Source of the DNA: Bacillus multifaciens
GTDB lineage: Bacteria; Bacillota; Bacilli; Bacillales; Bacillaceae_G
Assembly: GCF_030756675.1 (NCBI RefSeq)
Contig: NZ_JAVBXD010000022.1
Span: 1 to 64,000, forward strand
Reading direction: 5' to 3'
Length of the DNA: 64,000 nt
In this document: positions 1 to 64,000 of the stretch, piece by piece
Position numbering within the stretch: the stretch's first letter is position 1
Layout of the letters: the number at the start of each line of letters is the position of its first letter
The notes under the pieces: model-generated
Database searches by the model: none
Told to the model about the DNA's origin: nothing
Seen by the model: the letters and a program-made list of their open reading frames with translations, nothing else
Made by a program: the position numbers and the translations under genes

Positions 1-19
1 GATCAAACTCTCCAATAAA
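1..19 (-). rRNA. rrs: 16S rRNA gene, 5' end only (partial)
   Basis: The first bases are the reverse complement of the universal 16S 5' segment (GGAGAGTTTGATC), and the mature 5' end in Bacillus starts about TTTATTGG, which falls at position 19. The gene is transcribed leftward out of the window, so only its first nucleotides are here. The leader and promoters lie at 20-230. Confidence 0.9.
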
Positions 20-116
20 GTGTTTGTCTAGCATCATAAATAAAAATTGACGTTTCACGTTGTTTGTTTCGTTCAGTTTTCAAAGAACTTATCCGCCGCT
101 CATTTGCGACTCCCTT
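20..116 (-). other. rRNA operon leader
   Basis: Transcribed spacer between the P2 promoter and 16S. Read on the minus strand it contains GTTCTTTGAAAACTGAAC (about 75-92), the motif that recurs in Bacillus rRNA leaders and 16S-23S spacers and forms part of the processing and antitermination region. Confidence 0.7.
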
Positions 117-145
117 ATGCTAACATTTCAGTTATTCGATGTCAA
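117..145 (-). promoter_or_regulatory. rRNA promoter P2
   Basis: Minus-strand TTGACA (140-145) and TAGCAT (117-122) are separated by exactly 17 bp, about 100 bp upstream of 16S. The perfect -35 and position are typical of the proximal rrn promoter of bacilli. Confidence 0.75.
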
Positions 146-197
146 CTAAGTTTTTTATTTTTTCGCTTTCTGCTTTCGTGCATCAGCGACGTTTATT

Positions 198-226
198 AAT
201 ATATCATCTTCTTTTTTTTAATACAA
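198..226 (-). promoter_or_regulatory. rRNA promoter P1
   Basis: Minus-strand TTGTAT (221-226) and TATATT (198-203) are 17 bp apart, with A/T-rich tracts upstream that could act as an UP element. Tandem P1/P2 promoters are the normal arrangement of Bacillus rRNA operons. From here to about 400 I see no other feature. Confidence 0.6.
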
Positions 227-422
227 GTATTTTTTCAAGAAAAAAAGAAAGTTTTTTATGCTATCAATTCAATCCTTTTATAAACCTTTAGCTAACTATC
301 CAAAGAACACCTCACTTAAGATTTTTTTTAGAAATTTTTTACATAGATTTAACTCTAAAACCCTCCCCTTTGTTATATAGTAAAACAGTAACCATCAAAC
401 CCTATTATGGAGGAATTTATTT

Positions 423-3400
423 ATGGAAAGATTGACGAAGTTTTCATTAAAAAATAGGGCCGCTATTATCATCATGGTTTTTCTCATCTCTGTACTAGGT
501 ATTTATTCCGGCTCTAAATTACCGATGGAGTTTTTACCAAGCATGGATCAACCAGTTGTAACAATCACTACCTTATCTGAAGGACTAGATGCTGAAACAA
601 TGACAAAAGAAGTAACAGAACCTCTTGAAAAGCAGTTTCGAAATCTTTCACATGTCGATACGATTACATCATCAACAAGTGAAGGATTGTCAAAGATTGA
701 AATTATGTATACCGCAAAGACAAATATGAAAGATGCAGCGCGTGAAGTTGAAAAACTCACAAATGGAATGCCACTTCCAAAAGGCATAATGAAACCTGTT
801 GTCAGCCAGCTAAATACTTCTATGATTCCACTCGCACAAATTACAGTCCAAAAGAAAAATGGCTTTACAAAAGCCGATGAAAAACAAATTGAAAAAGAAA
901 TTATCCCACAACTTGAAAATATCGACGGTGTTTCTAATGTTATGTTTTATGGGAAATCAACATCAGAATTATCTATTGTATTAGATCCCGCTAAAATGAA
1001 AGATCAAAACATTGTAACATCACAAATCGTATCTGCTCTTCAAGGAAAAGAAGCTTCTATACCAGCTGGACAAATATCTATAAATAATGAAAATCATCTA
1101 CTTCGTGTAATTGGAGAAATAAAAAGCATTGAAGATATCAAAAACATTACACTCACACCACAAGTAAAATTAAGTGATATCGCAAAAATCGAATTAAAAC
1201 AACATCATGATGCAGTTTCTCACATTAACGGAGACGACGGCGCTGTACTAGTCATTATGAAAGAACCGAGCAAAAATGCTGTTACAATCGGAAAAGCAAT
1301 CGAGAGCAAAGTTGATGATATAAGTAAGCAATATAAAGACACTTTCACGATAAAAACACTTATGTCCACACACGAACAGGTTGAAAATGCTGTTACAAGT
1401 ATGGGGAAAGAAGTTGTGCTTGGTGCGATTGCCGCTACATTTATCATTTTAATTTTCTTGCGTAACATTCGTACTACTCTAATTTCTATTGTTAGTATCC
1501 CATTATCCATACTCCTTACACTCTTTTTACTTGATCAGTCCAATATCACTTTAAATATTTTAACATTAGGCGGATTAGCAGTTGCTGTCGGACGTCTTGT
1601 CGATGATAGCATCGTTGTAATCGAAAACATTTTCAGGCGCTTACAAAAAGATACTTTCTCAAAAGACGTCATCATTGATTCTACGAAAGAAGTTGCAATC
1701 GCGATTACGTCTTCAACTTTAACAACCGTCGCTGTTTTTTTACCTATCGGTTTTGTAGCGGGTGGAATCGGTGAATTTATGTTACCTATGGTGTTGGCGG
1801 TTGTATATTCAATTCTTTCATCTTTATTAGTAGCCTTAACAGTTGTGCCGCTCATGGCTTTTCTACTTTTAAGGAAAACAAAACATACGGAGCAAAAAGA
1901 AACGAAACGTTATACAGCCATTTTAAGATGGTCGTTATCACATAAATTTATCATTTTACTTACCGCTTTTTTATTATTCGTTGGTTCAATTGCAGCTTAT
2001 ATTCTACTCCCAAAAGCCAATATTAAATCTGATGATAACACCATGCTTTCTATTAATATGACATTCCCTGCAAATTACGATTTAGAGAAAGGGAGACAAC
2101 AAGCTTTTGAATTAGAGAAAAAATTACTTGCAGATTCACGGGTAAAAGACGTTACATTACGAATGGGTTCCGCTTCAGAAGATGCCCAGTGGGGACAAAC
2201 AACAAAAAACAATCTCGCAAGTATATTTGTAGGGTTTAAAAAGGGAATTGACCTTGAAACGTACATTAATAAACTAAAAAAAGAACAGAATCAATTTCAA
2301 CCAGCGACATTTGATTATATAAAAGTAAGCTTTTCAAATTTCGGCGGCGGAAACGCATTACAATTTAACGTCACTGCAAACAATAATAAAGACTTAAAAC
2401 AAGCTTCCGACCTTGTTACTACAAAGTTAAAAAGCTTAAATAGTCTTTCAAAAGTAAAAACGAATACAGAGGAAGAGAAAAACGAATGGGTTATTAACGT
2501 CGATCAAACAAAAGCAGAAAAAGCAGGACTAAGTTCTGAAGTCATCGGACAACAAGTTGCATTTTTAATGAAAAAATCACCAATTGGTCAAATCACACTG
2601 GACAATGAAAAGACAACTCTTATGCTAGAACACAAAAAAACAGAGACTCCTAATAAAGATGCGATTTTAAACTCAAATATTTTGTCACCAATCACTGGTT
2701 TAATCGCATTAAAAGATGTTGCAACTATTTCCGAAAAACAAATACAAACCGAAATATTTCACAAGGACGGAAAAGAAACAATTCAAGTTACAGCAGAAGC
2801 GAAAGGTGAAGACTTAAGTAAAGTAAGTGCAGAAGTAAATACAGCTATTGCAGATTTGAAATTGCCTGATGGAGCGAAAGTTAACATTGCTGGAGCAACA
2901 GAATCGATGCAAGAAAATTTCACTGATTTATTCAAGATTATGGGAATTGCAATTGGTGTTGTTTACTTAATTATGGTCATTACTTTCGGGCAAGCGCGTG
3001 CACCATTTGCAATTTTATTCTCTCTCCCATTAGCAGCTGTAGGCGGGATTTTAGGTTTAATTATTTCACAAACACCTGTCGATTTAAACTCTCTTATCGG
3101 AGCTTTAATGCTAATCGGGATTGTTGTAACGAATGCAATTGTATTAATAGAACGTGTACAACAAAACCGCGAAAAAGGAATGGCAACAAGAGAAGCACTA
3201 TTAGAAGCTGGTTCAGTACGGTTGCGCCCAATTATTATGACAGCTATTACAACCATCTTCGCAATGCTTCCTCTATTATTCGGTGATACACAAGCAGGAA
3301 GCATGGTATCTAAAAGCTTAGCTGTTGTAGTCATTGGCGGTTTATTAGTTTCTACATTACTAACACTAGTTGTCGTACCCGTTATGTACGAATTGCTAGA

Positions 3401-3467
3401 TCAAATCGGTAGTAGAAAGCACCGTAAAAAACGACATGAATCTTATACAAATGTTCCTAAATCTTAA
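423..3467 (+). CDS. RND-family efflux transporter (AcrB/SwrC-like)
   Basis: 1014-residue inner-membrane permease of the resistance-nodulation-division superfamily, expected to expel amphipathic compounds using the proton gradient. Layout is that of the family: one N-terminal membrane segment (about 11-31), a large extracytoplasmic loop, five clustered segments (about 335-480), then the same pattern repeated in the second half. The paired acidic residues of the proton relay are visible in GRLVDDS near residue 390, equivalent to the AcrB Asp pair. The start is supported by GGAGGA about 8 bases upstream. It is monocistronic and followed by a terminator; no adaptor gene is adjacent. The closest characterised relative is probably B. 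subtilis SwrC (surfactin export), but the substrate is unknown. Confidence 0.9.
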   Translation: MERLTKFSLKNRAAIIIMVFLISVLGIYSGSKLPMEFLPSMDQPVVTITTLSEGLDAETMTKEVTEPLEKQFRNLSHVDTITSSTSEGLSKIEIMYTAKTNMKDAAREVEKLTNGMPLPKGIMKPVVSQLNTSMIPLAQITVQKKNGFTKADEKQIEKEIIPQLENIDGVSNVMFYGKSTSELSIVLDPAKMKDQNIVTSQIVSALQGKEASIPAGQISINNENHLLRVIGEIKSIEDIKNITLTPQVKLSDIAKIELKQHHDAVSHINGDDGAVLVIMKEPSKNAVTIGKAIESKVDDISKQYKDTFTIKTLMSTHEQVENAVTSMGKEVVLGAIAATFIILIFLRNIRTTLISIVSIPLSILLTLFLLDQSNITLNILTLGGLAVAVGRLVDDSIVVIENIFRRLQKDTFSKDVIIDSTKEVAIAITSSTLTTVAVFLPIGFVAGGIGEFMLPMVLAVVYSILSSLLVALTVVPLMAFLLLRKTKHTEQKETKRYTAILRWSLSHKFIILLTAFLLFVGSIAAYILLPKANIKSDDNTMLSINMTFPANYDLEKGRQQAFELEKKLLADSRVKDVTLRMGSASEDAQWGQTTKNNLASIFVGFKKGIDLETYINKLKKEQNQFQPATFDYIKVSFSNFGGGNALQFNVTANNNKDLKQASDLVTTKLKSLNSLSKVKTNTEEEKNEWVINVDQTKAEKAGLSSEVIGQQVAFLMKKSPIGQITLDNEKTTLMLEHKKTETPNKDAILNSNILSPITGLIALKDVATISEKQIQTEIFHKDGKETIQVTAEAKGEDLSKVSAEVNTAIADLKLPDGAKVNIAGATESMQENFTDLFKIMGIAIGVVYLIMVITFGQARAPFAILFSLPLAAVGGILGLIISQTPVDLNSLIGALMLIGIVVTNAIVLIERVQQNREKGMATREALLEAGSVRLRPIIMTAITTIFAMLPLLFGDTQAGSMVSKSLAVVVIGGLLVSTLLTLVVVPVMYELLDQIGSRKHRKKRHESYTNVPKS

Positions 3468-3473
3468 AAATAT

Positions 3474-3507
3474 AAAAGCCGTATTCAGACTTCTGAATAC
3501 GGCTTTT
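3474..3507 (+). terminator. Rho-independent terminator of the RND gene
   Basis: Perfect 16-bp inverted repeat AAAAGCCGTATTCAGA with a 2-nt loop begins a few bases after the stop; its last arm ends in TTTT. Confidence 0.85.
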
Positions 3508-3619
3508 CCTTCTTTGACAAAACAAGAGTATTTCCTCAAACTCTTAGGACACTCTCTTTATTTTATAATTAAATTCTTTTTAATTTTTCAGCATATAAAT
3601 CGCAGCAATACAAAACGAA

Positions 3620-3745
3620 AATTGATATCCGCTCGCTTTCTCCCTTTGTTTTAAACCTTGCACGTGGCAGAAAAAAGCCCTGACCGCTTCTATGCATGGC
3701 CAAATGCTCTGGCCCACCTAAAAGAAAGGAGTTTTTTATATCTGT
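3620..3745 (-). repeat. Interspersed repeat, family B (core CTGGCCATGCATAG...GGTCAG)
   Basis: Contains the shared core (read on the minus strand: GGCCATGCATAGAAGCGGTCAG at about 3680-3705) flanked by the 'TTTGTTTTAAA..TTGCACGTGGCAG' block seen in ten other copies in this window. It lies between the convergent RND and pstA genes. 3510-3620 holds nothing else recognisable. Confidence 0.75.
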
Positions 3746-3766
3746 TATTCACTTTGTATATAAAAG

Positions 3767-4684
3767 TTATGCTGCTTTTACTTTCTTACTTTTGCGAGTT
3801 TTTTTCGTACCAGTAAAGCGCTTATGAAGTACAGATGCTGTAAAGCGTGCAATAATATTGAATAGTAATACCATAATAATTAATACTGCTGCTGATTTTG
3901 TTGCAATTAGTTTCGCGTCAGGGATAATTCCCTCAGAATTCAACTTCCAAATATGCACAGCTAATGTTTCTGCTGGTCGAAATGGATTTAATGGATGTGA
4001 AGGGCTTGAAAAGTCCGCTGCCGAGTTTAAAATCGGTGACGTTAATCCAGCTGTGTAAATGAGTGCCGCCGCTTCACCAAAAATACGTCCAGCCGCTAAA
4101 ATGACACCTGTAATAATTTGCGGCAATGCAGATGGAAGCATAATTCTTACAATTGTTTGCCACTTTGTTGCACCTAATCCAAGACTTGCTTCTTTCACAT
4201 TCGCTGGAATTTCTGTCATTGCATTTTCACAAACGCGTGTTAAACTTGGTAAATTTAAAATTGTTAAGGCTAAAGCTCCGCCCATAACAGTATATCCCCA
4301 ACCTGCCGTTGTAACGAACACAAGCAATCCAAATAGACCGACTACAATAGAAGGTAAGGAAGCCATTGTCTCAATGCATAAGCGAACAAAATTTAAAAAA
4401 CGACCTTGCTTTGCATATTCCGCCAAGTAAATTCCTGCACCGAGGCCTAAAGGAATAGAGATAATCAATGTAATAACAAGCATGTAAAAGGAGTTAAATA
4501 ATTGAGGTCCAATTCCTCCTCCTGCTCTTGTATTACTCGGCTCTCCAAATAAAAAACTCGGATCCCAAAATCCCCAACCTTTTTGTAAAATTTCATATAC
4601 AAGAAAAACAAGTAAAGTGACTATAAAGAAGGCAACTGCATATAAAATACCTGTCCATATATTATTAACTGTTCTAGCATTCAT
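3767..4684 (-). CDS. pstA: Phosphate ABC transporter permease PstA
   Basis: 305-residue membrane subunit of the high-affinity phosphate importer. It has an N-terminal membrane segment (about 12-34) and the binding-protein-dependent permease domain, with the EAA loop (EASLGLGATKWQ, about 165-176) that docks to the ATPase. A lysine-rich C-terminal tail ends the protein. It follows pstC by 2 bp, so the two are translationally coupled; the SD is GAGGTGA. No pstB follows: the next gene is convergent, so the ATP-binding subunit must come from elsewhere. Confidence 0.95.
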   Translation of the reverse strand: MNARTVNNIWTGILYAVAFFIVTLLVFLVYEILQKGWGFWDPSFLFGEPSNTRAGGGIGPQLFNSFYMLVITLIISIPLGLGAGIYLAEYAKQGRFLNFVRLCIETMASLPSIVVGLFGLLVFVTTAGWGYTVMGGALALTILNLPSLTRVCENAMTEIPANVKEASLGLGATKWQTIVRIMLPSALPQIITGVILAAGRIFGEAAALIYTAGLTSPILNSAADFSSPSHPLNPFRPAETLAVHIWKLNSEGIIPDAKLIATKSAAVLIIMVLLFNIIARFTASVLHKRFTGTKKTRKSKKVKAA

Positions 4685-4686
4685 CG

Positions 4687-5577
4687 TTATCTTTCACCTC
4701 TTTGGCCAATCGCTCGAATTACTACGATAAATAAGAAAGAAATCAAAAGCAGTATCATCGCTAACGTCCATAGCGCATTATTCCAGGCTGTTCCATTTAA
4801 CGTATTTGTCATATCCATCGTCAAAATACCCGTTAAAGTTGAAGTTGGACTATAAATTCCTTCCGGTAATTTTATTGTATTTCCTATTACCATTTGCACT
4901 GCTAATGCTTCCCCGAAAGCTCGAGCTAATCCAAGAACAACCCCTGTTAAAATACCTTGTTTTGCAGCCGGAACAATAATACGACTAATCGCTTGCCACT
5001 TCGTCGATCCTAAACCATAAGAGGCTTCTAAATACTCAAAAGGAACCGAACGAATTGCATCAGAAGCAATACTTGCAATCGTTGGCAAAATCATAATACT
5101 TAATACAATAATACCGGCAATTAAACTAAATCCTACACCACCAAATGAATCTCGTAAAATCGGAATTAAAATCGTGACCCCTAGTAAACCATATACAACA
5201 GATGGGATCCCTACCAACATTTCTAAAACTGGCTTTAACACCTTGTTTCCAAACTTCGGAGAAATTAAATTCATGAACACTGCAAGTGCAATTGCAATCG
5301 GTGCGCTAATGATTACTGCCCCAAGTGACACTAGCGTCGATCCAACTATGAAAATAACAGCTCCAAAACTTCCATTCCCTTCATTCGGTGCCCATTTTGT
5401 TGATGTAAACACTTCTGAAATCGAGATATTACTTTGTGTAAATGATTGAATTCCTTTTGCACAAATGAATGCGATAATAGCTAATGTAATAGCAACAATT
5501 AATAAACCGCAAAGCGTTACAAGTGTTCTTCCAATATATTCACTTTTTACGTAGTTAATTTGTTTTTTCCCCTTCAT
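4687..5577 (-). CDS. pstC: Phosphate ABC transporter permease PstC
   Basis: About 296 residues, six membrane segments, partner of PstA in the membrane channel for phosphate. The EAA loop reads EASYGLGSTKWQ (about 185-196). I prefer ATG at 5577; an in-frame GTG immediately upstream (5580) is possible. It is separated from pstS by about 340 bp containing a hairpin and a bcr1-like element, unlike the tight spacing between pstC and pstA, which may set the excess of binding protein over permease. Confidence 0.95.
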   Translation of the reverse strand: MKGKKQINYVKSEYIGRTLVTLCGLLIVAITLAIIAFICAKGIQSFTQSNISISEVFTSTKWAPNEGNGSFGAVIFIVGSTLVSLGAVIISAPIAIALAVFMNLISPKFGNKVLKPVLEMLVGIPSVVYGLLGVTILIPILRDSFGGVGFSLIAGIIVLSIMILPTIASIASDAIRSVPFEYLEASYGLGSTKWQAISRIIVPAAKQGILTGVVLGLARAFGEALAVQMVIGNTIKLPEGIYSPTSTLTGILTMDMTNTLNGTAWNNALWTLAMILLLISFLFIVVIRAIGQRGER

Positions 5578-5605
5578 CACAAGACCACAACCTCACTTCA
5601 TATAT

Positions 5606-5640
5606 TGAAATGAACAGGACTGGCTAAACAGCCAGCCCTG
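5606..5640 (-). terminator. Hairpin between pstS and pstC (attenuator or mRNA stabiliser)
   Basis: Imperfect inverted repeat CAGG.CTGGCT / AGCCAG.CCTG with a 4-base loop and only a weak T-rich tail on the minus strand. Such intercistronic hairpins commonly lower expression of permease genes relative to the binding-protein gene; this role is inferred. Confidence 0.4.
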
Positions 5641-5641
5641 C

Positions 5642-5916
5642 TTTATCCCGCATTAACGAGCAGTAATACTCCCACCTCAAAATTCAGCGAAAACATCGTC
5701 CAGCTCCAGTGGCTAGAATGTTCGGTGGCTTCACTTCTTCCTACGAGGTAAAAAACACCTCTACGTCAGAAGTTCCATCCCCCTCACATTCTGAACGAGC
5801 CACTTCCGCTTTTCTTAAGAAGTTAGGTGGGAGATAAACTGCCCGTAAAAGCCCGATTGGTTCAACTAATAATCAGTGGGGGATAAAACCCCCCACTGAT
5901 TAAAGTTTCACTTTAT
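5642..5916. repeat. bcr1-like element, long form (275 bp)
   Basis: Bounded by TTTAT at both ends (5642-5646 and 5912-5916). The ends carry the bcr1 blocks (CCCGCATTAACG.GCAGTAA and ATCAGTGGGGG..CCCCCACTGAT..GTTTCAC). Compared with the 157-bp copy at 30599-30755 it has about 115 extra internal bases with their own palindrome (GTGGCT...AGCCAC). It inserts a few bases after the pstS stop. Confidence 0.8.
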
Positions 5917-5917
5917 A

Positions 5918-6814
5918 TTATTGCTTTAATTTAGACATTGGGATGTAACCCATCTCTTCTACTTTCTTTTCAAATTCTTTACCTTTTACATAATCAATGT
6001 AGCCTTTTGTTGCATCTTTTGCTTCACCTTTTGTAATCATGTATTCATAAGACCAGAACGGATATTTACCAGCAGAAATATTTTCAGTTTTTGGTTCTAC
6101 ACCATCAATTTTTAATGTTTTTAACGATCCTTTTTTGTCGCCAGTCATGTAGGACATAGCTAAGTAGCTAACAGATCCTGGTGTAGAGTTGATTGCTTGC
6201 TCTACTGCACCATTTGAATCTTGTGTTGTACCTGTAGCATCGTTAATTTTCACGTCTTTCATAACTGTTTTTTCAAATGTAGCACGTGTACCAGAAGCCG
6301 CTGGGCGGTTAACTATATTAATTTTTTCATCTTTTCCGCCAACATCTTTCCAGTTTGTCACTTTACCAGAGAAAATATCTTGTACTTGTTTTAATGTTAA
6401 GTTATCAACCTTTACATCTTTATTTACTACTAACGCAAATGCGATACCTGCAACTTTGTTATCTACTAATTCTTTCGCTTTATCTGCTTCTTTTATTTTA
6501 TCCGCAGCAGGAACATCGGAATTACCAACCTGAACCGCACCAGAAGCTACTTGGTTAATTCCAGTTCCACTACCGCCGCCTTGAACTGTAATTGATACTT
6601 TTGAATTTTTGCCCATAAATTCTTTAGCTGCTTCTTCTGCAAGTGGTTGAAGTGCTGTAGAACCAGCCGCTGTAATTGTCCCCGATAATTCTTGCTTCGC
6701 TTCATTACCACCTTTAGCAGTTTCCTTTGTGCTTTCTGATTTCCCGCACCCTACTAAAGCACCCGCAACTACTAATGCCGCTAAAGAAAATTTCAAGCCT
6801 TTTTTCATAACCAT
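5918..6814 (-). CDS. pstS: Phosphate-binding lipoprotein PstS
   Basis: About 298-residue extracytoplasmic phosphate receptor anchored as a lipoprotein: signal peptide ending in the lipobox LVGC, then the type-2 binding-protein fold. Phosphate-binding loops are visible as GSTALQPL, GGGSGTG and SGTRATFE. Start: the ORF opens at 6829, but GGGGG lies about 8 bases before the ATG at 6814 (MVMKKG), which is therefore preferred; 6808 is also possible. It heads pstS-pstC-pstA, and three 11-bp-spaced PhoP half-sites upstream indicate induction by phosphate starvation. Confidence 0.95.
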   Translation of the reverse strand: MVMKKGLKFSLAALVVAGALVGCGKSESTKETAKGGNEAKQELSGTITAAGSTALQPLAEEAAKEFMGKNSKVSITVQGGGSGTGINQVASGAVQVGNSDVPAADKIKEADKAKELVDNKVAGIAFALVVNKDVKVDNLTLKQVQDIFSGKVTNWKDVGGKDEKINIVNRPAASGTRATFEKTVMKDVKINDATGTTQDSNGAVEQAINSTPGSVSYLAMSYMTGDKKGSLKTLKIDGVEPKTENISAGKYPFWSYEYMITKGEAKDATKGYIDYVKGKEFEKKVEEMGYIPMSKLKQ

Positions 6815-6899
6815 GTTTTGTACCCCCATTTAATTATCACTTTTCATTTCCACGTTATTATGTGCATAATCCGTAATACAAATTCATTGTAGAATACTA

Positions 6900-6939
6900 A
6901 TATTATGTCAGTGTTAAGCGTTTTTTAATTTTAAGTAAA
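6900..6939 (-). promoter_or_regulatory. PhoP-box promoter of pstS
   Basis: On the minus strand TTTACT, TTAAAA and TTAACA start exactly 11 bp apart (6934-6939, 6923-6928, 6912-6917), the spacing of PhoP direct repeats in Bacillus (consensus TT[ACT]A[CT]A). A TAATAT -10 (6900-6905) follows 6 bp downstream and no consensus -35 is present, as expected for a PhoP~P-activated promoter. Confidence 0.7.
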
Positions 6940-7023
6940 GACAGTATATCTTTAGAAAAAGCTATATATATTCATTGTTTTTCTACAAAAAAAAAGTGAA
7001 AAACCTTAAGAAACCGTACTCAT

Positions 7024-7060
7024 TGTAAATCTAGTTTTAATAATGTAAATTGAATGTAAA
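7024..7060 (-). promoter_or_regulatory. Upstream PhoP half-site cluster
   Basis: Three TTTACA hexamers on the minus strand at 7055-7060, 7044-7049 and 7024-7029; the first two are 11 bp apart. They lie about 90 bp upstream of the promoter-proximal boxes and may be a secondary PhoP-binding region. Confidence 0.5.
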
Positions 7061-7156
7061 TTTCAAAATATACTTCTACGATTTTATTAAGATTGTCTTT
7101 ACAAAAATTCTACGTTTCTCCTGTTAAAACAACTAAAACCTCAGCGCGACTTACAT

Positions 7157-7222
7157 ATGAATACTCCCCCCACTTAACAAAGCTTGAAGTGGGGGTTTTA
7201 CTGCCAGTTAATGTGAGATAAA
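7157..7222. repeat. Degenerate bcr1-like half element
   Basis: Carries the CCCCCCACTT...AAGTGGGGG palindrome followed by ACTGCC.GTTAATG.G.GATAAA, matching one end of the bcr1-like copies. The other half is missing. It sits between the divergent pstS and feoA promoters. Confidence 0.6.
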
Positions 7223-7292
7223 TTGGAACACCTAAAGAAATGATTGAATATTTCTAAAGTAACAATTGACAACAGCATCCACTATCATCTAG

Positions 7293-7330
7293 TATAATAT
7301 TAATAAAAAGTTTCCCTAGGGAAACTTTTT
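7293..7330 (+). promoter_or_regulatory. feoA promoter with 26-bp palindromic operator (DtxR-family-like)
   Basis: TATAAT (7293-7298) is followed by a perfect 26-bp palindrome, AAAAAGTTTCCCT/AGGGAAACTTTTT (7305-7330), placed where transcription should begin. TTGACA occurs at 7266-7271 but is 21 bp away from the -10, so the -35 is uncertain. The TTTCCCTAGGGAAA core resembles operators of DtxR/MntR-type metalloregulators rather than a Fur box; repression by a metal-loaded DtxR-family protein is inferred. Confidence 0.65.
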
Positions 7331-7367
7331 GAACTCGTACTAAAAAAATAGAGGTGAGGTAACTCTT

Positions 7368-7625
7368 ATGACATTGGTTAAAACTCAACCACTTTCTACT
7401 TTTAAAACAGGTCAGCTCGTACAAATTGAAAAAATCAGATTAGAAGGAACGATGAAACGTCGTTTACTAGATTTAGGGTTCATTCCCGGTGCAACAATTA
7501 AAGTATTACAAAAGAGCCCGCTTGGCGATCCCACTGCATATCAAGTAAGCAATACAACAATCGCGCTTCGAAATGAAGAAAGCTCTCTTATATTAGGAAG
7601 CTTGATAGGAGATGATTCACAATGA
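7368..7625 (+). CDS. feoA: Ferrous iron transport protein FeoA
   Basis: 85-residue SH3-like cytoplasmic protein that assists FeoB-mediated Fe2+ uptake. The FeoA core is visible: a glycine-rich turn in LLDLGFIPGATIKVLQKSPLGDP (about 36-58). SD GAGGTGAGG precedes the ATG. Its last codons overlap the FeoB GTPase ORF by 4 bp, so the genes are coupled. Controlled by the palindromic operator just upstream. Confidence 0.9.
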   Translation: MTLVKTQPLSTFKTGQLVQIEKIRLEGTMKRRLLDLGFIPGATIKVLQKSPLGDPTAYQVSNTTIALRNEESSLILGSLIGDDSQ

Positions 7626-8344
7626 AGAAACATCGCATCGCATTAGCTGGGAATCCAAACACAGGAAAAAGTACATTATTTAATACGTTGACCGGATTAA
7701 AACAGCATACTGGAAACTGGACTGGGAAAACGGTATTAAAAGCTGAAGGTGAATATGAACATCGCGGAAACCTCTATACTGTAATCGATTTGCCAGGAAC
7801 ATATTCCTTATACTCAAATTCTGCTGATGAAGAAGTGGCACGTGACTATATTATTTTTGAAAAACCAGAGGTAACAGTTGTTGTTGTTGATGCTACTGCA
7901 ATGGAAAGAAATTTGAACTTAGCCCTGCAAGTAATGGAAATGACAAAAGAAGTGATTATATGTGTGAATTTAATTGATGAAGCAGAAAAGAAAGGCATTA
8001 TAATCGATGAGAAAAAATTAGCAACATCGCTTGGAGTTCCTGTTGTGAAAATTTCTGCCCGTAACAAATTCGGAATCGGTCAGTTGCTAAATACAATTGA
8101 AAAAGTAGTAAATAGAAATTTAATTCCTACTCCTTTTCAAATTACTTATAACGAAAAAATAGAAAAGATGATCCAGGAACTCGAGCCGCAAATATATAAA
8201 GTTTTTGGAGACTCTTATCCTACTCGCTGGGTTGCACTTCGCATTTTAGATGGAGACAAGAATTTCTTAGAATCTCTTCAAAAACATCATGAAGAACCAC
8301 TTATAAGGGAGGTTGTAATAAATGGAATCTCATTCAACCAGTAA
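7622..8344 (+). CDS. feoB: FeoB N-terminal GTPase half (split FeoB)
   Basis: 240 residues comprising only the cytoplasmic regulatory part of FeoB: a small-GTPase G domain plus a helical GDI-like domain. G1 is GNPNTGKST (about 9-17), G3 DLPGTYS (about 55-61), G4 NLID (about 117-120) and G5 SAR. It ends where the membrane domain would begin, and the membrane domain is a separate overlapping ORF in the +1 frame. The stop comes 17 codons after the preceding SD of that ORF, so this looks like a designed two-gene arrangement rather than decay. Confidence 0.85.
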   Translation: MKKHRIALAGNPNTGKSTLFNTLTGLKQHTGNWTGKTVLKAEGEYEHRGNLYTVIDLPGTYSLYSNSADEEVARDYIIFEKPEVTVVVVDATAMERNLNLALQVMEMTKEVIICVNLIDEAEKKGIIIDEKKLATSLGVPVVKISARNKFGIGQLLNTIEKVVNRNLIPTPFQITYNEKIEKMIQELEPQIYKVFGDSYPTRWVALRILDGDKNFLESLQKHHEEPLIREVVINGISFNQ

Positions 8345-9722
8345 AGCTCTTCCGTTAGACTATATCGTGCAGCGTGCACAAACACTTGTTAGAGAAGACA
8401 TTCGTGATGAAATTGTCGGTGATATATATCGTGCTTCAGCTCATATTTGTAAGGATTCTGTTCAATATACAGATAAAAATAAATTATATCGTTCCGAGAA
8501 GCTCGATAAAATTTTTACTTCTCCTATATTCGGCTTCCCGATTATGCTTGCTATTTTATCTATTATTTTTTACCTTACAATCGCAGGAGCTAACGTTCCT
8601 TCTGATATGATTGCTGAGTTTTTCGGATGGGCAGAAGGTTATTTAACAACTTGGTTCCAAGCAATGAACGCCCCAAAATGGCTACATGGTATCCTTATTC
8701 TCGGTTTATTCCGCGGAACAGGAGCTGTTATTAGTGTTATGTTGCCGCCAATGGCTATTTTCTTTCCAATGTTTGCTTTATTGGAAAACTACGGTTACTT
8801 ACCGCGCGTTGCTTTTAACATGGACCGCCTCTTTAAACGTGCCGGAGCACATGGGAAGCAATCACTAACAATGGCAATGGGATTCGGATGTAACGCAGCT
8901 GCAATTATGTCGACGCGTATTATCGAATCGCCGCGTGAACGTATGCTCGCAATCTTAACAAATAACTTTGTTCCTTGTAATGGCAGGTGGCCAACACTTA
9001 TTTTATTAGCATCTTTATTCATGGCTGCTGGATATACGGGGGGTATGCAAACACTTGTAACGTCTGGTGTTGTTGTCGGTATGGTTGTAATTGGTATTAT
9101 TGTAACTTTAACCGTATCATGGGTACTCTCAAAAACAGCTTTAAAAGGTGTCCCAACCCACTACACACTAGAATTACCACCTTATAGAAAGCCTAAAATT
9201 TGGGATACGATTGTACGTGCAACACTTGATAAATCCATATACGTTCTAAAACGTGCTGTTATCGTCGCAGCACCTGCAGCAGTATTAACATGGATATTAG
9301 CAAACGTATTTATTGGAGACACAAGTCTTCTTATGTATATCGTGAACTTTTTAGATCCGTTTGCAAAATTACTTGGACTTGATGGATATATTTTAGCAGC
9401 ATTTATTCTTGGCTTACCGGCAAACGAAATTGTTGTTCCCATTTTATTAATGGCTTATTTATCAACAGGTTCATTAACAGAGTTAGAAGATTTAACACAA
9501 ATTAAACAGTTATTTCTCGATCACGGTTGGACTTGGCTAACTGCATTAAATATGATGCTGTTCTCTCTTCTTCATTTCCCGTGCGGCACAACGTTAGTGA
9601 ATATATATAAAGAAACAAAAAGTGCCAAATGGACATTTCTTTCATTTGCCATTCCTACTGTAATTGCCATTGTTGTTACGTTCCTTTCCGCACAATTAAT
9701 AAACTGGTTAGGACTCATATGA
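8322..9722 (+). CDS. FeoB C-terminal membrane half (Gate domains)
   Basis: 466-residue polytopic membrane protein carrying the paired Gate (nucleoside-recognition) domains and core of FeoB that form the Fe2+ pathway. GFGCNAAAIMSTR (about 188-200) and the cysteine-bearing CNGRWP are visible. It starts inside the GTPase ORF (23-bp overlap) behind a strong SD, AAGGGAGG, about 9 bases before ATG, so translation is independent or coupled. Automated pipelines often call it a nucleoside-recognition-domain protein. Confidence 0.85.
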   Translation: MESHSTSKALPLDYIVQRAQTLVREDIRDEIVGDIYRASAHICKDSVQYTDKNKLYRSEKLDKIFTSPIFGFPIMLAILSIIFYLTIAGANVPSDMIAEFFGWAEGYLTTWFQAMNAPKWLHGILILGLFRGTGAVISVMLPPMAIFFPMFALLENYGYLPRVAFNMDRLFKRAGAHGKQSLTMAMGFGCNAAAIMSTRIIESPRERMLAILTNNFVPCNGRWPTLILLASLFMAAGYTGGMQTLVTSGVVVGMVVIGIIVTLTVSWVLSKTALKGVPTHYTLELPPYRKPKIWDTIVRATLDKSIYVLKRAVIVAAPAAVLTWILANVFIGDTSLLMYIVNFLDPFAKLLGLDGYILAAFILGLPANEIVVPILLMAYLSTGSLTELEDLTQIKQLFLDHGWTWLTALNMMLFSLLHFPCGTTLVNIYKETKSAKWTFLSFAIPTVIAIVVTFLSAQLINWLGLI

Positions 9723-9750
9723 GTCCTGAATAACAATCCAGAACACAATA

Positions 9751-9794
9751 AAGAAGATAGCCAACACAAAGTAGATGGTTATCTTCTTTTTTAT
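9751..9794 (+). terminator. Terminator of the feo operon
   Basis: AAGAAGATAgCCA / TGGTTATCTTCTT hairpin followed by TTTTTT, 28 bp after the feoB stop. Confidence 0.75.
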
Positions 9795-9825
9795 ATTGAA
9801 ACGGTCTTTTTCAGTTCCTTCCGTA

Positions 9826-9966
9826 TTACTCAGGTTTCTTTTTTTGCTGCATTTGTTTTTGCCAAGGTTGCGCACCGTGTTCTTGTATTTTCTTATGAAG
9901 AAAATAAGCTGTATACGGGAGAATTGCCATTAAAATCGTACATATAATCCCTAGAGTTGTAAACAT
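9826..9966 (-). CDS. 46-residue membrane protein at the end of the ger operon
   Basis: Too short for most ORF callers. It encodes one hydrophobic segment (about 4-22, MFTTLGIICTILMAILPYTA) and a basic, Gln-rich tail (KKIQEHGAQPWQKQMQQKKK). AAAGGAG lies about 10 bases before the ATG, and the gene starts only 16 bp after the gerC stop on the same strand, so it is probably cotranscribed with the germinant receptor. Small D-type proteins accompany some GerA operons, but those usually have two membrane segments, so equivalence is only a suggestion. Confidence 0.55.
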   Translation of the reverse strand: MFTTLGIICTILMAILPYTAYFLHKKIQEHGAQPWQKQMQQKKKPE

Positions 9967-9982
9967 GAGACTACTTACTCCT

Positions 9983-11170
9983 TTACTCACTTCTTATCGG
10001 TAACACAGACCCTGTATGTTCAATACTTGGATGTACACGAACGATAATATTACTCGTACTAAAATAATTCTGGCCTTGATCCCAATTTTTTTTAACTTTT
10101 ATCCATTGCTTATAATTTTTGCGCTTGTAATACTCCCCTATCCCAAGTACATCTACTTTCAAATCTTTTTGAGCAACTTTAACTGTTTTTTGTAGCTGTT
10201 TTTCCATTTCCCTTGCAAGGTATTTACTGATTTCCTTGTCATTCATCGCCTTATTATCTTTCCTTAAATAAACTTCCGCTAATGTCCCAGCTAAATATAC
10301 ATCAATTACAAATTTAGGTTTTGTAGGATCCGTTACGAATGCATGAATTTTCCGGTGCATTGAACGAATTTCAAATACAATATGTTGATTTCCTCTTTGA
10401 ATTTTAAAAAAACCTCCTACTTTTTTCCCCATCATATAATTTAATCCTAATGTTTCCATCCCATTTAATCTACCTACAAGCTTTTTGTCTTTCCCGCGAA
10501 ATACAGCTGCTCCTTCCATTTTAATCCCCTGACGTGTTAGCCCTAAGACTGGAAGAACAAAACTTCTGCTAGCAGACATTTTCTGTTGTAAATCACCAAT
10601 TCGAACCGCTTCTAACATTTGGGCATTTTTCTGTGCATGATTTGATATCATATTTACATATTTAGCTGGTAAGTTTTCTGGTTTTGCACTTTGTTTTAAT
10701 ATGTCTTCCGCTCTTCCTTTTGAAACGAAAATACGAATGTTCCTACGCATCTCATGATCACGAAAAAACACATCCAATGTATCTTCTAAAACGAAAGGTT
10801 TTTTCAATAAATCCTCAGAAAAAACAAGCACTTCTATATGAGGAAAAAATAAAGAACGGCTTATTTTCTTAGATATAATCCGAATTTGAGCAAATACACT
10901 ATCAGCCGTTGCATTAATATTAATATAATTTTTCTCGCCGTCTTTCATTTTCTGCTGCGTTAAAGAGCTAGGTAACACAATTTGATATGTTCCTTTTACA
11001 AGAGGAGAACGACTAGTAGTTGTTGGTTCACTTTTTTCACCTTTATTAGTTCCCTTATCTAATGCGACCCCAACAACAAATCCTCTTTCTTCAATTTCCT
11101 GTCGTTCTGAGCAGCCGCTTATAACGATAACAAGAAATATACAACTCATTACGCTAAGAAGAGGTTTCAT
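9983..11170 (-). CDS. Spore germination lipoprotein, Ger(x)C family
   Basis: 395-residue C subunit of a GerA-type nutrient germinant receptor in the spore inner membrane. Signal peptide ends in lipobox VISGC with the lipidated Cys near residue 20, followed by the three-domain GerC ectodomain. It overlaps gerB by 17 bp. Order A-B-C is canonical for the family. Position in the chromosome suggests the B. cereus gerL locus, but I cannot prove this from the sequence. Confidence 0.9.
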   Translation of the reverse strand: MKPLLSVMSCIFLVIVISGCSERQEIEERGFVVGVALDKGTNKGEKSEPTTTSRSPLVKGTYQIVLPSSLTQQKMKDGEKNYININATADSVFAQIRIISKKISRSLFFPHIEVLVFSEDLLKKPFVLEDTLDVFFRDHEMRRNIRIFVSKGRAEDILKQSAKPENLPAKYVNMISNHAQKNAQMLEAVRIGDLQQKMSASRSFVLPVLGLTRQGIKMEGAAVFRGKDKKLVGRLNGMETLGLNYMMGKKVGGFFKIQRGNQHIVFEIRSMHRKIHAFVTDPTKPKFVIDVYLAGTLAEVYLRKDNKAMNDKEISKYLAREMEKQLQKTVKVAQKDLKVDVLGIGEYYKRKNYKQWIKVKKNWDQGQNYFSTSNIIVRVHPSIEHTGSVLPIRSE

Positions 11171-12272
11171 TTTTCGTTCCCCTTCCTTTTATTTTATAAA
11201 GAATAAAAATAAGAAACGTAACAACAAACATAACAGCCATGTCACCCCAAGCTAAATATGTACCGTACTTACTTATTACCTCTAAGTTACCTGGAATCAT
11301 ATTTACAGCATAAATAATCGGTGCACTAATAAAAATGAATGTATGTTTTTTTATAGCAGGAAACATGGAACAAAATAAAAAAATAGCCACACCATAATAC
11401 AATGCAGTTGTATTAAAAACCGTAATAATCCATGTGATAAAAAAGATTGCATCAAACCTCTCTAGAAAACCTCCCCCTACTTCAATTTCTTTTCCAAGCT
11501 CAATTGTTGGATATGTTAAGGTGCTAGTTGTTAAATACGTAAATACGCTTATACAAGTAACATAAATTAATATATAGGATAAAACAGTAACCATAACCCC
11601 TTTCACTGCTGCTAAAGGAGCCTTTTTCGTTGTTCTTAGTATAGCAGCATAGAAAAAACCTACCTCGAATCCAATAAATGTAAAGGCAGTTTCTCGGATC
11701 CCTCCTATATATTTACTAAGTTTAGTTTGGAAAAATGGAGATACATTTTCAAATTCCATTAAATTAACATTTAACAGCGATAACAAAATAATAGCAATAA
11801 AAACAATCGGCAAAAACAGAACACTAAGTCTTAATAATCCTACCCTAGATCCACAAACACCATAAACAACAACAAGCAAATAAAAAAAAGACAAAAGCTG
11901 AACAGGTGTATCGCTAAATAAATATGTCTGAGAAATAATAGAAATTGTTCGCGCCTCATAAGCCGTAATTCCTGTAAATGTTAGTATTAAAATCATACTT
12001 AGCATATAAGCAATCGGCTTCGTTACATATACGCTCGCATATTGAACAAAATTTTGTTTCGGAAATAAAGTGGCAACCTTCATAATGAACCATGCAAAAC
12101 AAGCGGATACTAATCCACCTATAAGTAAAAGAACCCACCCATCTGCAAAAAGGGCATGGGTTGCCATAACGCGCGGCATCGAAAGTGCACCTGTACCAAT
12201 AATAGTAGAAGAAACAGCAAAACTGAGTTCACGAGTACCAATTTCTTCATTTCCATACTCAAATGGTTTCAC
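11154..12272 (-). CDS. Spore germination transporter-like protein, GerAB/GerKB family
   Basis: 372 residues, about ten membrane segments, APC-superfamily fold. The family's N-terminal signature is clear (GTRELSFAVSSTIIGTGALSMPR region, about 11-33). B subunits form the small-molecule binding pocket that recognises the germinant. One base separates it from the gerA stop, so translation is coupled. Confidence 0.9.
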   Translation of the reverse strand: MKPFEYGNEEIGTRELSFAVSSTIIGTGALSMPRVMATHALFADGWVLLLIGGLVSACFAWFIMKVATLFPKQNFVQYASVYVTKPIAYMLSMILILTFTGITAYEARTISIISQTYLFSDTPVQLLSFFYLLVVVYGVCGSRVGLLRLSVLFLPIVFIAIILLSLLNVNLMEFENVSPFFQTKLSKYIGGIRETAFTFIGFEVGFFYAAILRTTKKAPLAAVKGVMVTVLSYILIYVTCISVFTYLTTSTLTYPTIELGKEIEVGGGFLERFDAIFFITWIITVFNTTALYYGVAIFLFCSMFPAIKKHTFIFISAPIIYAVNMIPGNLEVISKYGTYLAWGDMAVMFVVTFLIFILYKIKGRGTKNETSS

Positions 12273-12273
12273 T

Positions 12274-13743
12274 TTACTCTCTCTCCTTCGAGCGCAACGT
12301 TTTATCTTTCGGTTGTAAATACTCAGGTCTTTCTTTTAACATCGCTTTAGGCAAACGGACCACATCCTCTTTCCAATCTTTATAAAAAGCAGGTGCAATC
12401 GGTGCAGAATATGGTACTCCAACACTCGTTAAATTGACGATGTGAATCGCTAATGCAATTAGCCCTAAAATAATTCCATACAACCCGAAGACTGTAGCAG
12501 CTAAAATAAATGCAAATAGTAAAATACGAAAAGTAATTGTAATGCTATATACTGGCAATGAAAATGTAGCTACCGCTGTGACGGCAATAATAATGACAAG
12601 AAACGGGTTTACAATCCCAGCACTTACAGCAGCCTCTCCAATAACAAGACCTCCTACAATTCCAATCGTTTGTCCCATCGGCTTAGGAAGACGAATTCCA
12701 GCTTCGCGAATCAGTTCCATTGTGAGCGCCATGATGACTGTCTCGATATACGCTGGGAATGGGACACCTTCTCTTGCTCCAGCAATTGAATAGGCAAGAG
12801 TAGAAGGAATAAGACCTTGATGATAAGAGACAAGAGCTACATACATAGCCGGCAATAAAATTGCAATCACGCCCGCTAGCATTCGAAGTCCTCTTAACAA
12901 CGTTCCAATCATCCAACGTTCATAGTGATCTTCCGGCGATTGAAATATATCAATCATCACCATCGGAGCAATCAGTGCAAATGGAGAACCATCTACTAAA
13001 ATAGCTGCTTTCCCTTTTGCTAGTGATGCCACAACATTATCTGGTCTTTCTGTATTTAAAAATTGAGGAAACGGTGATAAATTATTATCTTGTATCAATT
13101 GTTCAATCGTTCCTGTTTCAAAAATAATATCAGTTTCAATAGATTGAATTCTCTTATGTAACTCCTCTACAATGTAAGGATTAATGATATCCTCAATGTA
13201 AACTAAGGTTACTTCTTTCTGCGAGCGCTTCCCCATAATATAAGAGCGAAACCGCAGTTGCGGGTCACGGATGTGACGCCGAATTAACATTTTATTTACA
13301 TTTATATCCTCAATAAATCCTAAATTAGGTCCGCGAATGATTGTCTCCGTAGAAGGTGAATTGAGACTTCGCTTTTCCCATTCACGGAAATTAACAATCA
13401 TTGCAGATGAAATGCCATCGAGTAATACAATTGTATCTCCTGCTAATAGCGCATTCATAATATCCGGAAATGTCTTTGCAATACTCACTTCTCCAACTGA
13501 TAAAAAGCGATCCATTACTGTTTGCATAATTGGTGTTTGTTTAGGAACTTCTTCATACTGCAATGGCCGAATGACAAAGCGATGAATCATGTCTTTATTA
13601 CTGAGTCCGACTAAAAAAATAACCGCACACCGATTATTTGTCCCCGAAAGAGAGAATTCACGTACAATTAAGTCGTTAGGTGAATCTAACTTATTTCGAA
13701 TTTCATTTGTTATTTTCGATAAGTTAGTATCTAATTCAATCAT
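12274..13743 (-). CDS. Spore germination protein, GerAA/GerKA family
   Basis: 489-residue A subunit: a cytosolic N-terminal domain (about 1-230) with the family block SPFPQFLNTERPDNV, then about five membrane segments in the C-terminal half. A subunits oligomerise into the receptor's ion-conducting core. The ORF opens at 13752 with a GTG lying in the SD; AGGTG is placed 7 bases before the ATG at 13743, so that start is used. First gene of the operon; forespore (SigG) expression is expected from the family, but no clear SigG promoter was identified. Confidence 0.9.
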   Translation of the reverse strand: MIELDTNLSKITNEIRNKLDSPNDLIVREFSLSGTNNRCAVIFLVGLSNKDMIHRFVIRPLQYEEVPKQTPIMQTVMDRFLSVGEVSIAKTFPDIMNALLAGDTIVLLDGISSAMIVNFREWEKRSLNSPSTETIIRGPNLGFIEDINVNKMLIRRHIRDPQLRFRSYIMGKRSQKEVTLVYIEDIINPYIVEELHKRIQSIETDIIFETGTIEQLIQDNNLSPFPQFLNTERPDNVVASLAKGKAAILVDGSPFALIAPMVMIDIFQSPEDHYERWMIGTLLRGLRMLAGVIAILLPAMYVALVSYHQGLIPSTLAYSIAGAREGVPFPAYIETVIMALTMELIREAGIRLPKPMGQTIGIVGGLVIGEAAVSAGIVNPFLVIIIAVTAVATFSLPVYSITITFRILLFAFILAATVFGLYGIILGLIALAIHIVNLTSVGVPYSAPIAPAFYKDWKEDVVRLPKAMLKERPEYLQPKDKTLRSKERE

Positions 13744-13823
13744 ATATATCACCTAACTTTCTGTTTCAAAATGTTATAACGAATTTATATAGTTAGATTT
13801 CTCTACTTAAAGAAAATATATAC

Positions 13824-13856
13824 AAAAAGAGTTATCCCTTGGTAATTGGATAACTC
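13824..13856 (-). terminator. Terminator of the M20 amidohydrolase gene
   Basis: GAGTTATCC / GGATAACTC arms followed on the minus strand by TTTTT, just past the stop at 13872. Confidence 0.8.
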
Positions 13857-13871
13857 GAATAAAATACAATT

Positions 13872-15047
13872 TTATTTTCCATTCCTCATGAAATTCAAAA
13901 CTGACGAAACAAATACACTTACACCAACTGGCAAGGCATCTTCATCAATTGTGAAGCGCGGATGATGATGGGGATATATAATCCCTTTCTCCTTATTTCC
14001 AGCCCCTATAAAGAAAAATGTACCTGGAGCTTTTTGTAAAAATGCTGAAAAATCTTCTCCAGCCATTGTCGGCTGTAAACGAACAACACATTCTTTTCCT
14101 AAAAGCTGCAATGCCGTACTTTCTACATGACTTGTTACAGATTCTTCATTTACAACTGGGCGATATCCATATTCGTATGTAAATGTATAAGATGCACCGT
14201 ATGCCTCTGTAATACTTTTTACAATCTTTTCAATGCGTTCTGCTGTTTGCTTTCGAAGCTCATTTCGTAGACTTCTCACTGTCCCGCCAATTGTCGCACG
14301 ATCAGGAATTACATTATGAGTTGTCCCTGCATGAAACTGCGTTACCGATAACACCAATGAATCTAACGGATTCGTGAGTCTGGAGACAATTTGTTGTAAT
14401 TGCGAAACAACCTGTGTACCAATCGCAATACTATCAATTGTTTCATGCGGAATACCAGCATGTCCACCTTTCCCAATAATCGTAATTGAAAATGCATCCG
14501 GAGCAGCCATCGCCGGGCCATATATCACGCCAACTTTCCCAACTTCCAGCGGTGACCAAAGATGTGCACCAATAATGCAATCAACGCCTTCCATCACACC
14601 AGCGTCCACCATTTCCTGTGCGCCGCCCGGGAAATTTTCCTCAGCATGTTGAAATAAAAAGCGAATTTCTCCTTCAATTTGATCATATTTTTTCGAAAGT
14701 GTGTATGCTGTTCCTAGTAACATCGCCATATGTCCATCATGCCCGCACGCATGCATAACTCCTTCATTACGAGAAACAAAATCAAACTGGTTTTCCTCTT
14801 CAATAGGCAGTGCATCCATATCAGCACGAAGCGCAATTGTTCTTCCCGGTCGCTTACCAATCAATCGTGCCATTACACTATATTGCGCCGGACGCGAAAC
14901 TTCTAGATGAGGAAATGTTTGCAATATATCATAAACCATTTGAGATGTTTGTTCTTCAGAATAAGAAAGCTCTGGGTACATATGAAAATGTCTTCTCCAC
15001 CAAATAAGCTGTTCTTTTGAAATAGATGCTTCTTGGATCAAGTCCAT
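13872..15047 (-). CDS. M20-family amidohydrolase (N-acyl-L-amino acid amidohydrolase type)
   Basis: 391-residue cytoplasmic metallohydrolase that cleaves N-acyl amino acids or related amides with a di-metal centre. Metal ligands and catalytic residues appear in ADMDALPIEE (about 78-87), HACGHDGHMA (about 100-109) and the glutamate pair of AEENFPGG; the dimerisation domain occupies about 185-295. The ORF can be opened at TTG 15053, but AAAGGA lies 9 bases before the ATG at 15047. It is monocistronic. Substrate is not determinable; IAA-amino-acid hydrolase and hippurate hydrolase are related annotations. Confidence 0.88.
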   Translation of the reverse strand: MDLIQEASISKEQLIWWRRHFHMYPELSYSEEQTSQMVYDILQTFPHLEVSRPAQYSVMARLIGKRPGRTIALRADMDALPIEEENQFDFVSRNEGVMHACGHDGHMAMLLGTAYTLSKKYDQIEGEIRFLFQHAEENFPGGAQEMVDAGVMEGVDCIIGAHLWSPLEVGKVGVIYGPAMAAPDAFSITIIGKGGHAGIPHETIDSIAIGTQVVSQLQQIVSRLTNPLDSLVLSVTQFHAGTTHNVIPDRATIGGTVRSLRNELRKQTAERIEKIVKSITEAYGASYTFTYEYGYRPVVNEESVTSHVESTALQLLGKECVVRLQPTMAGEDFSAFLQKAPGTFFFIGAGNKEKGIIYPHHHPRFTIDEDALPVGVSVFVSSVLNFMRNGK

Positions 15048-15224
15048 ATACAATCATCCTTTCTTCTTCCAATGTAACTGTTATTATAACCTGGATACTC
15101 ACGAAAATAAAAATTATTCCGATAATTAAAGTTATTATATATCCATTTTGATGTTTGGACATCTTTGTCTAGCTCTGCCTCCTAGGCCCTCATGTCTAAA
15201 AACCTTAGCCAACAGGCCTAAACA

Positions 15225-15378
15225 GTCGGCTCCGCTTGTCTTTATAAGTCGCTACCATGCAGAGTACAACATGCTCGCTACTTACTTTCTCTTTTTGTTT
15301 TAAACATTGCATGTGGCAAAAAAAAACCTGACCGCTCCTATGTACGGCCAGATGCTCCTCCCTAAAAAGAAAGTTTTT
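15225..15378 (-). repeat. Interspersed repeat, family B
   Basis: Minus-strand orientation: core GGCCGTACATAGGAGCGGTCAG within the shared frame, with the far block 'GTCGCTACCATGCAGAGTACAACATG' that is also seen at 21740-21770 and 49550-49585. It is adjacent to a second copy. 15060-15225 contains no gene that I can support. Confidence 0.7.
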
Positions 15379-15380
15379 TG

Positions 15381-15613
15381 TAATATGATTCTAGTGAAGA
15401 TGTGTCTCTCTATTACTTATAAATTCGTTTTTTGGCATATAGACTACTGTCATACAAACAGGGCAGGAGCTTGCACTTATTGTCTACTTTTATTTTCAAA
15501 CCTTGCACATGGTAGGAAAAGGCCCTGACCGCTCCTATGCATCGCCAGTCCCTCTCGCCCATTTAAAAAAAATGCTTTTCTGCCTTTTTTTCATAAAGTA
15601 ACTGAGTAGTTAC
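15381..15613 (-). repeat. Family B repeat, extended form
   Basis: Holds the core at about 15518-15545. Its left part from GATTCTAGTGAAGATGTGTC to the core is nearly identical to 42489-42660, and its right end is the palindrome GTAACTGAGTAGTTAC (15598-15613), which also ends the copy at 25467. It fills most of the gap upstream of the small gene at 15665. Confidence 0.75.
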
Positions 15614-15664
15614 AGTTTTTTTAGCTTGTATATAACCTCTAGCTCATGATCAATAGCAATATTC

Positions 15665-15886
15665 TCAAAGATTCTTATCTATGAGTTGCAAAAAGAAATA
15701 AGCTGGTGCTACACAAAGCCCTAATACACTAATCGTACCCAAAATAAGAGAAAATGAAATACAAGAATATTTTACTGCCTTTGTTTTTTTCCAACCATAA
15801 CTCCAAATTTCAATGCTTAAGCCAATTAATATAATTGCGACAAGTACTTCCCCAAGTAATAAAAGGGCCATAGTTGAGATCGACAT
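15665..15886 (-). CDS. Small membrane protein of unknown function
   Basis: 73 residues with two predicted membrane segments (about 5-27 and 42-66) and a basic loop GWKKTKAVKY between them. AGGAAGTG precedes the ATG by about 7 bases, which supports a real gene. It lies downstream of the qox terminator, so it is probably a separate transcript; a role with the oxidase is not shown. Confidence 0.6.
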   Translation of the reverse strand: MSISTMALLLLGEVLVAIILIGLSIEIWSYGWKKTKAVKYSCISFSLILGTISVLGLCVAPAYFFLQLIDKNL

Positions 15887-15957
15887 GTATTGACACTTCC
15901 TTAGTGATATAATAGTAATATTTTACCATACGCGGAAGTTAATCTTAAAGAATAATT

Positions 15958-15996
15958 ATAAAAAAACCTGCTGAGACAATGTCCCAACAGGTTTTT
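15958..15996 (-). terminator. Terminator of the qox operon
   Basis: AAAACCTG...CAGGTTTT hairpin with a run of T on the minus strand, 10 bp past the qoxD stop. Confidence 0.8.
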
Positions 15997-16005
15997 GAAA
16001 GCATA

Positions 16006-16317
16006 TTACATAGAGAAGAAGATCCAAACTGTACCAACAACCGTTATTGTCGCAATGAAAAAGTGGAATACGATTGTCATTGTTTGTATTACTCCCTCTC
16101 CTTCTGTCATGTGCATAAACATAACTAATTGTAATGCTGCTTGTGCCACTGCCATTACAAGAATACTTGTTAAAATTGTTGAAAGTGGCAAACTTGTCTC
16201 TAACGTTACATATAAAGCAAGGAACGTTAATGCAAGCGATAAGATAAATCCGAAAACGTGTGACCATGGAAATCCGCTATGCGCATGTCCTTTTGCTTGT
16301 GTATTGTTTTGTCCCAT
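16006..16317 (-). CDS. qoxD: Cytochrome aa3 quinol oxidase subunit IV
   Basis: 103-residue, three-helix membrane subunit of the aa3-type menaquinol oxidase. The reading frame extends upstream to 16368, but that part overlaps qoxC; the ATG at 16317 (MGQNNTQ) lies 2 bp after the qoxC stop and is the expected start. It contains HVFGFILSLALTFLAL and MFMHM typical of CyoD/QoxD. Last gene of qoxABCD. Confidence 0.92.
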   Translation of the reverse strand: MGQNNTQAKGHAHSGFPWSHVFGFILSLALTFLALYVTLETSLPLSTILTSILVMAVAQAALQLVMFMHMTEGEGVIQTMTIVFHFFIATITVVGTVWIFFSM

Positions 16318-16319
16318 TA

Positions 16320-16922
16320 TTACGCCACCATCCCGTTCAAGTAAACTAGTGTGTAAATAAAGATCCAAACAACATCAAGGAAATGCCAGTATAAGCTGAT
16401 AATAAATACTTTACGAGCTGTAACTGGTGTTAGTCCTCGTTTTAAAATTTGGATAATAACACAAGTTGCCCAAATGATACCACCTGTTACGTGGGCACCG
16501 TGCGTTCCAAGAAGAACGAAGAATCCAGATAAGAATCCACTTGTTTGTAGTGTAGCACCTTGGCTCACGTACATCATAAACTCTTCAATCTCCATATAAA
16601 GGAAGCCGGCACCTAATAGTAACGTAATGATAAACCATAGAAGCATACCATTTTTATTTTCTTTACGCATTTCATGAATTGCAATCCCGCATGTGAAACT
16701 ACTTGTTAAAAGTAAAAGTGTTTCAATCATAACAGGCTTTATTTCGAAAATTTGTGCTGGTGTTGGACCATCTGCCGTACGACCAGCTAATACTAGATAA
16801 GAGGCAAAAAGCGTTGCAAACAGTACGATTTCAGCCCCAAGGAAAACCCAAAACCCTAAAATATTCAATCTGCTTTGTTCGGATTGATATTCTAAAGGTA
16901 AGCTTTTATCTAAAGCCGCCAT
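16320..16922 (-). CDS. qoxC: Cytochrome aa3 quinol oxidase subunit III
   Basis: 200 residues, five membrane segments, COX3-type subunit that stabilises the catalytic core. Family blocks HGAHVTGGI (about 137-145) and YWHFLDVVWIF (near 175-185) are visible. It is 13 bp downstream of qoxB. Confidence 0.93.
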   Translation of the reverse strand: MAALDKSLPLEYQSEQSRLNILGFWVFLGAEIVLFATLFASYLVLAGRTADGPTPAQIFEIKPVMIETLLLLTSSFTCGIAIHEMRKENKNGMLLWFIITLLLGAGFLYMEIEEFMMYVSQGATLQTSGFLSGFFVLLGTHGAHVTGGIIWATCVIIQILKRGLTPVTARKVFIISLYWHFLDVVWIFIYTLVYLNGMVA

Positions 16923-16935
16923 TTCGTTTCACCTC

Positions 16936-18870
16936 TCATGCAACATGTTCTGTCTTTTTAATTTCATCTACACTAACGTAGTATCCGTCGTCGTAATCAA
17001 ACGAACGCCAGATCATACAACCTAACATACCAATACCGCCGACAATTGCTAACCAGAACCAACTAAATACTAATGCAAAACCTGCAAGACCGATACAGCA
17101 AGACATAATAATCGGAACACCTGTATTGCTTGGCATATGAATTGGTTTTAATTCTTCAGAGCTCGGTGTAATAGACTCACCGTTTTTCTTCATTTCCCAG
17201 AATACATCGCTATGCTTAATTTCTGGTAATTTTGCAAAGTTGTAATGTTGTACAGGAGATTGTGTTGCCCACTCAAGTGTACGAGCGTCCCAAGGATCTC
17301 CAGTTACATCACGCTCACCATGACGAATGCTATAAACTACGTTGTAGCATAATAAGGCGAAGCCGACTGCCATCATTACTGCACCGACAGATGCGATTAA
17401 GTTTAATCCGCCCCATCCAAGGTTTTCAGAGTAAGTGTACATACGACGAGTCATACCATCTAAACCTAGGAAGTACATTGGGAAGAAACAGATGTTAAAT
17501 CCGATCATAAAGATCCAGAATGTCCATTTACCAAGACGTTCATTTAACATATGACCAGTCATCTTCGGATACCAGAATGTAAATCCAGCAAGCATCGCGA
17601 ATACTGTACCCGCGATTAATACGTAGTGGAAGTGAGCGATTAAGAAGTAGCTGTTATGATATTGATAGTCAGCTGCTGCCATCGCAAGCATAACCCCCGT
17701 AACCCCACCAATTACGAAGTTTGGAATAAACGCCAATGACCATAGCATTGGAACTGTAAAACGAATACGTCCTTTATAAAGCGTAAACAACCAGTTAAAG
17801 ATCTTAACACCCGTTGGAATCGAAATCGCCATTGTCGAAATCGAGAAGAATGAGTTAACTGCTGGTCCTGCACCCATTGTAAAGAAGTGATGCAGCCATA
17901 CAAGACCACTTAAAGTTGCGATTGCAACCATTGAATATACCATTGCTGTATATCCAAATAAGCGCTTGCGTGAGAACGTACTTACGATCTCAGAGAAAAT
18001 ACCGAATGCCGGTAAAATAACGATATATACTTCAGGGTGACCCCATACCCAGAACAAGTTCGCCCAAAGCATTGGCATACCGCCGCTCGCCATCGTAAAG
18101 AAGTGAGCATCGAATAAACGGTCAAATGTCATTAATGCAAGAGCAACTGTTAATACTGGGAATGCAAAGATGATAATAAGACATGTAATTAAAATAGACC
18201 AAGTAAACATTGGCATTTGCATTAATTTCATGCCTGGCGCACGCATTTTTAAGATTGTTACAAGGAAGTTAATCCCTGTCATCAGCGTCCCGAGACCTGA
18301 AATCTGCAATGCGAGTGCATAGTAATTATTTCCTACCCCTGGACTAAATTCTGTACCAGCCATAGGGAAGTATGATGTCCACCCAGCGTCTGGAGAACCA
18401 CCGATAACGAAGGCGATGTTAAATAACATAGCACCTACGAAGAATAACCAAAAACTTAATGCATTTAAGAACGGATATGCAACGTCACGTGCTCCAATTT
18501 GAAGAGGAACAACAACGTTCATAAGTCCCATAACAAACGGCATTGCCATGAAAAGGATCATAACTGTACCGTGAGTTGTAAAGATTCCGTTATAGTGTTC
18601 AGCGTCTAAATATGTTGTGTTAGGGAATGTTAACTGGGCACGAATCATTAATCCATCCATACCGCCGCGGAACATCATTACAATTGCTGAAATGATGTAC
18701 ATAACCCCAATTTTCTTATGGTCAACAGACGTTAACCACTCATCCCAAAGCCATCTCCACTTTTTGTACTTCGTCAGTACAAAAATGATTGCTAATGTCA
18801 CAAGAACAATAGATGCGTCCGCTCCGTAGATAATCGGATCACCTGTGACAAAAAATTCATCAAGCTTCAC
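16936..18870 (-). CDS. qoxB: Cytochrome aa3 quinol oxidase subunit I
   Basis: About 644 residues, the catalytic heme-copper subunit that reduces oxygen to water and pumps protons. Haem a and a3 ligands and the CuB site are evident: [15 protein letters not shown] (cross-linked His-Tyr), LHHFFTMG and HFHYVLIAG. Start: two in-frame GTG codons lie at 18879 and 18870; GGAG overlaps the first and is 8 bases from the second, so 18870 is preferred. Confidence 0.95.
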
Positions 18871-18903
18871 TATATTCACTCCAATCTGTTGGAATAATCG
18901 TTA

Positions 18904-19773
18904 TTACTTTTTATTTTTGTAGTAGTTGTAATCACAATATTCAAGTGATTTCGGATCTACATATTTCAAATGTGTATTAGAGTATGTCATACGACCTACT
19001 ACACCTGGTTGGACAATTTCTTTATATTTCTTTTCTGATAACGGAGGAGCACCTTTTGCTTCTTTTACCCATTTGTCATACTCTTCTTTTGTTTTCGCTT
19101 CAAGTTCAAACTCCATATCAGTAAATCCTTCACCAGAGAAGTTTGCACTACGTCCAGTGTAAGAACCTGGTTTATCAGCTTGTAGGAATAAATCCATAAT
19201 CATGCCATCCATTGTATACTTCATTCCACCAAGTTCTGGAACCCAGAAAGCATTCATTGGACCGACAGAAGTTAATTTAAATTGAATTGGTACACCTGCT
19301 GGTACATTTAAATAGTTAACGGTTTCAATTCCTTCCTCAGGATAACTGAATAACCATTTCCAGTTAGCAGATGTAACGTAAATTTCAACAGGTTTAATAT
19401 CTTTTGTTTGCTCTGGTGGTTTTTCCGTTGCATACGTTGCTTTTACTGTCGGGATTGACAATGCAATCACGATGATAACAGGGAAAATAGTCCAGATAAC
19501 TTCTAAAAGTGTATTACCGTGTATATCAGGTGGCTCATAGTCCATATTTTCTGGTTTTTCACGGTAACGAATTAAAATAATTGTAAACAGGACAAATACG
19601 ACTACAATGATGACTGACATCAGTATGAGCGACCAAATAATTAAATCATACTGCGTTTTTGCAACAGGTCCTTGTGGATTTAATACAGCGATTTTTTCGC
19701 ATCCACCGAGGAACAAGAGTAATGATAGTGGAAGAAGTGAAGCCAACTTCCAAATTCTTTTTTTCAGTTGCAC
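18904..19773 (-). CDS. qoxA: Cytochrome aa3 quinol oxidase subunit II
   Basis: About 289-residue lipoprotein (lipobox LGGC) with two membrane helices and a cupredoxin-like outer domain. The CuA ligand motif (CxxxC) of cytochrome c oxidases is absent, which marks the complex as a quinol rather than cytochrome c oxidase. The frame is open to 19911, but AAGGAG lies about 10 bases before GTG at 19773, which yields a normal signal peptide; that start is used. First gene of qoxABCD. Confidence 0.9.
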   Translation of the reverse strand: MQLKKRIWKLASLLPLSLLLFLGGCEKIAVLNPQGPVAKTQYDLIIWSLILMSVIIVVVFVLFTIILIRYREKPENMDYEPPDIHGNTLLEVIWTIFPVIIVIALSIPTVKATYATEKPPEQTKDIKPVEIYVTSANWKWLFSYPEEGIETVNYLNVPAGVPIQFKLTSVGPMNAFWVPELGGMKYTMDGMIMDLFLQADKPGSYTGRSANFSGEGFTDMEFELEAKTKEEYDKWVKEAKGAPPLSEKKYKEIVQPGVVGRMTYSNTHLKYVDPKSLEYCDYNYYKNKK

Positions 19774-19820
19774 GATTGAAAATCTCCTTTCTCCTTGGAT
19801 TGAAACTATGCCAATAAAAC

Positions 19821-19850
19821 AATATAAACCTATTAATTTATAGTTGGCAA
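19821..19850 (-). promoter_or_regulatory. Probable qox operon promoter
   Basis: Minus-strand TTGCCA (19845-19850) and TATATT (19821-19826), 18-bp spacer, about 50 bp upstream of the chosen qoxA start. Confidence 0.5.
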
Positions 19851-20009
19851 TAGTTTTTAAGATATTGTTAAAAAATAGACACAAATGCACAGTTTTTACG
19901 TTGAAAAACATTTGTAACTTGCTAATATTGTAAACTATTTTTTAGACCATAACTCGATTTTAAAAATTTTAAGATAATTAAAGTTATACCAGAATATCCA
20001 ATAAACGGA

Positions 20010-20041
20010 AAAAAGTTATCTCATTATAGAATGAGATAACG
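20010..20041 (-). terminator. Terminator of the permease gene at 20069
   Basis: GTTATCTCATT / AATGAGATAAC, 11-bp perfect arms with a 4-base loop, followed by TTTTTT on the minus strand. Confidence 0.88.
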
Positions 20042-20068
20042 GAATTTTTCATATATTCAGTTTATCAT

Positions 20069-21475
20069 TTATGAAACGTTTTTTTGCTGTTCAAATGTGA
20101 CAATTTTTTTATATTTTACTTTATAAAAAATGTAACAAGTAATCATGAATGGAATGCCGCAATATAAAGCAATACGCTGGTCTGGAATAAACGCTAAGCT
20201 TATAAATGTAACAAAATTTAAAGAGAACGCTACAATAGGAACAAGCGGATAAAGCGGCGTACGGTATTTTAAATCTCGTATATCCCCGCCGTTCTTAATA
20301 AATTCTCTTCTAAAGAAAAATTGAGATGCAGCAATGGACATCCAAACAACGACAGCTGCCATAGCCGCAATCGATGTTAACACTAAAAAGACGGTATCAG
20401 CGGCAAATACACTTGTTAAAAGAGAAAGACCGGCAAAGATTAAACTGAAAATTAAGGCATTAATTGGTACCCCTTTTTTCGTTAATTTTGTGAAGCGCGG
20501 ACTTCCCATTCCTTGTTTTGACATCGCCCAAAGCATACGAGAGTTTGCGTATAACCCAGAGTTTGCCACCGATAATACAGCTGTAATAATAACAAAGTTC
20601 ATAATGTCTGCTGCATAAGGAATTCCAACTGTGTCAAAAACGAGTACGAACGGGCTTTCTACAAGATTCGCTTCTTGCCATGGTAATAATCCTACGACTA
20701 CAGTAATTGCAAGAACGAAAAAGAAAAGTGTTCGCCAAATTGTATTTTTTATAGCGCGTGGTATTGTTATTTCCGGTTGCTTACTTTCACCTGAAGCAAT
20801 ACCAATTAATTCTGTTCCTTGGAACGCAAAGTTAACGGTGATCATTGTAAAAAGAACAGCTGGAAGTCCGTTTGGAAATAATCCGCCATTTTCTGTAAAG
20901 TTATGGAACATTGGTGCGGGCTTACCATTAAAGTCTAATAAACCAAGCATAACAGCACCGCCGAGTAAAATAAAAACAATAATCGTCATTACTTTAACAC
21001 TTGCAAACCAAAACTCAGTTTCCGCATATGCCCGCGCTGAGGAAGCGTTTACAATAAAGAGTATGGCAGCAAATACAACACACCATATCCAAGATGCAAC
21101 ATCTGGAAACCAACGCTTCATTAAAATACTAACAGTCGTTAATTCCACTCCGACAGTCACAGCCCAGTTTAGCCAATACATCCATCCAACGACAAATCCA
21201 AAACCAGGTGAAATAAATTTGCTAGAATAACTTTGAAAGGAGCCTGCTTCAGGCATTGCAACTGTTAGCTCCCCAAGACAAAGCATGGTTAAATACATAA
21301 CAAACCCGCCGACTAAATAGGCAAGAATCGCTCCGCCCGGTCCAGCATTGTGAACAATTTGCCCGGATCCCATAAATAATCCAGTTCCAATAACGCCCCC
21401 TAGAGCAATCATGAAGAGGTGTCTGCTTTGCATCGTACGTTTTAGTTCATTTGACTGCTTCTCCTTTTGGATCAT
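20069..21475 (-). CDS. Amino acid permease (APC superfamily, AAT family)
   Basis: 468 residues, about twelve membrane segments, proton-coupled amino-acid uptake. The AAT signature is at the N-terminus ([22 protein letters not shown]) and [12 protein letters not shown] marks the central region. The frame is open to 21532, but the ATG at 21475 follows GTGAGGGG and is the likely start. It is a close paralogue of the permease at 50050-51471. Substrate is unknown. A CodY-like box lies upstream. Confidence 0.88.
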   Translation of the reverse strand: MIQKEKQSNELKRTMQSRHLFMIALGGVIGTGLFMGSGQIVHNAGPGGAILAYLVGGFVMYLTMLCLGELTVAMPEAGSFQSYSSKFISPGFGFVVGWMYWLNWAVTVGVELTTVSILMKRWFPDVASWIWCVVFAAILFIVNASSARAYAETEFWFASVKVMTIIVFILLGGAVMLGLLDFNGKPAPMFHNFTENGGLFPNGLPAVLFTMITVNFAFQGTELIGIASGESKQPEITIPRAIKNTIWRTLFFFVLAITVVVGLLPWQEANLVESPFVLVFDTVGIPYAADIMNFVIITAVLSVANSGLYANSRMLWAMSKQGMGSPRFTKLTKKGVPINALIFSLIFAGLSLLTSVFAADTVFLVLTSIAAMAAVVVWMSIAASQFFFRREFIKNGGDIRDLKYRTPLYPLVPIVAFSLNFVTFISLAFIPDQRIALYCGIPFMITCYIFYKVKYKKIVTFEQQKNVS

Positions 21476-21547
21476 ATACCCCTCACCCCATATTTTCATC
21501 TTAATTAGTGGAAATTTAACTAAGTTAAACATATTTTATTTTAACAA

Positions 21548-21562
21548 AATATTCTAAAAATG
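21548..21562. promoter_or_regulatory. CodY-like box upstream of the permease
   Basis: AATATTCTAAAAATG matches 12 of 15 positions of the CodY consensus AATTTTCWGAAAATT. It lies about 75 bp upstream of the start. Confidence 0.35.
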
Positions 21563-21604
21563 TATATTTATTTTTCTTTTTATTTGAAAAAGTTAGAATC
21601 TTCA

Positions 21605-21790
21605 GTTCGGTATATTCCCTCCTTTCTTTTAGAGGAGGACGAGAGCATCTGGCCATGCATAGAAGCGGTCAGTTCCTTTTCCTTCCACATGCGAGGTTTA
21701 AAACAAAAGGAAGGAGCAAGTGCAAATCATGTTGTATTCTACATAGCGACGATTTATATGTCGAAAAATTAAAATGGATTTATATATATG
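21605..21790 (+). repeat. Interspersed repeat, family B
   Basis: Core CTGGCCATGCATAGAAGCGG followed by TCAG, CACATGCGAGGTTTAAAACAAAAGG and the far end GTCGAAAAATTAAAATGGATTTATATA. It occupies most of the intergenic region between divergent genes. Confidence 0.8.
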
Positions 21791-21928
21791 GAAAAATTAA
21801 AAATATATTCATATATTAGGATGTTATCGGTATAATCATTCTAGTAAACTAGTGAAAACAAAGGTACAATAGAAGAGTGTGTCACTTTTCGAAATGCAAG
21901 AAAATAATTATGTAATGGAGTTAGAGAA

Positions 21929-22672
21929 ATGGGTAGGATCGTCAAATACGTATGTATTTTAGGTATTGGTGTTATTTTTGGTGTAGCATGTAATAAACAA
22001 GTTATGGGCGTAATTGAAACAGGGAAAAATAAAATTTTTCAAAAAACCCAGGAACTTCGTGTAGATTTTTCATTTGACATGAAAGACACAATGATGATTG
22101 AAAATGTTCCATTTATAAAACAACTTCCCGAATTAGAAAGAGGTTGTGAAGTAACGAGCTTAGCAATGTTACTTCAATATAAAGGAATTAAAGTGGACAA
22201 AATGACGCTTGCAAATGAAATTGCTCATGTCCCATTTGAAACAAACGGTGTGCGAGGAAATCCACACGAAGGATTTGTTGGAAATATTTACACAAAATCA
22301 GAACCAGGTTATGGTGTATACCATCAGCCAATTTTTAAATTAGCACAGAAATATGTTCCGGATAAAGCTGTTGATTTATCTGGAAGAGACGTGAAGGATT
22401 TGTATAAAGTACTTAGTGCTGGTTCTCCAGTATGGGTGATTGCAAATACAACCTTTAAGCCGCTAAATGAAGGCAACTTTGAAAAGTGGAATACAAACGC
22501 TGGAGACCTAATGGTTACATATTTTGAACATAGTGCCGTTATTATCGGTTATGATCAAAACTCTGTATATGTAAATGACCCACTTGCAGATAACCCGCGT
22601 AAAAGTATTCCACGTGCTGAGTTTGAAAAAGCGTGGGAACAAATGGGGAAACAAGCAATTACTATTTTGTAA
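21929..22672 (+). CDS. C39-like cysteine peptidase-domain lipoprotein
   Basis: 247 residues. The N-terminus is a short signal peptide with a plausible lipobox (GVAC, Cys near 21), then a papain-like C39_2-type domain from about 60. Catalytic Cys is in ERGCEVTSL (about 73), His in YFEHSAVIIGYD (about 201), and VNDP supplies the acidic position. Such proteins are secreted cysteine peptidases or peptidase-like proteins; substrate unknown. SD GGAG is placed 9 bases before ATG. Confidence 0.75.
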   Translation: MGRIVKYVCILGIGVIFGVACNKQVMGVIETGKNKIFQKTQELRVDFSFDMKDTMMIENVPFIKQLPELERGCEVTSLAMLLQYKGIKVDKMTLANEIAHVPFETNGVRGNPHEGFVGNIYTKSEPGYGVYHQPIFKLAQKYVPDKAVDLSGRDVKDLYKVLSAGSPVWVIANTTFKPLNEGNFEKWNTNAGDLMVTYFEHSAVIIGYDQNSVYVNDPLADNPRKSIPRAEFEKAWEQMGKQAITIL

Positions 22673-22677
22673 CGATG

Positions 22678-22705
22678 AAAAGCTATCAGTTTTGATGGCT
22701 TTTTG
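22678..22705 (+). terminator. Terminator of the C39-like gene
   Basis: AAAAGCTATCA / TGATGGCTTTTT hairpin with T-run just after the stop. Confidence 0.65.
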
Positions 22706-22739
22706 TTGTTAATAGACAATGTATATAAAGTCAAAACCC

Positions 22740-22915
22740 ATTCTTTTTTTGGAGGGCGAGAGGAACTGGCCATGTGTAGTAGCGGTCAGGGCTTTTTTCT
22801 GCCTCTTGCCATGTTTTAAAACACAAGGAGCGAGCGAGTGCGGGGCATCGGGTGTTTTTCGTAGCAGCGACTTATGTGTGTCGATAAATTGAAATGGATT
22901 TATATAAGGTAAACA
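22740..22915 (+). repeat. Interspersed repeat, family B (first of a tandem pair)
   Basis: Core ACTGGCCATGTGTAGTAGCGG then TCAGGGC; the far end is GTCGATAAATTGAAATGGATTTATATA. A second copy follows directly, about 80% similar by eye. Confidence 0.8.
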
Positions 22916-22924
22916 GCGACATAC

Positions 22925-23102
22925 TCTCTCCACTTTTTCTTTTTAGGGGAGGACGAGAGCACCTGACCGTGCATAGAAGCGGTCAGGGCCTTTTCCTGCC
23001 ACATACGATGTTTTAAAACAAAGGGAGCAAGCGAGTACAGGTCGTGTTGCAGTCTGCATAACAGCAACTTATCTGTCGAAAAATTAAAATTGATTTATAT
23101 AG
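22925..23102 (+). repeat. Interspersed repeat, family B (second of a tandem pair)
   Basis: Core CTGACCGTGCATAGAAGCGG then TCAGGGCC; ends GTCGAAAAATTAAAATTGATTTATATAG immediately before the end of the FtsW-like gene. Confidence 0.8.
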
Positions 23103-23110
23103 ATTCAATT

Positions 23111-24376
23111 CTAAATGAAACTACTTGATATCAAATTTTTACGTCGATACACACTTAACACGATACCCATTAAAAACGCATGAAACAGAGTTGGCATCAA
23201 TCCATAGCTAATAAAAGGCAAGGATATAGAAGTAATCGGTAATAAGCCTAGGATCATTCCAACGTTATAAATGAACTGGACTACAAAAAGAGTCACTCCG
23301 CCAACAAGAAGCAATTTACCATAATGACCATTTATTTTATAAGATATGACCATTATCCTTGCTACAAAAAGGGAAAGAATCAAGACAAGGATAAGTGCAA
23401 ACAAATACCCATAATAGTAAGTCAAACTTGCAAACACAAAATCAGTATGTGCAGCAGGGATAGACTTTACATTTCCAGATGTACCAAACCAACCCGCTGA
23501 CAACATTACCTCTTTTAAACGTATATACATAAACCCTGCGCCACCCGCATCTTGCTCTGGGTTTAAAAACCCTAAGATTCTAGCCGAATGGGTGCCCTTT
23601 ACTGTGGGACGAAAAAACAATTCACCGATGATAGATAAACAAATTGGTACAACTGTAATGATCAGTGCCTTTTTCTTACCTAACTTACTCCACCAAAGCA
23701 TAACGAATACCATCATGATATAGATAAAGGTTGTTGAAAGGCTTGGTGTAGTTAAGAATAGACACAAAGAAAATAGGTGCAAAATCCCAAGATGCCAAAC
23801 CTTTAACTTACCGTTATTGAAAAAAGAAGCCCAAGCTAGAAAAAAGAATGGTACAGCCATTAAACAGCCAATTGTAATGGGACCAATTTTTATTAACGAT
23901 TCTCCATACATTGAAGTGTTTGGGAAATAGTTTATCATTAACAGGATAAGTACTCCAATTGTGTAAAACAGCCATCCAAGTCTCTCTAATTTCCGATAAT
24001 CAATCATCATCATCCCAAGAGCCGTCGCAATACCGAGAATAACGAATATCACCTTATTGATTAGTAAATCATCCGTATGTCCAAGAGCTACAACTGGCAA
24101 GAAACCTAGCCCCATAACAGTCACCAATAAAATAATAATGAACCAATCAACCTTTGGCTTATGAAGTTTGTTAAGTTCTTGACCAAGTTTGAATGGACTT
24201 CCCATTTGTTCAACAGCCTTGTCTTCAGCAATTTCCTCACTTAGCCCTTTCTCTATCCACATGTTCTTAGCCTGCTTCAAGTGAAATTCCAATTCAGTTG
24301 CCACAAGATTCTTTGCTTCTTTTGATTTAATATGATTGGTAACTTCTTTTAAAAAATGATCCCCTTTTTTGTTCAA
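23111..24376 (-). CDS. FtsW/RodA/SpoVE-family protein with N-terminal HAAS-like domain
   Basis: 421 residues. About 1-75 is a soluble helical region (KSKEAKNLVATELEFHLKQAK...MGSPFKLGQELNKLH) that resembles the HAAS/permease-prefix module linked to PadR regulators; about 78-415 is a ten-helix SEDS fold. SEDS proteins polymerise peptidoglycan glycan strands with a class B PBP, or act at the septum or cortex. It is the last gene of a sigma-PadR-SEDS operon, 7 bp after the PadR gene, so it is likely expressed under a specific stress and is not the housekeeping FtsW or RodA. No PBP is adjacent. Confidence 0.8.
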   Translation of the reverse strand: MNKKGDHFLKEVTNHIKSKEAKNLVATELEFHLKQAKNMWIEKGLSEEIAEDKAVEQMGSPFKLGQELNKLHKPKVDWFIIILLVTVMGLGFLPVVALGHTDDLLINKVIFVILGIATALGMMMIDYRKLERLGWLFYTIGVLILLMINYFPNTSMYGESLIKIGPITIGCLMAVPFFFLAWASFFNNGKLKVWHLGILHLFSLCLFLTTPSLSTTFIYIMMVFVMLWWSKLGKKKALIITVVPICLSIIGELFFRPTVKGTHSARILGFLNPEQDAGGAGFMYIRLKEVMLSAGWFGTSGNVKSIPAAHTDFVFASLTYYYGYLFALILVLILSLFVARIMVISYKINGHYGKLLLVGGVTLFVVQFIYNVGMILGLLPITSISLPFISYGLMPTLFHAFLMGIVLSVYRRKNLISSSFI

Positions 24377-24383
24377 TTTTGTC

Positions 24384-24791
24384 TCACCCCTGTACTAATT
24401 CTTTTAGTATAAATCTTGCCTTTGCAGAATCTTTTTCTGCCTTTCGTAATATCTTTCTTCCCTTATCATTTAATTGATAATATTTAGTTTCTGAATGATC
24501 CCAACTTGATTGGATAAAATGATTCTGTTCTAGACGATGTAATAAGGTGTATAAAAAGCCTTCATTTCCTTCGAATTTTTGAATTCCTCTCCCACGCAAT
24601 AGCTGTGCCAATTCGTACCCTGTTTTTTCATTCATGAGAAGTTGCAAAACTGCTAAAAAGATATCTTCTTCATTTTCGGATGGTTTATTAATTTTTTCGT
24701 AAACCTGCTTACGATGCTGATCAGAAAAATTCAAATGTTTAAAGGTTGTTTTCTCCATTGATTTTCGTAGCCCTTTTAATCGATCTTCCAT
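24384..24791 (-). CDS. PadR-family transcriptional regulator
   Basis: 135 residues. A winged helix occupies about 45-115, with the PadR hallmarks LRGRGIQKFEGNEGFLYTLLHRLE and SETKYYQLNDKGRKIL. It sits 4 bp after the ECF sigma gene and 7 bp before the SEDS gene. HAAS-type membrane proteins are often encoded beside PadR regulators, which supports a functional pair; the ligand is unknown. Confidence 0.85.
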   Translation of the reverse strand: MEDRLKGLRKSMEKTTFKHLNFSDQHRKQVYEKINKPSENEEDIFLAVLQLLMNEKTGYELAQLLRGRGIQKFEGNEGFLYTLLHRLEQNHFIQSSWDHSETKYYQLNDKGRKILRKAEKDSAKARFILKELVQG

Positions 24792-24795
24792 TTGA

Positions 24796-25329
24796 TTATT
24801 CCCCCAATCCTTTCTTCAAGAGTTCCTTAGCTCTTTTAAGTCTTGTTTTAATCGTGTTTTCCTTCACTTCTATTACCATAGCAATATCTTTGATTGGCAA
24901 TTCTTCAAAATAAAAGAGATAAATCACTTCTCGATATTTTATTGGTAAGCTCATTACTGCAGAAGTCAGCCTACGATCCTCATCATTTTGAATAACAGTC
25001 TGTTCAACACTTTCTTTTTGAACCCCAGTATACGTAGATTCATTTTCTGTAACGATTACCTTTTTGTTATACCAACTTTTTATATAGTCCTTACAATGAT
25101 TAATAGCAATTCTCCACAACCATGTTCTTAACTTCGATTTTCCCTTGTATGTATGAAGAGATTTGTAAAATTTAACAAATATATCTTGGGTTAAATCCTC
25201 AGCGATCTCTTTATTATTTACATATGAATAAACAAGCTGTAAGATCTCCTGTCCATACTTGTTCATTATCTCGTCTATAAGGGCCTCCTTATCTTCTATT
25301 TCAAACACCTCTGCTGTTAATTCATCCAC
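24796..25329 (-). CDS. ECF-type RNA polymerase sigma factor
   Basis: About 177 residues with sigma region 2 (EDLTQDIFVKFYKSL...KLRTWLWRIAINHCKDY, about 45-90) and region 4 (LPIKYREVIYLFYFEEL...ENTIKTRLKRAKELL, about 130-173). The frame opens at TTG 25347, but GGAGG lies 7 bases before GTG at 25329, which is preferred. No anti-sigma gene follows; the PadR and HAAS-SEDS proteins take that position, which suggests an unusual control circuit. Confidence 0.85.
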   Translation of the reverse strand: MDELTAEVFEIEDKEALIDEIMNKYGQEILQLVYSYVNNKEIAEDLTQDIFVKFYKSLHTYKGKSKLRTWLWRIAINHCKDYIKSWYNKKVIVTENESTYTGVQKESVEQTVIQNDEDRRLTSAVMSLPIKYREVIYLFYFEELPIKDIAMVIEVKENTIKTRLKRAKELLKKGLGE

Positions 25330-25397
25330 ATCAGTTCCTCCTTCCAATTTATTAGACGACGTACTCCATTGAAAAGTTTTCTAAATTCCTTAAAAGA

Positions 25398-25426
25398 AAA
25401 ACGGTTGTCAATGTCCATACCGTTTT
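25398..25426 (-). promoter_or_regulatory. Inverted repeat upstream of the sigma operon
   Basis: AAAACGGT (25398-25405 in complement) and ACCGTTTT form 8-bp arms around a 13-base centre containing TTGACA on the minus strand. It could be an operator for PadR or the sigma factor, or a read-through terminator. Confidence 0.4.
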
Positions 25427-25466
25427 ATTAAACCTATCTTTATTTCAAGTTTAATTTTGCTTTACT

Positions 25467-25620
25467 GTAACTACTCAGTTACTGTATGAAAAACCGACAG
25501 AAAAGCATTTTTTTAAATGGGCGAGATGGACTGGCCGCGCATAGCAGCAGTCAGGGCCCTTTTCTGCCACTTGCGATGTTTCAAACACAAGGAAAAAGCG
25601 AGTACATGGCATGTTAAAAT
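25467..25620 (+). repeat. Interspersed repeat, family B, with palindromic end
   Basis: Begins with the palindrome GTAACTACTCAGTTAC (25467-25482) and includes the core ACTGGCCGCGCATAGCAGCAG then TCAGGGCCC. Its left part is the reverse complement of 15555-15613. Confidence 0.75.
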
Positions 25621-25627
25621 ATATATA

Positions 25628-25657
25628 AACAGAGCCTCTCACACGAGAGGCTCTGTT
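25628..25657 (-). terminator. Terminator of the NCS2 permease gene
   Basis: AACAGAGCCTCTC / GAGAGGCTCTGTT, 13-bp perfect arms, 4-base loop, modest T tail. Confidence 0.75.
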
Positions 25658-25668
25658 CTTGAAACTTA

Positions 25669-26961
25669 TTATAGAAATAGATGACACCCAAATAATATTG
25701 CAAAGACATAAAGAAGCGGATGTACTTCCTTTCCTTTTCCTTTTATGATTTTTAAAATCGGATAAATTAAGAAACCAAGCGCTATACCGTTAGCGATACT
25801 TGATGTGAGTGGAATACCGATGAAAATAAAGAATGCTGGGAACGCAGTTTCAAAGTCATTCCAATTTATCTCTCGAACGTTTTGCGCCATTAAGCCACCA
25901 ACAATAATAAGAGAAGGTGCTGTAATTGCCGCTACACTGGATAAAGATGCAATGACAGGACTAAAGAACGCTGTAATAATTGTTAAAACGATAACAACAA
26001 TACTTGTTAATCCTGTCCTACCTCCTGCTGCAATACCAGCAGAAGACTCAATTGTAGCTGCTGTTGGACTCGTTCCAAACATTGCCCCTACTGTTCCACC
26101 AATTGCATCAGCAATAAAAGCTTTTCCAAAACGTCGTTCTTCATGATCTGTATTTAAACCTGCCTGCTTAATTAAGCCTAGCAACGCTCCTGTTGTATCA
26201 AATAACAATACAAGTAAAAATGAAAAGACAACGCCGTATAATCCGTATTCCATTACATCTCCCGCAGCTTGAATAGGATTAAACGTAATGATTCCCTCAG
26301 GTAAATGCGGAACTTCTACAAGTTTATGTTCAAACTTTAATTGTCCTGTGAAAAAGGAAATAATCCCCGTCACAATCATACTAATAAATAGTGCACCTCT
26401 TACGTTTAAAACCATCAATACTGCAGCTAACACTAAACCAATTAACGTTAACACAACAGACAAAGAATGGAAGTTTCCAATCGTAACTAAGTTTGTTGGA
26501 TGATCTACTATAATACCTGACAAACGCAAACCAATAAATGCAATAAACAAACCAATTCCCGCTGCAATCGCATGCTTTAAACTGTCTGGAATCGCTTCAA
26601 TTAACTTTTGACGAAATGATGTAAATGAAAGTAATAAAAATATAATACCTGTTAAAAATACAGCTGAAAATGCAATCACATATGTAATTCCCTCTGCCTT
26701 TTGAACAACAGAATAAGCAAAATAAGCATTCATTCCCATTGCCGGTGCAATGACAATTGGATAATTTGCTAAAAATGCCATACACAATGTTCCGATAATT
26801 GTTGCAATAATTGTTGCAGTAAAAGCTTGATCGAACGGCACTCCTGCATCAGATAAAATCTTCGGATTAATAACAAGAATATACGAAAAGGTTATAAACG
26901 TCGTTATCCCTGCTAAAATCTCCTGCTTTACAGAAGTGTTATACTTTTTTAATTGAAACAT
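25669..26961 (-). CDS. NCS2-family purine permease (guanine/hypoxanthine type)
   Basis: 430 residues, 12-14 membrane segments of the AzgA/PbuG branch: AGITTFITFSYILVINPKIL at the N-terminus, APAMGMNAYFAYSVV (about 75-90) and the GTSPTAATIESSAGIAAGGRTGLTS signature (about 300-325) that separates this branch from uracil/xanthine carriers. The frame extends to 27027, but the ATG at 26961 follows AGGAAGG and is used. No purine riboswitch was found upstream. Confidence 0.88.
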   Translation of the reverse strand: MFQLKKYNTSVKQEILAGITTFITFSYILVINPKILSDAGVPFDQAFTATIIATIIGTLCMAFLANYPIVIAPAMGMNAYFAYSVVQKAEGITYVIAFSAVFLTGIIFLLLSFTSFRQKLIEAIPDSLKHAIAAGIGLFIAFIGLRLSGIIVDHPTNLVTIGNFHSLSVVLTLIGLVLAAVLMVLNVRGALFISMIVTGIISFFTGQLKFEHKLVEVPHLPEGIITFNPIQAAGDVMEYGLYGVVFSFLLVLLFDTTGALLGLIKQAGLNTDHEERRFGKAFIADAIGGTVGAMFGTSPTAATIESSAGIAAGGRTGLTSIVVIVLTIITAFFSPVIASLSSVAAITAPSLIIVGGLMAQNVREINWNDFETAFPAFFIFIGIPLTSSIANGIALGFLIYPILKIIKGKGKEVHPLLYVFAILFGCHLFL

Positions 26962-27022
26962 ATTAGCTATCCTTCCTATGTAATAAAATAAATCTTTTAT
27001 TATACAAAAAATACAATACTTA

Positions 27023-27052
27023 ATCATATCAATTGCTAAAAAGAGACGTCAA
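27023..27052 (-). promoter_or_regulatory. Promoter of the NCS2 permease
   Basis: Minus-strand TTGACG (27047-27052) and TATGAT (27023-27028), 18-bp spacer, about 60 bp upstream of the start. Confidence 0.5.
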
Positions 27053-27099
27053 TATCATCGCTAATAGTTCGAATTTTAAAATTAAGTTGATATATACAA

Positions 27100-27265
27100 G
27101 TGAAAAAAACCTTTCTTTTTTTGGGTGGGTGAGAGCGTCTGGCCTTGCGTAGTAGCGGTCAGGGCCTTTTTCTGCCTCTTGCCATGTTTCAAACAAAAGG
27201 AGCAAGCAAGTGCAGGGCATGAGAGCAGTGACTTAGATATCGAGACATGAAAACGGATTTATATA
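27100..27265 (+). repeat. Interspersed repeat, family B
   Basis: Core TCTGGCCTTGCGTAGTAGCGG then TCAGGGCC; ends ATGAAAACGGATTTATATAG. It separates divergently transcribed permease genes. Confidence 0.78.
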
Positions 27266-27384
27266 GTACAGAAAACATTGTCTTTTTTTGTAGCATAACA
27301 GTTATAAATGTTTTATAATTTTAAATAGTTAAATAAATCTGTAAGCGGATACAATATTTTTCATATTAGTTAAGGAGGTTTATT

Positions 27385-28782
27385 ATGCAGCACACAAACA
27401 AAACAGAAAATTTAAACCGTGGATTAAAGCAACGACATATTACCCTTATGTCGCTTGGGTCTGCTATTGGGGTTGGGCTATTTTTAGGATCAGCTTCCGC
27501 TATTAAACTAGCAGGACCGTCTATTTTATTCGGTTATATTATTGCAGGCCTTGCGATTTTTTTCATTATGCGAGCGCTTGGAGAAATGGCAATTGAACAA
27601 CCTGTTGCCGGTTCATTCAGTAAATATGCACATGACTATTTAGGTCCGTTAGCAGGTTATATAACGGGTTGGAACTATTGGTTCTTATGGGTTGTAACTT
27701 GTATGGCCGAAATTACAGCGGCAGGAATTTATATGGAATATTGGTTCCCAGGAACCCCGCGTTGGGTTTGGGCGTTAATTGCTCTTGTCTTAATGAGCGC
27801 ATTAAACTTTTTATCGGTTAAAGTATATGGAGAACTTGAGTTTTGGTTTGCTTTAATTAAAATTGTCACAATTATCTGTATGATCATAATTGGCACCGGT
27901 ATTATTTTATTCGGTTTTGGAAATGGCGGCGTAGCGACTGGAATTTCAAACCTTTGGTCACACGGCGGTTGGTTCCCAAATGGATTTTCTGGCCTTCTTT
28001 TATCATTACAGATGGTACTATTTGCTTACTTAGGAGTAGAGTTAATTGGTGTAACAGCCGGTGAAGCAGAAAATCCGAAAAAAACATTATCTAAAGCGAT
28101 TGATAACGTTTTTTGGCGCATTTTAATCTTCTACGTAGGTGCCTTATTCGTTATGATGGCAATTTATCCATGGAATGAGATTGGTGAAAAAGGAAGTCCA
28201 TTTGTACTAACGTTTGAACAAATCGGCATTGCAAAAGCAGCAGGAATTATTAACTTTGTTGTCTTAACAGCTGCTCTTTCTTCTTGTAATGGTGGTCTCT
28301 TTAGTACAGGTCGTATGCTATTTACATTAGCACAACAAAAACAAGCACCAGAAAAATTTGGTCAGTTAAATAAAAATGGAATTCCAAGCAAAGGAATTTT
28401 AGCAACCGCTTTCGTATTATTAATAGGCGTTGCATTAAACTACATTGTTCCGGCAAAAGTATTTACGTGGTTAACGAGTATTTCCACGTTCGGAGCAATT
28501 TGGACTTGGGGCGTCATTTTAGTTGCACAACTTCGTTTCCGCAAAGGACTATCACAGGAGGCGCAAGGCAAATTAGCGTACAAACTGCCATTGTATCCAC
28601 TTAGCTCTTATGTTACGCTCGCTTTCCTTGTTTTAGTATTAGGAATTATGGCATACTCTGCTGATACACGCATCGCATTAATCGTTGGACCAATTTGGCT
28701 CATCGCTTTAGTAGTCGTATATTATGCAAAAGGATTTCATACAACAGATAAAACAGCGAAATCTTCTTCGCAAATCGGGTAA
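27385..28782 (+). CDS. Amino acid permease (AAT family, ProY/HutM-like)
   Basis: 465 residues, twelve membrane segments. N-terminal signature LKQRHITLMSLGSAIGVGLFLGSASAIKLAGP and GVTAGEAENP are typical of the proline/histidine-type branch of the AAT family, so it is less like the two paralogues at 20 and 50 kb. AAGGAGG lies 7-8 bases upstream. Monocistronic with a terminator. Confidence 0.87.
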   Translation: MQHTNKTENLNRGLKQRHITLMSLGSAIGVGLFLGSASAIKLAGPSILFGYIIAGLAIFFIMRALGEMAIEQPVAGSFSKYAHDYLGPLAGYITGWNYWFLWVVTCMAEITAAGIYMEYWFPGTPRWVWALIALVLMSALNFLSVKVYGELEFWFALIKIVTIICMIIIGTGIILFGFGNGGVATGISNLWSHGGWFPNGFSGLLLSLQMVLFAYLGVELIGVTAGEAENPKKTLSKAIDNVFWRILIFYVGALFVMMAIYPWNEIGEKGSPFVLTFEQIGIAKAAGIINFVVLTAALSSCNGGLFSTGRMLFTLAQQKQAPEKFGQLNKNGIPSKGILATAFVLLIGVALNYIVPAKVFTWLTSISTFGAIWTWGVILVAQLRFRKGLSQEAQGKLAYKLPLYPLSSYVTLAFLVLVLGIMAYSADTRIALIVGPIWLIALVVVYYAKGFHTTDKTAKSSSQIG

Positions 28783-28786
28783 TGCT

Positions 28787-28819
28787 AATCCCTTCCTTAT
28801 ATGAGGAAGGGATTTTTTC
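28787..28819 (+). terminator. Terminator of the permease gene
   Basis: AATCCCTTCCT / AGGAAGGGATT hairpin followed by TTTTT. 28820-29009 is the 5' region of the next gene. Confidence 0.88.
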
Positions 28820-29009
28820 TTTTCCATCGCTGCAAAAAAAATATTTCTCAACAAAATTCACCTTAATTTTACAAAATTTTATAAATTCCCCCTTTTTTCT
28901 TCCGTTATATTTCGGTAAAGTAATACAGGGACACTTTTATTCGTAGGGGCATTTGATAGTTAGTTGAGCGAATCGCACTCTTACTTAACTTACTTTAGGG
29001 GGATTTTTT

Positions 29010-30602
29010 ATGAAGAAACAAAAATGGCTGAAACTCACACTCGCAACAGGAATGACTTTAAGTATGGCTACCATGTTTAGTTCAACGACTTTTGCTGAAA
29101 GCGCTGTAGATCCAGCTCCGCAAATTGCAGCAAAAATTGTAAACGAAAACGCTGAAAAAAAAGTATTATTTGATAATACACATGGGCAAACAGCAGGGAC
29201 AGCTGATTGGGTTATTGATGGGGGATTTTCTGATTTTGGAAACGGCATTGCAAACAAAGGCTTCTCTGTAAAAGAACTACGTAAATCAACACCTATTACA
29301 TACGATGACTTAAAAGATTACAATGTGTTTATCGTTCCAGAAGCAAACATTCCTTATAAAAAATCAGAACAAGACGCTATGCTGCAATATATAAAAAATG
29401 GTGGAAGTATCTTCTTTATAGCCGATCATTATAACGCTGACCGTAATAAAAATCGCTGGGATTCCTCTGAAGTTTTCAATGGGTATCGCCGCGGAGCATG
29501 GGAAACTCCAGTAAAAGGAATGTCTTCTGAAGAAGTATCTTCACAAGCTATGCAAGGTGTAGAAAGTTCTGATTGGCTATCAGACAACTTTGGTGTACGT
29601 TTTCGCTATAATGCAATTGGCGATGTTTCTACAAATAAAATTGTAGCACCTGATCAATCATTTGGAATTACTACAGGTGTTTCATCTGTTGCCATGCATG
29701 CTGGGTCAACAATTGCAATTGTAAACCCTAATTTAGCAAAAGGAATTGTTTACTTACCAGAAGGTTTACCTAAGTGGAATAACGCTGTCGATAGTGGTGT
29801 ATATAACGGCGGGGGCATCGCTGAAGGCCCTTACGTTGCAGTTTCAAAGGTTGGTTTAGGGAAAGCAGCCTTTATCGGTGACTCTTCGCCAGTTGAAGAT
29901 GCGACGCCAAAATATGTCCGTGAAGATACAGGACAGTCTAAAAAAACATACGATGGATATAAAGAAGAAAGCGATGCTACTTTATTAACAAATATCGTAA
30001 AATGGCTTTCTACAAAAGAAACATATACAAGCTTAAATCAAGTAAACGGATTACAATTAGACAAACCAACACCATTAAAAACATTTGAACAACCAAGTGC
30101 ATCAACTGAGCCGCAACCAGAACCATGGAGCGCTCCTAACCAAGGATATCAATGGTTTAATTCCAGTACATTTAAACCTGGTTCTTACGGCTATAATAAT
30201 AGCAATAATAATAGCAATAATAATAATGATGGTGGAAACGTCTCAACAAATGATTATAACTTTATACACCCTAGTATTCTTCCAAACAGCGGTGTATTTC
30301 AAGTAAAAATACAAGCAAATCATTTATTACCAAACACGACTTACAATAATTACTCCCTAGGTATTTATACAAGTGGTGGCACACAAGTAGCAAAAGTTCA
30401 AAATGAAAACGGCACTTGGCCTTCTTCTTACGGTTATAGTAATTCATTTTCCTTTACGACAAATAGCCTAGGTGTTGCTGAAAAAGTCGTGAATGTACAA
30501 ATTGCCCCTAATACAACAGGGCAAGCTACATTACGCCTTCGTCAAAACACGACTGTAAAAGAAAATAAAACGGTTGTAATTGGAACATCTGCTATTCGAT
30601 AA
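29010..30602 (+). CDS. Secreted protein with GATase/DUF4350-like domain and Asn-rich linker
   Basis: 530 residues with a Sec signal peptide (cleavage near TFA-ES, about 30). About 48-340 resembles a class I glutamine-amidotransferase-like Rossmann domain (KKVLFDNTHGQTAG, NVFIVPEANIPY, GGSIFFIADHYNADR), without a recognisable Cys-His pair; HYNAD suggests metal or ligand binding instead. An Asn/Ser linker at about 396-415 joins a C-terminal beta-sandwich-like module. Annotators sometimes call relatives 'DNA-binding protein' without support. Function unknown. The stop codon lies at the junction with a bcr1-like element. Confidence 0.7.
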   Translation: MKKQKWLKLTLATGMTLSMATMFSSTTFAESAVDPAPQIAAKIVNENAEKKVLFDNTHGQTAGTADWVIDGGFSDFGNGIANKGFSVKELRKSTPITYDDLKDYNVFIVPEANIPYKKSEQDAMLQYIKNGGSIFFIADHYNADRNKNRWDSSEVFNGYRRGAWETPVKGMSSEEVSSQAMQGVESSDWLSDNFGVRFRYNAIGDVSTNKIVAPDQSFGITTGVSSVAMHAGSTIAIVNPNLAKGIVYLPEGLPKWNNAVDSGVYNGGGIAEGPYVAVSKVGLGKAAFIGDSSPVEDATPKYVREDTGQSKKTYDGYKEESDATLLTNIVKWLSTKETYTSLNQVNGLQLDKPTPLKTFEQPSASTEPQPEPWSAPNQGYQWFNSSTFKPGSYGYNNSNNNSNNNNDGGNVSTNDYNFIHPSILPNSGVFQVKIQANHLLPNTTYNNYSLGIYTSGGTQVAKVQNENGTWPSSYGYSNSFSFTTNSLGVAEKVVNVQIAPNTTGQATLRLRQNTTVKENKTVVIGTSAIR

Positions 30603-30755
30603 AGTGAAACTTCCATCAGTGGGGGTTTTCTTCATCCCCCACTGATGGAAAGCCCGCCCAATCGGGCTTTTACGGGCAGTTATCCCTCACCTCTCTTCTT
30701 CGCTTCTCTCTGAATCTTGAGGTGGGGGTCTTACTGCCCGTTAATGCGGGATAAA
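30599..30755. repeat. bcr1-like element, canonical 157-bp form
   Basis: Flanked by ATAAA (TTTAT on the other strand) at 30599-30603 and 30751-30755. Internal palindromes: ATCAGTGGGGG / CCCCCACTGAT, GCCCG.CCAATCGGGC and CGGGCAGT..ACTGCCCG. The left ATAAA supplies the TAA stop of the preceding gene. Confidence 0.85.
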
Positions 30756-30757
30756 GG

Positions 30758-30788
30758 AAATCCCCTTTCAATAGAAAGGGGATTTTTA
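30758..30788 (+). terminator. Terminator downstream of the bcr1 copy
   Basis: AAATCCCCTTTC / GAAAGGGGATTTTT; presumably the original terminator of the secreted-protein gene, now displaced by the repeat. Confidence 0.85.
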
Positions 30789-30848
30789 TTGTACATAACT
30801 ATCACCATCACTATATAAGAATATTTTTTTACAATAAAGTGACCTTTG

Positions 30849-30877
30849 TTGACTCAGAAAAGTTAATAAGATAAACT
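30849..30877 (+). promoter_or_regulatory. Promoter of the peptide transporter gene
   Basis: TTGACT (30849-30854) and TAAACT (30872-30877), 17-bp spacer. TCAGAAAA within the spacer resembles part of a CodY site, which would fit a peptide transporter. Confidence 0.55.
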
Positions 30878-30930
30878 ATTAAATATATAAAACTATTAAC
30901 TATGTTTTTTTAGGTTAGGAGGAATCACAT

Positions 30931-32316
30931 ATGGAAGCTGCGCTACAGTTTGATAAAAAACAACAGCCAAAAAAGAAACATCCTCCAGGTTTGTACTTAC
31001 TCTTTTTCACAGAAATGTGGGAACGATTTAGCTATTACGGATTACGAGGATTATTAACATTATATTTAACAACAGCCTTAATAAACGGTGGTCTTGGTTT
31101 TAGTAAGAGCTGGGCACTTACGATTTATGGCTTTTATACAGGCGCTTGTTATTTCACCCCATTGATTGGTGGATTTTTAACAGATCGTTATCTTGGTAGA
31201 CGATTAGCGATTACACTTGGCGGTATAACAATTGCAATTGGTAACCTTACGTTATTTGCACTGCAAAGCCAATTAGGACTATACCTCGGATTAGCGCTCA
31301 TTATTATCGGGAACGGTTTCTTCAAACCAAATATTTCTACCCTTGTCGGAGAATTATATAAAGAAAACGATCCACGCCGTGATGGTGCCTTTACGATTTT
31401 TTATATGGGAATTAACGTCGGTTCATTCCTTGCTCCACTCGTTTGCGGATATTTATCAGAAGATTTGTTTAAAACAACAATAGATGGCGTTATGCATTAC
31501 GGTTTCCGCTATGGATTTTTAGCTGCGTCTATCGGGATGATTGTCGGACAAATTTTATTTACAACATTATCAAATCGTTTTCTTGGTGATATTGGTAAAA
31601 AACCAACAGCGGCTTTACAAACAGGTACAGGCAACAAAACAGCTGGCAATACACCATTAACAAAAAAAGAAAAACAGCATACAGCAGTTATTGTCATTTT
31701 AACGTGCTTTGTTGTTTTCTTCTGGGCTGGATTTGAACAAGCTGGTAGTTCTTTAACTTTATATACAAATAGCTTTGTAGATCGCTCTATATTCGGTTGG
31801 GAAATTCCAACATCTTGGTTTCAGTCTGTAAACCCGCTATTCATTATTTTATTAGCACCAGCTGTTTCTGCACTTTGGACAAAGCTTGCTACTACAAAAC
31901 GCGGTGACTTGAAAATCCCAACAAAAATGGGTCTCGGTATGATCTTACTTGGAATTGGTTATATGGTTCTTGTTGTTGCTACATTAAAAACAGGAAGTAA
32001 CGAACAACAAATTACAGAAAAAGCAAACCTGCTCTTTATTGTCTTTACCTACCTGTTCCATACATTAGGTGAATTATTCTTATCTCCGGTCGGACTCTCA
32101 ATGGTAAGTGCACTTGCTCCTGTCAAACTCGCATCTTTATTAATGGGCGTTTGGTTAGCAAGTACAGGTGTTGCTAATATTTTAGGTGGACAGTTAGCAA
32201 ACTTTACAACTTCATTAGGATATTCAGAAGTATTTGCTGTGATTGGAGCTGTCGCTATTTTCTTAGGATGTATCTTACTATTAATTTCAAAAAAATTAGT
32301 AAAGTGGATGGACTAA
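30931..32316 (+). CDS. dtpT: Proton-dependent di/tripeptide transporter (POT family)
   Basis: 461 residues, 12-14 membrane segments. The POT signature ExxERFxYYG appears as EMWERFSYYG near residue 30, and GGFLTDRYLGRR and FYMGINVGSFLAP are the other two family blocks. Imports small peptides with protons. GGAGGAAT precedes the ATG. Monocistronic. Confidence 0.93.
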   Translation: MEAALQFDKKQQPKKKHPPGLYLLFFTEMWERFSYYGLRGLLTLYLTTALINGGLGFSKSWALTIYGFYTGACYFTPLIGGFLTDRYLGRRLAITLGGITIAIGNLTLFALQSQLGLYLGLALIIIGNGFFKPNISTLVGELYKENDPRRDGAFTIFYMGINVGSFLAPLVCGYLSEDLFKTTIDGVMHYGFRYGFLAASIGMIVGQILFTTLSNRFLGDIGKKPTAALQTGTGNKTAGNTPLTKKEKQHTAVIVILTCFVVFFWAGFEQAGSSLTLYTNSFVDRSIFGWEIPTSWFQSVNPLFIILLAPAVSALWTKLATTKRGDLKIPTKMGLGMILLGIGYMVLVVATLKTGSNEQQITEKANLLFIVFTYLFHTLGELFLSPVGLSMVSALAPVKLASLLMGVWLASTGVANILGGQLANFTTSLGYSEVFAVIGAVAIFLGCILLLISKKLVKWMD

Positions 32317-32347
32317 AAAAGATGAGGGGTTATCCCTCATCTTTTTT
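32316..32347 (+). terminator. Terminator of dtpT
   Basis: AAAAAGATGAGGG / CCCTCATCTTTTTT directly after the stop. Confidence 0.9.
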
Positions 32348-32388
32348 ATGCATTTTCTCCTTTTTCTATCGCTTGCTTATAGAAGAAC

Positions 32389-32424
32389 GAAATTCCACCC
32401 TCAACGAAGGTGGAATTTCTTTTT
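32389..32424. terminator. Hairpin between convergent dtpT and srtA
   Basis: GAAATTCCACC / GGTGGAATTTC, with T-rich tracts on both sides; likely serves srtA on the minus strand and backs up the dtpT terminator. Confidence 0.7.
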
Positions 32425-32426
32425 AA

Positions 32427-33059
32427 TTATTTAATCTTTTTCGTCTGCACCAAGTTCCCAGATACTACGTATCGCTTGGAATTATCAAGTACAGACGTAC
32501 ATGTAATAAGTGTTACTTCATTTTTCCCATGATCTTCAACGACTTCCCATTTATCCGGTGTGACTTGTGTTACTTGTTCTACCGCATACTCATATTCATT
32601 TTCACTATCATATAAATATACTTTATCATTCTTTTTTAATTTTGAAATATCGCTAAATAACACACTTTTTTTCGACATGTTATGTCCTGCTAGCGCATAG
32701 TTCCCTTTTCCCATCTCTTGTTTCTCTTTTACTGTTGCTGCACCTGATAATAAATTTTTCTCTGTTGAACCATTTAAAATTGGAAGTTCTAATCCAATAC
32801 TTGGAATCGACATACGCCCAATCACTTGTTTTTTATCTAATGAAGCATTGGCCACATCAGCTAAATCCGGTTGATTTATTTTAGAAGCATCAACAAATTT
32901 CGTTTCTTGTTTTTCATACTTTATTTTCTTAATAGCTTGTACGTTTTCATCTTGCATTTTTCCAGCTTTGTAACCATCATAAAATGGTTTTGCAATTAAA
33001 ACGCCACCTACAATAAATAAAAGAAGTGCCAGTATACTATAAATCTTTTTCTTATTCAT
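32427..33059 (-). CDS. srtA: Sortase A
   Basis: 210-residue membrane-anchored transpeptidase that links LPXTG-type proteins to peptidoglycan. N-terminal membrane segment (about 7-25), then the sortase barrel with catalytic His in LAGHNMS (H126), Cys in LITCTSV (C187) and Arg in SKRYVVSG (R196), the same positions as B. anthracis SrtA, to which the whole sequence is very similar. The frame opens at GTG 33080 with its own SD, but homologues start at the ATG 33059 (MNKKKIYS). No sorting-motif substrate is encoded nearby. Confidence 0.95.
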   Translation of the reverse strand: MNKKKIYSILALLLFIVGGVLIAKPFYDGYKAGKMQDENVQAIKKIKYEKQETKFVDASKINQPDLADVANASLDKKQVIGRMSIPSIGLELPILNGSTEKNLLSGAATVKEKQEMGKGNYALAGHNMSKKSVLFSDISKLKKNDKVYLYDSENEYEYAVEQVTQVTPDKWEVVEDHGKNEVTLITCTSVLDNSKRYVVSGNLVQTKKIK

Positions 33060-33151
33060 TCTCCAATTCCTTTCCTTCACAAAATTCCTCTTATATAAAA
33101 TGATAAAGTAAGAATGCTAGATATACAAGTAACATGTACAAGACAAAGGAA

Positions 33152-33179
33152 ATGGCACTCCTTATTAGGAAGTGCCATG
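33152..33179 (-). terminator. Terminator of the beta-propeller gene
   Basis: ATGGCACT / AGTGCCAT arms with internal CCT-AGG pairs, immediately past the stop at 33184. Confidence 0.75.
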
Positions 33180-33183
33180 ATTA

Positions 33184-34620
33184 TCATTTTTGCAAACAAT
33201 AAAAGCTCAATGTTCCATCTGCTTCATCTGCACTTACAAATATATTACGGTTGCTAATCTTATGAATCCCTTCTGGTGCTTTGCCTCCTGAAGGAACAAG
33301 ACCAATATAAACAGGGAACATCGGGATCGTTACATCAAAAAAGAGTACTGCATTTGCTCTTTCAGCAGCAACAGCCATAATCGGACTTTCTTGTATCATT
33401 CCTGTTGCAACATTTTCCACTTCACTGCCTCGGCTATTACTGCGACTATCTGGATATAAACCTGCAGCTGCAACTTTCTCATCAATAAGGTTCATACTAT
33501 CATATACAAGCGAACCATTTTGACTCCATACAGATATATTGCGTCCACCTGATTTCACACCATCTTTAAATTCATTTTTCCCTAGGTCTCCTTCATTAGC
33601 AGTAATTACAAAACGCCCCGATTGATCCCACGTTATACCATCTGGTTCTGGTCTTGCAATTAGTTCATCTTGAAAAGAAACAGCACCATCATTTTGCAAA
33701 TCTGCTTTATGCTTTGTTGTTCCAAGGCCAAATATCGTTTCAATGTTTTGTCCTTGCAAATTAACAATAGCAACAGCATTATTCTCTTGTAACGTAACAG
33801 CAGCTTTTTCTCCATTTGGACTAATTGCAACATATTCTGGCTGAGGGTCATGTTTGTAAACTGTTCCGTTTCCAATTTGACTTATATCAATTGATAGCTC
33901 ATGGTGAATTCCTTGCAATACATCTCCACTTGGGAACGTGATGATAGAAATCGTACCCGGTCGCTTCGTTTTTTTCATATTGACTTCATTTCCGTCATTT
34001 GGATCTCCTTCTTCATCCTCATTACAAACAACAAGCTTTGTACCATCTTTTGATAAAGCAATAGAATCCGGTCCTACACCAACCTCATATGTTTTCACAA
34101 TATTTTTCGATGATAGTTCTACAACCGCTATCTTCCCTTTATTTGCATTGTACAAGTTATCGCCTGTACGAAAAGCAACAAATGCATACTTACCATCTGG
34201 TGTAACTGTTGTACTCGTCACCTCTGCTTCGGAATGAATTCCTTTCAAACTCACTGTCCCTTTCAATTGAATGTCTTGTAAATTTTCAATTGAAAGGATG
34301 CTAATTTGTCCTAGGTCTGCTTCTGTTACAACTAACGTCTTACCGTCCGGTGAAGATGCAGCGATTTCCGCTTTTCCACTTGGCATTTGGAAAATAGCCG
34401 TTCTTTCTAACTTTGTATCCTTATGTTTATTACTAATGAATTTATTTACCATTTCCTCTATTTGCCCACGAAATGCTGGATTCGAAATACTCCCTTTTGG
34501 TAAACTTTCTATTTTATTAGCAAATTGTTTCGTTTCTTGATTGATTTTTTCTGCGTTTACATAACTGCCTGTCCATAATACACTCGCTATAATTCCTCCG
34601 CAGAGCAAAGCCTTTCTCAT
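33184..34620 (-). CDS. Secreted beta-propeller protein (choice-of-anchor I / YVTN-like)
   Basis: 478 residues with a signal peptide (about 1-23, YVNA). From about 78 there are repeated blade motifs such as SPDGKTLVVTEADLGQISI, TPDGKYAFVAF, SKDGTKLVVCNEDEEGDPNDGNE and SGRFVITANEGD, and LYPDSRSNSRGSEVENV, which is characteristic of the choice-of-anchor I family. Acidic loops suggest calcium binding. The family includes secreted phosphatase or esterase-like proteins, but no catalytic site can be pointed out here. Confidence 0.78.
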   Translation of the reverse strand: MRKALLCGGIIASVLWTGSYVNAEKINQETKQFANKIESLPKGSISNPAFRGQIEEMVNKFISNKHKDTKLERTAIFQMPSGKAEIAASSPDGKTLVVTEADLGQISILSIENLQDIQLKGTVSLKGIHSEAEVTSTTVTPDGKYAFVAFRTGDNLYNANKGKIAVVELSSKNIVKTYEVGVGPDSIALSKDGTKLVVCNEDEEGDPNDGNEVNMKKTKRPGTISIITFPSGDVLQGIHHELSIDISQIGNGTVYKHDPQPEYVAISPNGEKAAVTLQENNAVAIVNLQGQNIETIFGLGTTKHKADLQNDGAVSFQDELIARPEPDGITWDQSGRFVITANEGDLGKNEFKDGVKSGGRNISVWSQNGSLVYDSMNLIDEKVAAAGLYPDSRSNSRGSEVENVATGMIQESPIMAVAAERANAVLFFDVTIPMFPVYIGLVPSGGKAPEGIHKISNRNIFVSADEADGTLSFYCLQK

Positions 34621-34740
34621 TCTCTAATCCCCCCATTTCAATACTTCTTCTATTGTAAAAAGGATTTGTAAACTCTCCCTATAGCATTTCATTAAGCTTT
34701 TGTAAAAATGCGGAAAAATTTTCCGAGTTCTAAATATAAA

Positions 34741-34768
34741 AAAAGATGCGCTCTTTCGCACATCTTTT
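34741..34768 (-). terminator. Terminator of the DUF2178-like gene
   Basis: AAAAGATG.GC / GC.CATCTTTT hairpin with seven T on the minus strand. Confidence 0.8.
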
Positions 34769-35240
34769 ACACAACCTTATTACGATATAAAGAAATATGA
34801 AATATTGTTGTTTGGATTAGTAAAATGATAAATATTACATACAGTGGATATTCCGGAATGTTTCGATTAAATAGTGGATAAGCAACTAAAGTGGCAGCTG
34901 CGATAGGTAGAATACACCATAATGAAAGAAGGGTAGTTCGACACGCTTTCGCCGTCAATATTTCTTCTCTTTCATCTTCACTTGGAAATAATAACGGAAA
35001 TGTCCAAAATGATAATTTCTTATATTTCTTTTTTTGCACCTTGTAACCAATGATTATCCCTATCCCTATAATCAGCATCAATGCAATTGGCGTTATATTC
35101 ATCGTAACAGTCCACGTTTGCTTTTCGGTACGGATGATGTTTGCAAGTTCCGTAATGATATGAAAATACTCAACAAACCCCCAACCCGCTATAACAAGTA
35201 TACCTATATTTATTACATAAGAAAGGCCGATTCTATTCAT
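34767..35240 (-). CDS. DUF2178-like membrane protein
   Basis: 157 residues with four hydrophobic segments (about 8-25, 48-66, 104-122, 130-150) and a charged loop FPSEDEREEI between the second and third. Its start overlaps the upstream XRE regulator by 8 bp, the usual pairing for this family in bacilli, where the small regulator is thought to control the membrane partner. Biochemical role unknown. Confidence 0.7.
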   Translation of the reverse strand: MNRIGLSYVINIGILVIAGWGFVEYFHIITELANIIRTEKQTWTVTMNITPIALMLIIGIGIIIGYKVQKKKYKKLSFWTFPLLFPSEDEREEILTAKACRTTLLSLWCILPIAAATLVAYPLFNRNIPEYPLYVIFIILLIQTTIFHISLYRNKVV

Positions 35241-35451
35241 TTGCTATCTCCTCCTTTTGAAGAACAAATACCTCTTCCATCTGCAAGCCAAATACATCAC
35301 AAATCATGAGCGCTAGTAATAATGAAGGTACATAATCCCCCTTTTCAATAGCAGCGATCGTTTGTCTCGTTACCCCCACCTTTTCAGCTAATACACTTTG
35401 TGAAAAATGAAAACGGGCTCGTAGTTCTTTTACTCGATTGTAAATGGTCAA
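35233..35451 (-). CDS. XRE-family regulator (Cro/CI-type HTH)
   Basis: 72 residues that are almost entirely one helix-turn-helix domain: FSQSVLAEKVGVTRQTIAAIEKGDYVPSLLLAL. GAGGTGG is placed 5-6 bases before a TTG at 35451 (MTIYNRVKEL), better than the GTG at 35460 that overlaps the SD. First gene of a two-gene operon with the DUF2178-like protein. Confidence 0.85.
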   Translation of the reverse strand: MTIYNRVKELRARFHFSQSVLAEKVGVTRQTIAAIEKGDYVPSLLLALMICDVFGLQMEEVFVLQKEEIANE

Positions 35452-35524
35452 TTTTACCACCTCTTACCATTATTGTATGCTAAACTTCACAAAATGTAAA
35501 CTCAACTTAACATTTAATGATAAA

Positions 35525-35558
35525 AAAAATCTACTTTGCTTTTGCAAAGTAGATTTTT
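35525..35558 (-). terminator. Terminator of the 3D-domain gene
   Basis: AAATCTACTTTGC / GCAAAGTAGATTT with T-runs on both sides; starts just past the stop at 35562. Confidence 0.88.
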
Positions 35559-35561
35559 ACT

Positions 35562-36722
35562 TTAATCTAAAATGACAACACGAACCTGTTTTCTTCCCCA
35601 AGCACTAGAAGTCCCTTTATCTGGAACGAAAACATCAATTTTATATCCTTTAATCGCACCACCAGTATCCGCAGCAATAGCTTCTCCATATCCTTGAACC
35701 CATACGCGTGAGCCTAATGGAATAACCTTTGGATCAACGGCAATTAATTTCAGATTTGGGTTTGATGTTAAATCATAGTGGCCCCAAGCAGAATACACAT
35801 GTTCACCTGGCTGTTTGCCATTTTCAGCTGGATCATTTGTATAAGCTGTAGCTTCTACAAAAATTTCACGTCCTCCGCCTTTTGCAGGTTTTTCCGGAAC
35901 TGTATCGTTTACTGCCTGTGCTTGTGACTGTTCTTTCTTCGCTTTTTCACGATCTGCCGCTGCTTGTTGTTCACGAGCAATTGTATCTTGTACGCTCTTC
36001 ATATCTGATTCAAGCTTTGCTTTTTCTTGCGCAGCAAGTGTAAGCTGACTAGAAATTTGATTATATTTCGCTTGTACAGCTTGTAAGTTATCTTGGCGTT
36101 TCTTTAAGTTTTCTTGTAACTCAGCTTGTACTTTTGCTAATTTTTGTTTATCGCCTTCTAAAGATTTTTCTTTTTCATCAATTACCTTTTTATCGGCTTC
36201 AATTTGGCGAAGATCTTGTTCTTGTAAACGAAGAATCTCTTTATCTGCATCCATAATCGTAGAAACTGCAGTCATACGTTGCAGGAAATCTGCAATGTTT
36301 TTTGAATCTACAATTACTTCTACTACTAAACTTACATTTGAGCTGTCTTGAACAGAGACCATACGTTTTTTCATAATATCTTTACGCATAAGTACTTTTT
36401 CTTCTAAATTAATAATCTCTTTCATTTTTTGCTCAATTTGTTTATGCGTTTCATCAATTTTACGCTGAATTGCATCTTGTTCTTCTTTATTTTTTGTAAT
36501 TGTATTATTTAAGTCCGTTAATTCTTTTTGAATGCCTTCAATGTCTTTCATTACAGCTTGCTTTTCTTGTTCTTTTTGCTGCATGTCATTATTATTATTT
36601 TGCAATTGCTGCTGCATGTTGTTTAATTTCTCGTCGTTTGACTCAGCTTTTACAGCAACTGTACTACTGAAACAAATAAATCCAGCTAATACAAGACTAC
36701 TGATACGCTTAAAATAGTTCAT
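35562..36722 (-). CDS. Secreted coiled-coil protein with C-terminal 3D (lytic-transglycosylase-like) domain
   Basis: 386 residues: signal peptide (about 1-26, VKAES), a long coiled coil (about 30-270, rich in Gln/Glu/Lys, PcsB/CwlO-type), a short linker and a 3D domain at about 290-386. The three aspartates that name the domain are in VDPKVIP, AADTGG and KIDVFVP, and the fold is the double-psi barrel of MltA-like enzymes. Probably a cell-wall remodelling factor in which the coiled coil controls the catalytic domain. AAGGGAG precedes the ATG. Confidence 0.85.
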   Translation of the reverse strand: MNYFKRISSLVLAGFICFSSTVAVKAESNDEKLNNMQQQLQNNNNDMQQKEQEKQAVMKDIEGIQKELTDLNNTITKNKEEQDAIQRKIDETHKQIEQKMKEIINLEEKVLMRKDIMKKRMVSVQDSSNVSLVVEVIVDSKNIADFLQRMTAVSTIMDADKEILRLQEQDLRQIEADKKVIDEKEKSLEGDKQKLAKVQAELQENLKKRQDNLQAVQAKYNQISSQLTLAAQEKAKLESDMKSVQDTIAREQQAAADREKAKKEQSQAQAVNDTVPEKPAKGGGREIFVEATAYTNDPAENGKQPGEHVYSAWGHYDLTSNPNLKLIAVDPKVIPLGSRVWVQGYGEAIAADTGGAIKGYKIDVFVPDKGTSSAWGRKQVRVVILD

Positions 36723-36903
36723 AATCCGACTCCCTTCTCTTACATTTATACATGATTTGTTTTACAGTTTGTTTACAAACTCATTAAATACAGTTTATTT
36801 TTCATGACGAAATATAACGAATCATGAAAAAATTGTAATAAACTTATTCGATATTTTTAAATTTTTATATGGATATATTTAAAAATAATGCTACAATTTC
36901 AAT

Positions 36904-37056
36904 ATAAAGTGAAACTTTAATCAGCGAGGTTTTCTTCATCCCCCACTGATTATTAGCCATCACCAATCGGGCTTTTACGGGCAGTTTTCTACTTATTCCT
37001 TTTTATTTATCTGAATTTTGGGATATTTTACCATAACCCGCAAATAGCGAGATGAA
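36904..37056. repeat. Degenerate bcr1-like element
   Basis: Left half is well preserved from ATAAAGTGAAAC through CCAATCGGGCTTTTACGGGCAG; the right half has drifted (ACCCGCAAATAGCGAGATGAAA instead of GCCCGTTAATGCGGGATAAA). Confidence 0.7.
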
Positions 37057-37087
37057 AAGAAAATTATAGAAGCTTGGAGAGAAGACT

Positions 37088-38035
37088 ATGTTTACAAAAA
37101 GCAAATCACTAGAAAAAGAAATTGCTCAATTACAAAATCAAGTACAAGAATTAGAACATCAGTTACATGAGAAAGAACAAGAACACAAAAAGGTCATCAC
37201 TTCATTACAGGGAAACGTATTAGCTATTGTCAATGAACATGAAGAAGTTAATCGCCAACATCATACGCTACAAAGTTTAATTCAACAGTTAAATGACTGT
37301 TTTAACAACGTAACGACAAGTACAAACCGTTCCAGCGAGCTGAACAATGATATGCTGCAAAAAGAACAAGGGCTTATTCAAGCTATTGAAGAAATTGTAA
37401 CGTGCTCGAATGAAGGAAAAGATTCCGTTCACGGCTTACTTACTGTTATTAACAAATTAGGTGAGCAATCACAACGTACGTCTAACAGTATGAATCATTT
37501 AAGTGAGCGTTCAAAAGAAATTGAACAAATTGTTGAAGTGATTCAAAATATCGCTGCTCAAACAAACTTACTTGCTTTAAATGCAAGTATTGAAGCTGCT
37601 CGTGCTGGTGAACATGGAAAAGGATTTGCAGTTGTTGCCAATGAAGTTCGAAAGCTTGCTGAAAGCACTGCTGAAAGTACAAAAAACATTGGAGATTTAA
37701 CAAAGAAAATTCAAGAAGAAATTGAAAAAGCATATGAAAATACAAAAGATAATCTTCACCTTGTTGATGAAGGTGTTGAAGTAAGCGCAGATACAAATGC
37801 AAGAATTGAAAAAATCTTAACGATGGTACAAACATTACAAATAGGTGCTACAGATGTGATTGAATCCATCGAGCAACAAAAACATTGTAACGAAGACGTA
37901 TTACGTGAGTTTACAAAAACACAACACATGTTCAAAAAGGTAAATGACACACTGGTAAAACATGTAAATGATGCTCAAAAAGTAGATACAAAGTTATCTA
38001 CAAGTCTAGAAGAACTAGCTGGAACAAAAAAATAA
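37088..38035 (+). CDS. Soluble methyl-accepting chemotaxis-like protein
   Basis: 315 residues with no membrane segment. About 1-70 is coiled coil; about 90-300 is the MCP signalling domain with the highly conserved hairpin tip [20 protein letters not shown] (about 155-174) followed by [16 protein letters not shown]. This tip binds CheA and CheW. Cytoplasmic receptors of this size (YfmS-like) lack an obvious sensor domain, so the signal is unknown. SD TTGGAGAG. Confidence 0.88.
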
Positions 38036-38036
38036 T

Positions 38037-38069
38037 AAAAAGCCTGAATCGATAGGTTCAGGCTTTTTA
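38037..38069 (+). terminator. Terminator of the chemoreceptor gene
   Basis: AAAAAGCCTGAA / TTCAGGCTTTTT with 8-base loop, directly after the stop. Confidence 0.9.
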
Positions 38070-38120
38070 TTATTCCTTCTCTCTATTTGTTTTTTGTAAA
38101 AAATTGTCGTTATCCTTACA

Positions 38121-38149
38121 TTTACTCCGATTTTTCTGAATAGTATTAT
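38121..38149 (+). promoter_or_regulatory. Promoter upstream of the c-di-AMP riboswitch
   Basis: TTTACT (38121-38126), 17-bp spacer and TATTAT (38144-38149); transcription would start about 15-20 bp before the riboswitch. Confidence 0.5.
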
Positions 38150-38172
38150 ATTTTATATAGATACTTTTTGCT

Positions 38173-38298
38173 GAATCCATATGGAACGGAGGACCCGTTA
38201 TTGTAAGGAGAAACTTACTAGGGGTGAATCTTGAACAGTAGGGTACCCTTCAAGGCCCGAACCCGACAGCTAACTTCGTAAGCATAACTGGAGGGATT
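38173..38298 (+). ncRNA. c-di-AMP riboswitch (ydaO-yuaA type)
   Basis: The conserved blocks occur in order: GGAGGACCC (38189-38196 region), GGGGTGAATC (38221-38230), GTAGGGTACCC, and CCCGAACCCGACAGCTAACTTCGTAAGC (38256-38283, best-conserved core CAGCTAAC). A GTAAG...CTTAC hairpin lies inside. The closing stem pairs GAATCC (38173-38178) with GGGATT (38293-38298). No terminator follows, and the GGAGGG within the closing stem is the SD of the next ORF, so ligand binding would probably block translation. Confidence 0.85.
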
Positions 38299-38307
38299 AC
38301 TTATGTT

Positions 38308-38382
38308 ATGACTGAAGAACAACGATACTTACCTTATTACTTTACTACTAAGAAAAAGAGGGATCCGTTATGTTCATTGTGA
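38308..38382 (+). CDS. 24-residue ORF directly after the riboswitch
   Basis: ATG at 38308 follows the riboswitch-embedded GGAGGG by 12 bases; a two-codon ORF (ATG TTA TGA, 38303-38311) is even better spaced at 7 bases. The peptide MTEEQRYLPYYFTTKKKRDP... ends in a stop that overlaps the start of the 98-residue ORF by 13 bp. This looks like a coupling leader whose translation would open the next cistron; whether the peptide matters is unknown. Confidence 0.35.
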   Translation: MTEEQRYLPYYFTTKKKRDPLCSL

Positions 38383-38666
38383 CCAACATGCTTTATATAA
38401 AAAGAAATTGCGAAAAAGAAGTACTAACAGCATTACAACAATATTACCCTACTCCTAATACGCGAGGTTTTATTAATATAGAAGTTTCCTATACAAAACA
38501 TGGGAGAGATCATACAGAATTCTTCATTCGCACATTATGGAAAACGCAACAAGATTATCGAGGATGGCTCACCTATAAAAAGAAATCTACTACTATTACG
38601 TGGCAACAGCAAGTTCAACCATATATCATTTCTTCCAAGTCCAACGCAACTCAGCTCCATCAGTAA
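38370..38666 (+). CDS. ABM-like (antibiotic biosynthesis monooxygenase fold) small protein
   Basis: 98 residues. The N-terminus MFIVTNMLYIKRNCEKEV and the pattern GFINIEVS...EFFIRTLWKTQQDYRGWL resemble the dimeric ferredoxin-like ABM/IsdG fold, in which a Trp/Asn/His set binds haem; here only the scaffold is clear. AGAGGGAT lies 5 bases before ATG. Downstream of a c-di-AMP riboswitch, which normally controls wall hydrolases or K+ and osmolyte transporters. Confidence 0.6.
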   Translation: MFIVTNMLYIKRNCEKEVLTALQQYYPTPNTRGFINIEVSYTKHGRDHTEFFIRTLWKTQQDYRGWLTYKKKSTTITWQQQVQPYIISSKSNATQLHQ

Positions 38667-38674
38667 AAATACAA

Positions 38675-38709
38675 AAAAGCATGGAAATCATATAGATTCC
38701 ATGCTTTTT
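38675..38709. terminator. Bidirectional terminator between convergent small genes
   Basis: AAAAGCATGGAA / TTCCATGCTTTT. Confidence 0.85.
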
Positions 38710-38713
38710 AAAA

Positions 38714-38923
38714 TTAATATACTTTCTTTTCCTGACAGTATAAGTGAATCACATGTTCATTTTTCTGAAACACATCATGTGTTATATTAACAATGCTAAA
38801 ATTACGTTTTTCTTGCTCTTTCTCATCTTTAAAAAAGACTTGTTCTCCTTCTTTAAATTGCCATGCACTATTAAATGTTGTTACATACTCTCCATTTACT
38901 AAAAACAGCTCATATTTCATCAT
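38714..38923 (-). CDS. Small conserved-looking protein of unknown function
   Basis: 69 residues, soluble and charged, with a beta-rich pattern (MKYELFLVNGEYVTTFNSAW...GEQVFFKDE...HVIHLYCQEKKVY) like a small barrel. A strong SD, GGGAGGGG, is 7 bases before the ATG, which supports expression. No family recognised. Confidence 0.6.
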   Translation of the reverse strand: MMKYELFLVNGEYVTTFNSAWQFKEGEQVFFKDEKEQEKRNFSIVNITHDVFQKNEHVIHLYCQEKKVY

Positions 38924-39068
38924 TTGTGAACCCCTCCCGAATCAATTATTCAAATTACCCTAGTACCATATTTAAATTATAAGCTGTTTAAAATGGAATT
39001 CAATATGATTTACTCTCAATCTGAACACACTTTCTAAGACAACGTAAAGAAATAGGGAAATGTATGAT

Positions 39069-39100
39069 AAAAAAGAGGATATAAAGGTATCCTCTTTTTT
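39069..39100 (-). terminator. Terminator of the MFS gene
   Basis: AAAAAAGAGGATA / TATCCTCTTTTTT hairpin. Confidence 0.85.
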
Positions 39101-39146
39101 ACGTGATGGAATGAATCATTACATATTAAAAGTAGCGGAAATTTCC

Positions 39147-40349
39147 TTATTTCACTTCAGCCATTGGTAAGTTTTCATACTTAACGAAACATGCTGCAAA
39201 TAAGCCTAGACCGAGTATGGCTGCAAGTAGAATAAACGTCGTAGTGAAACTGAAAGCTTTCATAAATGTAAAAGAGATAATTGGACCAAAACTTGTTCCA
39301 GCAAATAAAATGACTGTGTACATTGATATTGCAATACTACGAGCTTTACCTCCTAATTGACCAACAAGAGAAACTAAAGAAGGTACGGAGAGTGCAATGC
39401 CACTTACAAAAACTATACTCATTATTGTTAAAAATAACATGTTTGTAAGAAAGCCCATTGATGCTAGGGCTAAAATGGAGAGAAGTAGCGCCCACCGAAG
39501 TACAAACAGAACGCTAAAATGTTTTGCTAATTTACCTGCTAGTGGAGACAATATCATTCCTAGGATCCCGAATGAACGAATATACAGAAGTTCGTAATTG
39601 TTCATTTGGAAAGATGGATTGGTTAAATATTGCCCTAAGGTGGTGTACATACTAACGAAAGACATGAGTAGAACAAAAGCTATTACGTAACTAAATATTA
39701 GATTTTTATTAGTAAAGACAATGCCAAGTTGCTTCATCGGCTCCCAAATACTTTTCTTTTGATCATGACTTATACCTTTTGGAAGTAACCAGAACACTAT
39801 TGCGGCAGTAAAAATATAAACTGCAGAAAGAGAGTAAAAAACAAATTGCCAATGAAATTGTTGGCTTACGTAAGCACTAAATACTTGACCGACGATTCCG
39901 GCAACGAGGAATCCTGTACTAATAAAACCAACAGCACCAACCTTTCTTTCGTTAGGGAATACTTCTAGTGTGTATGCTAACGCTACTGGTGAAAACGTTG
40001 CAGCAGCTAAACCTTGTAGACCTCTTAATACAACAATATATGAGAAAGAATGAACCATTCCTAGCAGGAATGAAATGACACTTAAAGAAATTAATCCAAG
40101 ACATATAATGTTTTTACGGCCATATTTTTCAGAAATCGCACCGTAAATAAAACATCCACTAGCAAAACCTATTGAAAATATACTAGAAGTTGTAGCTGCT
40201 TGCGATAGAGAAACATGAAAATTATCACTAAACATGATAATGAGTGGAATACTTACATATAAACTGGACATAACAACCATTCCAGTCCAGCATAATATGA
40301 GTGTCATAAGATTATAGTTATGCTGTTTTTCAAAATCAATCGCGATCAT
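39147..40349 (-). CDS. MFS transporter (DHA1 drug-efflux type)
   Basis: 400 residues, twelve membrane segments. The MFS loop motif is GAISEKYGRKN (about 70-80), and the motif C-like stretch GLVAGIVGQVFSAYVSQQFHWQFVFY region in segment 5 suggests an exporter. Its promoter region contains TTAGGTTATCTAA, almost the same operator as upstream of the marR gene next door, so the pump is probably MarR-repressed and induced by its substrate. Confidence 0.85.
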   Translation of the reverse strand: MIAIDFEKQHNYNLMTLILCWTGMVVMSSLYVSIPLIIMFSDNFHVSLSQAATTSSIFSIGFASGCFIYGAISEKYGRKNIICLGLISLSVISFLLGMVHSFSYIVVLRGLQGLAAATFSPVALAYTLEVFPNERKVGAVGFISTGFLVAGIVGQVFSAYVSQQFHWQFVFYSLSAVYIFTAAIVFWLLPKGISHDQKKSIWEPMKQLGIVFTNKNLIFSYVIAFVLLMSFVSMYTTLGQYLTNPSFQMNNYELLYIRSFGILGMILSPLAGKLAKHFSVLFVLRWALLLSILALASMGFLTNMLFLTIMSIVFVSGIALSVPSLVSLVGQLGGKARSIAISMYTVILFAGTSFGPIISFTFMKAFSFTTTFILLAAILGLGLFAACFVKYENLPMAEVK

Positions 40350-40390
40350 AAAATCACCTTCACCTTCATTTTAATTATACTAACTTATAG

Positions 40391-40403
40391 TTAGATAACC
40401 TAA
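40391..40403. promoter_or_regulatory. MarR operator candidate upstream of the MFS gene
   Basis: TTAGATAACCTAA (complement TTAGGTTATCTAA) differs by one base from the site at 41033-41045 and is near-palindromic. Confidence 0.55.
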
Positions 40404-40412
40404 TTAAAAAGT

Positions 40413-40448
40413 TAAAAAAGAGCTACTATCGCTTTGGATAGGTAGCTG
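40413..40448 (-). terminator. Terminator of the marR gene
   Basis: AGCTAC.ATC / GAT.GTAGCT followed by TTTTTT on the minus strand, so marR and the MFS gene are mainly separate transcripts. Confidence 0.75.
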
Positions 40449-40459
40449 TTAATCGCTAT

Positions 40460-41008
40460 TTATCGCTCAATTCCAAGTCGTACTTGTATATTTTCATTTA
40501 ATTTCTTAATGATTTTCTCAAATACTTGACGTTCAGTAGGGGCTAATTCATCAAAAATGGAGGCGCAAGTAGACCAATATGTTGGCAATATTTTTTCAAC
40601 AAACTCACGGCCTTCATCGGTAATGCTTACATGGATTTTTCTACGATCGAACGAGCTGTGTTTTCGTGTAACAAGGTTTCTTTTTTCCAACCAATCAATC
40701 ATAGAAGTTGCAGATGCACGACTAATTCCTAAACGTTCAGCTATCGCTGAAGGAGTTATCATTTTGTTATCGTGCAGAGTTATTAAGATTAGCAAATCAA
40801 GTTTGCTTTCTGTAATCCCAAAATGAGCTAACTCCTGGTCCATTACATCCAAGATATTATCGCTTAACCATAACATGATTAATCCCATAGAGGCATCATT
40901 ACGGTTTGTACTTGATGCTGCTGAGCGATTAATAAGCTCTAAATAAGGCTGAATACCTAATTTTGGTAAGGCATCATCTGAATGTGTTCCTTTTCCGTTC
41001 TTACGCAT
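40460..41008 (-). CDS. MarR-family transcriptional regulator
   Basis: 182 residues; the winged helix lies at about 75-145 (ITPSAIAERLGISRASATSMIDWLEKRNLVTRKHSSFDRRKIHVSITDEG). An N-terminal extension of about 40 residues is longer than in typical MarR proteins. The nearest SD (AAGGAG) is 14 bases from the ATG, wider than usual. Likely repressor of itself and of the adjacent pump through the shared TTAGGT(A/T)ATCTAA sites. Confidence 0.85.
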   Translation of the reverse strand: MRKNGKGTHSDDALPKLGIQPYLELINRSAASSTNRNDASMGLIMLWLSDNILDVMDQELAHFGITESKLDLLILITLHDNKMITPSAIAERLGISRASATSMIDWLEKRNLVTRKHSSFDRRKIHVSITDEGREFVEKILPTYWSTCASIFDELAPTERQVFEKIIKKLNENIQVRLGIER

Positions 41009-41032
41009 TTTCTTTATGTCTACTCCTTTTAA

Positions 41033-41045
41033 TTAGATTACCTAA
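41033..41045. promoter_or_regulatory. MarR operator candidate upstream of marR
   Basis: TTAGATTACCTAA (complement TTAGGTAATCTAA). Adjacent CTAACTATAA repeats extend the symmetry. Nothing else recognisable lies in 41046-41220. Confidence 0.55.
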
Positions 41046-41220
41046 CTATAATTTATTCTAACTATAAGAAAGGAATTACGCAAGAGGAATTTCAGGAAAA
41101 TTTATGTTATTTTGCTGGCTGTTATTTTAAATAAGGAAGTTAACATACATTAATATAAATATAGTGAGGACATACAAAATAGCTTCCCTCGTCTATAGAG
41201 GTGCCACATGTGCAGAAAAC

Positions 41221-41258
41221 AAAAGCCCCCCTTCTAATTAGTTTAGAGGGGGGCTTTT
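41221..41258. terminator. Terminator between marR and the small membrane gene
   Basis: AAAAGCCCCCC / GGGGGGCTTTT. Downstream of the minus-strand gene ending at 41335. Confidence 0.75.
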
Positions 41259-41334
41259 GTTTATAAGGAATTACAAACATATATTTTTCATATTGAAAAA
41301 AACTATAGAAAAATTGGATAGATCAGGAAAGATG

Positions 41335-41640
41335 TTAATGATATTTTATTAATGTTACCAATGTATATGCTATAAATAGTAAGGATAAAAAGATAAATAT
41401 ATCTAGTATTAAAAAAATATATAATATTACTTTTATTTTTTTAGATTTATCATTTCTAATCATATATATAATAAATAGAATTGTAGTTGATTGAAATAAA
41501 ATAGTAAAAAGCACAAACATGGTAGAAAATAACATTTGTGATAGAAATAAGGTATTTGCAATAAGTAAACAACTAATTATATTAAGAATAGATGTAGTTA
41601 CTATAAAAATATACTTATAGACGTTTTTAATTTTGATCAC
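41335..41640 (-). CDS. Small membrane protein of an XRE-associated pair
   Basis: 101 residues, three hydrophobic segments (about 10-30, 35-60, 70-95), very rich in Ile, Leu and Phe. The local DNA is noticeably more AT-rich than the flanks. It overlaps the XRE gene by 14 bp, so the two are coupled. No family recognised. Confidence 0.6.
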   Translation of the reverse strand: MIKIKNVYKYIFIVTTSILNIISCLLIANTLFLSQMLFSTMFVLFTILFQSTTILFIIYMIRNDKSKKIKVILYIFLILDIFIFLSLLFIAYTLVTLIKYH

Positions 41641-42316
41641 CTACTTTGTCACTTTTGTTTATTTGATAATATAGTTGTTTATTTTTATGGTTATATATAA
41701 GTATTTTGTTATTGTTTTCGTCTACAATATAAACATCTTTTTCTTCCCAATCTATTCCACGAGATATGTCCTTTTGAATAGAAAATAAAACCTTTTTATT
41801 TTTAAAAGGAATTGAATTTCGATTAGCATGAATATCTATTTCATGTTCTTTTATTTTGAGGCTATAATCCCCTGAATAATTGGAGAAGAAAGGTTTTAAT
41901 TCACTATTAATATATAGAATTTCCTTTTTATCGGTTTCTTTATAAAAGTGTGAATTAATAACTTTTAGATCTGATGTTTTTATGTCCTTTGGTATAAGTA
42001 AAAAAGCAACAAGACAACAAAATATAACAATAATAGCAAACAAAGAATATATGTATATATAAGTCATCATTAAATATTTTTTGTAATTACTTTGTTTTAT
42101 TAATTGACTCTGCAAATTTAAATCCTCCTTTAATAAAGAATCAATTGAAACATTAAATAGTTTGCTTAAGGCTAATAAATTAGTTAAATCTGGAAGACTT
42201 TTTCCTAGTTCCCATTTAGATATAACTTGTCTTGAAATAAATAATTGGTTGGCTACATCTTCTTGCGTCATTTTATTTACTAATCTTAAATGTTTTATCC
42301 TCTTTCCGATATTCAT
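41627..42316 (-). CDS. Membrane-anchored XRE-family regulator
   Basis: 229 residues: Cro/CI HTH at about 5-62 (MTQEDVANQLFISRQVISKWELGKSLPDLTNLLALSKLF), one membrane segment at about 85-108, and a C-terminal outer domain of about 110 residues. The HTH-TM architecture suggests a one-component membrane sensor. SD AAAGGAGGT is well placed. AT-rich, possibly acquired. Confidence 0.75.
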   Translation of the reverse strand: MNIGKRIKHLRLVNKMTQEDVANQLFISRQVISKWELGKSLPDLTNLLALSKLFNVSIDSLLKEDLNLQSQLIKQSNYKKYLMMTYIYIYSLFAIIVIFCCLVAFLLIPKDIKTSDLKVINSHFYKETDKKEILYINSELKPFFSNYSGDYSLKIKEHEIDIHANRNSIPFKNKKVLFSIQKDISRGIDWEEKDVYIVDENNNKILIYNHKNKQLYYQINKSDKVGDQN

Positions 42317-42381
42317 GTTTGTACCTCCTTTAATTAATTTAATTCATTCTAATGTTAAATAGTAAGAAACGGATCGTAGCA

Positions 42382-42430
42382 TCACAATAAAAAGGTCTGC
42401 AACGATCTGTTGCAGACCTTTTTATTGTGA
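42382..42430. terminator. Long perfect inverted repeat (22-bp arms)
   Basis: TCACAATAAAAAGGTCTGCAAC and its exact complement surround a 5-base loop. T-runs on both strands make it a bidirectional terminator, although no gene ends immediately on either side; it may be the boundary of the AT-rich XRE cassette. Confidence 0.7.
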
Positions 42431-42446
42431 TTTATCTTCTATTTTT

Positions 42447-42664
42447 GTAACTACTCAGCTATACCTTTTAGAAATTTAGAAAAGGGTATGATTCTAGTGA
42501 AGATGTGTCTCTCTAGTACTTATAAATTCATTTTTTTGCATATAGACTGCTGTCATGCAAACAAGGACAGGAGCCTGCACTTATTGGCTACTTTTGTTTT
42601 CAAACCTTGCACGGGGTAGGAAAAGGCACTGACCGCTCCTATGCATCGCCAGTACCTCTCCCCC
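42447..42664 (-). repeat. Family B repeat, extended form
   Basis: Begins at GTAACTACTCAG, includes GATTCTAGTGAAGATGTGTC and the core at about 42625-42650. 42489-42660 is nearly identical to 15386-15557. It overlaps the apparent 5' extension of the MFS frame. Confidence 0.75.
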
Positions 42665-42754
42665 TATACATGCGTAAATTTCCAAACATGCCAATCAATT
42701 TCATTGCGGAGAAAATTAGCGTTATGTCATAATAGCAAAAGAGAGGTGAAAGAG

Positions 42755-43909
42755 TTGAAGTACTTTATTTATTTTATTGTTATCATCGCATTTTTCGATA
42801 CATTTTCACAGTTACCAATTATGAGTACATATGCACAAAATCTTGGAGGGACTCCTCTTATTATCGGTCTTGTCGTAGGAATGTACTCATTTGCTAATAT
42901 GATAGGTAATATTATTGCTGGTGCCACTGTTGATAAATATGGGCCAAAAAGAGTTCTTTATATTAGCATGGGCATTACAAGTTTCATAGTTTTATTGTAT
43001 ATCTTTGTTCAAAGCGGCGAACAACTTATTATCGTTCGTTTTCTGCATGGATTTAGTGACGGCTTCTTAATACCAGCTGCCTTCACGTTCTTATCAAAAC
43101 AAACAAAATCAACAAAACAAGGGAAAGCAATGGCTATATCTGGTGCAGCTGTTGGAACAGCAGCTATCATCGGCCCCGCTTTCAGCGGAATTATGAAGGC
43201 AAAAGCTGGTATACATTGGGTCTTCATTACAGTTTCAATCTTAATGATACTTGGTACAATGATTTCCCTTTTCTTACTACCAAATTATACAACAAGAACA
43301 AAACCATCACGGATACAAATGATGAACAAAGAAGAAATGCTTGAATTATTAAAGTTCGAACCATTATTACAAGCATATATCGGTGCTTTCACCTTAATGT
43401 TTTCACAAGGAATTGTCACCTATATGCTACCGGTAAAAATAGAAGCCTTAGGACTAAAAACATCTACAACAGGAATGATGCTTAGTGTTTTTGGAATTAC
43501 TGCCATCCTCTTCTTCTTACTACCTACAAATCGGATATACGATTTCTTTAACCGTCAAAAAATGATGGTCATTGGTATTGCAGTAATGGCACTTGCGCTA
43601 TCATTACTTGGTATATTTACAACAAAGAGCATGCTTTTCGTTGTAATGATGATTTACGGAATTGGATTTGCTATCCTCTTTCCTTCTATTAACGCCTTAC
43701 TTGTCGAAAATACAACAGAAGACAATCGCGGAAAAGCATTTGGATTATTCTATGCCTTCTTCTCTTTAGGCGTTGTGGCCGGCTCATTTACAATTGGAGC
43801 AATCGGTGCCTCACCGAGCGTAAGCTTTGTAATTGGAACGGCTTTCTTGCTTACCTTTGCTTCAACAATTTATATACGAGGAAGAGGAAAAAAAACAATG
43901 ATGGGATAA
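42755..43909 (+). CDS. MFS transporter
   Basis: 384 residues, twelve membrane segments; MFS loop motif GATVDKYGPKR (about 55-65). The frame is open to 42641, but the upstream part reads through a family B repeat and is implausible; AGAGGTG lies 6 bases before TTG at 42755 (KYFIYFIVIIAFFDTFSQLP). Substrate unknown; exporter-like. Confidence 0.8.
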   Translation: MKYFIYFIVIIAFFDTFSQLPIMSTYAQNLGGTPLIIGLVVGMYSFANMIGNIIAGATVDKYGPKRVLYISMGITSFIVLLYIFVQSGEQLIIVRFLHGFSDGFLIPAAFTFLSKQTKSTKQGKAMAISGAAVGTAAIIGPAFSGIMKAKAGIHWVFITVSILMILGTMISLFLLPNYTTRTKPSRIQMMNKEEMLELLKFEPLLQAYIGAFTLMFSQGIVTYMLPVKIEALGLKTSTTGMMLSVFGITAILFFLLPTNRIYDFFNRQKMMVIGIAVMALALSLLGIFTTKSMLFVVMMIYGIGFAILFPSINALLVENTTEDNRGKAFGLFYAFFSLGVVAGSFTIGAIGASPSVSFVIGTAFLLTFASTIYIRGRGKKTMMG

Positions 43910-43927
43910 CCCCTATCATTGTTTTTT
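43891..43927 (+). terminator. Terminator overlapping the MFS stop codon
   Basis: CAATGAT / ATCATTG arms around the last codons, followed by TTTTTT. Confidence 0.75.
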
Positions 43928-44042
43928 CATTTCATAAGGAAGAATCTAATGAAATAAGAATGGCTTTCGACAATTCCCCCGGAAATATTTTTTCCCTCGG
44001 CACAACTCGATAAAATATTTAGGGATTTATTCCAAACTGTAA

Positions 44043-44078
44043 AAAAGCACATTCTCGCAGTACAGAGAATGTGCTTTC
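44043..44078 (-). terminator. Terminator of the pseudogene remnant
   Basis: AAAGCACATTCTC / GAGAATGTGCTTT followed by TTTTTT on the minus strand, 24 bp past the remnant's stop; a sign that a real gene once ended here. Confidence 0.75.
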
Positions 44079-44101
44079 TATAAATCATAGAAGATATCAA
44101 T

Positions 44102-44290
44102 CTATTTTCTATGAACCCAAACTGCTCCTGCAGAATGATCTTCTGCTTGCCCTACAACTTGGAATTTCAATCCAACGCTTTCCCTGGGACTGTCAGCCAC
44201 TTAGTTACATAACCATCTACATTGTAACTTCCTCCAGATTGTTCTTCATAATATTGCTTAAATGTTTTTACTTTAGAACCATCAATTGAA
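44102..44290 (-). pseudogene. C-terminal remnant of an unidentified gene, frameshifted
   Basis: Minus-strand reading gives [18 protein letters not shown]...[15 protein letters not shown], a stop, and after a +1 shift [25 protein letters not shown] and a terminal stop. The two pieces read as one coherent C-terminus broken by an indel near CCCAGGGAAAG. The remaining 5' part is replaced by the IS-like sequence beginning at 44286. Protein family not recognised. Confidence 0.6.
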
Positions 44291-44545
44291 CTCCCCCCAC
44301 TTATCGGCTAACGCCACTTGAAGTGAGGGATTCTAGAACCTCTTGCTCCGATGCTAACAGATTCTAGAACCTCCTCCGTTCAACAAGAGAAGTTCTCTAT
44401 ACCGTCAATCCGAAGTATCTATTGATGACCCATTTCTGCCCCTGTACAAGCAGACAGAAAAAGGAGCAGCAAGAGCCCCCATTCATTCCCTCCTTACCGC
44501 TGGACTCTGCCCTTCACGTGTTTGAAAAAGGGGTCTTCTGGGATA
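44286..44545 (-). mobile_element. IS200/IS605-like right-end relic (possible omega-RNA scaffold)
   Basis: On the minus strand GTTCTAGAATC occurs twice 33 bp apart, followed by CTCACTTCAAGTGGCGTTAGCCGATAAGTGGGGGG (given in parts) and ends AGTTCAA at 44286. This layout, a subterminal CACTT..AAGTG hairpin then GTGGGG..TTCAA, resembles the right end of IS605-type elements that overlap the tnpB 3' end and encode its guide RNA. No tnpA or tnpB frame survives. The sequence directly adjacent, in the guide position, is the pseudogene. No gene was found in 44300-44545. Confidence 0.45.
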
Positions 44546-44552
44546 AAATGAT

Positions 44553-44590
44553 AAAAAAATGGCTCAACATTTACGTTGAACCACTTTTTT
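44553..44590 (-). terminator. Terminator of fsa
   Basis: AAAAAATGG.TCAAC / GTTGA.CCA.TTTTTT hairpin with a T-run on the minus strand. Confidence 0.85.
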
Positions 44591-44593
44591 ATA

Positions 44594-45241
44594 TTATTTC
44601 CCTTGTGTTTTTTCCCAGTCAGCTAAGAATTTTTCAATTCCTTGATCTGTTAATGGATGTTTCACTAATGAAGCGATAACATTTGCTGGAATTGTTGCGA
44701 TATGTGCACCGTTTAACGCTGCGTCTGTTACGTGAACAGAGTGGCGTACAGATGCTGCAATGATTTCTGTTGGAATACCATGAATCGCGAAGATGTCAGC
44801 GATTTGACGAATTAAGTCCATTCCGTTATGACCGATATCATCTAAGCGACCTAAGAACGGAGATACGTACGTTGCACCAGCACGTGCTGCAAGTAATGCT
44901 TGTACTGCTGAGAATACTAATGTTACGTTTGTACGAATTCCTAAATCAGAGAACGCTTTTACTGCTTTTAAACCTTCTGTTGTCATTGGTACTTTTACAA
45001 CAACGTTTGGTGCGATTTTCGCTAATTCTTTTCCTTCTTCAATCATTTTATCTGCTTCTAGGCTAATAACCTCTGCACTTACAGGTCCTTCTACAACACT
45101 GCAAATTTCACGAATACGCTCATGGAAATCTACGCCTTCTTTTGCAACAAGAGATGGGTTCGTTGTTACACCTGCTAATACGCCAAGGTCATTTGCCTCT
45201 TTAATTTCGTCAATGTTTGCTGTATCAATAAAAAATTTCAT
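44594..45241 (-). CDS. fsa: Fructose-6-phosphate aldolase / transaldolase-like protein
   Basis: 215-residue TIM-barrel of the small transaldolase (TalC/Fsa) family. [17 protein letters not shown] at the start, [12 protein letters not shown] (about 27-38) and the Schiff-base lysine in VVVKVPMT (near 83) are clear. The frame opens at 45286, but GGAAG is 8-9 bases before the ATG at 45241, where homologues begin. It was probably the last gene of the ribose locus, now separated from rbsK by relics. Confidence 0.92.
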
Positions 45242-45274
45242 GTTTTTTTCTTCCTTTCTAAATGTAAGTATGTG

Positions 45275-45328
45275 TTTATCCCGCATTAACGGGCAGTAAG
45301 ACCCCCGCTGAGGGAAGTTTCACTTTAT
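45275..45328. repeat. Miniature bcr1-like element (54 bp)
   Basis: TTTAT-CCCGCATTAACGGGCAGTAAG...GGGAAGTTTCAC-TTTAT: both termini of bcr1 are joined with about 100 bp of the interior missing. Located upstream of fsa. Confidence 0.75.
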
Positions 45329-45476
45329 TTTTTCTTAATACGGTCTAATTCAACCAAAATAATTTTTACTTTTTTCCTTTTCCACACTTACTACCGATGT
45401 AACTGCATTGGAATCCGTTGAAATGATACCGATTACATATTGCATTTTAAACGTGATTTTGTACATCGACTACTAT

Positions 45477-45720
45477 TCATTTTATGGTAATATTCGCAAA
45501 CGCTTCGAATATTCCGTAAAGACCATACAGGATTACTGTCATATACATTACAGAAATAACAAACCGATACCTAAAATGAGTAGTCAGACGTCTGTCCATA
45601 AAAACGAATATAAAACTCCTAAAAACATCATTTTCGATAAAAGGTACTACTTTTCCTTCCTCAATGATGAGACCGTTTACAATTCCGATGATAAGAACAG
45701 CAAAGAATGAATCCCTACCA
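45477..45720 (-). pseudogene. rbsC: rbsC (ribose ABC permease) remnant
   Basis: Minus-strand translation GRDSFFAVLIIGIVNGLII..GKVVPFI resembles the RbsC segment preceding the TLATMT..FRG block; the following FRSFIFVFMDRRLTTHF and ISVMYMTVILYGL fit the same region with drift. No start, no complete domain. It lies between rbsK and fsa, where rbsDACB would be expected. 45329-45477 has no other recognisable content. Confidence 0.55.
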
Positions 45721-45846
45721 GCAATAAGTGTACGTCATAATGCTAAAATAGAACGTACCGATAAGTCAATACCTCTACGTTAAAATTACGTTAAAAGTCA
45801 TAATTTCAAATGCATTTGACAGTTCAATTATGTGTTAATTAAAACT

Positions 45847-46746
45847 TTACCATCCTACAATCATCTGTACTTCTCGTAATTTAGCTCTTGATGGCATACC
45901 ACCTTGAGCCCCTAATTTTGTTACAGAAAGCCCGGCTGCAATGTTTGCAAAATGAATCGCTTTTTGCAATTTCTCTCCTTCTGCGATTGCAACTGCTAAT
46001 GCACCGTTAAATGTATCTCCAGCTCCTGTCGTATCAACAACTTCAACAGAAATACTTGGTACATGAACGATTTCAGTGCCATTATGGAAGCGAACACCGT
46101 TTCCACCTTCCGTCATCAACAGTTTATTAGGATATTTTTCAAGAAGTGATTCAATTGGTGATGTAAAGTCATCTAGGACAATTCGACATTCATGCTCATT
46201 TGGTGTAATATACGTTGCCTTTTGCAGTACTTCCTCTGGCAACTTTTGCGCTGGTGCTGGATTTAAAATTACTGGAATTTGATGTTCTTCACAAATATTT
46301 AGTACATATTTTACTGTCTCAAGTGGAATTTCTAGCTGCAAAACAACCATATCCGCTTTCGTAAGAAGATCTGTTGCACGATTCACAATTTGTTCGCTTA
46401 CCAAACGATTTGCACCTTGTACAACAATGATGCTATTATCTTCTTCAGCCAACACGATATGCGCAATGCCTGTTGTTTCACTTGTAACTGTTTCTACATA
46501 TTCAATAAAAATATGCTCATTCTCTAAGTTATTTCGAACAAATTTTCCATAATTATCATTTCCAATTGCTCCAACCATTGCAACATTTGCGCCTAAACGC
46601 GCTGCAGCTACAGCTTGGTTTGCACCTTTTCCACCTGGAACAGTATGAAATGATTCCCCAATTACTGTTTCACCGGCTTTCGGGCGCTTTTTTGAGATTG
46701 CAACTAAATCTACGGAAATACTGCCAACTACCACAATATTCAGCAA
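45847..46746 (-). CDS. rbsK: Ribokinase
   Basis: 299-residue PfkB-family kinase that phosphorylates ribose to ribose-5-phosphate. N-terminal sugar-binding signature GGKGANQAVAAARLG (about 38-52) and C-terminal DTTGAGDTFNGAL (about 241-253) with the catalytic base Asp are intact. The start is TTG at 46746, with AAGGAGGG 7-8 bases upstream. It survives intact in an otherwise collapsed ribose operon. Confidence 0.93.
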   Translation of the reverse strand: MLNIVVVGSISVDLVAISKKRPKAGETVIGESFHTVPGGKGANQAVAAARLGANVAMVGAIGNDNYGKFVRNNLENEHIFIEYVETVTSETTGIAHIVLAEEDNSIIVVQGANRLVSEQIVNRATDLLTKADMVVLQLEIPLETVKYVLNICEEHQIPVILNPAPAQKLPEEVLQKATYITPNEHECRIVLDDFTSPIESLLEKYPNKLLMTEGGNGVRFHNGTEIVHVPSISVEVVDTTGAGDTFNGALAVAIAEGEKLQKAIHFANIAAGLSVTKLGAQGGMPSRAKLREVQMIVGW

Positions 46747-47000
46747 TTGCTTTCCCTCCTTACTGTACCGAATGCGATACGATCAATTGCTATAACCGGT
46801 ACTTTAAAATTCATGTAATTACCGCCATTTTGCGGACTTTTTACAACAATAAAACCAGCGACATTATTGTTCATAAGCACATCGATATATTTCTTCTTTT
46901 TCTAAATTCCTATCAGAATCACATAGCACAACTGTATATCCTTTTTTATGAGCTACGTCCTCTACCGTCCAGGCTACCTGTAGAAAGAATGGATTTATGA
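46747..47000 (-). pseudogene. rbsR: rbsR (LacI-family ribose repressor) remnant
   Basis: Minus-strand reading gives NPFFLQVAWTVEDVAHKKGYTVVLCDSDRN and, after a frameshift near AAAAGAAG, YIDVLMNNNVAGFIVVKSPQN...VPVIAIDR. This is the periplasmic-binding-protein-like core of a LacI regulator; the HTH and the C-terminal third are gone, and the 3' end runs directly into the SD of rbsK. Confidence 0.8.
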
Positions 47001-47067
47001 TGTTTGGACGATTTATCCAATTAGACGAGAATTTTCATTCGTATACATTCTTTTTCCTTTCCATCAT

Positions 47068-47116
47068 ATGTAACCGTTTACGCAAATAATATAACGTATT
47101 CATGAAAATCCGTCAA
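47068..47116 (-). promoter_or_regulatory. Ribose operon promoter with LacI/cre-type operator
   Basis: Minus-strand TTGACG (47111-47116) and TATATT (47088-47093), 17-bp spacer, then GCGTAAACGGTTACAT (47068-47083), a near-palindrome (GTAAAC-GGTTAC) of the CcpA/RbsR type covering the start site. It is intact although the repressor gene is not. Confidence 0.65.
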
Positions 47117-47182
47117 TTGTTAGTAAATGACAAGATAACATCCAAAAACGCTCTCCCGCTAGTAAAAATTGCGATTATACAT

Positions 47183-47217
47183 AAAAAGCATCGCCACTAC
47201 TGGCGATGCTCTTTTTT
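47183..47217 (-). terminator. Terminator of the MarR-pump operon
   Basis: AAAAGCATCGCC / GGCGATGCTcTTTT hairpin abutting the stop at 47216. Confidence 0.85.
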
Positions 47218-48847
47218 ATGATGAAACAGATACACTTGCATCTTTTTCTTCTTTCTCTTCTACTTCACTCTTTTGTTCTTCTGCTCCCTTTTTACGATCA
47301 GAAAGGTTAATTTTCTTCAAGAACAATGTAAATACAGCACCAACTAGAATAAATACTAATCCAGTTATAAATACATGATGAAGAGAATCTAATAATGATG
47401 TCTTTAATACAGGCACAATGCTATTTGCAATTGGTTCTGGGAGTTTCTTCATTGCTTCTGGACTAAATAACATTGAATATAGCCCTTGTGGATCTGTGTG
47501 AATCATATCTTTAAACTTCGTCACGATTTCACCTGCTTGTGGTGGGAACGTATTCAGTACAGGCACTAACTTATCTGTTAATACTGTACCGGATGTGTTA
47601 TTCATAATGGAACCTAAAATCGTAATCCCAAATGTACCACCGATTTGACGGAAGAATTGACTTGATGAAGTTACAACTCCAAGATCTTTTTTTGGGAAGC
47701 TTTCTTGTAATGCTAATGTTAAAGTTGGCATTACAAGGCCCATTCCGAAACCAATAATCATCATATACGACGATGCAACGAGCTTACTTGTATGCATATC
47801 CATAGTCGTTAACATCCAAAATCCGCCAGCCATAACCAGCATCCCCGTAATAATTTGTGGTTTTACTCCAACTTTTAACACAAGCTGGCCGCCAATAATA
47901 CTCGTGATGATCATCGTGATCATCATTGGCGTCATAATCGTTCCTGATTCAGCAGCACTTACACCGACAATACCTTGCATAAAGAATGGAACAAACATGA
48001 TTGCTCCGAACATTCCAATACTCATAAAGAAACCAATTGCATTTAATATTGTAAATGTACGATTTTTAAAGAAATGGACAGGCAAAATTGGCTCTTTCGC
48101 TTTTTTCTCAACCATAACAAAGCTGATAAGACCAATAACCGCAAGTGCAAATAACCCAATGATTTGCCAAGAATCCCAAGCGTAATCTTTTCCCCCAAAT
48201 GTTAATGCTAATAATAAGCTCACAACACCGACAATCATCGTGAAAATACCAGCGATGTCAATTTGAATTGGCCCTGTTTGTTTCTTCCCTTTTAAGCCCA
48301 TTGCGATAAAGATTGTCGCTAAAATCCCAACTGGTAAGTTAATGTAGAACACCCATCTCCAGTTCATTGAATCAACAATCCAACCACCGATTTGCGGACC
48401 AATGACAGAAGCAAGACCATAAAGTGCTCCAAAAATCCCTTGCCATTTCGCGCGTTCTTTCCCTGTAAACATATCCCCAATGATAATCATAGCCATCGGC
48501 ATCATAATACCGCCGCCAAGCCCTTGAATACCACGGAAAATAATTAATTCTGTCATACCATTTGCCATACCACAAAGCGCAGAACCAATCATGAAGACGA
48601 TTAATCCTGTCATATATACAGTGCGGCGACCTAACAAGTCGGCTAATTTACCGGCGATTGGTACAACCGTTGTTGATGATAACATGTATGCTGTTGTTAA
48701 CCATGTCATTAAACTTAATCCACCAAGTTCACCGACAATACGCGGCATTGCTGTACCAACGATTGTTCCGTCTAATGCAGCAAATAGCATCGCGATAACT
48801 AAACCAATTAACAACAACGTTCTATTTTGATTTGCTTGTTGTTCCAT
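47216..48847 (-). CDS. MFS multidrug exporter, DHA2 (EmrB/QacA) family
   Basis: 543 residues with fourteen predicted membrane segments. Motif A GKLADLLGRRTVY (about 65-77), LDGTIVGTAMPRI (D1 motif, about 25-37) and motif C GPQIGGWIVDSMNWRWVFYINLP (about 150-172) define a 14-TM drug:proton antiporter. The C-terminal tail is a Glu/Lys-rich segment. It follows the marR-type gene by 19 bp in one operon. Confidence 0.92.
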   Translation of the reverse strand: MEQQANQNRTLLLIGLVIAMLFAALDGTIVGTAMPRIVGELGGLSLMTWLTTAYMLSSTTVVPIAGKLADLLGRRTVYMTGLIVFMIGSALCGMANGMTELIIFRGIQGLGGGIMMPMAMIIIGDMFTGKERAKWQGIFGALYGLASVIGPQIGGWIVDSMNWRWVFYINLPVGILATIFIAMGLKGKKQTGPIQIDIAGIFTMIVGVVSLLLALTFGGKDYAWDSWQIIGLFALAVIGLISFVMVEKKAKEPILPVHFFKNRTFTILNAIGFFMSIGMFGAIMFVPFFMQGIVGVSAAESGTIMTPMMITMIITSIIGGQLVLKVGVKPQIITGMLVMAGGFWMLTTMDMHTSKLVASSYMMIIGFGMGLVMPTLTLALQESFPKKDLGVVTSSSQFFRQIGGTFGITILGSIMNNTSGTVLTDKLVPVLNTFPPQAGEIVTKFKDMIHTDPQGLYSMLFSPEAMKKLPEPIANSIVPVLKTSLLDSLHHVFITGLVFILVGAVFTLFLKKINLSDRKKGAEEQKSEVEEKEEKDASVSVSS

Positions 48848-48866
48848 ATAATCTCCTCAGCTCTCT

Positions 48867-49325
48867 TTATTTTGTCTCTTTCTTCTCTGATGATTGGCAA
48901 ATAATTGCTTCTATTTTTTCAAATAATCGTAACAAGTCTTCTCTCTCTTGTACTTCTAATTCGGAAAAGTACTTGGCAATATGTTGATTACGAGCAATCA
49001 TTGCCTCTTCTAGAACAGCTTTCCCCTTTGTCGTTAACTCAATTACAACCACGCGGCGATCATTTTCATCATGATAACGCAAAACCAACTCGTGATCGAT
49101 TAAACGATCAATCATTACTGTAATTGCACTCGGTTTCACATACATTTTCTTCGCCAATGTTGTTGCTCTTGATGCACCGTAATGATCTAAAATTTTTAAA
49201 ATATAAAATTGCGGTGGTGTTAATCCAGATGACTGTAATTTCCCTAATAACTCCGTTTGCAATTTCTTGCTAATAGAAAATGCAAGAGCTTGAATTTTAT
49301 CTATATGTGTCATGTCATTTTGCAT
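48867..49325 (-). CDS. MarR-family regulator of the adjacent pump
   Basis: 152 residues. The winged helix at about 40-110 includes TTLAKKMYVKPSAITVMIDRLIDHELVLRYHDENDRRVVVIELT. The operon promoter upstream carries a 9-bp inverted repeat over its -10, so autorepression and control of the EmrB-type pump are likely. The start is ATG at 49325. Confidence 0.88.
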   Translation of the reverse strand: MQNDMTHIDKIQALAFSISKKLQTELLGKLQSSGLTPPQFYILKILDHYGASRATTLAKKMYVKPSAITVMIDRLIDHELVLRYHDENDRRVVVIELTTKGKAVLEEAMIARNQHIAKYFSELEVQEREDLLRLFEKIEAIICQSSEKKETK

Positions 49326-49352
49326 ATTCTTTACCCCTTATTTAAACAATAA

Positions 49353-49399
49353 AATATTTAACGTCTTTAAATATTAAACTTCGAAACTAATAATGTCAA
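49353..49399 (-). promoter_or_regulatory. Promoter and MarR-type operator of the pump operon
   Basis: Minus-strand TTGACA (49394-49399), 17-bp spacer, TAATAT (49371-49376). The inverted repeat AATATTTAA-N5-TTAAATATT (49353-49375) covers the -10 and start site. Confidence 0.75.
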
Positions 49400-49449
49400 T
49401 CATTTTATTTCTTACAAACTTTCGTAATTTTTTCAATAAAAAATTACAT

Positions 49450-49612
49450 AAAAACCCCTTTCTGTTTAGGGAGGCGAGATCATCTGGCCGTGCATAGAAA
49501 CGGTCAGGACCTTTTCCTATCACATGCCATGTTTTAACAAACAAATAGGAGAGCATGTTGTATTTTGTATAGCAGCGACTCAAATGTCGAAAAATTAACA
49601 TGCATTTATACA
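49450..49612 (+). repeat. Interspersed repeat, family B
   Basis: Core TCTGGCCGTGCATAGAAACGG then TCAGGACC; far block GCATGTTGTATTTTGTATAGCAGCGACT. Confidence 0.78.
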
Positions 49613-49644
49613 GATGAAATGCTAGGATGATTTTTCCATAACAA

Positions 49645-49690
49645 AAAAACTACCCTTACTATGTATATAAAACATAGCAAGGGTAGTCTT
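49645..49690 (-). terminator. Terminator of the OsmC-family gene
   Basis: ACTACCCTT.CTATGT / ACATAG.AAGGGTAGT with seven T on the minus strand. Confidence 0.88.
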
Positions 49691-49697
49691 TACTTGT

Positions 49698-50075
49698 TTA
49701 TGAAATCAATTCAATTGTTTCAATAATTTCGATGCTATCCTTCACAGATTGGACAATTGTACAATTTTTCATCGCAAGCTTTAATGCCTTTTCTAACTGT
49801 TCTTGCGTGATTCCTTCTGCCTTTATTTTATAGTGTATGTGAACACTCTCCACTGGTTTTGACAATGTCTCACTTCTTTTTATTTCCGTTTCCATTGTAA
49901 ATTCATGATACGCAATACGTTTTTTTTCTAAAATCGTTCGAAATACAATCGCGCTGCACCCTGCAATTGAAGCAATAAGAAGTTCTAATGGTGTATACCC
50001 ATTCTCTTTCCCGATTTGCAATTCACCATATGGAACCTTCGTTATAATTTCATCGCGCTTGACTATTAGTTGCAT
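49698..50075 (-). CDS. OsmC/Ohr-family protein
   Basis: 125 residues. The two family cysteines are in IAGCSAIV (about 40) and KNCTIVQS (about 104), the pair that reduces organic hydroperoxides in Ohr/OsmC. Arrangement without the Ohr-specific N-terminal arginine motif fits the YhfA/OsmC-like branch. It overlaps the upstream permease by 26 bp, with its own SD GGAG inside that gene. Confidence 0.85.
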
Positions 50076-51471
50076 ATGTATTCTCCATTTCTACCTTTTG
50101 CTGACGCTTTTTATTTATATAATAATATATGTAGCAAAAAATAATAAATGGAATACCGCAGTATAATGCCATGCGCTGTTCTGGGATGAAAGCTAAACTA
50201 ATTACAACAATACTGTTTAAAACAAGCGCTGCAATTGGAACAATTGGATATAATGGTGTCTTATATTTTAAATCTTCTAACTTGCCGCCGCTCTTTACAT
50301 ATTGTTGTCTAAAGCGAATTTGTGAAAATGCGATAATAATCCAACTCGCCACTGCAGATAATCCTGCAATAGATAGTAAATACATGTATACAGTACTTTC
50401 TGCGAATACGCTTGTTAATAATGATAAAGCTGAAATAATCATCGTTACAACTAATGCAGTAATCGGCACACCTCTTTTATTCACCTTCTTAAAGGAAGTC
50501 GGTGCCATTCCCTCATTTGCTAGCGACCATAAAATACGTGTTGCTGCATATAATCCAGAGTTTGCTACCGATAATAGAGCAGTAATAATAACAAAGTTCA
50601 TAATGTCCGCTGCATATGGAATACCAATTTTATCAAAAACAACAACAAACGGACTTTCAATCACTCCTGCTTCTTTCCAAGAAATTAATCCTACTAAAAT
50701 TGTGATTGTTAAAATAAAGAACAACATAATTCTCCATACCGTATTACGAATCGCACGTGGAATTGTTTTTTCCGGTTCCTTACTTTCACCTGCTGCAATC
50801 CCGATTAACTCTGTTCCTTGGAAAGAGAAGTTTACGGTGATCATTGTGAGCAATACCGCTCCTACGCCGTTTGGAAATAGTCCTCCATCATGTACAAAAT
50901 TAGAAAAAAGCGGCGCTGCTTCTTTTCCATCGTATGGTAAGAAACCAAGCAATGCACTTCCTCCAAGAACAATAAATGCAAGAATCGTAATTACTTTAAT
51001 GCTTGAAAACCAAAATTCTAGTTCTGCATAGCTTTTTGCTGATACTGCATTTGAAATGAATAAAAGTCCTCCGAATACAAGGCACCATACCCAAACATTT
51101 ACATCCGGAAACCATCTCTTCATCATTAAACCAATTGACGTTAACTCTAAACCAACTGTTACAGCCCACCCTAGCCAATACAGCCAGCCAATCATAAATC
51201 CTGTTCCAGGTCCGATAAATTTCGTCGCATATTTTTGAAACGATCCCGAAACGGGCATGGCAACTGTTAGTTCACCAAGGCAAAGCATCGTTAAATACAT
51301 AATCAAACCACCGACTAAGTACGAGAGGATTGCTCCTCCTGGTCCTGCTTGATTAATTGTATATCCTGATCCGAGAAAGAAACCTGTTCCGATTACTCCT
51401 CCAAGTGCAATCATAAATAAATGTCTACTCTTCATTGTACGATGTAATTGCTCATTCGTTGTTTGATTCAT
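50050..51471 (-). CDS. Amino acid permease (AAT family), paralogue of 20069-21475
   Basis: 473 residues, twelve membrane segments; [24 protein letters not shown] and [23 protein letters not shown]. Nearly collinear with the permease at 20 kb throughout (for example [17 protein letters not shown] and [15 protein letters not shown] in both). The frame opens at 51534, but GGGGAGGAAG precedes the ATG at 51471. Coupled to the OsmC gene. A CodY-like box lies upstream. Confidence 0.9.
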
Positions 51472-51507
51472 CTTCTTCCTCCCCTTGCATACCCCTTTGA
51501 ATTTTAA

Positions 51508-51522
51508 AATTTTCTGATAATA
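51508..51522. promoter_or_regulatory. CodY-like box upstream of the permease
   Basis: AATTTTCTGATAATA matches 13 of 15 positions of AATTTTCWGAAAATT, about 40 bp upstream of the start. Confidence 0.5.
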
Positions 51523-51609
51523 AAAAATATACAATAAAGCGTTTACAATTTCTATATAAAATTAAAATTTTTCTAAAAAAATAACTCTTGCATAAAATAC
51601 AATGCAAGA

Positions 51610-51884
51610 GTTATCCCGCTATTCGCGGGCAGTAAGACCCCCACCTCAAGGTTGAGAGAAAAGCATTGTCCAGCTCTAGCGGCTAGAATCTCCGGTCGTT
51701 TCGCCCCCTCGGACGAGGCAAAAAGCACCTCTCTGTCGGGTGCTCCAACGTCCTGCGATTCTGAGCGAGCCGCTTCCGCTTTTCTTAAGAAGATAGGTGG
51801 GGATAACTGCCCGTAAATGCCCGATTGGTGAGGGCTTTCCATCAGTGGGGATAAAGCGCCCTACTGATGGAAGTTTCACTTTAT
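51610..51884. repeat. bcr1-like element, long form (275 bp)
   Basis: Same length and internal insert as the copy at 5642-5916 (GTCCAGCTC.AG.GGCTAGAAT...GAGCGAGCC.CTTCCGC). The right TTTAT (51880-51884) contains the stop codon of the glnP-like gene; the left flank is GTTAT. Confidence 0.8.
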
Positions 51885-52525
51885 CTGCTCTCTAATCGTC
51901 TTGAAAAAAGAGACAAACTATAATTTACAATGAAATACATACAAGCAACGAGAAGAAAGATTGGAATCATATAGTTTACATTTTGACCATTTATAATTTG
52001 AGCATTATGCATTAATTCTGGCAATGAAATGACGACTGCCAACGATGTATCTTTTAAAAGAGATATAAACTGACTGACAAGCGGCGGCACCATACGTCGC
52101 AGCGCTTGCGGCAGAATAATGTGCTGCAGCGTTTGAACATACGATAAGCCTGACGCACGCGCTGCTTCAATTTGCCCTTTCTCAATTGAAGATAAACCGC
52201 TGCGAACAATTTCTGATATCATCGCTGCTTCAAATATTGTTAAAGCCACAATAGCCGCCGTTGTAATTTCTAATTTCAATCCAGCTTCTGGGAGCGCAAA
52301 ATACGTAAAGAAAATAATTAATAACAACGGTAAATTACGAATAATCTCAACAATAAACGCAAGTACCACTGATACAACCGGTATTTTCACATATCGCAGC
52401 GTACCGATAATGCTGCCAATGATAAAGCTAAGGAAGATTGCGATAAGAGCGATTTCTAACGTAACAAGTAGTCCTTTTAATAAAAAAATAATATGATCTC
52501 CTGTATAAGCACCTCGAAAATCCAT
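51881..52525 (-). CDS. glnP: Amino-acid ABC transporter permease (GlnP-like)
   Basis: 214 residues, five membrane segments of the HisM family; EAA loop ARASGLSYVQTLQHIILPQALRR (about 140-162). Last gene of an ATPase-receptor-permease-permease operon that has the order of B. subtilis glnQHMP. Its TAA stop lies within the TTTAT border of a bcr1-like element, so the C-terminus abuts the insertion. Confidence 0.88.
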   Translation of the reverse strand: MDFRGAYTGDHIIFLLKGLLVTLEIALIAIFLSFIIGSIIGTLRYVKIPVVSVVLAFIVEIIRNLPLLLIIFFTYFALPEAGLKLEITTAAIVALTIFEAAMISEIVRSGLSSIEKGQIEAARASGLSYVQTLQHIILPQALRRMVPPLVSQFISLLKDTSLAVVISLPELMHNAQIINGQNVNYMIPIFLLVACMYFIVNYSLSLFSRRLESR

Positions 52526-53182
52526 TTACACAGCTCCTTTCGCCAAGTGTTTCTCTAAGTAGCGAACACCTACGCTAAGCGGAACTGTTAAAAGTAAATA
52601 AAACATCCCAACAAAAATATATACATCAAATGTGACAAATGTTCGTGTAGAAATTAAGTCACCTTGATACATTAAATCCGCCCCTGCGATAATACCTAGT
52701 ATAGAAGAGTTCTTCACTAAATTTAGAAATTGATTACCTAGCGGCGGAATCACAATTTTTATCGCTTGCGGCAAAATGACATAATACATCGCTTGTACAT
52801 ACGTTAAGCCAGAAGAACGCGCTGCTTCCATCTGCCCTTTCGGAACTGATAAAATCCCCGCCCGAATCGCCTCTGTAATAAAGGCCGCTGTATATATCGT
52901 AAGAGCAGTTGTTCCAGCAACAAAGCCGCTTAATGTAACGCCAATTACCGGAAAAGCAAAATAAAAAGCAAATGCAATAAGAACTAAAGGAATATTCCGA
53001 ATAAACTCTACATATGTTGCGCCAATCCAATTTAAAACGCGAATTGGCGCAATTCGCATCACTGCGATGATAATGCCAAGAATAAAACTACCAATTAACG
53101 CAATCAAACTAGACAGCAGCGTATATTTGAATCCCTCTAAATACAACTCTATATTATTTGAGAGAATCGAAAAATCGGGCAC
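52526..53182 (-). CDS. glnM: Amino-acid ABC transporter permease (GlnM-like)
   Basis: 218 residues, HisM/ArtQ-type permease; EAA loop ARSSGLTYVQAMYYVILPQAIK (about 141-162). The frame opens at 53230, but GGGGGGAG lies 5 bases before GTG at 53182 (PDFSILSNNIELYL). It abuts the following permease with no gap. Confidence 0.88.
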   Translation of the reverse strand: MPDFSILSNNIELYLEGFKYTLLSSLIALIGSFILGIIIAVMRIAPIRVLNWIGATYVEFIRNIPLVLIAFAFYFAFPVIGVTLSGFVAGTTALTIYTAAFITEAIRAGILSVPKGQMEAARSSGLTYVQAMYYVILPQAIKIVIPPLGNQFLNLVKNSSILGIIAGADLMYQGDLISTRTFVTFDVYIFVGMFYLLLTVPLSVGVRYLEKHLAKGAV

Positions 53183-53244
53183 AAACACTCCCCCCTCTTT
53201 CTTCATAAGAGGAGGATGAGAATTTCTCATCCTCTCCTGTATTT

Positions 53245-54069
53245 TTACTCAGGCTTTTTCCCAATCCACTTTTCATACAATTTATTGTATTCACCGTTTG
53301 TTTGCATCTCTTTTAATAAATCATTAATTACTTTCGTAAGCTCTGTTTCTCCTTTTCTCACCGCAATGCCATATGGTTCGTCAGTGAATTTTTTTCCAAC
53401 CACTTCATAGTTTGCGTCTTGCTTTTCCATACCATATAAAATGGCATTATCTGTTGTTAAAACATCGCCTTGTCCTGCCTTCAATGCCGTAAACGCTTCG
53501 CTATAGTTTTCAAATTCAAGCACAGTCGCTTCTGGCGCTTTGGCACGAATATTGTTCGTAGAAGTAGAACCTTTTACAGCCAACACTTTTACTCCCTTTT
53601 TCACGTCAGCTATATCTTTAATTCCACTTCCTTTTTTTACAAGTAAAGATTGTCCAGCTTTAAAGTACACATCCGAGAAATCAACTTCTTTTTTGCGTTC
53701 CTCAGTAATTGTCATTGTCGCAATAATTGCGTCAATATCGCCGTTTTTCAGCATCGGGATGCGCGTTTTAGAAGTAACTTCTTTTAATTCTAATTTGTTT
53801 TCATCGCCTAATATTTTTTTCGCAAGTGCTTTTGCAACATCGATGTCAAATCCTTCTACCTTTCCTGTTGCCGGGTTCTTTAATCCAAATAGATTCGTAT
53901 CATACTTCACACCGACAACTAATTTTCCGCGTTTCTTAATTTGATCAATAACAGTTTCTTTCTCATTTTTTACAGCTTCTTTTTCTTTCTTATTTCCACA
54001 ACCAGTTACAATAAGTACAAATAAACATGCAAAGACGATAAGCGTAAACCACTTTTTCATGTTAATCAT
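53245..54069 (-). CDS. glnH: Glutamine/glutamate-binding lipoprotein (GlnH-like)
   Basis: 274 residues: signal peptide with lipobox VTGC (Cys near 24), a charged linker, then a family-3 solute-binding domain starting KRGKLVVGVKYDTNLFG. Ligand-pocket blocks GFDIDVAKALAKK, TMTITEERKKEVDFS and GSTSTNNIR are visible. ATG at 54069 is 6 bases from GGAGG. Ligand assigned from operon order and family resemblance, so glutamate or aspartate are also possible. Confidence 0.88.
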   Translation of the reverse strand: MINMKKWFTLIVFACLFVLIVTGCGNKKEKEAVKNEKETVIDQIKKRGKLVVGVKYDTNLFGLKNPATGKVEGFDIDVAKALAKKILGDENKLELKEVTSKTRIPMLKNGDIDAIIATMTITEERKKEVDFSDVYFKAGQSLLVKKGSGIKDIADVKKGVKVLAVKGSTSTNNIRAKAPEATVLEFENYSEAFTALKAGQGDVLTTDNAILYGMEKQDANYEVVGKKFTDEPYGIAVRKGETELTKVINDLLKEMQTNGEYNKLYEKWIGKKPE

Positions 54070-54081
54070 CAAATTCCTCCT

Positions 54082-54810
54082 TTAACGATTCAGCACACGA
54101 CTTAAAAATAGCCTTGCCCGTTCTTGCTTTGGGTTTACAAAAAAATCAGCGGGAGATGCCTCTTCCACAATTTCACCCTTGTCCATAAATAAAATGCGAT
54201 CCGCTACCTCGCGGGCAAATCCCATTTCATGTGTAACAACAACCATCGTCATGCCTTCTTTTGCTAATGTTTTCATCACGTCAAGTACCTCACCAATCAT
54301 TTCAGGGTCAAGCGCTGAAGTCGGTTCATCAAACAGCATAATCTCCGGCTTCATTGCTAGCCCCCTTGCAATCGCAACGCGCTGTTGCTGTCCGCCTGAT
54401 AGTTGATGTGGATAGGCATTTGCTTTTTCCGTAATCCCTACTTTCTCCAAATAAAACATGGCAATTTTTTCTGCTTCTTCTTTTGGCTTTTTGAGTACTT
54501 TTATCGGAGCAAATGTAATATTTTGAAGCACCGTTTTATGAGGATATAAATAGAAATGTTGAAATACCATGCCGATGCTTCGTCTTAATTGATTTATATC
54601 TTTCTTCCCCTCATGTATGTTTACACCATTTACAACCAATTCACCATTCGTGATCATCTCTAATTGATTCATGCAGCGCAGCAACGTGCTTTTCCCTGAC
54701 CCCGATGGCCCAACGACTACAACGACTTCTCCTTTTTCAATTTGTAAATTAATATTTTTTAAAACTTGAAAGCTACCGTAATATTTGTTGACATCGCGAA
54801 AGACAATCAA
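54082..54810 (-). CDS. glnQ: Amino-acid ABC transporter ATPase (GlnQ-like)
   Basis: 242 residues. Walker [10 protein letters not shown] (about 34-42), signature LSGGQQQR (about 136-143), Walker [13 protein letters not shown] and the His-switch THEMGFA. The frame runs to 54912, but AAAGGAGG is 8 bases from TTG at 54810, which gives the usual ~240-residue length. First gene of the operon. Confidence 0.92.
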
Positions 54811-54902
54811 TTTACTCCCCTCCTTTACAACTTGAAAAAGCCTATACAGTTTTTTATATTCGAAAGTATCTAAAAAAATAACTAGTAATCTTTTAGACAA
54901 AA

Positions 54903-54937
54903 AAAGAAGCAAAGAAATTGCTTTCTTTGCTTCTTTC
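54903..54937 (-). terminator. Terminator of the AGCS symporter gene
   Basis: AAAGAAGCAAAGAA / TTCTTTGCTTCTTT with T-run on the minus strand. Confidence 0.85.
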
Positions 54938-54944
54938 CCCTCTT

Positions 54945-56405
54945 TTAGGAAACCTCTTCTTGTTTATCTTTTTTATATTCATGCTCCCAAAAATCAGCAT
55001 TTTTAATCCCGAGTTCTTGAGGATCAAATACAGGATCTTTTCCTTCTTTCTTCTGCTTCTCATAGTCTTTTAGTGCTAACAGTGCTGGTTTTTGTAAGAA
55101 TAGAATCGCAATAATATTTACCCATGCCATAATACCAACACCAATATCTCCAAGGGCCCATGCTGTCGCTGCCGTTTTCACACATCCATAAAATACGACT
55201 GCTAAGAAGATAAACTTCAATATTAATATCATCCAAGGGCGGTCTTTATCACGATTTAAATAGGCAATATTTGTTTCTGCAATGTAGTAGTATGCCATAA
55301 TCGTTGTAAATGCGAAGAAGAAGAGAGAAATGGCAACGAAACCGCTTCCAAATCCAGGGAACACAGATTCAACAGCAGCTTGTGTATACCCAGGGCCTGG
55401 TTCTGCACCATTCAAGTTATTCACAAGAAACCCTTTTCCGCTTACATCAAATACGTTATACATCCCCGTAATAATCATCATAAACGCCGTTGCAGAACAT
55501 ACGAATAATGTATCAATGTAAACAGAAAATGCTTGTACAAGTCCTTGTTTGACCGGGTGAGATACTTCCGCGGCAGCTGCTGCATGAGGTCCTGTTCCTT
55601 GACCGGCTTCATTTGAATAAATACCGCGTTTTACACCCCAAGAGATTGCTAAACCAATAATTCCTCCAAATGCAGCATCTAACGCAAATGCACTTTTTAT
55701 AATAAGCATAAAAGCATCTGGCAATTTATCAATGTTCATCCCAACAATTAAACAAGCTACAAGAATATACCCAATTGCCATAAACGGTACAACAACTTGT
55801 GCTACATTTACAATACGCTTTACACCACCAAAAATAATAAGACCTAATACAACAACTAATATCGCTCCCGATACAGACGTATTAATGCCAAAAGCTGTTT
55901 CCAAGCTCACTGCAATACTGTTTGCCTGTACACCAGGAAGCAACATTCCCGTCGCAAGAATTGTCGCCATCACGAAAATAATCGCATACCATTTAATCCC
56001 TAGTCCCTTTTCAATATAATACGCCGGACCACCACGAAATTGTCCTTTATACTTAGTCTTATAAATTTGTGCAAGTGTTGATTCGACATAAGCAGAACCA
56101 GCTCCTAAAAAGGCTACAAGCCACATCCAAAAGACCGCTCCTGGCCCCCCGAAGGCAATTGCTGTCGCCACTCCAGCAATATTTCCTGTTCCAACTCGCC
56201 CTGATAAAGAAAGTGCTAACGCTTGGAACGAAGAAACACCAGCTTCTGACTTTTCCCCTTGAAATGTAAGCTTTACCATTTCACCTACATATCGAACTTG
56301 CAAAAATTTCGTTCGAACTGAAAAATATAAACCTACTCCTAAACATAAGTAAACAAGTGCAGGACTCCATACAATCCCATTTAACCAATTAACGAAAGTT
56401 TCCAC
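54945..56405 (-). CDS. Alanine/glycine:cation symporter (AGCS family)
   Basis: 486 residues, about eleven membrane segments; Na+- or H+-coupled uptake of alanine or glycine. Family signatures [27 protein letters not shown] (about 69-95) and [28 protein letters not shown] (about 265-292). GTG start at 56405 behind GGAGGAGG. A CodY-like box lies 25 bp upstream. Confidence 0.92.
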
Positions 56406-56428
56406 GGATCCTCCTCCTTTTTATTAAG

Positions 56429-56443
56429 AATTTTCAGAATATA
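56429..56443. promoter_or_regulatory. CodY-like box upstream of the AGCS gene
   Basis: AATTTTCAGAATATA matches 13 of 15 positions of AATTTTCWGAAAATT; close enough to the start to act as an operator. Confidence 0.5.
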
Positions 56444-56574
56444 TAAAAATTATAAGATATACACCTTGTGAAATACAATATTATTTTGAGAAAATAAACA
56501 TGTTTTTGTATAAAAACACAGAGGTGATTTTGGATTAAAAAAGAGTACTATTATATGTACTCAAATTCGTTTCG

Positions 56575-56705
56575 TTTTTCGTCATATAAGCGGCTGTAAA
56601 TGCTCTCTCCTTTTGTAAACCTTGCATGTGGCCCTGACCGCTTCTATGCATGGCCAGATGCTCTCGTTCACCTAAAAGGAAAGGGGTTTTTCGGCTTTGT
56701 GTTTA
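56575..56705 (-). repeat. Interspersed repeat, family B
   Basis: Minus-strand core CTGGCCATGCATAGAAGCGG then TCAGGGCC; a shorter copy missing the CTTTTTCTGCC block. Confidence 0.75.
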
Positions 56706-56711
56706 TATAGT

Positions 56712-56756
56712 AAAAAAACTGACCTAAACCACCATAACAGTGTTTTAGGTCAGTTC
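56712..56756 (-). terminator. Terminator of the kinase-like gene
   Basis: AACTGACCTAAA / TTTAGGTCAGTT with T-run on the minus strand. Confidence 0.82.
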
Positions 56757-56765
56757 TCACTTTCC

Positions 56766-57740
56766 TTACCATTCAACAATCGCTTTTCTCGCAACAATTC
56801 TCTTATAAATAGCATCTGCTAATGTTTGAAAATACGCCGGCATTTCTTTACCGTTAAACTTCTTCATAATCGTTCCATATAAAGCAACATCTCGAAGGCG
56901 CATGAAAAGTGGTATCGTATCATACGCGGAATCATCGAGGATATGTTCTGACTCATATCCTTTTCTCAATACTTGCAGCTGGTGGCGTGCAAAAATCGCC
57001 TTTTCTTCTTCTGACCCCTCTTTTCGTAAAACAGAATAATATAAAATCATCGCAAGATCATGCGCAAAATAATTGTACGTGGCATCATCAAAATCAAAAA
57101 TGGTTAACTCTCCATTTTCATAGTGAAAATTCCCATGATGAATATCTCCGTGAATCAATCCAAATGTTCGATTTGTCACAGGTATTTTTTTTATTTCAGC
57201 TACAACTTCATACCCAATTTCCTGCAATTCCTTATCTTCCTGTAACATATCAATAACAGTAATTTCATCGTCCATCCACGTAACGCGATTGTCCGTCTTT
57301 GGATAATTCATCGTAAGTCGATGTAACTGGCCAATTGCTTTCCCCCACGCGTAAAAAAGCGTATCATTCCAAACATCAGAATCTTCATCTTTCACACTCT
57401 CTCCGTTTGCATAATCAAAAAGTGAAATGTAAAAAGATGTTCCATCAGTTGCCTGTAAACTTTCTACAAATAGAGCGTTTTTGGAGCGATGCGGCGCCGC
57501 TACCTTTGCACCGTGTTTCCCAAGATATGCTAGAAAATCTAATTCGGCCTCAATTTGCTTATATGTACGGTGAGATGAATGTGTCAAACGTAAAACATAT
57601 GGTGTACAATCTTCTCCCTCGGCACGAAAAATATAATTTTCAAAGTCTCCTAATGGTTCTTCCTTAACTGTTACCCCGAAGCATTTTGCTGCTTCTTGTA
57701 ACAGTTCTTTTGTAAACACTTTTTCAACTGCTAATTCCAT
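56766..57740 (-). CDS. Aminoglycoside phosphotransferase-fold kinase (SrkA/YtmP-like)
   Basis: 324 residues with the APH kinase fold. Brenner's motif with the catalytic base reads GLIHGDIHHGNFHYENGELTIFDFDDA (about 195-221); the nucleotide-facing lobe includes YVLRLTHSS, where a conserved Lys is not obvious. Relatives act on small alcohols or protein Ser/Thr. No antibiotic-resistance role can be inferred. GAGGAG precedes the ATG. Monocistronic. Confidence 0.8.
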   Translation of the reverse strand: MELAVEKVFTKELLQEAAKCFGVTVKEEPLGDFENYIFRAEGEDCTPYVLRLTHSSHRTYKQIEAELDFLAYLGKHGAKVAAPHRSKNALFVESLQATDGTSFYISLFDYANGESVKDEDSDVWNDTLFYAWGKAIGQLHRLTMNYPKTDNRVTWMDDEITVIDMLQEDKELQEIGYEVVAEIKKIPVTNRTFGLIHGDIHHGNFHYENGELTIFDFDDATYNYFAHDLAMILYYSVLRKEGSEEEKAIFARHQLQVLRKGYESEHILDDSAYDTIPLFMRLRDVALYGTIMKKFNGKEMPAYFQTLADAIYKRIVARKAIVEW

Positions 57741-57803
57741 ATGACCACTCCTCTCTTCTCTACATAATTCGTCATAAACTTTAAAATCACTGCTGAGAAT
57801 TGA

Positions 57804-57832
57804 AAAAAGGAGTAGAACATTCTACGCCTTTT
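57804..57832 (-). terminator. Terminator of the small membrane gene
   Basis: AAAAGG.GTAGAA / TTCTAC.CCTTTT hairpin, T-rich on the minus strand. Confidence 0.7.
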
Positions 57833-57869
57833 CCATTCCAATAATAAGGAATTTATATCGATAACAGCA

Positions 57870-58073
57870 TTACCATCTCTCTTCCAACATGAGCGTATAA
57901 ATACCCATGCTCATAACAAACAGTGCAACCCCTAACGTAATAATCCATAACGGAATTTTCAGTTTTTTCACTTTAAAATAAGCTCCGTACCCTTTATATT
58001 TAACAGAGCGATATACACTAATTCCCCCTACGCAAATCATGAAAATGCTTAAAATATGTACGACATATGGCAA
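57870..58073 (-). CDS. Small membrane protein of unknown function
   Basis: 67 residues with two membrane segments (about 4-21 and 41-60) and a basic loop RSVKYKGYGAYFKVKKLK. Initiation would be TTG at 58073 with AGGGG about 7 bases upstream; no better start exists. A terminator follows, which supports it as a gene. Confidence 0.5.
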   Translation of the reverse strand: MPYVVHILSIFMICVGGISVYRSVKYKGYGAYFKVKKLKIPLWIITLGVALFVMSMGIYTLMLEERW

Positions 58074-58173
58074 GCTCCCACCCCTAAAAAAAACCTCACT
58101 ATAAGATTATCACATCTCTCTTCTATTTACAGTAATTTCTAAATAAGATTTATCATGAAAATAGCAAATGAAC

Positions 58174-58265
58174 TAACCCCCACTTAAATTCTAACGAATT
58201 TTGAAGTGAGGGCTAATAATTAGTGGGGATGAAGCTCCCCTCCACTGATTAAAATTTCGCTTTAT
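58174..58265. repeat. bcr1-like variant element (about 92 bp)
   Basis: ACCCCCACTT...TTTTGAAGTGAGGG, then TAATTAGTGGGGATGAAGCTCCCCTCCACTGATTA and TTTCGC-TTTAT at 58261-58265. The GCCCG/CGGGC middle is missing. Its right end supplies the last codons of the MFS gene at 58249. Confidence 0.7.
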
Positions 58266-59454
58266 GATGTTCCATCTGATACTCTTTTCGGGTTAATAAA
58301 ACGAGAGAAAGTCCTCCCATTAACAACATCACAATTAATGAAATGACCCCAATCCAATGGAAATGCTCCCAAAAGTAACCACTAAATGAACCAACAAAGC
58401 TTGAACCTAGATAATAGAATAATAAATACAATGCAGCAGCCTGTGCTTTATTTACGTCTGCATATTTTTCAATCGATGCACTAGCAATAGAATGACTTCC
58501 AAAGAAACCAAATGTAAAAATGGATAAACCAACAATTTTTACAACAAGGTTTGGAATGAGTGTCACTAATGCTCCTATCATCATAATCGTAATCGAAACC
58601 ATAAGTGTAAATGTTCTACCATGTTGATCTGCTTGTTTCCCCATAAATACAGAGCTAAACGTTCCTATCACATATACAATAAATAAAAATCCAATGAGCG
58701 TTTGACTTAATGAATATGGCGGTTCCTGTAATAGAAATCCAATATAATTGTACAGTGTGACAAAGCTACCCATAAGTGTAAACCCAAGTAATATGGTTGC
58801 CACTAATTGTTTGTTTTTAAAATGTATTGTATACGCATTCCACATGGAGCGGACATGAACTGCTTTTTTCTTAGAGTTCATTGGAGTAGGTAATGTACGC
58901 CAAAATAGAATACTACAGATGACCGTAAGAATCCCAAGTAACCCTAATGCAACTCTCCATGACGAAAGATCCGTTGCAATGCCAATAAAAATACGCCCAG
59001 TCATCCCTCCTATCCCATTACCACAAATATAGAGCCCCATAACCTTTCCTAATCCACTTGGCTCAAATTCTTCTCCAATATAAGTCATTGCAATAGAAGG
59101 TAAGCCTGCTATACATATCCCAAGTAATCCTCTTAACAAAACAAGCGTGATAAAATTAGGACTAAATGCTGTCAGCATCCCAATCATAGAGGTAAGAAAC
59201 ATGGATAATATCATAATACGTTTTCGACCAATTACGTCTGAAATTGATGCTGCAATCAGCATCATAATTGCCATTATACCTGTTGTAATAGATAATGTTA
59301 TACTTGCTGCTGCTGCGGAAACATGAAACTCTTTTGCTAATATAGGCAATAATGGCTGCGTTGCATACAGCGTAGCAAATGTAACAAATCCGCCAAGAAA
59401 CAATGCTATGCTAGCATTTGTATATGTCTTTGTTCCTTTTTGGATATAAGTCAT
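58249..59454 (-). CDS. MFS transporter, divergent from a LysR regulator
   Basis: 401 residues, twelve membrane segments; ASISDVIGRKRIMILS (about 62-77) is the MFS loop. AGAGGAG precedes the ATG at 59454 (the frame extends to 59478). The last four residues and stop (KAKF*) come from the bcr1-like repeat, so the native C-terminus has been replaced. Probably regulated by the divergent LysR protein. Confidence 0.85.
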   Translation of the reverse strand: MTYIQKGTKTYTNASIALFLGGFVTFATLYATQPLLPILAKEFHVSAAAASITLSITTGIMAIMMLIAASISDVIGRKRIMILSMFLTSMIGMLTAFSPNFITLVLLRGLLGICIAGLPSIAMTYIGEEFEPSGLGKVMGLYICGNGIGGMTGRIFIGIATDLSSWRVALGLLGILTVICSILFWRTLPTPMNSKKKAVHVRSMWNAYTIHFKNKQLVATILLGFTLMGSFVTLYNYIGFLLQEPPYSLSQTLIGFLFIVYVIGTFSSVFMGKQADQHGRTFTLMVSITIMMIGALVTLIPNLVVKIVGLSIFTFGFFGSHSIASASIEKYADVNKAQAAALYLLFYYLGSSFVGSFSGYFWEHFHWIGVISLIVMLLMGGLSLVLLTRKEYQMEHHKAKF

Positions 59455-59521
59455 TGCAATCTCCTCTTTTCCTATCAAAACTACACTCTTTATGCTACGC
59501 TTCCTTTATCTATGTGTCTAA

Positions 59522-59549
59522 TTTATAATTTGCATCATATCGATAACAA
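59522..59549 (-). promoter_or_regulatory. Promoter of the MFS gene in the divergent region
   Basis: Minus-strand TTGTTA (59544-59549) and TATAAA (59522-59527), 16-bp spacer; TATCGATA within it is a candidate LysR half-site. Confidence 0.4.
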
Positions 59550-59574
59550 AAACGTATAACAAGGAGAAGACGAT

Positions 59575-60462
59575 ATGGAATGGCATCAAATTGAGAATTT
59601 TATTGCCGTCGCGAAATATAACCATTTTACAAAAGCAGCGAAAGAACAATTAGTGTCTCAGCCTGCTCTTAGCCGTTCGATCTTAAAATTAGAAGAAGAG
59701 CTTGGTGTACCATTATTTATACGAGAAGGAAAAACAATCTCCTTAACTAAGTATGGAGAAATGTTTTTAAGAAGAGCGAAACAAGCACAAAGTGCATTAC
59801 ATACTGGTATCGCGGAAATACAGGAAAAAGTTTCTCCTGATAGAGGAGAAATTTCAATTGCGTTTTTGCACACTTTAGGCACTCGTCCAATTCCAGAGAT
59901 TGTTGCTAATTACAAAAAGATTTATCCAAAAGTGACATTTCAAATGTATCAGGGAGCTAATATTAACCTTTTACAAAAAGTAAAAGATGGAGTAGCAGAC
60001 ATATGCTTGTCTTCTCCACCAATTCCACATGAACAAATTGAATGGGAAACATTAAGAATAGAACCTTTATATTTGACAGTTTCAAAAGCACATCCACTTG
60101 CAAAGCAAAGTAGTGTGTCATTTCAAGAACTAGGAAATGAAGAATTTATCTGTTTTAAAGATGGTTATGGCCTTCGTTATATATTTGATCAAATGTGTGA
60201 ATCTCTTCAAGTTCACCCTAAAATTACATTTACGGGAGAAGAAATTACAACAATCTCTGGATTAGTATCCGCTGGACTTGGTATAGCCATCTTACCGAAA
60301 GTCAAGGAGTTTAACCAATCTCAACTACATTTTCTAGAAATTACTGACTATCCTTGTGAACGAACCATTGCCTTAGCTACAGCGCATAATCATTATTTAT
60401 CTCCTGCCGCAAAAACGTTTAAGGAATTTATTATAAGACATTTCCAAGAATACACTCCTTAA
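59575..60462 (+). CDS. LysR-family transcriptional regulator
   Basis: 295 residues: winged HTH at about 1-60 (NHFTKAAKEQLVSQPALSRSILKLEEELGVPLFIREGK) and a periplasmic-binding-like effector domain at about 90-290. AAGGAG precedes the ATG. Divergent orientation from the MFS gene 120 bp away is the classic layout for a LysR protein and its target. Effector unknown. Confidence 0.9.
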   Translation: MEWHQIENFIAVAKYNHFTKAAKEQLVSQPALSRSILKLEEELGVPLFIREGKTISLTKYGEMFLRRAKQAQSALHTGIAEIQEKVSPDRGEISIAFLHTLGTRPIPEIVANYKKIYPKVTFQMYQGANINLLQKVKDGVADICLSSPPIPHEQIEWETLRIEPLYLTVSKAHPLAKQSSVSFQELGNEEFICFKDGYGLRYIFDQMCESLQVHPKITFTGEEITTISGLVSAGLGIAILPKVKEFNQSQLHFLEITDYPCERTIALATAHNHYLSPAAKTFKEFIIRHFQEYTP

Positions 60463-60512
60463 AAGTTTATGATTTTAAAGTGCGCTTTTTAAGACAGGTT
60501 TCGTAAACGTAA

Positions 60513-60559
60513 AGTAACTCCAAAATATACAATAAAAGTTGATTTTGGAGTTATTTTTT
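60513..60559 (+). terminator. Terminator of the lysR-type gene
   Basis: TAACTCCAAAAT / ATTTTGGAGTTA followed by TTTTTT. 60560-60735 is AT-rich with no recognisable feature. Confidence 0.82.
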
Positions 60560-60738
60560 GTTTACTTCTCTCCATGTTCATCAAGAAATATTACAAACGC
60601 TCAGTAACAACCTTAATATTCCTTGTCAAAAAAGAAAGAAATACAAAAACATACTTTCATCAATATGAATATTTAATTACCAAAATGAATTTTTATAAAA
60701 AATATCTTTTTTCTCTTTCCTTTCTAAAAGACATGTAG

Positions 60739-60744
60739 TATACT
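60739..60744 (+). promoter_or_regulatory. -10 element of the histidine leader transcript
   Basis: TATACT about 37 bp upstream of the leader ORF; no good -35 at 16-18 bp, so the promoter call is tentative. Confidence 0.35.
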
Positions 60745-60780
60745 TACTTCAAAATCAGAGGAGAAAGGGAGCAAAGAACT

Positions 60781-60837
60781 ATGCTTACTAATACAACTGT
60801 AGTTACATTTGCACAAAAACATCATCATCATACGTAA
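60781..60837 (+). CDS. Histidine-rich leader peptide (18 residues, four consecutive His)
   Basis: ATG at 60781 with GGGAG 9 bases upstream encodes MLTNTTVVTFAQKHHHHT, stop at 60835-60837. The four CAT codons (60820-60831) sit just before a set of mutually exclusive hairpins and an intrinsic terminator, the signature of ribosome-mediated attenuation sensing charged tRNA-His. Such leaders are well known for enterobacterial his operons; Bacillus more often uses T-boxes. Confidence 0.8.
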   Translation: MLTNTTVVTFAQKHHHHT

Positions 60838-60949
60838 ACCCTTGAAACCTAGCGGAAAAATTTACGCGTAGGTACAAGGGTTATTCCCGTTGTACCTACG
60901 TTAGGCAAAGAGCCATGTAGGTATTTTTTATCTACATGGCTCTTTTTTA
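60838..60949 (+). promoter_or_regulatory. Transcription attenuator controlled by the His leader peptide
   Basis: Four segments: 1 (60838-60851, ACCCTTG..CCTA) pairs with 2 (60869-60881, TAGG..CAAGGGT). 2 pairs alternatively with 3 (CGTAGGTACAA 60867-60877 with TTGTACCTACG 60890-60900, 11 bp, plus GGG/CCC). 3 pairs alternatively with 4 (TACCTAC 60893-60899 with GTAGGTA 60917-60923). 4 is the left arm of the terminator AGAGCCATGTAG / CTACATGGCTCT (60909-60943) followed by six T. A ribosome stalled at the His codons leaves 1 free, so 1:2 and 3:4 form and transcription continues; one at the stop codon masks 1, 2:3 forms and the terminator forms. Confidence 0.75.
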
Positions 60950-61018
60950 TTTCCAAAAAACACTAGGTACAAAAAATTATAAAACAAAAAAACTATCATC
61001 AAAAGGAGTTAGACAATC

Positions 61019-62443
61019 ATGGAAACAAAAAAATGGGGTTTATGGATTTTAACAGCATTCGTTGTTGGAAATATGGTTGGTGGCGGCGTGTTTATGCTTC
61101 CGGCAAATTTAGCACAAGTATCTGGACCAATGGGATCTACACTTGCATGGACAATTACCGGGCTAGGTGTATTTATGATTGCACTCGTGTTTGGAAACTT
61201 AGCAATGCGAAAACCAAATTTAAAAGCAGGTCCGCAAAGTTATGCCGAGGCAATGTTCACTTCACCAAAAGCTGGTAAAGTTGCTGGTTATAGCATGGCG
61301 TGGGGATACTGGGCGGCAAACTGGGCGGCAACAGCTTCTGTCATTATTTCATTTGCAGGATATTTATCTACATTTTTCCCAGTTCTGCAAAGTAAACAAG
61401 TTTTGTTCACGACAAATGGTTTCTCATTAGAACTAGGAAAAGCCTTAACATTTGCTGTATGTAGTGTGATGCTATGGGGCATTCAATATATTCTTTCGCA
61501 AAATATTGATCGTGCTGGTAATATGAATTTACTTGCAACTGTTGCTAAAATTATTGGCTTTACGATGTTTATTATCATTACATTATTCATTTTTAATGCA
61601 GCGAATTTCGGCGATGGGCAAACGTTTATGGATGAGGCTGGAAAATCTATTCCATTAGGCGGACAAATCAATGCTGCTGCTATCGCAACACTTTGGGCGT
61701 TTATTGGTATTGAATCAGCTGTTATGCTTTCAAACCGTGCAAAGTCACAGAGCGATGTAAAAAAGGCAACGATTTTCGGATTAGTAATTGCTCTTCTTAT
61801 TTATGTAGCCATTACATTGTTAACAATGGGTGCTCTTCCACAAGAGGCGCTAAAAGGATCACAAAAACCATTAGTTGATGCATTAAACATGGCGATCGGT
61901 AATAAAGGTGCATACATTATGGCCTTTCTAGCACTTGTTTCTCTATTCGGTTCTACAGTAGGCTGGATCGTTGTAAGTGCAGAAGTTCCATATCAAGCAG
62001 CAAAAAGCGGACTATTCCCTGCATTCTTTGGAAGAACAAATAAAAAAGGAAGTCCGAAAAACTCATTGTTATTAACAAATATCATGACACAAATATTCTT
62101 ATTCTCTACCATTTCTGGGTCAGTATCAGAAGCGTATAACTTTGCAATTGTTGTCGCTACGCTTGCTTATTTAATTCCATATCTTGTTTCAACAATGTAT
62201 CAATTAAAACTCGTTATTACTGGTGAAACATATAACAACATGCAAGGCTCTCGCAAATTAGACGGAGTCATCACAGTACTTGCTCTTCTTTATTCCATTT
62301 GGGTTATTAAAACAGGAACAGCTGATATGAAAACTTTCTTACTAGGAATCGGATTATTTGTAATTGGACTCGTTCTTTATCCATTCATTATGAAAAATAC
62401 AATTGAAAATAAACCAGATACACTTGATACAAAAGTCAGTTAA
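61019..62443 (+). CDS. APA-family amino acid transporter (basic amino acid type), His-attenuated
   Basis: 474 residues, twelve membrane segments of the basic amino acid/polyamine antiporter family: VVGNMVGGGVFMLPANLAQVSGP near the N-terminus and LWAFIGIESAVMLSNRA (about 220-236) are the family blocks. Relatives exchange arginine/ornithine, lysine/cadaverine, arginine/agmatine or histidine/histamine. Its control by a histidine leader peptide points to histidine or a derivative as substrate, probably uptake when histidine is scarce; this is inference. AAAGGAG precedes the ATG. No decarboxylase is adjacent. Confidence 0.85.
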   Translation: METKKWGLWILTAFVVGNMVGGGVFMLPANLAQVSGPMGSTLAWTITGLGVFMIALVFGNLAMRKPNLKAGPQSYAEAMFTSPKAGKVAGYSMAWGYWAANWAATASVIISFAGYLSTFFPVLQSKQVLFTTNGFSLELGKALTFAVCSVMLWGIQYILSQNIDRAGNMNLLATVAKIIGFTMFIIITLFIFNAANFGDGQTFMDEAGKSIPLGGQINAAAIATLWAFIGIESAVMLSNRAKSQSDVKKATIFGLVIALLIYVAITLLTMGALPQEALKGSQKPLVDALNMAIGNKGAYIMAFLALVSLFGSTVGWIVVSAEVPYQAAKSGLFPAFFGRTNKKGSPKNSLLLTNIMTQIFLFSTISGSVSEAYNFAIVVATLAYLIPYLVSTMYQLKLVITGETYNNMQGSRKLDGVITVLALLYSIWVIKTGTADMKTFLLGIGLFVIGLVLYPFIMKNTIENKPDTLDTKVS

Positions 62444-62445
62444 AT

Positions 62446-62482
62446 TGAAAAACACTAGCTCATTCAGGAGCTAGTGTTTTTT
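62446..62482. terminator. Bidirectional terminator
   Basis: AAAAACACTAGCTC / GAGCTAGTGTTTTTT between convergent genes. Confidence 0.9.
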
Positions 62483-62497
62483 CAGCTACGTATTCAA

Positions 62498-63220
62498 CTA
62501 TTGTTTCCCTTTTAACATACGATATGCTGCAAATCCAGCGATTCCAAATCCAGCAATTGCAGAGAATTGCCATAATGTTGGTCCATTATCAATATAGATC
62601 CAGCCATCTCTGTCTGGAACCCAATCGATTGTATTTTTCGCTGGGCAAACTTGTCCACTTACGTTTGATTTTAATGCAAAGCGAATTTCCCTTTGCTTAT
62701 CTAACCCAAATTCTTTTAAGGGGACTCGGAATTCTATTTGCTTCTTATTACTACTCACGGAAAGAGTTTGTTCTTGAAAACTTCCCGCTGTCACTTTTAC
62801 AGCATATTGGTTTCCTTTTCCAACATTACCTACCCATACAATTGGATAGCGATACTTCATCATTTGACATTTCCCATTAATTTCTACATATTCCCACTTC
62901 TCTTGTCCACCTTGCGCGGCATCTGGAAACACAACATGAAATGTCCAGCTATCTTTATGATGTCCTGCTGCTTGTCTCTCTACATATAAATATAAATATT
63001 CACCGTCAGAATAATATTTAACACCCGTAATATCTTCATGATTCATTCCATTTGGTACATCACCTTTTATATCGGAAATATACGGCATATTAGTCCAATC
63101 AGAAAAATTTCCGTCAATTGTAATAGGAGGTTGCTTAGTGGCTGCGAATACTTGTAGTTTAGCGATATATAATACACTTACAATTACTAAAAATGACACA
63201 AGTAGTTTTCTATATTTCAT
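62498..63220 (-). CDS. Secreted CBM9/DOMON-like protein with Firmicu-CTERM-like anchor
   Basis: 240 residues: signal peptide (about 1-27, VFAAT), a beta-sandwich (about 30-205) with the sugar-binding-type opening ITIDGNFSDWTNMP and two Cys (KCQMM, VCPAK), then PTLWQFSAIAGFGIAGFAAYRMLKGKQ (a Pro-anchored hydrophobic segment ending in a basic tail). This tail resembles the Firmicu-CTERM sorting signal linked to the exosortase-like enzyme XrtG, as I remember the family. It follows a GT2 gene separated only by a bcr1-like element. GGAGGAG precedes the ATG. Confidence 0.7.
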   Translation of the reverse strand: MKYRKLLVSFLVIVSVLYIAKLQVFAATKQPPITIDGNFSDWTNMPYISDIKGDVPNGMNHEDITGVKYYSDGEYLYLYVERQAAGHHKDSWTFHVVFPDAAQGGQEKWEYVEINGKCQMMKYRYPIVWVGNVGKGNQYAVKVTAGSFQEQTLSVSSNKKQIEFRVPLKEFGLDKQREIRFALKSNVSGQVCPAKNTIDWVPDRDGWIYIDNGPTLWQFSAIAGFGIAGFAAYRMLKGKQ

Positions 63221-63234
63221 GGTAAATCTCCTCC

Positions 63235-63390
63235 ATAAAGTGAAACTTTAATCAGTGGGGGGGTCTTCATCCCCCACTGATTATTAGTTGAACCAATCGG
63301 GCTTTTACGGACAGTTTATCTCCCGCCTAACTTCTTTGCTTTCGCTGAATTTTGAGGTGGGAGTATTACTGTCCGTTAATGCGGGATAAA
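63235..63390. repeat. bcr1-like element, canonical 156-bp form, inside an operon
   Basis: ATAAA at 63235-63239 and 63386-63390. One border directly touches the TGA stop of the glycosyltransferase (63391-63393), the other directly touches the SD GGAGGAG of the following gene. All bcr1 internal palindromes are present. Confidence 0.85.
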
Positions 63391-64000
63391 TCATTTACTA
63401 TCGCCGCCATTCATCCATTTCTTCAATTTAAAATAGAAAGAAAACCGTTTCTTTATTCTCTTACTAATCATCTGCATTTCTTCACTTAATGTGCGCGTAT
63501 TCCAGTTTGCTCTTTCTTCCTTTGCGTTAATCGTTCCAGCAATGCGGCAAAAGAAGACAAACATTCGATAAAACGGAAGTAGAAATACTGTGTATAGATG
63601 TTTACGCATATATTTCTTTATCTTTGGCTGTGACTTCAAATACAATTTTGAAACAAAATAAAACAACAACGAATTTGCGACATAGGCAAAGTAAAGAATC
63701 ATATTTGCTGTTACAATTAAATACAATGGATAATCCAAAAACATTAAATATACGAGCGCAAAGATCCAAATCATTCTCGAAAAAATTAATGTATGGTCTT
63801 TAATCATTGTATAGCGAAGGACATCTAAACTACCTCGCATTTTTTTCTTTAACAATGTATTAAATAAAGCGGTAACTTCTATTCCCCCGCGTTGCCAACG
63901 TTGCCTTTGCATGTATAGACGGTCCACTGATTCGATTGGATCTACATAGAAAAAAGCGTCCTCGCATAATGCTATTTTTCCATTGTACATAAGACGAATT
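63391..64000 (-). CDS. Family-2 glycosyltransferase, C-terminal part (5' end beyond window)
   Basis: About 203 codons remain, in frame to the window edge, so the start is outside; the internal ATG at 63990 is not the start. The GT2 processive motif Q(Q/R)xRW appears as QRQRWQRGG (near 28-36 of the visible part) preceded by CEDAFFYV. Two or three membrane segments (about 70-120) and a basic C-terminus follow. The layout fits membrane-bound polysaccharide synthases, and, next to a Firmicu-CTERM-like protein, the XrtG-associated glycosyltransferase family (TIGR03111 as I recall it). Confidence 0.75.
   Translation of the reverse strand, partial: IRLMYNGKIALCEDAFFYVDPIESVDRLYMQRQRWQRGGIEVTALFNTLLKKKMRGSLDVLRYTMIKDHTLIFSRMIWIFALVYLMFLDYPLYLIVTANMILYFAYVANSLLFYFVSKLYLKSQPKIKKYMRKHLYTVFLLPFYRMFVFFCRIAGTINAKEERANWNTRTLSEEMQMISKRIKKRFSFYFKLKKWMNGGDSK

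Follow-up and report, generated by a model that had tools for sequence, protein, structure and literature searches.

Upstream of an amino-acid transporter gene in Bacillus multifaciens lies a very short open reading frame that carries four consecutive histidine codons and is followed by a strong intrinsic terminator, an arrangement that raises the questions of whether transcription of the transporter is attenuated in response to histidine and whether histidine is also what the protein carries. The window referred to throughout is the whole stretch of 64,000 nucleotides analysed from this species. The 18-codon reading frame, the Shine-Dalgarno-like sequence and the four CAT codons proposed in an earlier note on this DNA were all located by inspection and by script, and the stop codon does adjoin segment 1 as that note had claimed, since segment 1 starts on its last base (Table 1). 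The description of a four-segment attenuator falls one short, there being five arms once the 3' arm of the terminator is counted.

Table 1. Parts of the putative histidine attenuator and the gene behind it (positions in the window).
Feature	Position	Strand	Sequence or detail	Basis
Shine-Dalgarno-like sequence	60764..60771	+	AAAGGGAG	read in sequence
Leader peptide ORF	60781..60837	+	MLTNTTVVTFAQKHHHHT; 18 codons; ATG 60781-60783, CAT x4, ACG, stop TAA 60835-60837	sequence and script
His codons	60820..60831	+	CAT x4, consecutive	sequence
Segment 1	60837..60844	+	AACCCTTG; shares last base of stop codon; pairs with segment 2	helix counts, fold model
Segment 2	60867..60882	+	CGTAGGTACAAGGGTT; pairs with segment 1 or 3	helix counts, fold model
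Sub-arms of segment 2	60867-60877; 60875-60882	+	CGTAGGTACAA (2:3 arm); CAAGGGTT (1:2 arm)	
Segment 3	60890..60900	+	TTGTACCTACG; pairs with segment 2, or with 4 through TACCTAC (60893-60899)	
Segment 4	60909..60923	+	AGAGCCATGTAGGTA; antiterminator partner GTAGGTA (60917-60923); also 5' terminator arm	
Segment 5	60932..60943	+	CTACATGGCTCT, then T-run	
Intrinsic terminator	60907..60949	+	17-pair stem (60907-60945) and T-run	terminator scan, covariation, fold model
Transporter gene	61019..62443	+	APC-superfamily basic amino-acid transporter, 474 aa, proposed histidine permease	HMM, orthologs and their regulation

The Shine-Dalgarno-like sequence stands 9 nt before the leader ATG, and AAGGGAG likewise precedes the leaders of two related elements (L145 and L146). 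The terminator scan found one terminator against a mean of 0.1 in shuffled sequences, the folding energy of the leader region (z = -7.32) was reached by none of 200 shuffles, and a search of both strands of the 64-kb window for ORFs of 8-40 aa with HHHH gave this leader alone. Helix energies were -20.6 kcal/mol for 1:2, -22.8 for 2:3, -13.9 for 3:4 and -25.8 for the terminator (4:5). No sigma-70-like promoter passed a simple scan (1.9 expected in shuffles), and the whole-window Rfam scan gave neither a family at gathering score over the leader region nor any match to His_leader (RF00514). T-boxes (RF00230) were absent from the window and from the 39 of 50 ortholog loci scanned, and these 39 loci likewise showed no riboswitch ahead of the transporter. 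The leader, the competing helices and the terminator form a real element.

A scan of genome contigs gave 50 transporter loci, none of them titled as B. cereus group, with 79% identity for the best match. The same attenuator was found at two of these loci, which hold the nearest orthologs obtained, in Ectobacillus panaciterrae (L048, 79% protein identity, leader MFNVTLFAQLHHHT) and Bacillus sp. 165 (L019, 74%, leader MFNTTMFVQLHHHT), each leader having three CAT codons; among 19 genomes from that family, no others had a transporter match above 70% identity. In both, the core of the attenuator is almost unchanged and the leader peptide is changed: residues before the His run mostly differ, while the run, the stop codon and the position of segment 1 on its last base are kept. 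In all ten members of the element examined, the start of segment 1 lies 1-2 nt downstream of the stop codon's first base. Viral contigs contained neither the element (exact patterns) nor the transporter, and plasmids contained no similar leader and only transporters below 60% identity.

For covariation, the arms were read by hand from the ten members, because two MAFFT alignments (A2 and A6) placed L089/L150 and L175-L177 out of register. Standard pairs made up 80/80 positions in helix 1:2, 104/110 in 2:3, 68/70 in 3:4 and 116/120 in 4:5, with changes on both sides at 4/8, 5/11, 2/7 and 4/12 pair positions, respectively. When the 3' arms were re-dealt among members 20000 times, the observed pairing was reached 0 (1:2), 1 (2:3), 8 (3:4) and 6 (4:5) times, frequencies that are not probabilities since the member rows are related. 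In a further alignment (A5), 95.7% of the cells of 2:3 and 4:5 were paired, compared with 32-50% when the arms were slid, and 11 pairs had double changes (shuffled mean 6.3); further pair types (25) were not in excess over shuffles (23.6; 142 of 500 reached 25). Single base changes can be followed through several arms, as in L150 and L177, where segments 2 and 4 both read GTGGG and segment 3 reads CCCAC. Having a codon-run ORF, mutually exclusive helices and conservation linked to the gene, the element is a putative leader-peptide transcription attenuator of the histidine type.

Genes of at least six kinds lie behind attenuators of this type. A covariance model (R1), built after a DNA search from the window, L048, L019 and L088, gave 47 matches in 42 of 397 genomes; 34 matches were inspected, and 21 (in 18 genomes) were accepted because a leader with a His run precedes each. 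The other 13 (12 plus L178) were rejected as terminators without a His leader. Gene types were assigned by HMM: hisS* stands behind L150 (G021) and L149 (G258), hisD behind L151 (G101; above the cut-off), and a Na+/H+ antiporter-family permease (PF03553, PF13726; no NCBIfam match) behind L176 and L177 (G005, G007). We take this permease to be YuiF, the known histidine permease of the HisR regulon. The genes of L149 (hisS*) and L176 (permease) lie about 600 nt and about 400 nt behind the terminator, so that the links there are looser. Weaker, more divergent elements stand ahead of hisZ-like genes at L153-L162, in ten related genomes, and at L170 (G011); for L158 and L170 the top model was TIGR00443, with both scores under its cut-off, and the other nine of L153-L162 were judged by their likeness to L158, the only one of the ten tested, which they resemble in N-termini and leaders.

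Three further observations concern these genomes. In G005 and G007 a closely similar His attenuator is immediately followed by a gene for a protein of 150-163 aa (L087:1033-1524, minus strand; L088 from about 1640, plus strand); the L087 copy had no Pfam or NCBIfam match, and the gene is apparently tied to histidine. The Ectobacillus genome (G001) holds a second His attenuator (L175:1507-1632 and downstream, leader MIAKKIQFMTTAHHHF) before an alpha/beta hydrolase gene. No His attenuator or His leader was found at the Ectobacillus hisZ gene (L116); a palindromic element, AACTTTCGTTTCGAAAG, lies right before hisZ in G001 and G006 (L116 and L115), both genomes lacking HisR, with no His leader.

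The transporter scored 352.9 bits against TIGR00905, below the cut-off of 409.05, also matched PF13520, and fell well below the cut-offs of the arginine-ornithine and histidine-histamine models; among PDB structures its best relative was AdiC. These profile scores mark it as a clear relative of TIGR00905 without making it an equivalog of the arginine, histidine-histamine or ornithine models. The earlier note had presumed that bacilli mostly control histidine genes by T-boxes, a premise that fails for Bacillales, where HisR is the usual control; in the available text of Ashniev et al. (2022), HisR is described as the most common control of histidine genes in Firmicutes, with cacTTTAnnnnnnTAAAgtg as the consensus of the HisR (YerC) operator (PMC9413887). 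Most orthologs without the attenuator share the upstream motif CACTTTACCAAACTAAA. The strict pattern CACTTTAnnnnnnTAAA occurred in 33 of 50 ortholog upstream regions (250 bp) against none in 281,942 flanking bases of the plus strand.

To score HisR sites, a symmetrised matrix was built that started from the published consensus and took its training exclusively from 21 his-operon promoters, every one belonging to a genome of the set that has HisR. These were drawn from 30 his loci after removal of seven from genomes without HisR or with the attenuator (L115-L118, L127, L142, L144), of L143 (a hisS-type match) and of L129 (match starting inside the gene). With this matrix, 46 of the 50 ortholog upstream regions exceeded the 99% level set by 768 control windows, and 41 outscored every one of these windows, the controls being flanks of the same loci and largely coding rather than matched promoters. 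A HisR-type site was thus predicted for 46 of 48 orthologs without the attenuator and for neither of the two with it (L019, L048), counts that do not represent independent events since the 50 orthologs include many that are closely related to one another (Peribacillus); the other two below the level were L001 (8.1 against a level of 9.0) and L045. The exact form TTTAn6TAAA was present upstream of only one of 30 his genes (L123, at three chance-like places) because sites of his operons mostly read ATTA, a difficulty that the trained matrix solved.

The hisR gene (TIGR02531) was present in 46 of 65 genomes searched and absent from G001, G002, G005, G007, G021 and the ten genomes with hisZ attenuators. 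HisR and the attenuator occur together in G011, G101 and G258, so that 15 of the 18 genomes with accepted attenuators lack HisR and the two devices are not mutually exclusive. Most orthologs other than the attenuator-bearing ones are predicted members of the HisR regulon, having a predicted operator and hisR in the genome. Two Bacillus species (L004, L007) have, besides a HisR-type site, a leader of another kind, rich in His codons (seven or six; HHHRYHHHSC, HHHQNHHHSC), at about -165 to -77 before the transporter; no terminator was seen there by eye and no convincing alternative fold was obtained, and this leader is possibly a translational version.

Paralogs with 53-57% identity to the window protein carry the lysine riboswitch RF00168 at five of the seven loci given to Rfam; we take them to be YvsH-like, members of the same transporter subfamily that differ from the window protein in this upstream element. 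In a tree of 51 rows (the window, 42 of the 50 loci, five lysine rows and three outgroups), the window protein fell in a group of 41 rows (98/100) that held no lysine rows and whose inner branching was largely unresolved; two Alicyclobacillus orthologs with HisR-like sites fell outside it, with four lysine rows (96/74). Between 23 rows of the histidine group and the five lysine rows, 11 columns differ, ten without exception and one with a single exception. T105 of the window protein aligns with N101 of AdiC and is Thr in 23 of 23 histidine-group rows and Asn in all five lysine rows, which further separates the YvsH-like paralogs. The accessible parts of the structural literature describe N101 as crucial for arginine binding in AdiC (PMC5877779) and an aromatic pair, W202/W293, as sandwiching the arginine (PMC4970712); by eye, this pair aligns with Trp in the window protein.

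The earlier note's assignment of the transporter to histidine gains support from the attenuator on two orthologs, the HisR-type sites on most of the others and the lysine riboswitches on the paralogs. Since the attenuator and histidine-repressor-type sites would both mean expression when histidine is scarce, they fit uptake and not export, and the protein very probably imports histidine and is subject to ribosome-mediated attenuation. The most serious alternative, which we consider unlikely, accepts the His attenuator but has the transporter moving another cargo, by histidine/histamine or amine exchange, by export of histidine, or as a carrier of lysine or arginine. Membership of the basic amino acid/polyamine antiporter group (TIGR00905), with arginine-ornithine and histidine-histamine models matched below cut-off, and the lysine riboswitches of more distant paralogs would agree with such a cargo. 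However, control by starvation together with the HisR-type sites speaks for uptake, none of the four neighbouring proteins scanned is a decarboxylase, and the residue at the AdiC N101 position is unlike that of the lysine rows. Histidine as the substrate would set this transporter group apart from its lysine-controlled relatives, and would provide a probable substrate for a widespread group vaguely annotated as 'basic amino acid/polyamine antiporter'.

Taken with the fold model described below, these sequence comparisons make it highly likely that the element is a ribosome-mediated attenuator that senses how fully tRNA-His is charged and regulates an APC-superfamily histidine transporter. We infer that the leader is translated and that the switch responds to histidine as follows. 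RNA polymerase would transcribe the leader with a ribosome following on the 18-codon ORF. With ample His-tRNA, the ribosome would get to the stop codon and cover segment 1, 2:3 would pair, segment 4 would be free for segment 5 and transcription would end at about 60948. With scarce His-tRNA, the ribosome would wait on the His run, leaving segment 1 open for the formation of 1:2, whereupon 3:4 would pair, the terminator would be blocked and the transporter would be made.

In the fold model the RNA was taken as made to 60925, with the ribosome assumed to cover 12 nt past the first base of the A-site codon. The probability of 3:4 was 1.00, 1.00 and 0.97 with His14, His15 and His16 in the A site and dropped to 0.06 with His17 and 0.04 at the stop codon; with an assumed cover of 10-16 nt the flip remained sharp, its midpoint shifting from His17 to His15. 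After shuffling of 60837-60866, none of 200 sequences reached a probability of 0.9 (95th percentile 0.03). In the full-length transcript, 2:3 and the terminator were favoured thermodynamically in every ribosome state, so the switch must be kinetic and be decided during transcription. The same fold test on nine other members agreed for L145, L146, L148, L150, L176 and L177, with L148 reaching only 0.71 at the first His; L151 and L175 kept 3:4 at the stop codon (0.99 and 0.62) and would be leaky, and in L149 3:4 was absent in every state.

When Gln12 or Lys13 occupied the A site the probability of 3:4 was 0.99-1.00 and without any ribosome it was 0.68, so that the predicted default of untranslated RNA is mostly read-through, as is the predicted outcome of any halt of translation before the fourth His. 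In the trp and his attenuators of E. coli, untranslated RNA terminates. The window element would therefore have a parity opposite to that of E. coli his: a ribosome at the stop codon would mask segment 1 and bring about termination, whereas untranslated RNA would mostly be read through. The earlier note's account of stalling and completion agrees with the fold model, the covariation of each helix and the fixed place of segment 1, except that the stall need not be on His. Because a stall ahead of the run would also be read through, specificity for histidine would reside in the codon run alone.

These values fit an alternative in which the leader senses a general failure of translation and not histidine, with any stall before the last His, or no translation at all, being read through. 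We regard it as improbable: most of the residues ahead of the CAT run differ in the orthologous leaders, yet the run itself persists, and relatives ahead of his genes have two or three adjacent His codons at or near the leader end, features that are hard to explain without sensing of histidine. It would be still less probable for the His-rich peptide to act by itself, for example by binding metal, the hairpins being merely a terminator. Runs of histidine do bind transition metals, but such a role would leave unexplained why helices 1:2 and 3:4, which exclude each other, covary, why segment 1 has a fixed position at the stop codon and why his genes lie behind related elements. A chance meeting of a His run with a strong terminator is barely credible since the element is conserved: simple CAT repeats can arise randomly, but this is the sole short ORF with HHHH in a window where the leader fold is so far outside shuffles, and near-identical elements stand before two orthologs at 74-79% protein identity.

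An attenuator reading tRNA-His is not in itself a novelty in bacilli. Naville and Gautheret (2010; PMC2965389) have described leader peptides of the histidine type ahead of hisZ and hisS* in bacilli; going by the available description, they resemble the window element in having a short ORF with a His run, a terminator, a gene of histidine metabolism behind it and a Bacillus lineage, and differ in that the targets given are hisZ and hisS* and not an APC transporter. RNA attenuators of his operons in six species of the B. cereus group were reported by Ashniev et al. (2022; PMC9413887) and are likewise described, in the text available, as having three to five consecutive His codons, a terminator and an antiterminator; the attenuator rows of their Table 3, as accessible, cover his operons only. 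The HisR regulon table of the same report lists, in its available form, the his operon, yuiF, hisXYZ*, hisR and tdcP-tdcA-tyrT, without a transporter of the window type.

In the his attenuator of E. coli and Salmonella (RF00514) a ribosome on the His codons also chooses between terminator and antiterminator. Within Bacillota, the ilv-leu leucine attenuator of S. aureus is another case of leader-peptide control of amino-acid genes, differing from the window element, according to the accessible part of its report, in the amino acid, in RNA architecture and in serving a biosynthetic operon; there, mutation of the leader stop is predicted to relieve repression (PMC5794164). The literature located on histidine transporters, leader peptides and HisR in these bacteria, in the parts available, contained no report of a transporter of the window type, although mention in supplements is possible. 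The earlier note's view that a leader peptide on a lone transporter is unusual is accordingly tempered by the His leaders already reported in bacilli (PMC2965389, PMC9413887), none of which is reported for this transporter in the text accessible. His attenuators in bacilli are already known; this transporter would be a new target among them.

A wider reading, which we judge about evenly balanced between right and wrong, is that a Bacillaceae group of histidine transporters outside the published HisR and attenuator tables is tied to the histidine regulon through two unrelated mechanisms. These would be a HisR operator in most genera and, in the window and the Ectobacillus lineage, where HisR is mostly lost, a spreadable five-arm His attenuator of reversed parity, in which termination needs a ribosome at the leader stop and untranslated RNA reads through, so that failing translation would be sensed as well. 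In related bacteria, regulation of the same gene would have changed from a repressor to an RNA attenuator, and the reversed default would offer a clean and cheap test of how Gram-positive attenuators of this type work.

Other features were observed around the locus. Just upstream of the attenuator, at 58249-60462, the window encodes a LysR-type regulator (GltC-like matches below cut-off) adjoining and divergent from an MFS transporter, and on the minus strand at 62498-63220 it encodes a protein whose Firmicu-CTERM sorting domain scores 54 bits (TIGR04145; cut-off 50). The sole Rfam match in the whole-window scan was a c-di-AMP riboswitch (RF00379, 91.5 bits) at 38159-38299. In Weizmannia acidilactici, parts of a group II intron (L022:2293-2866) lie shortly upstream of the transporter.
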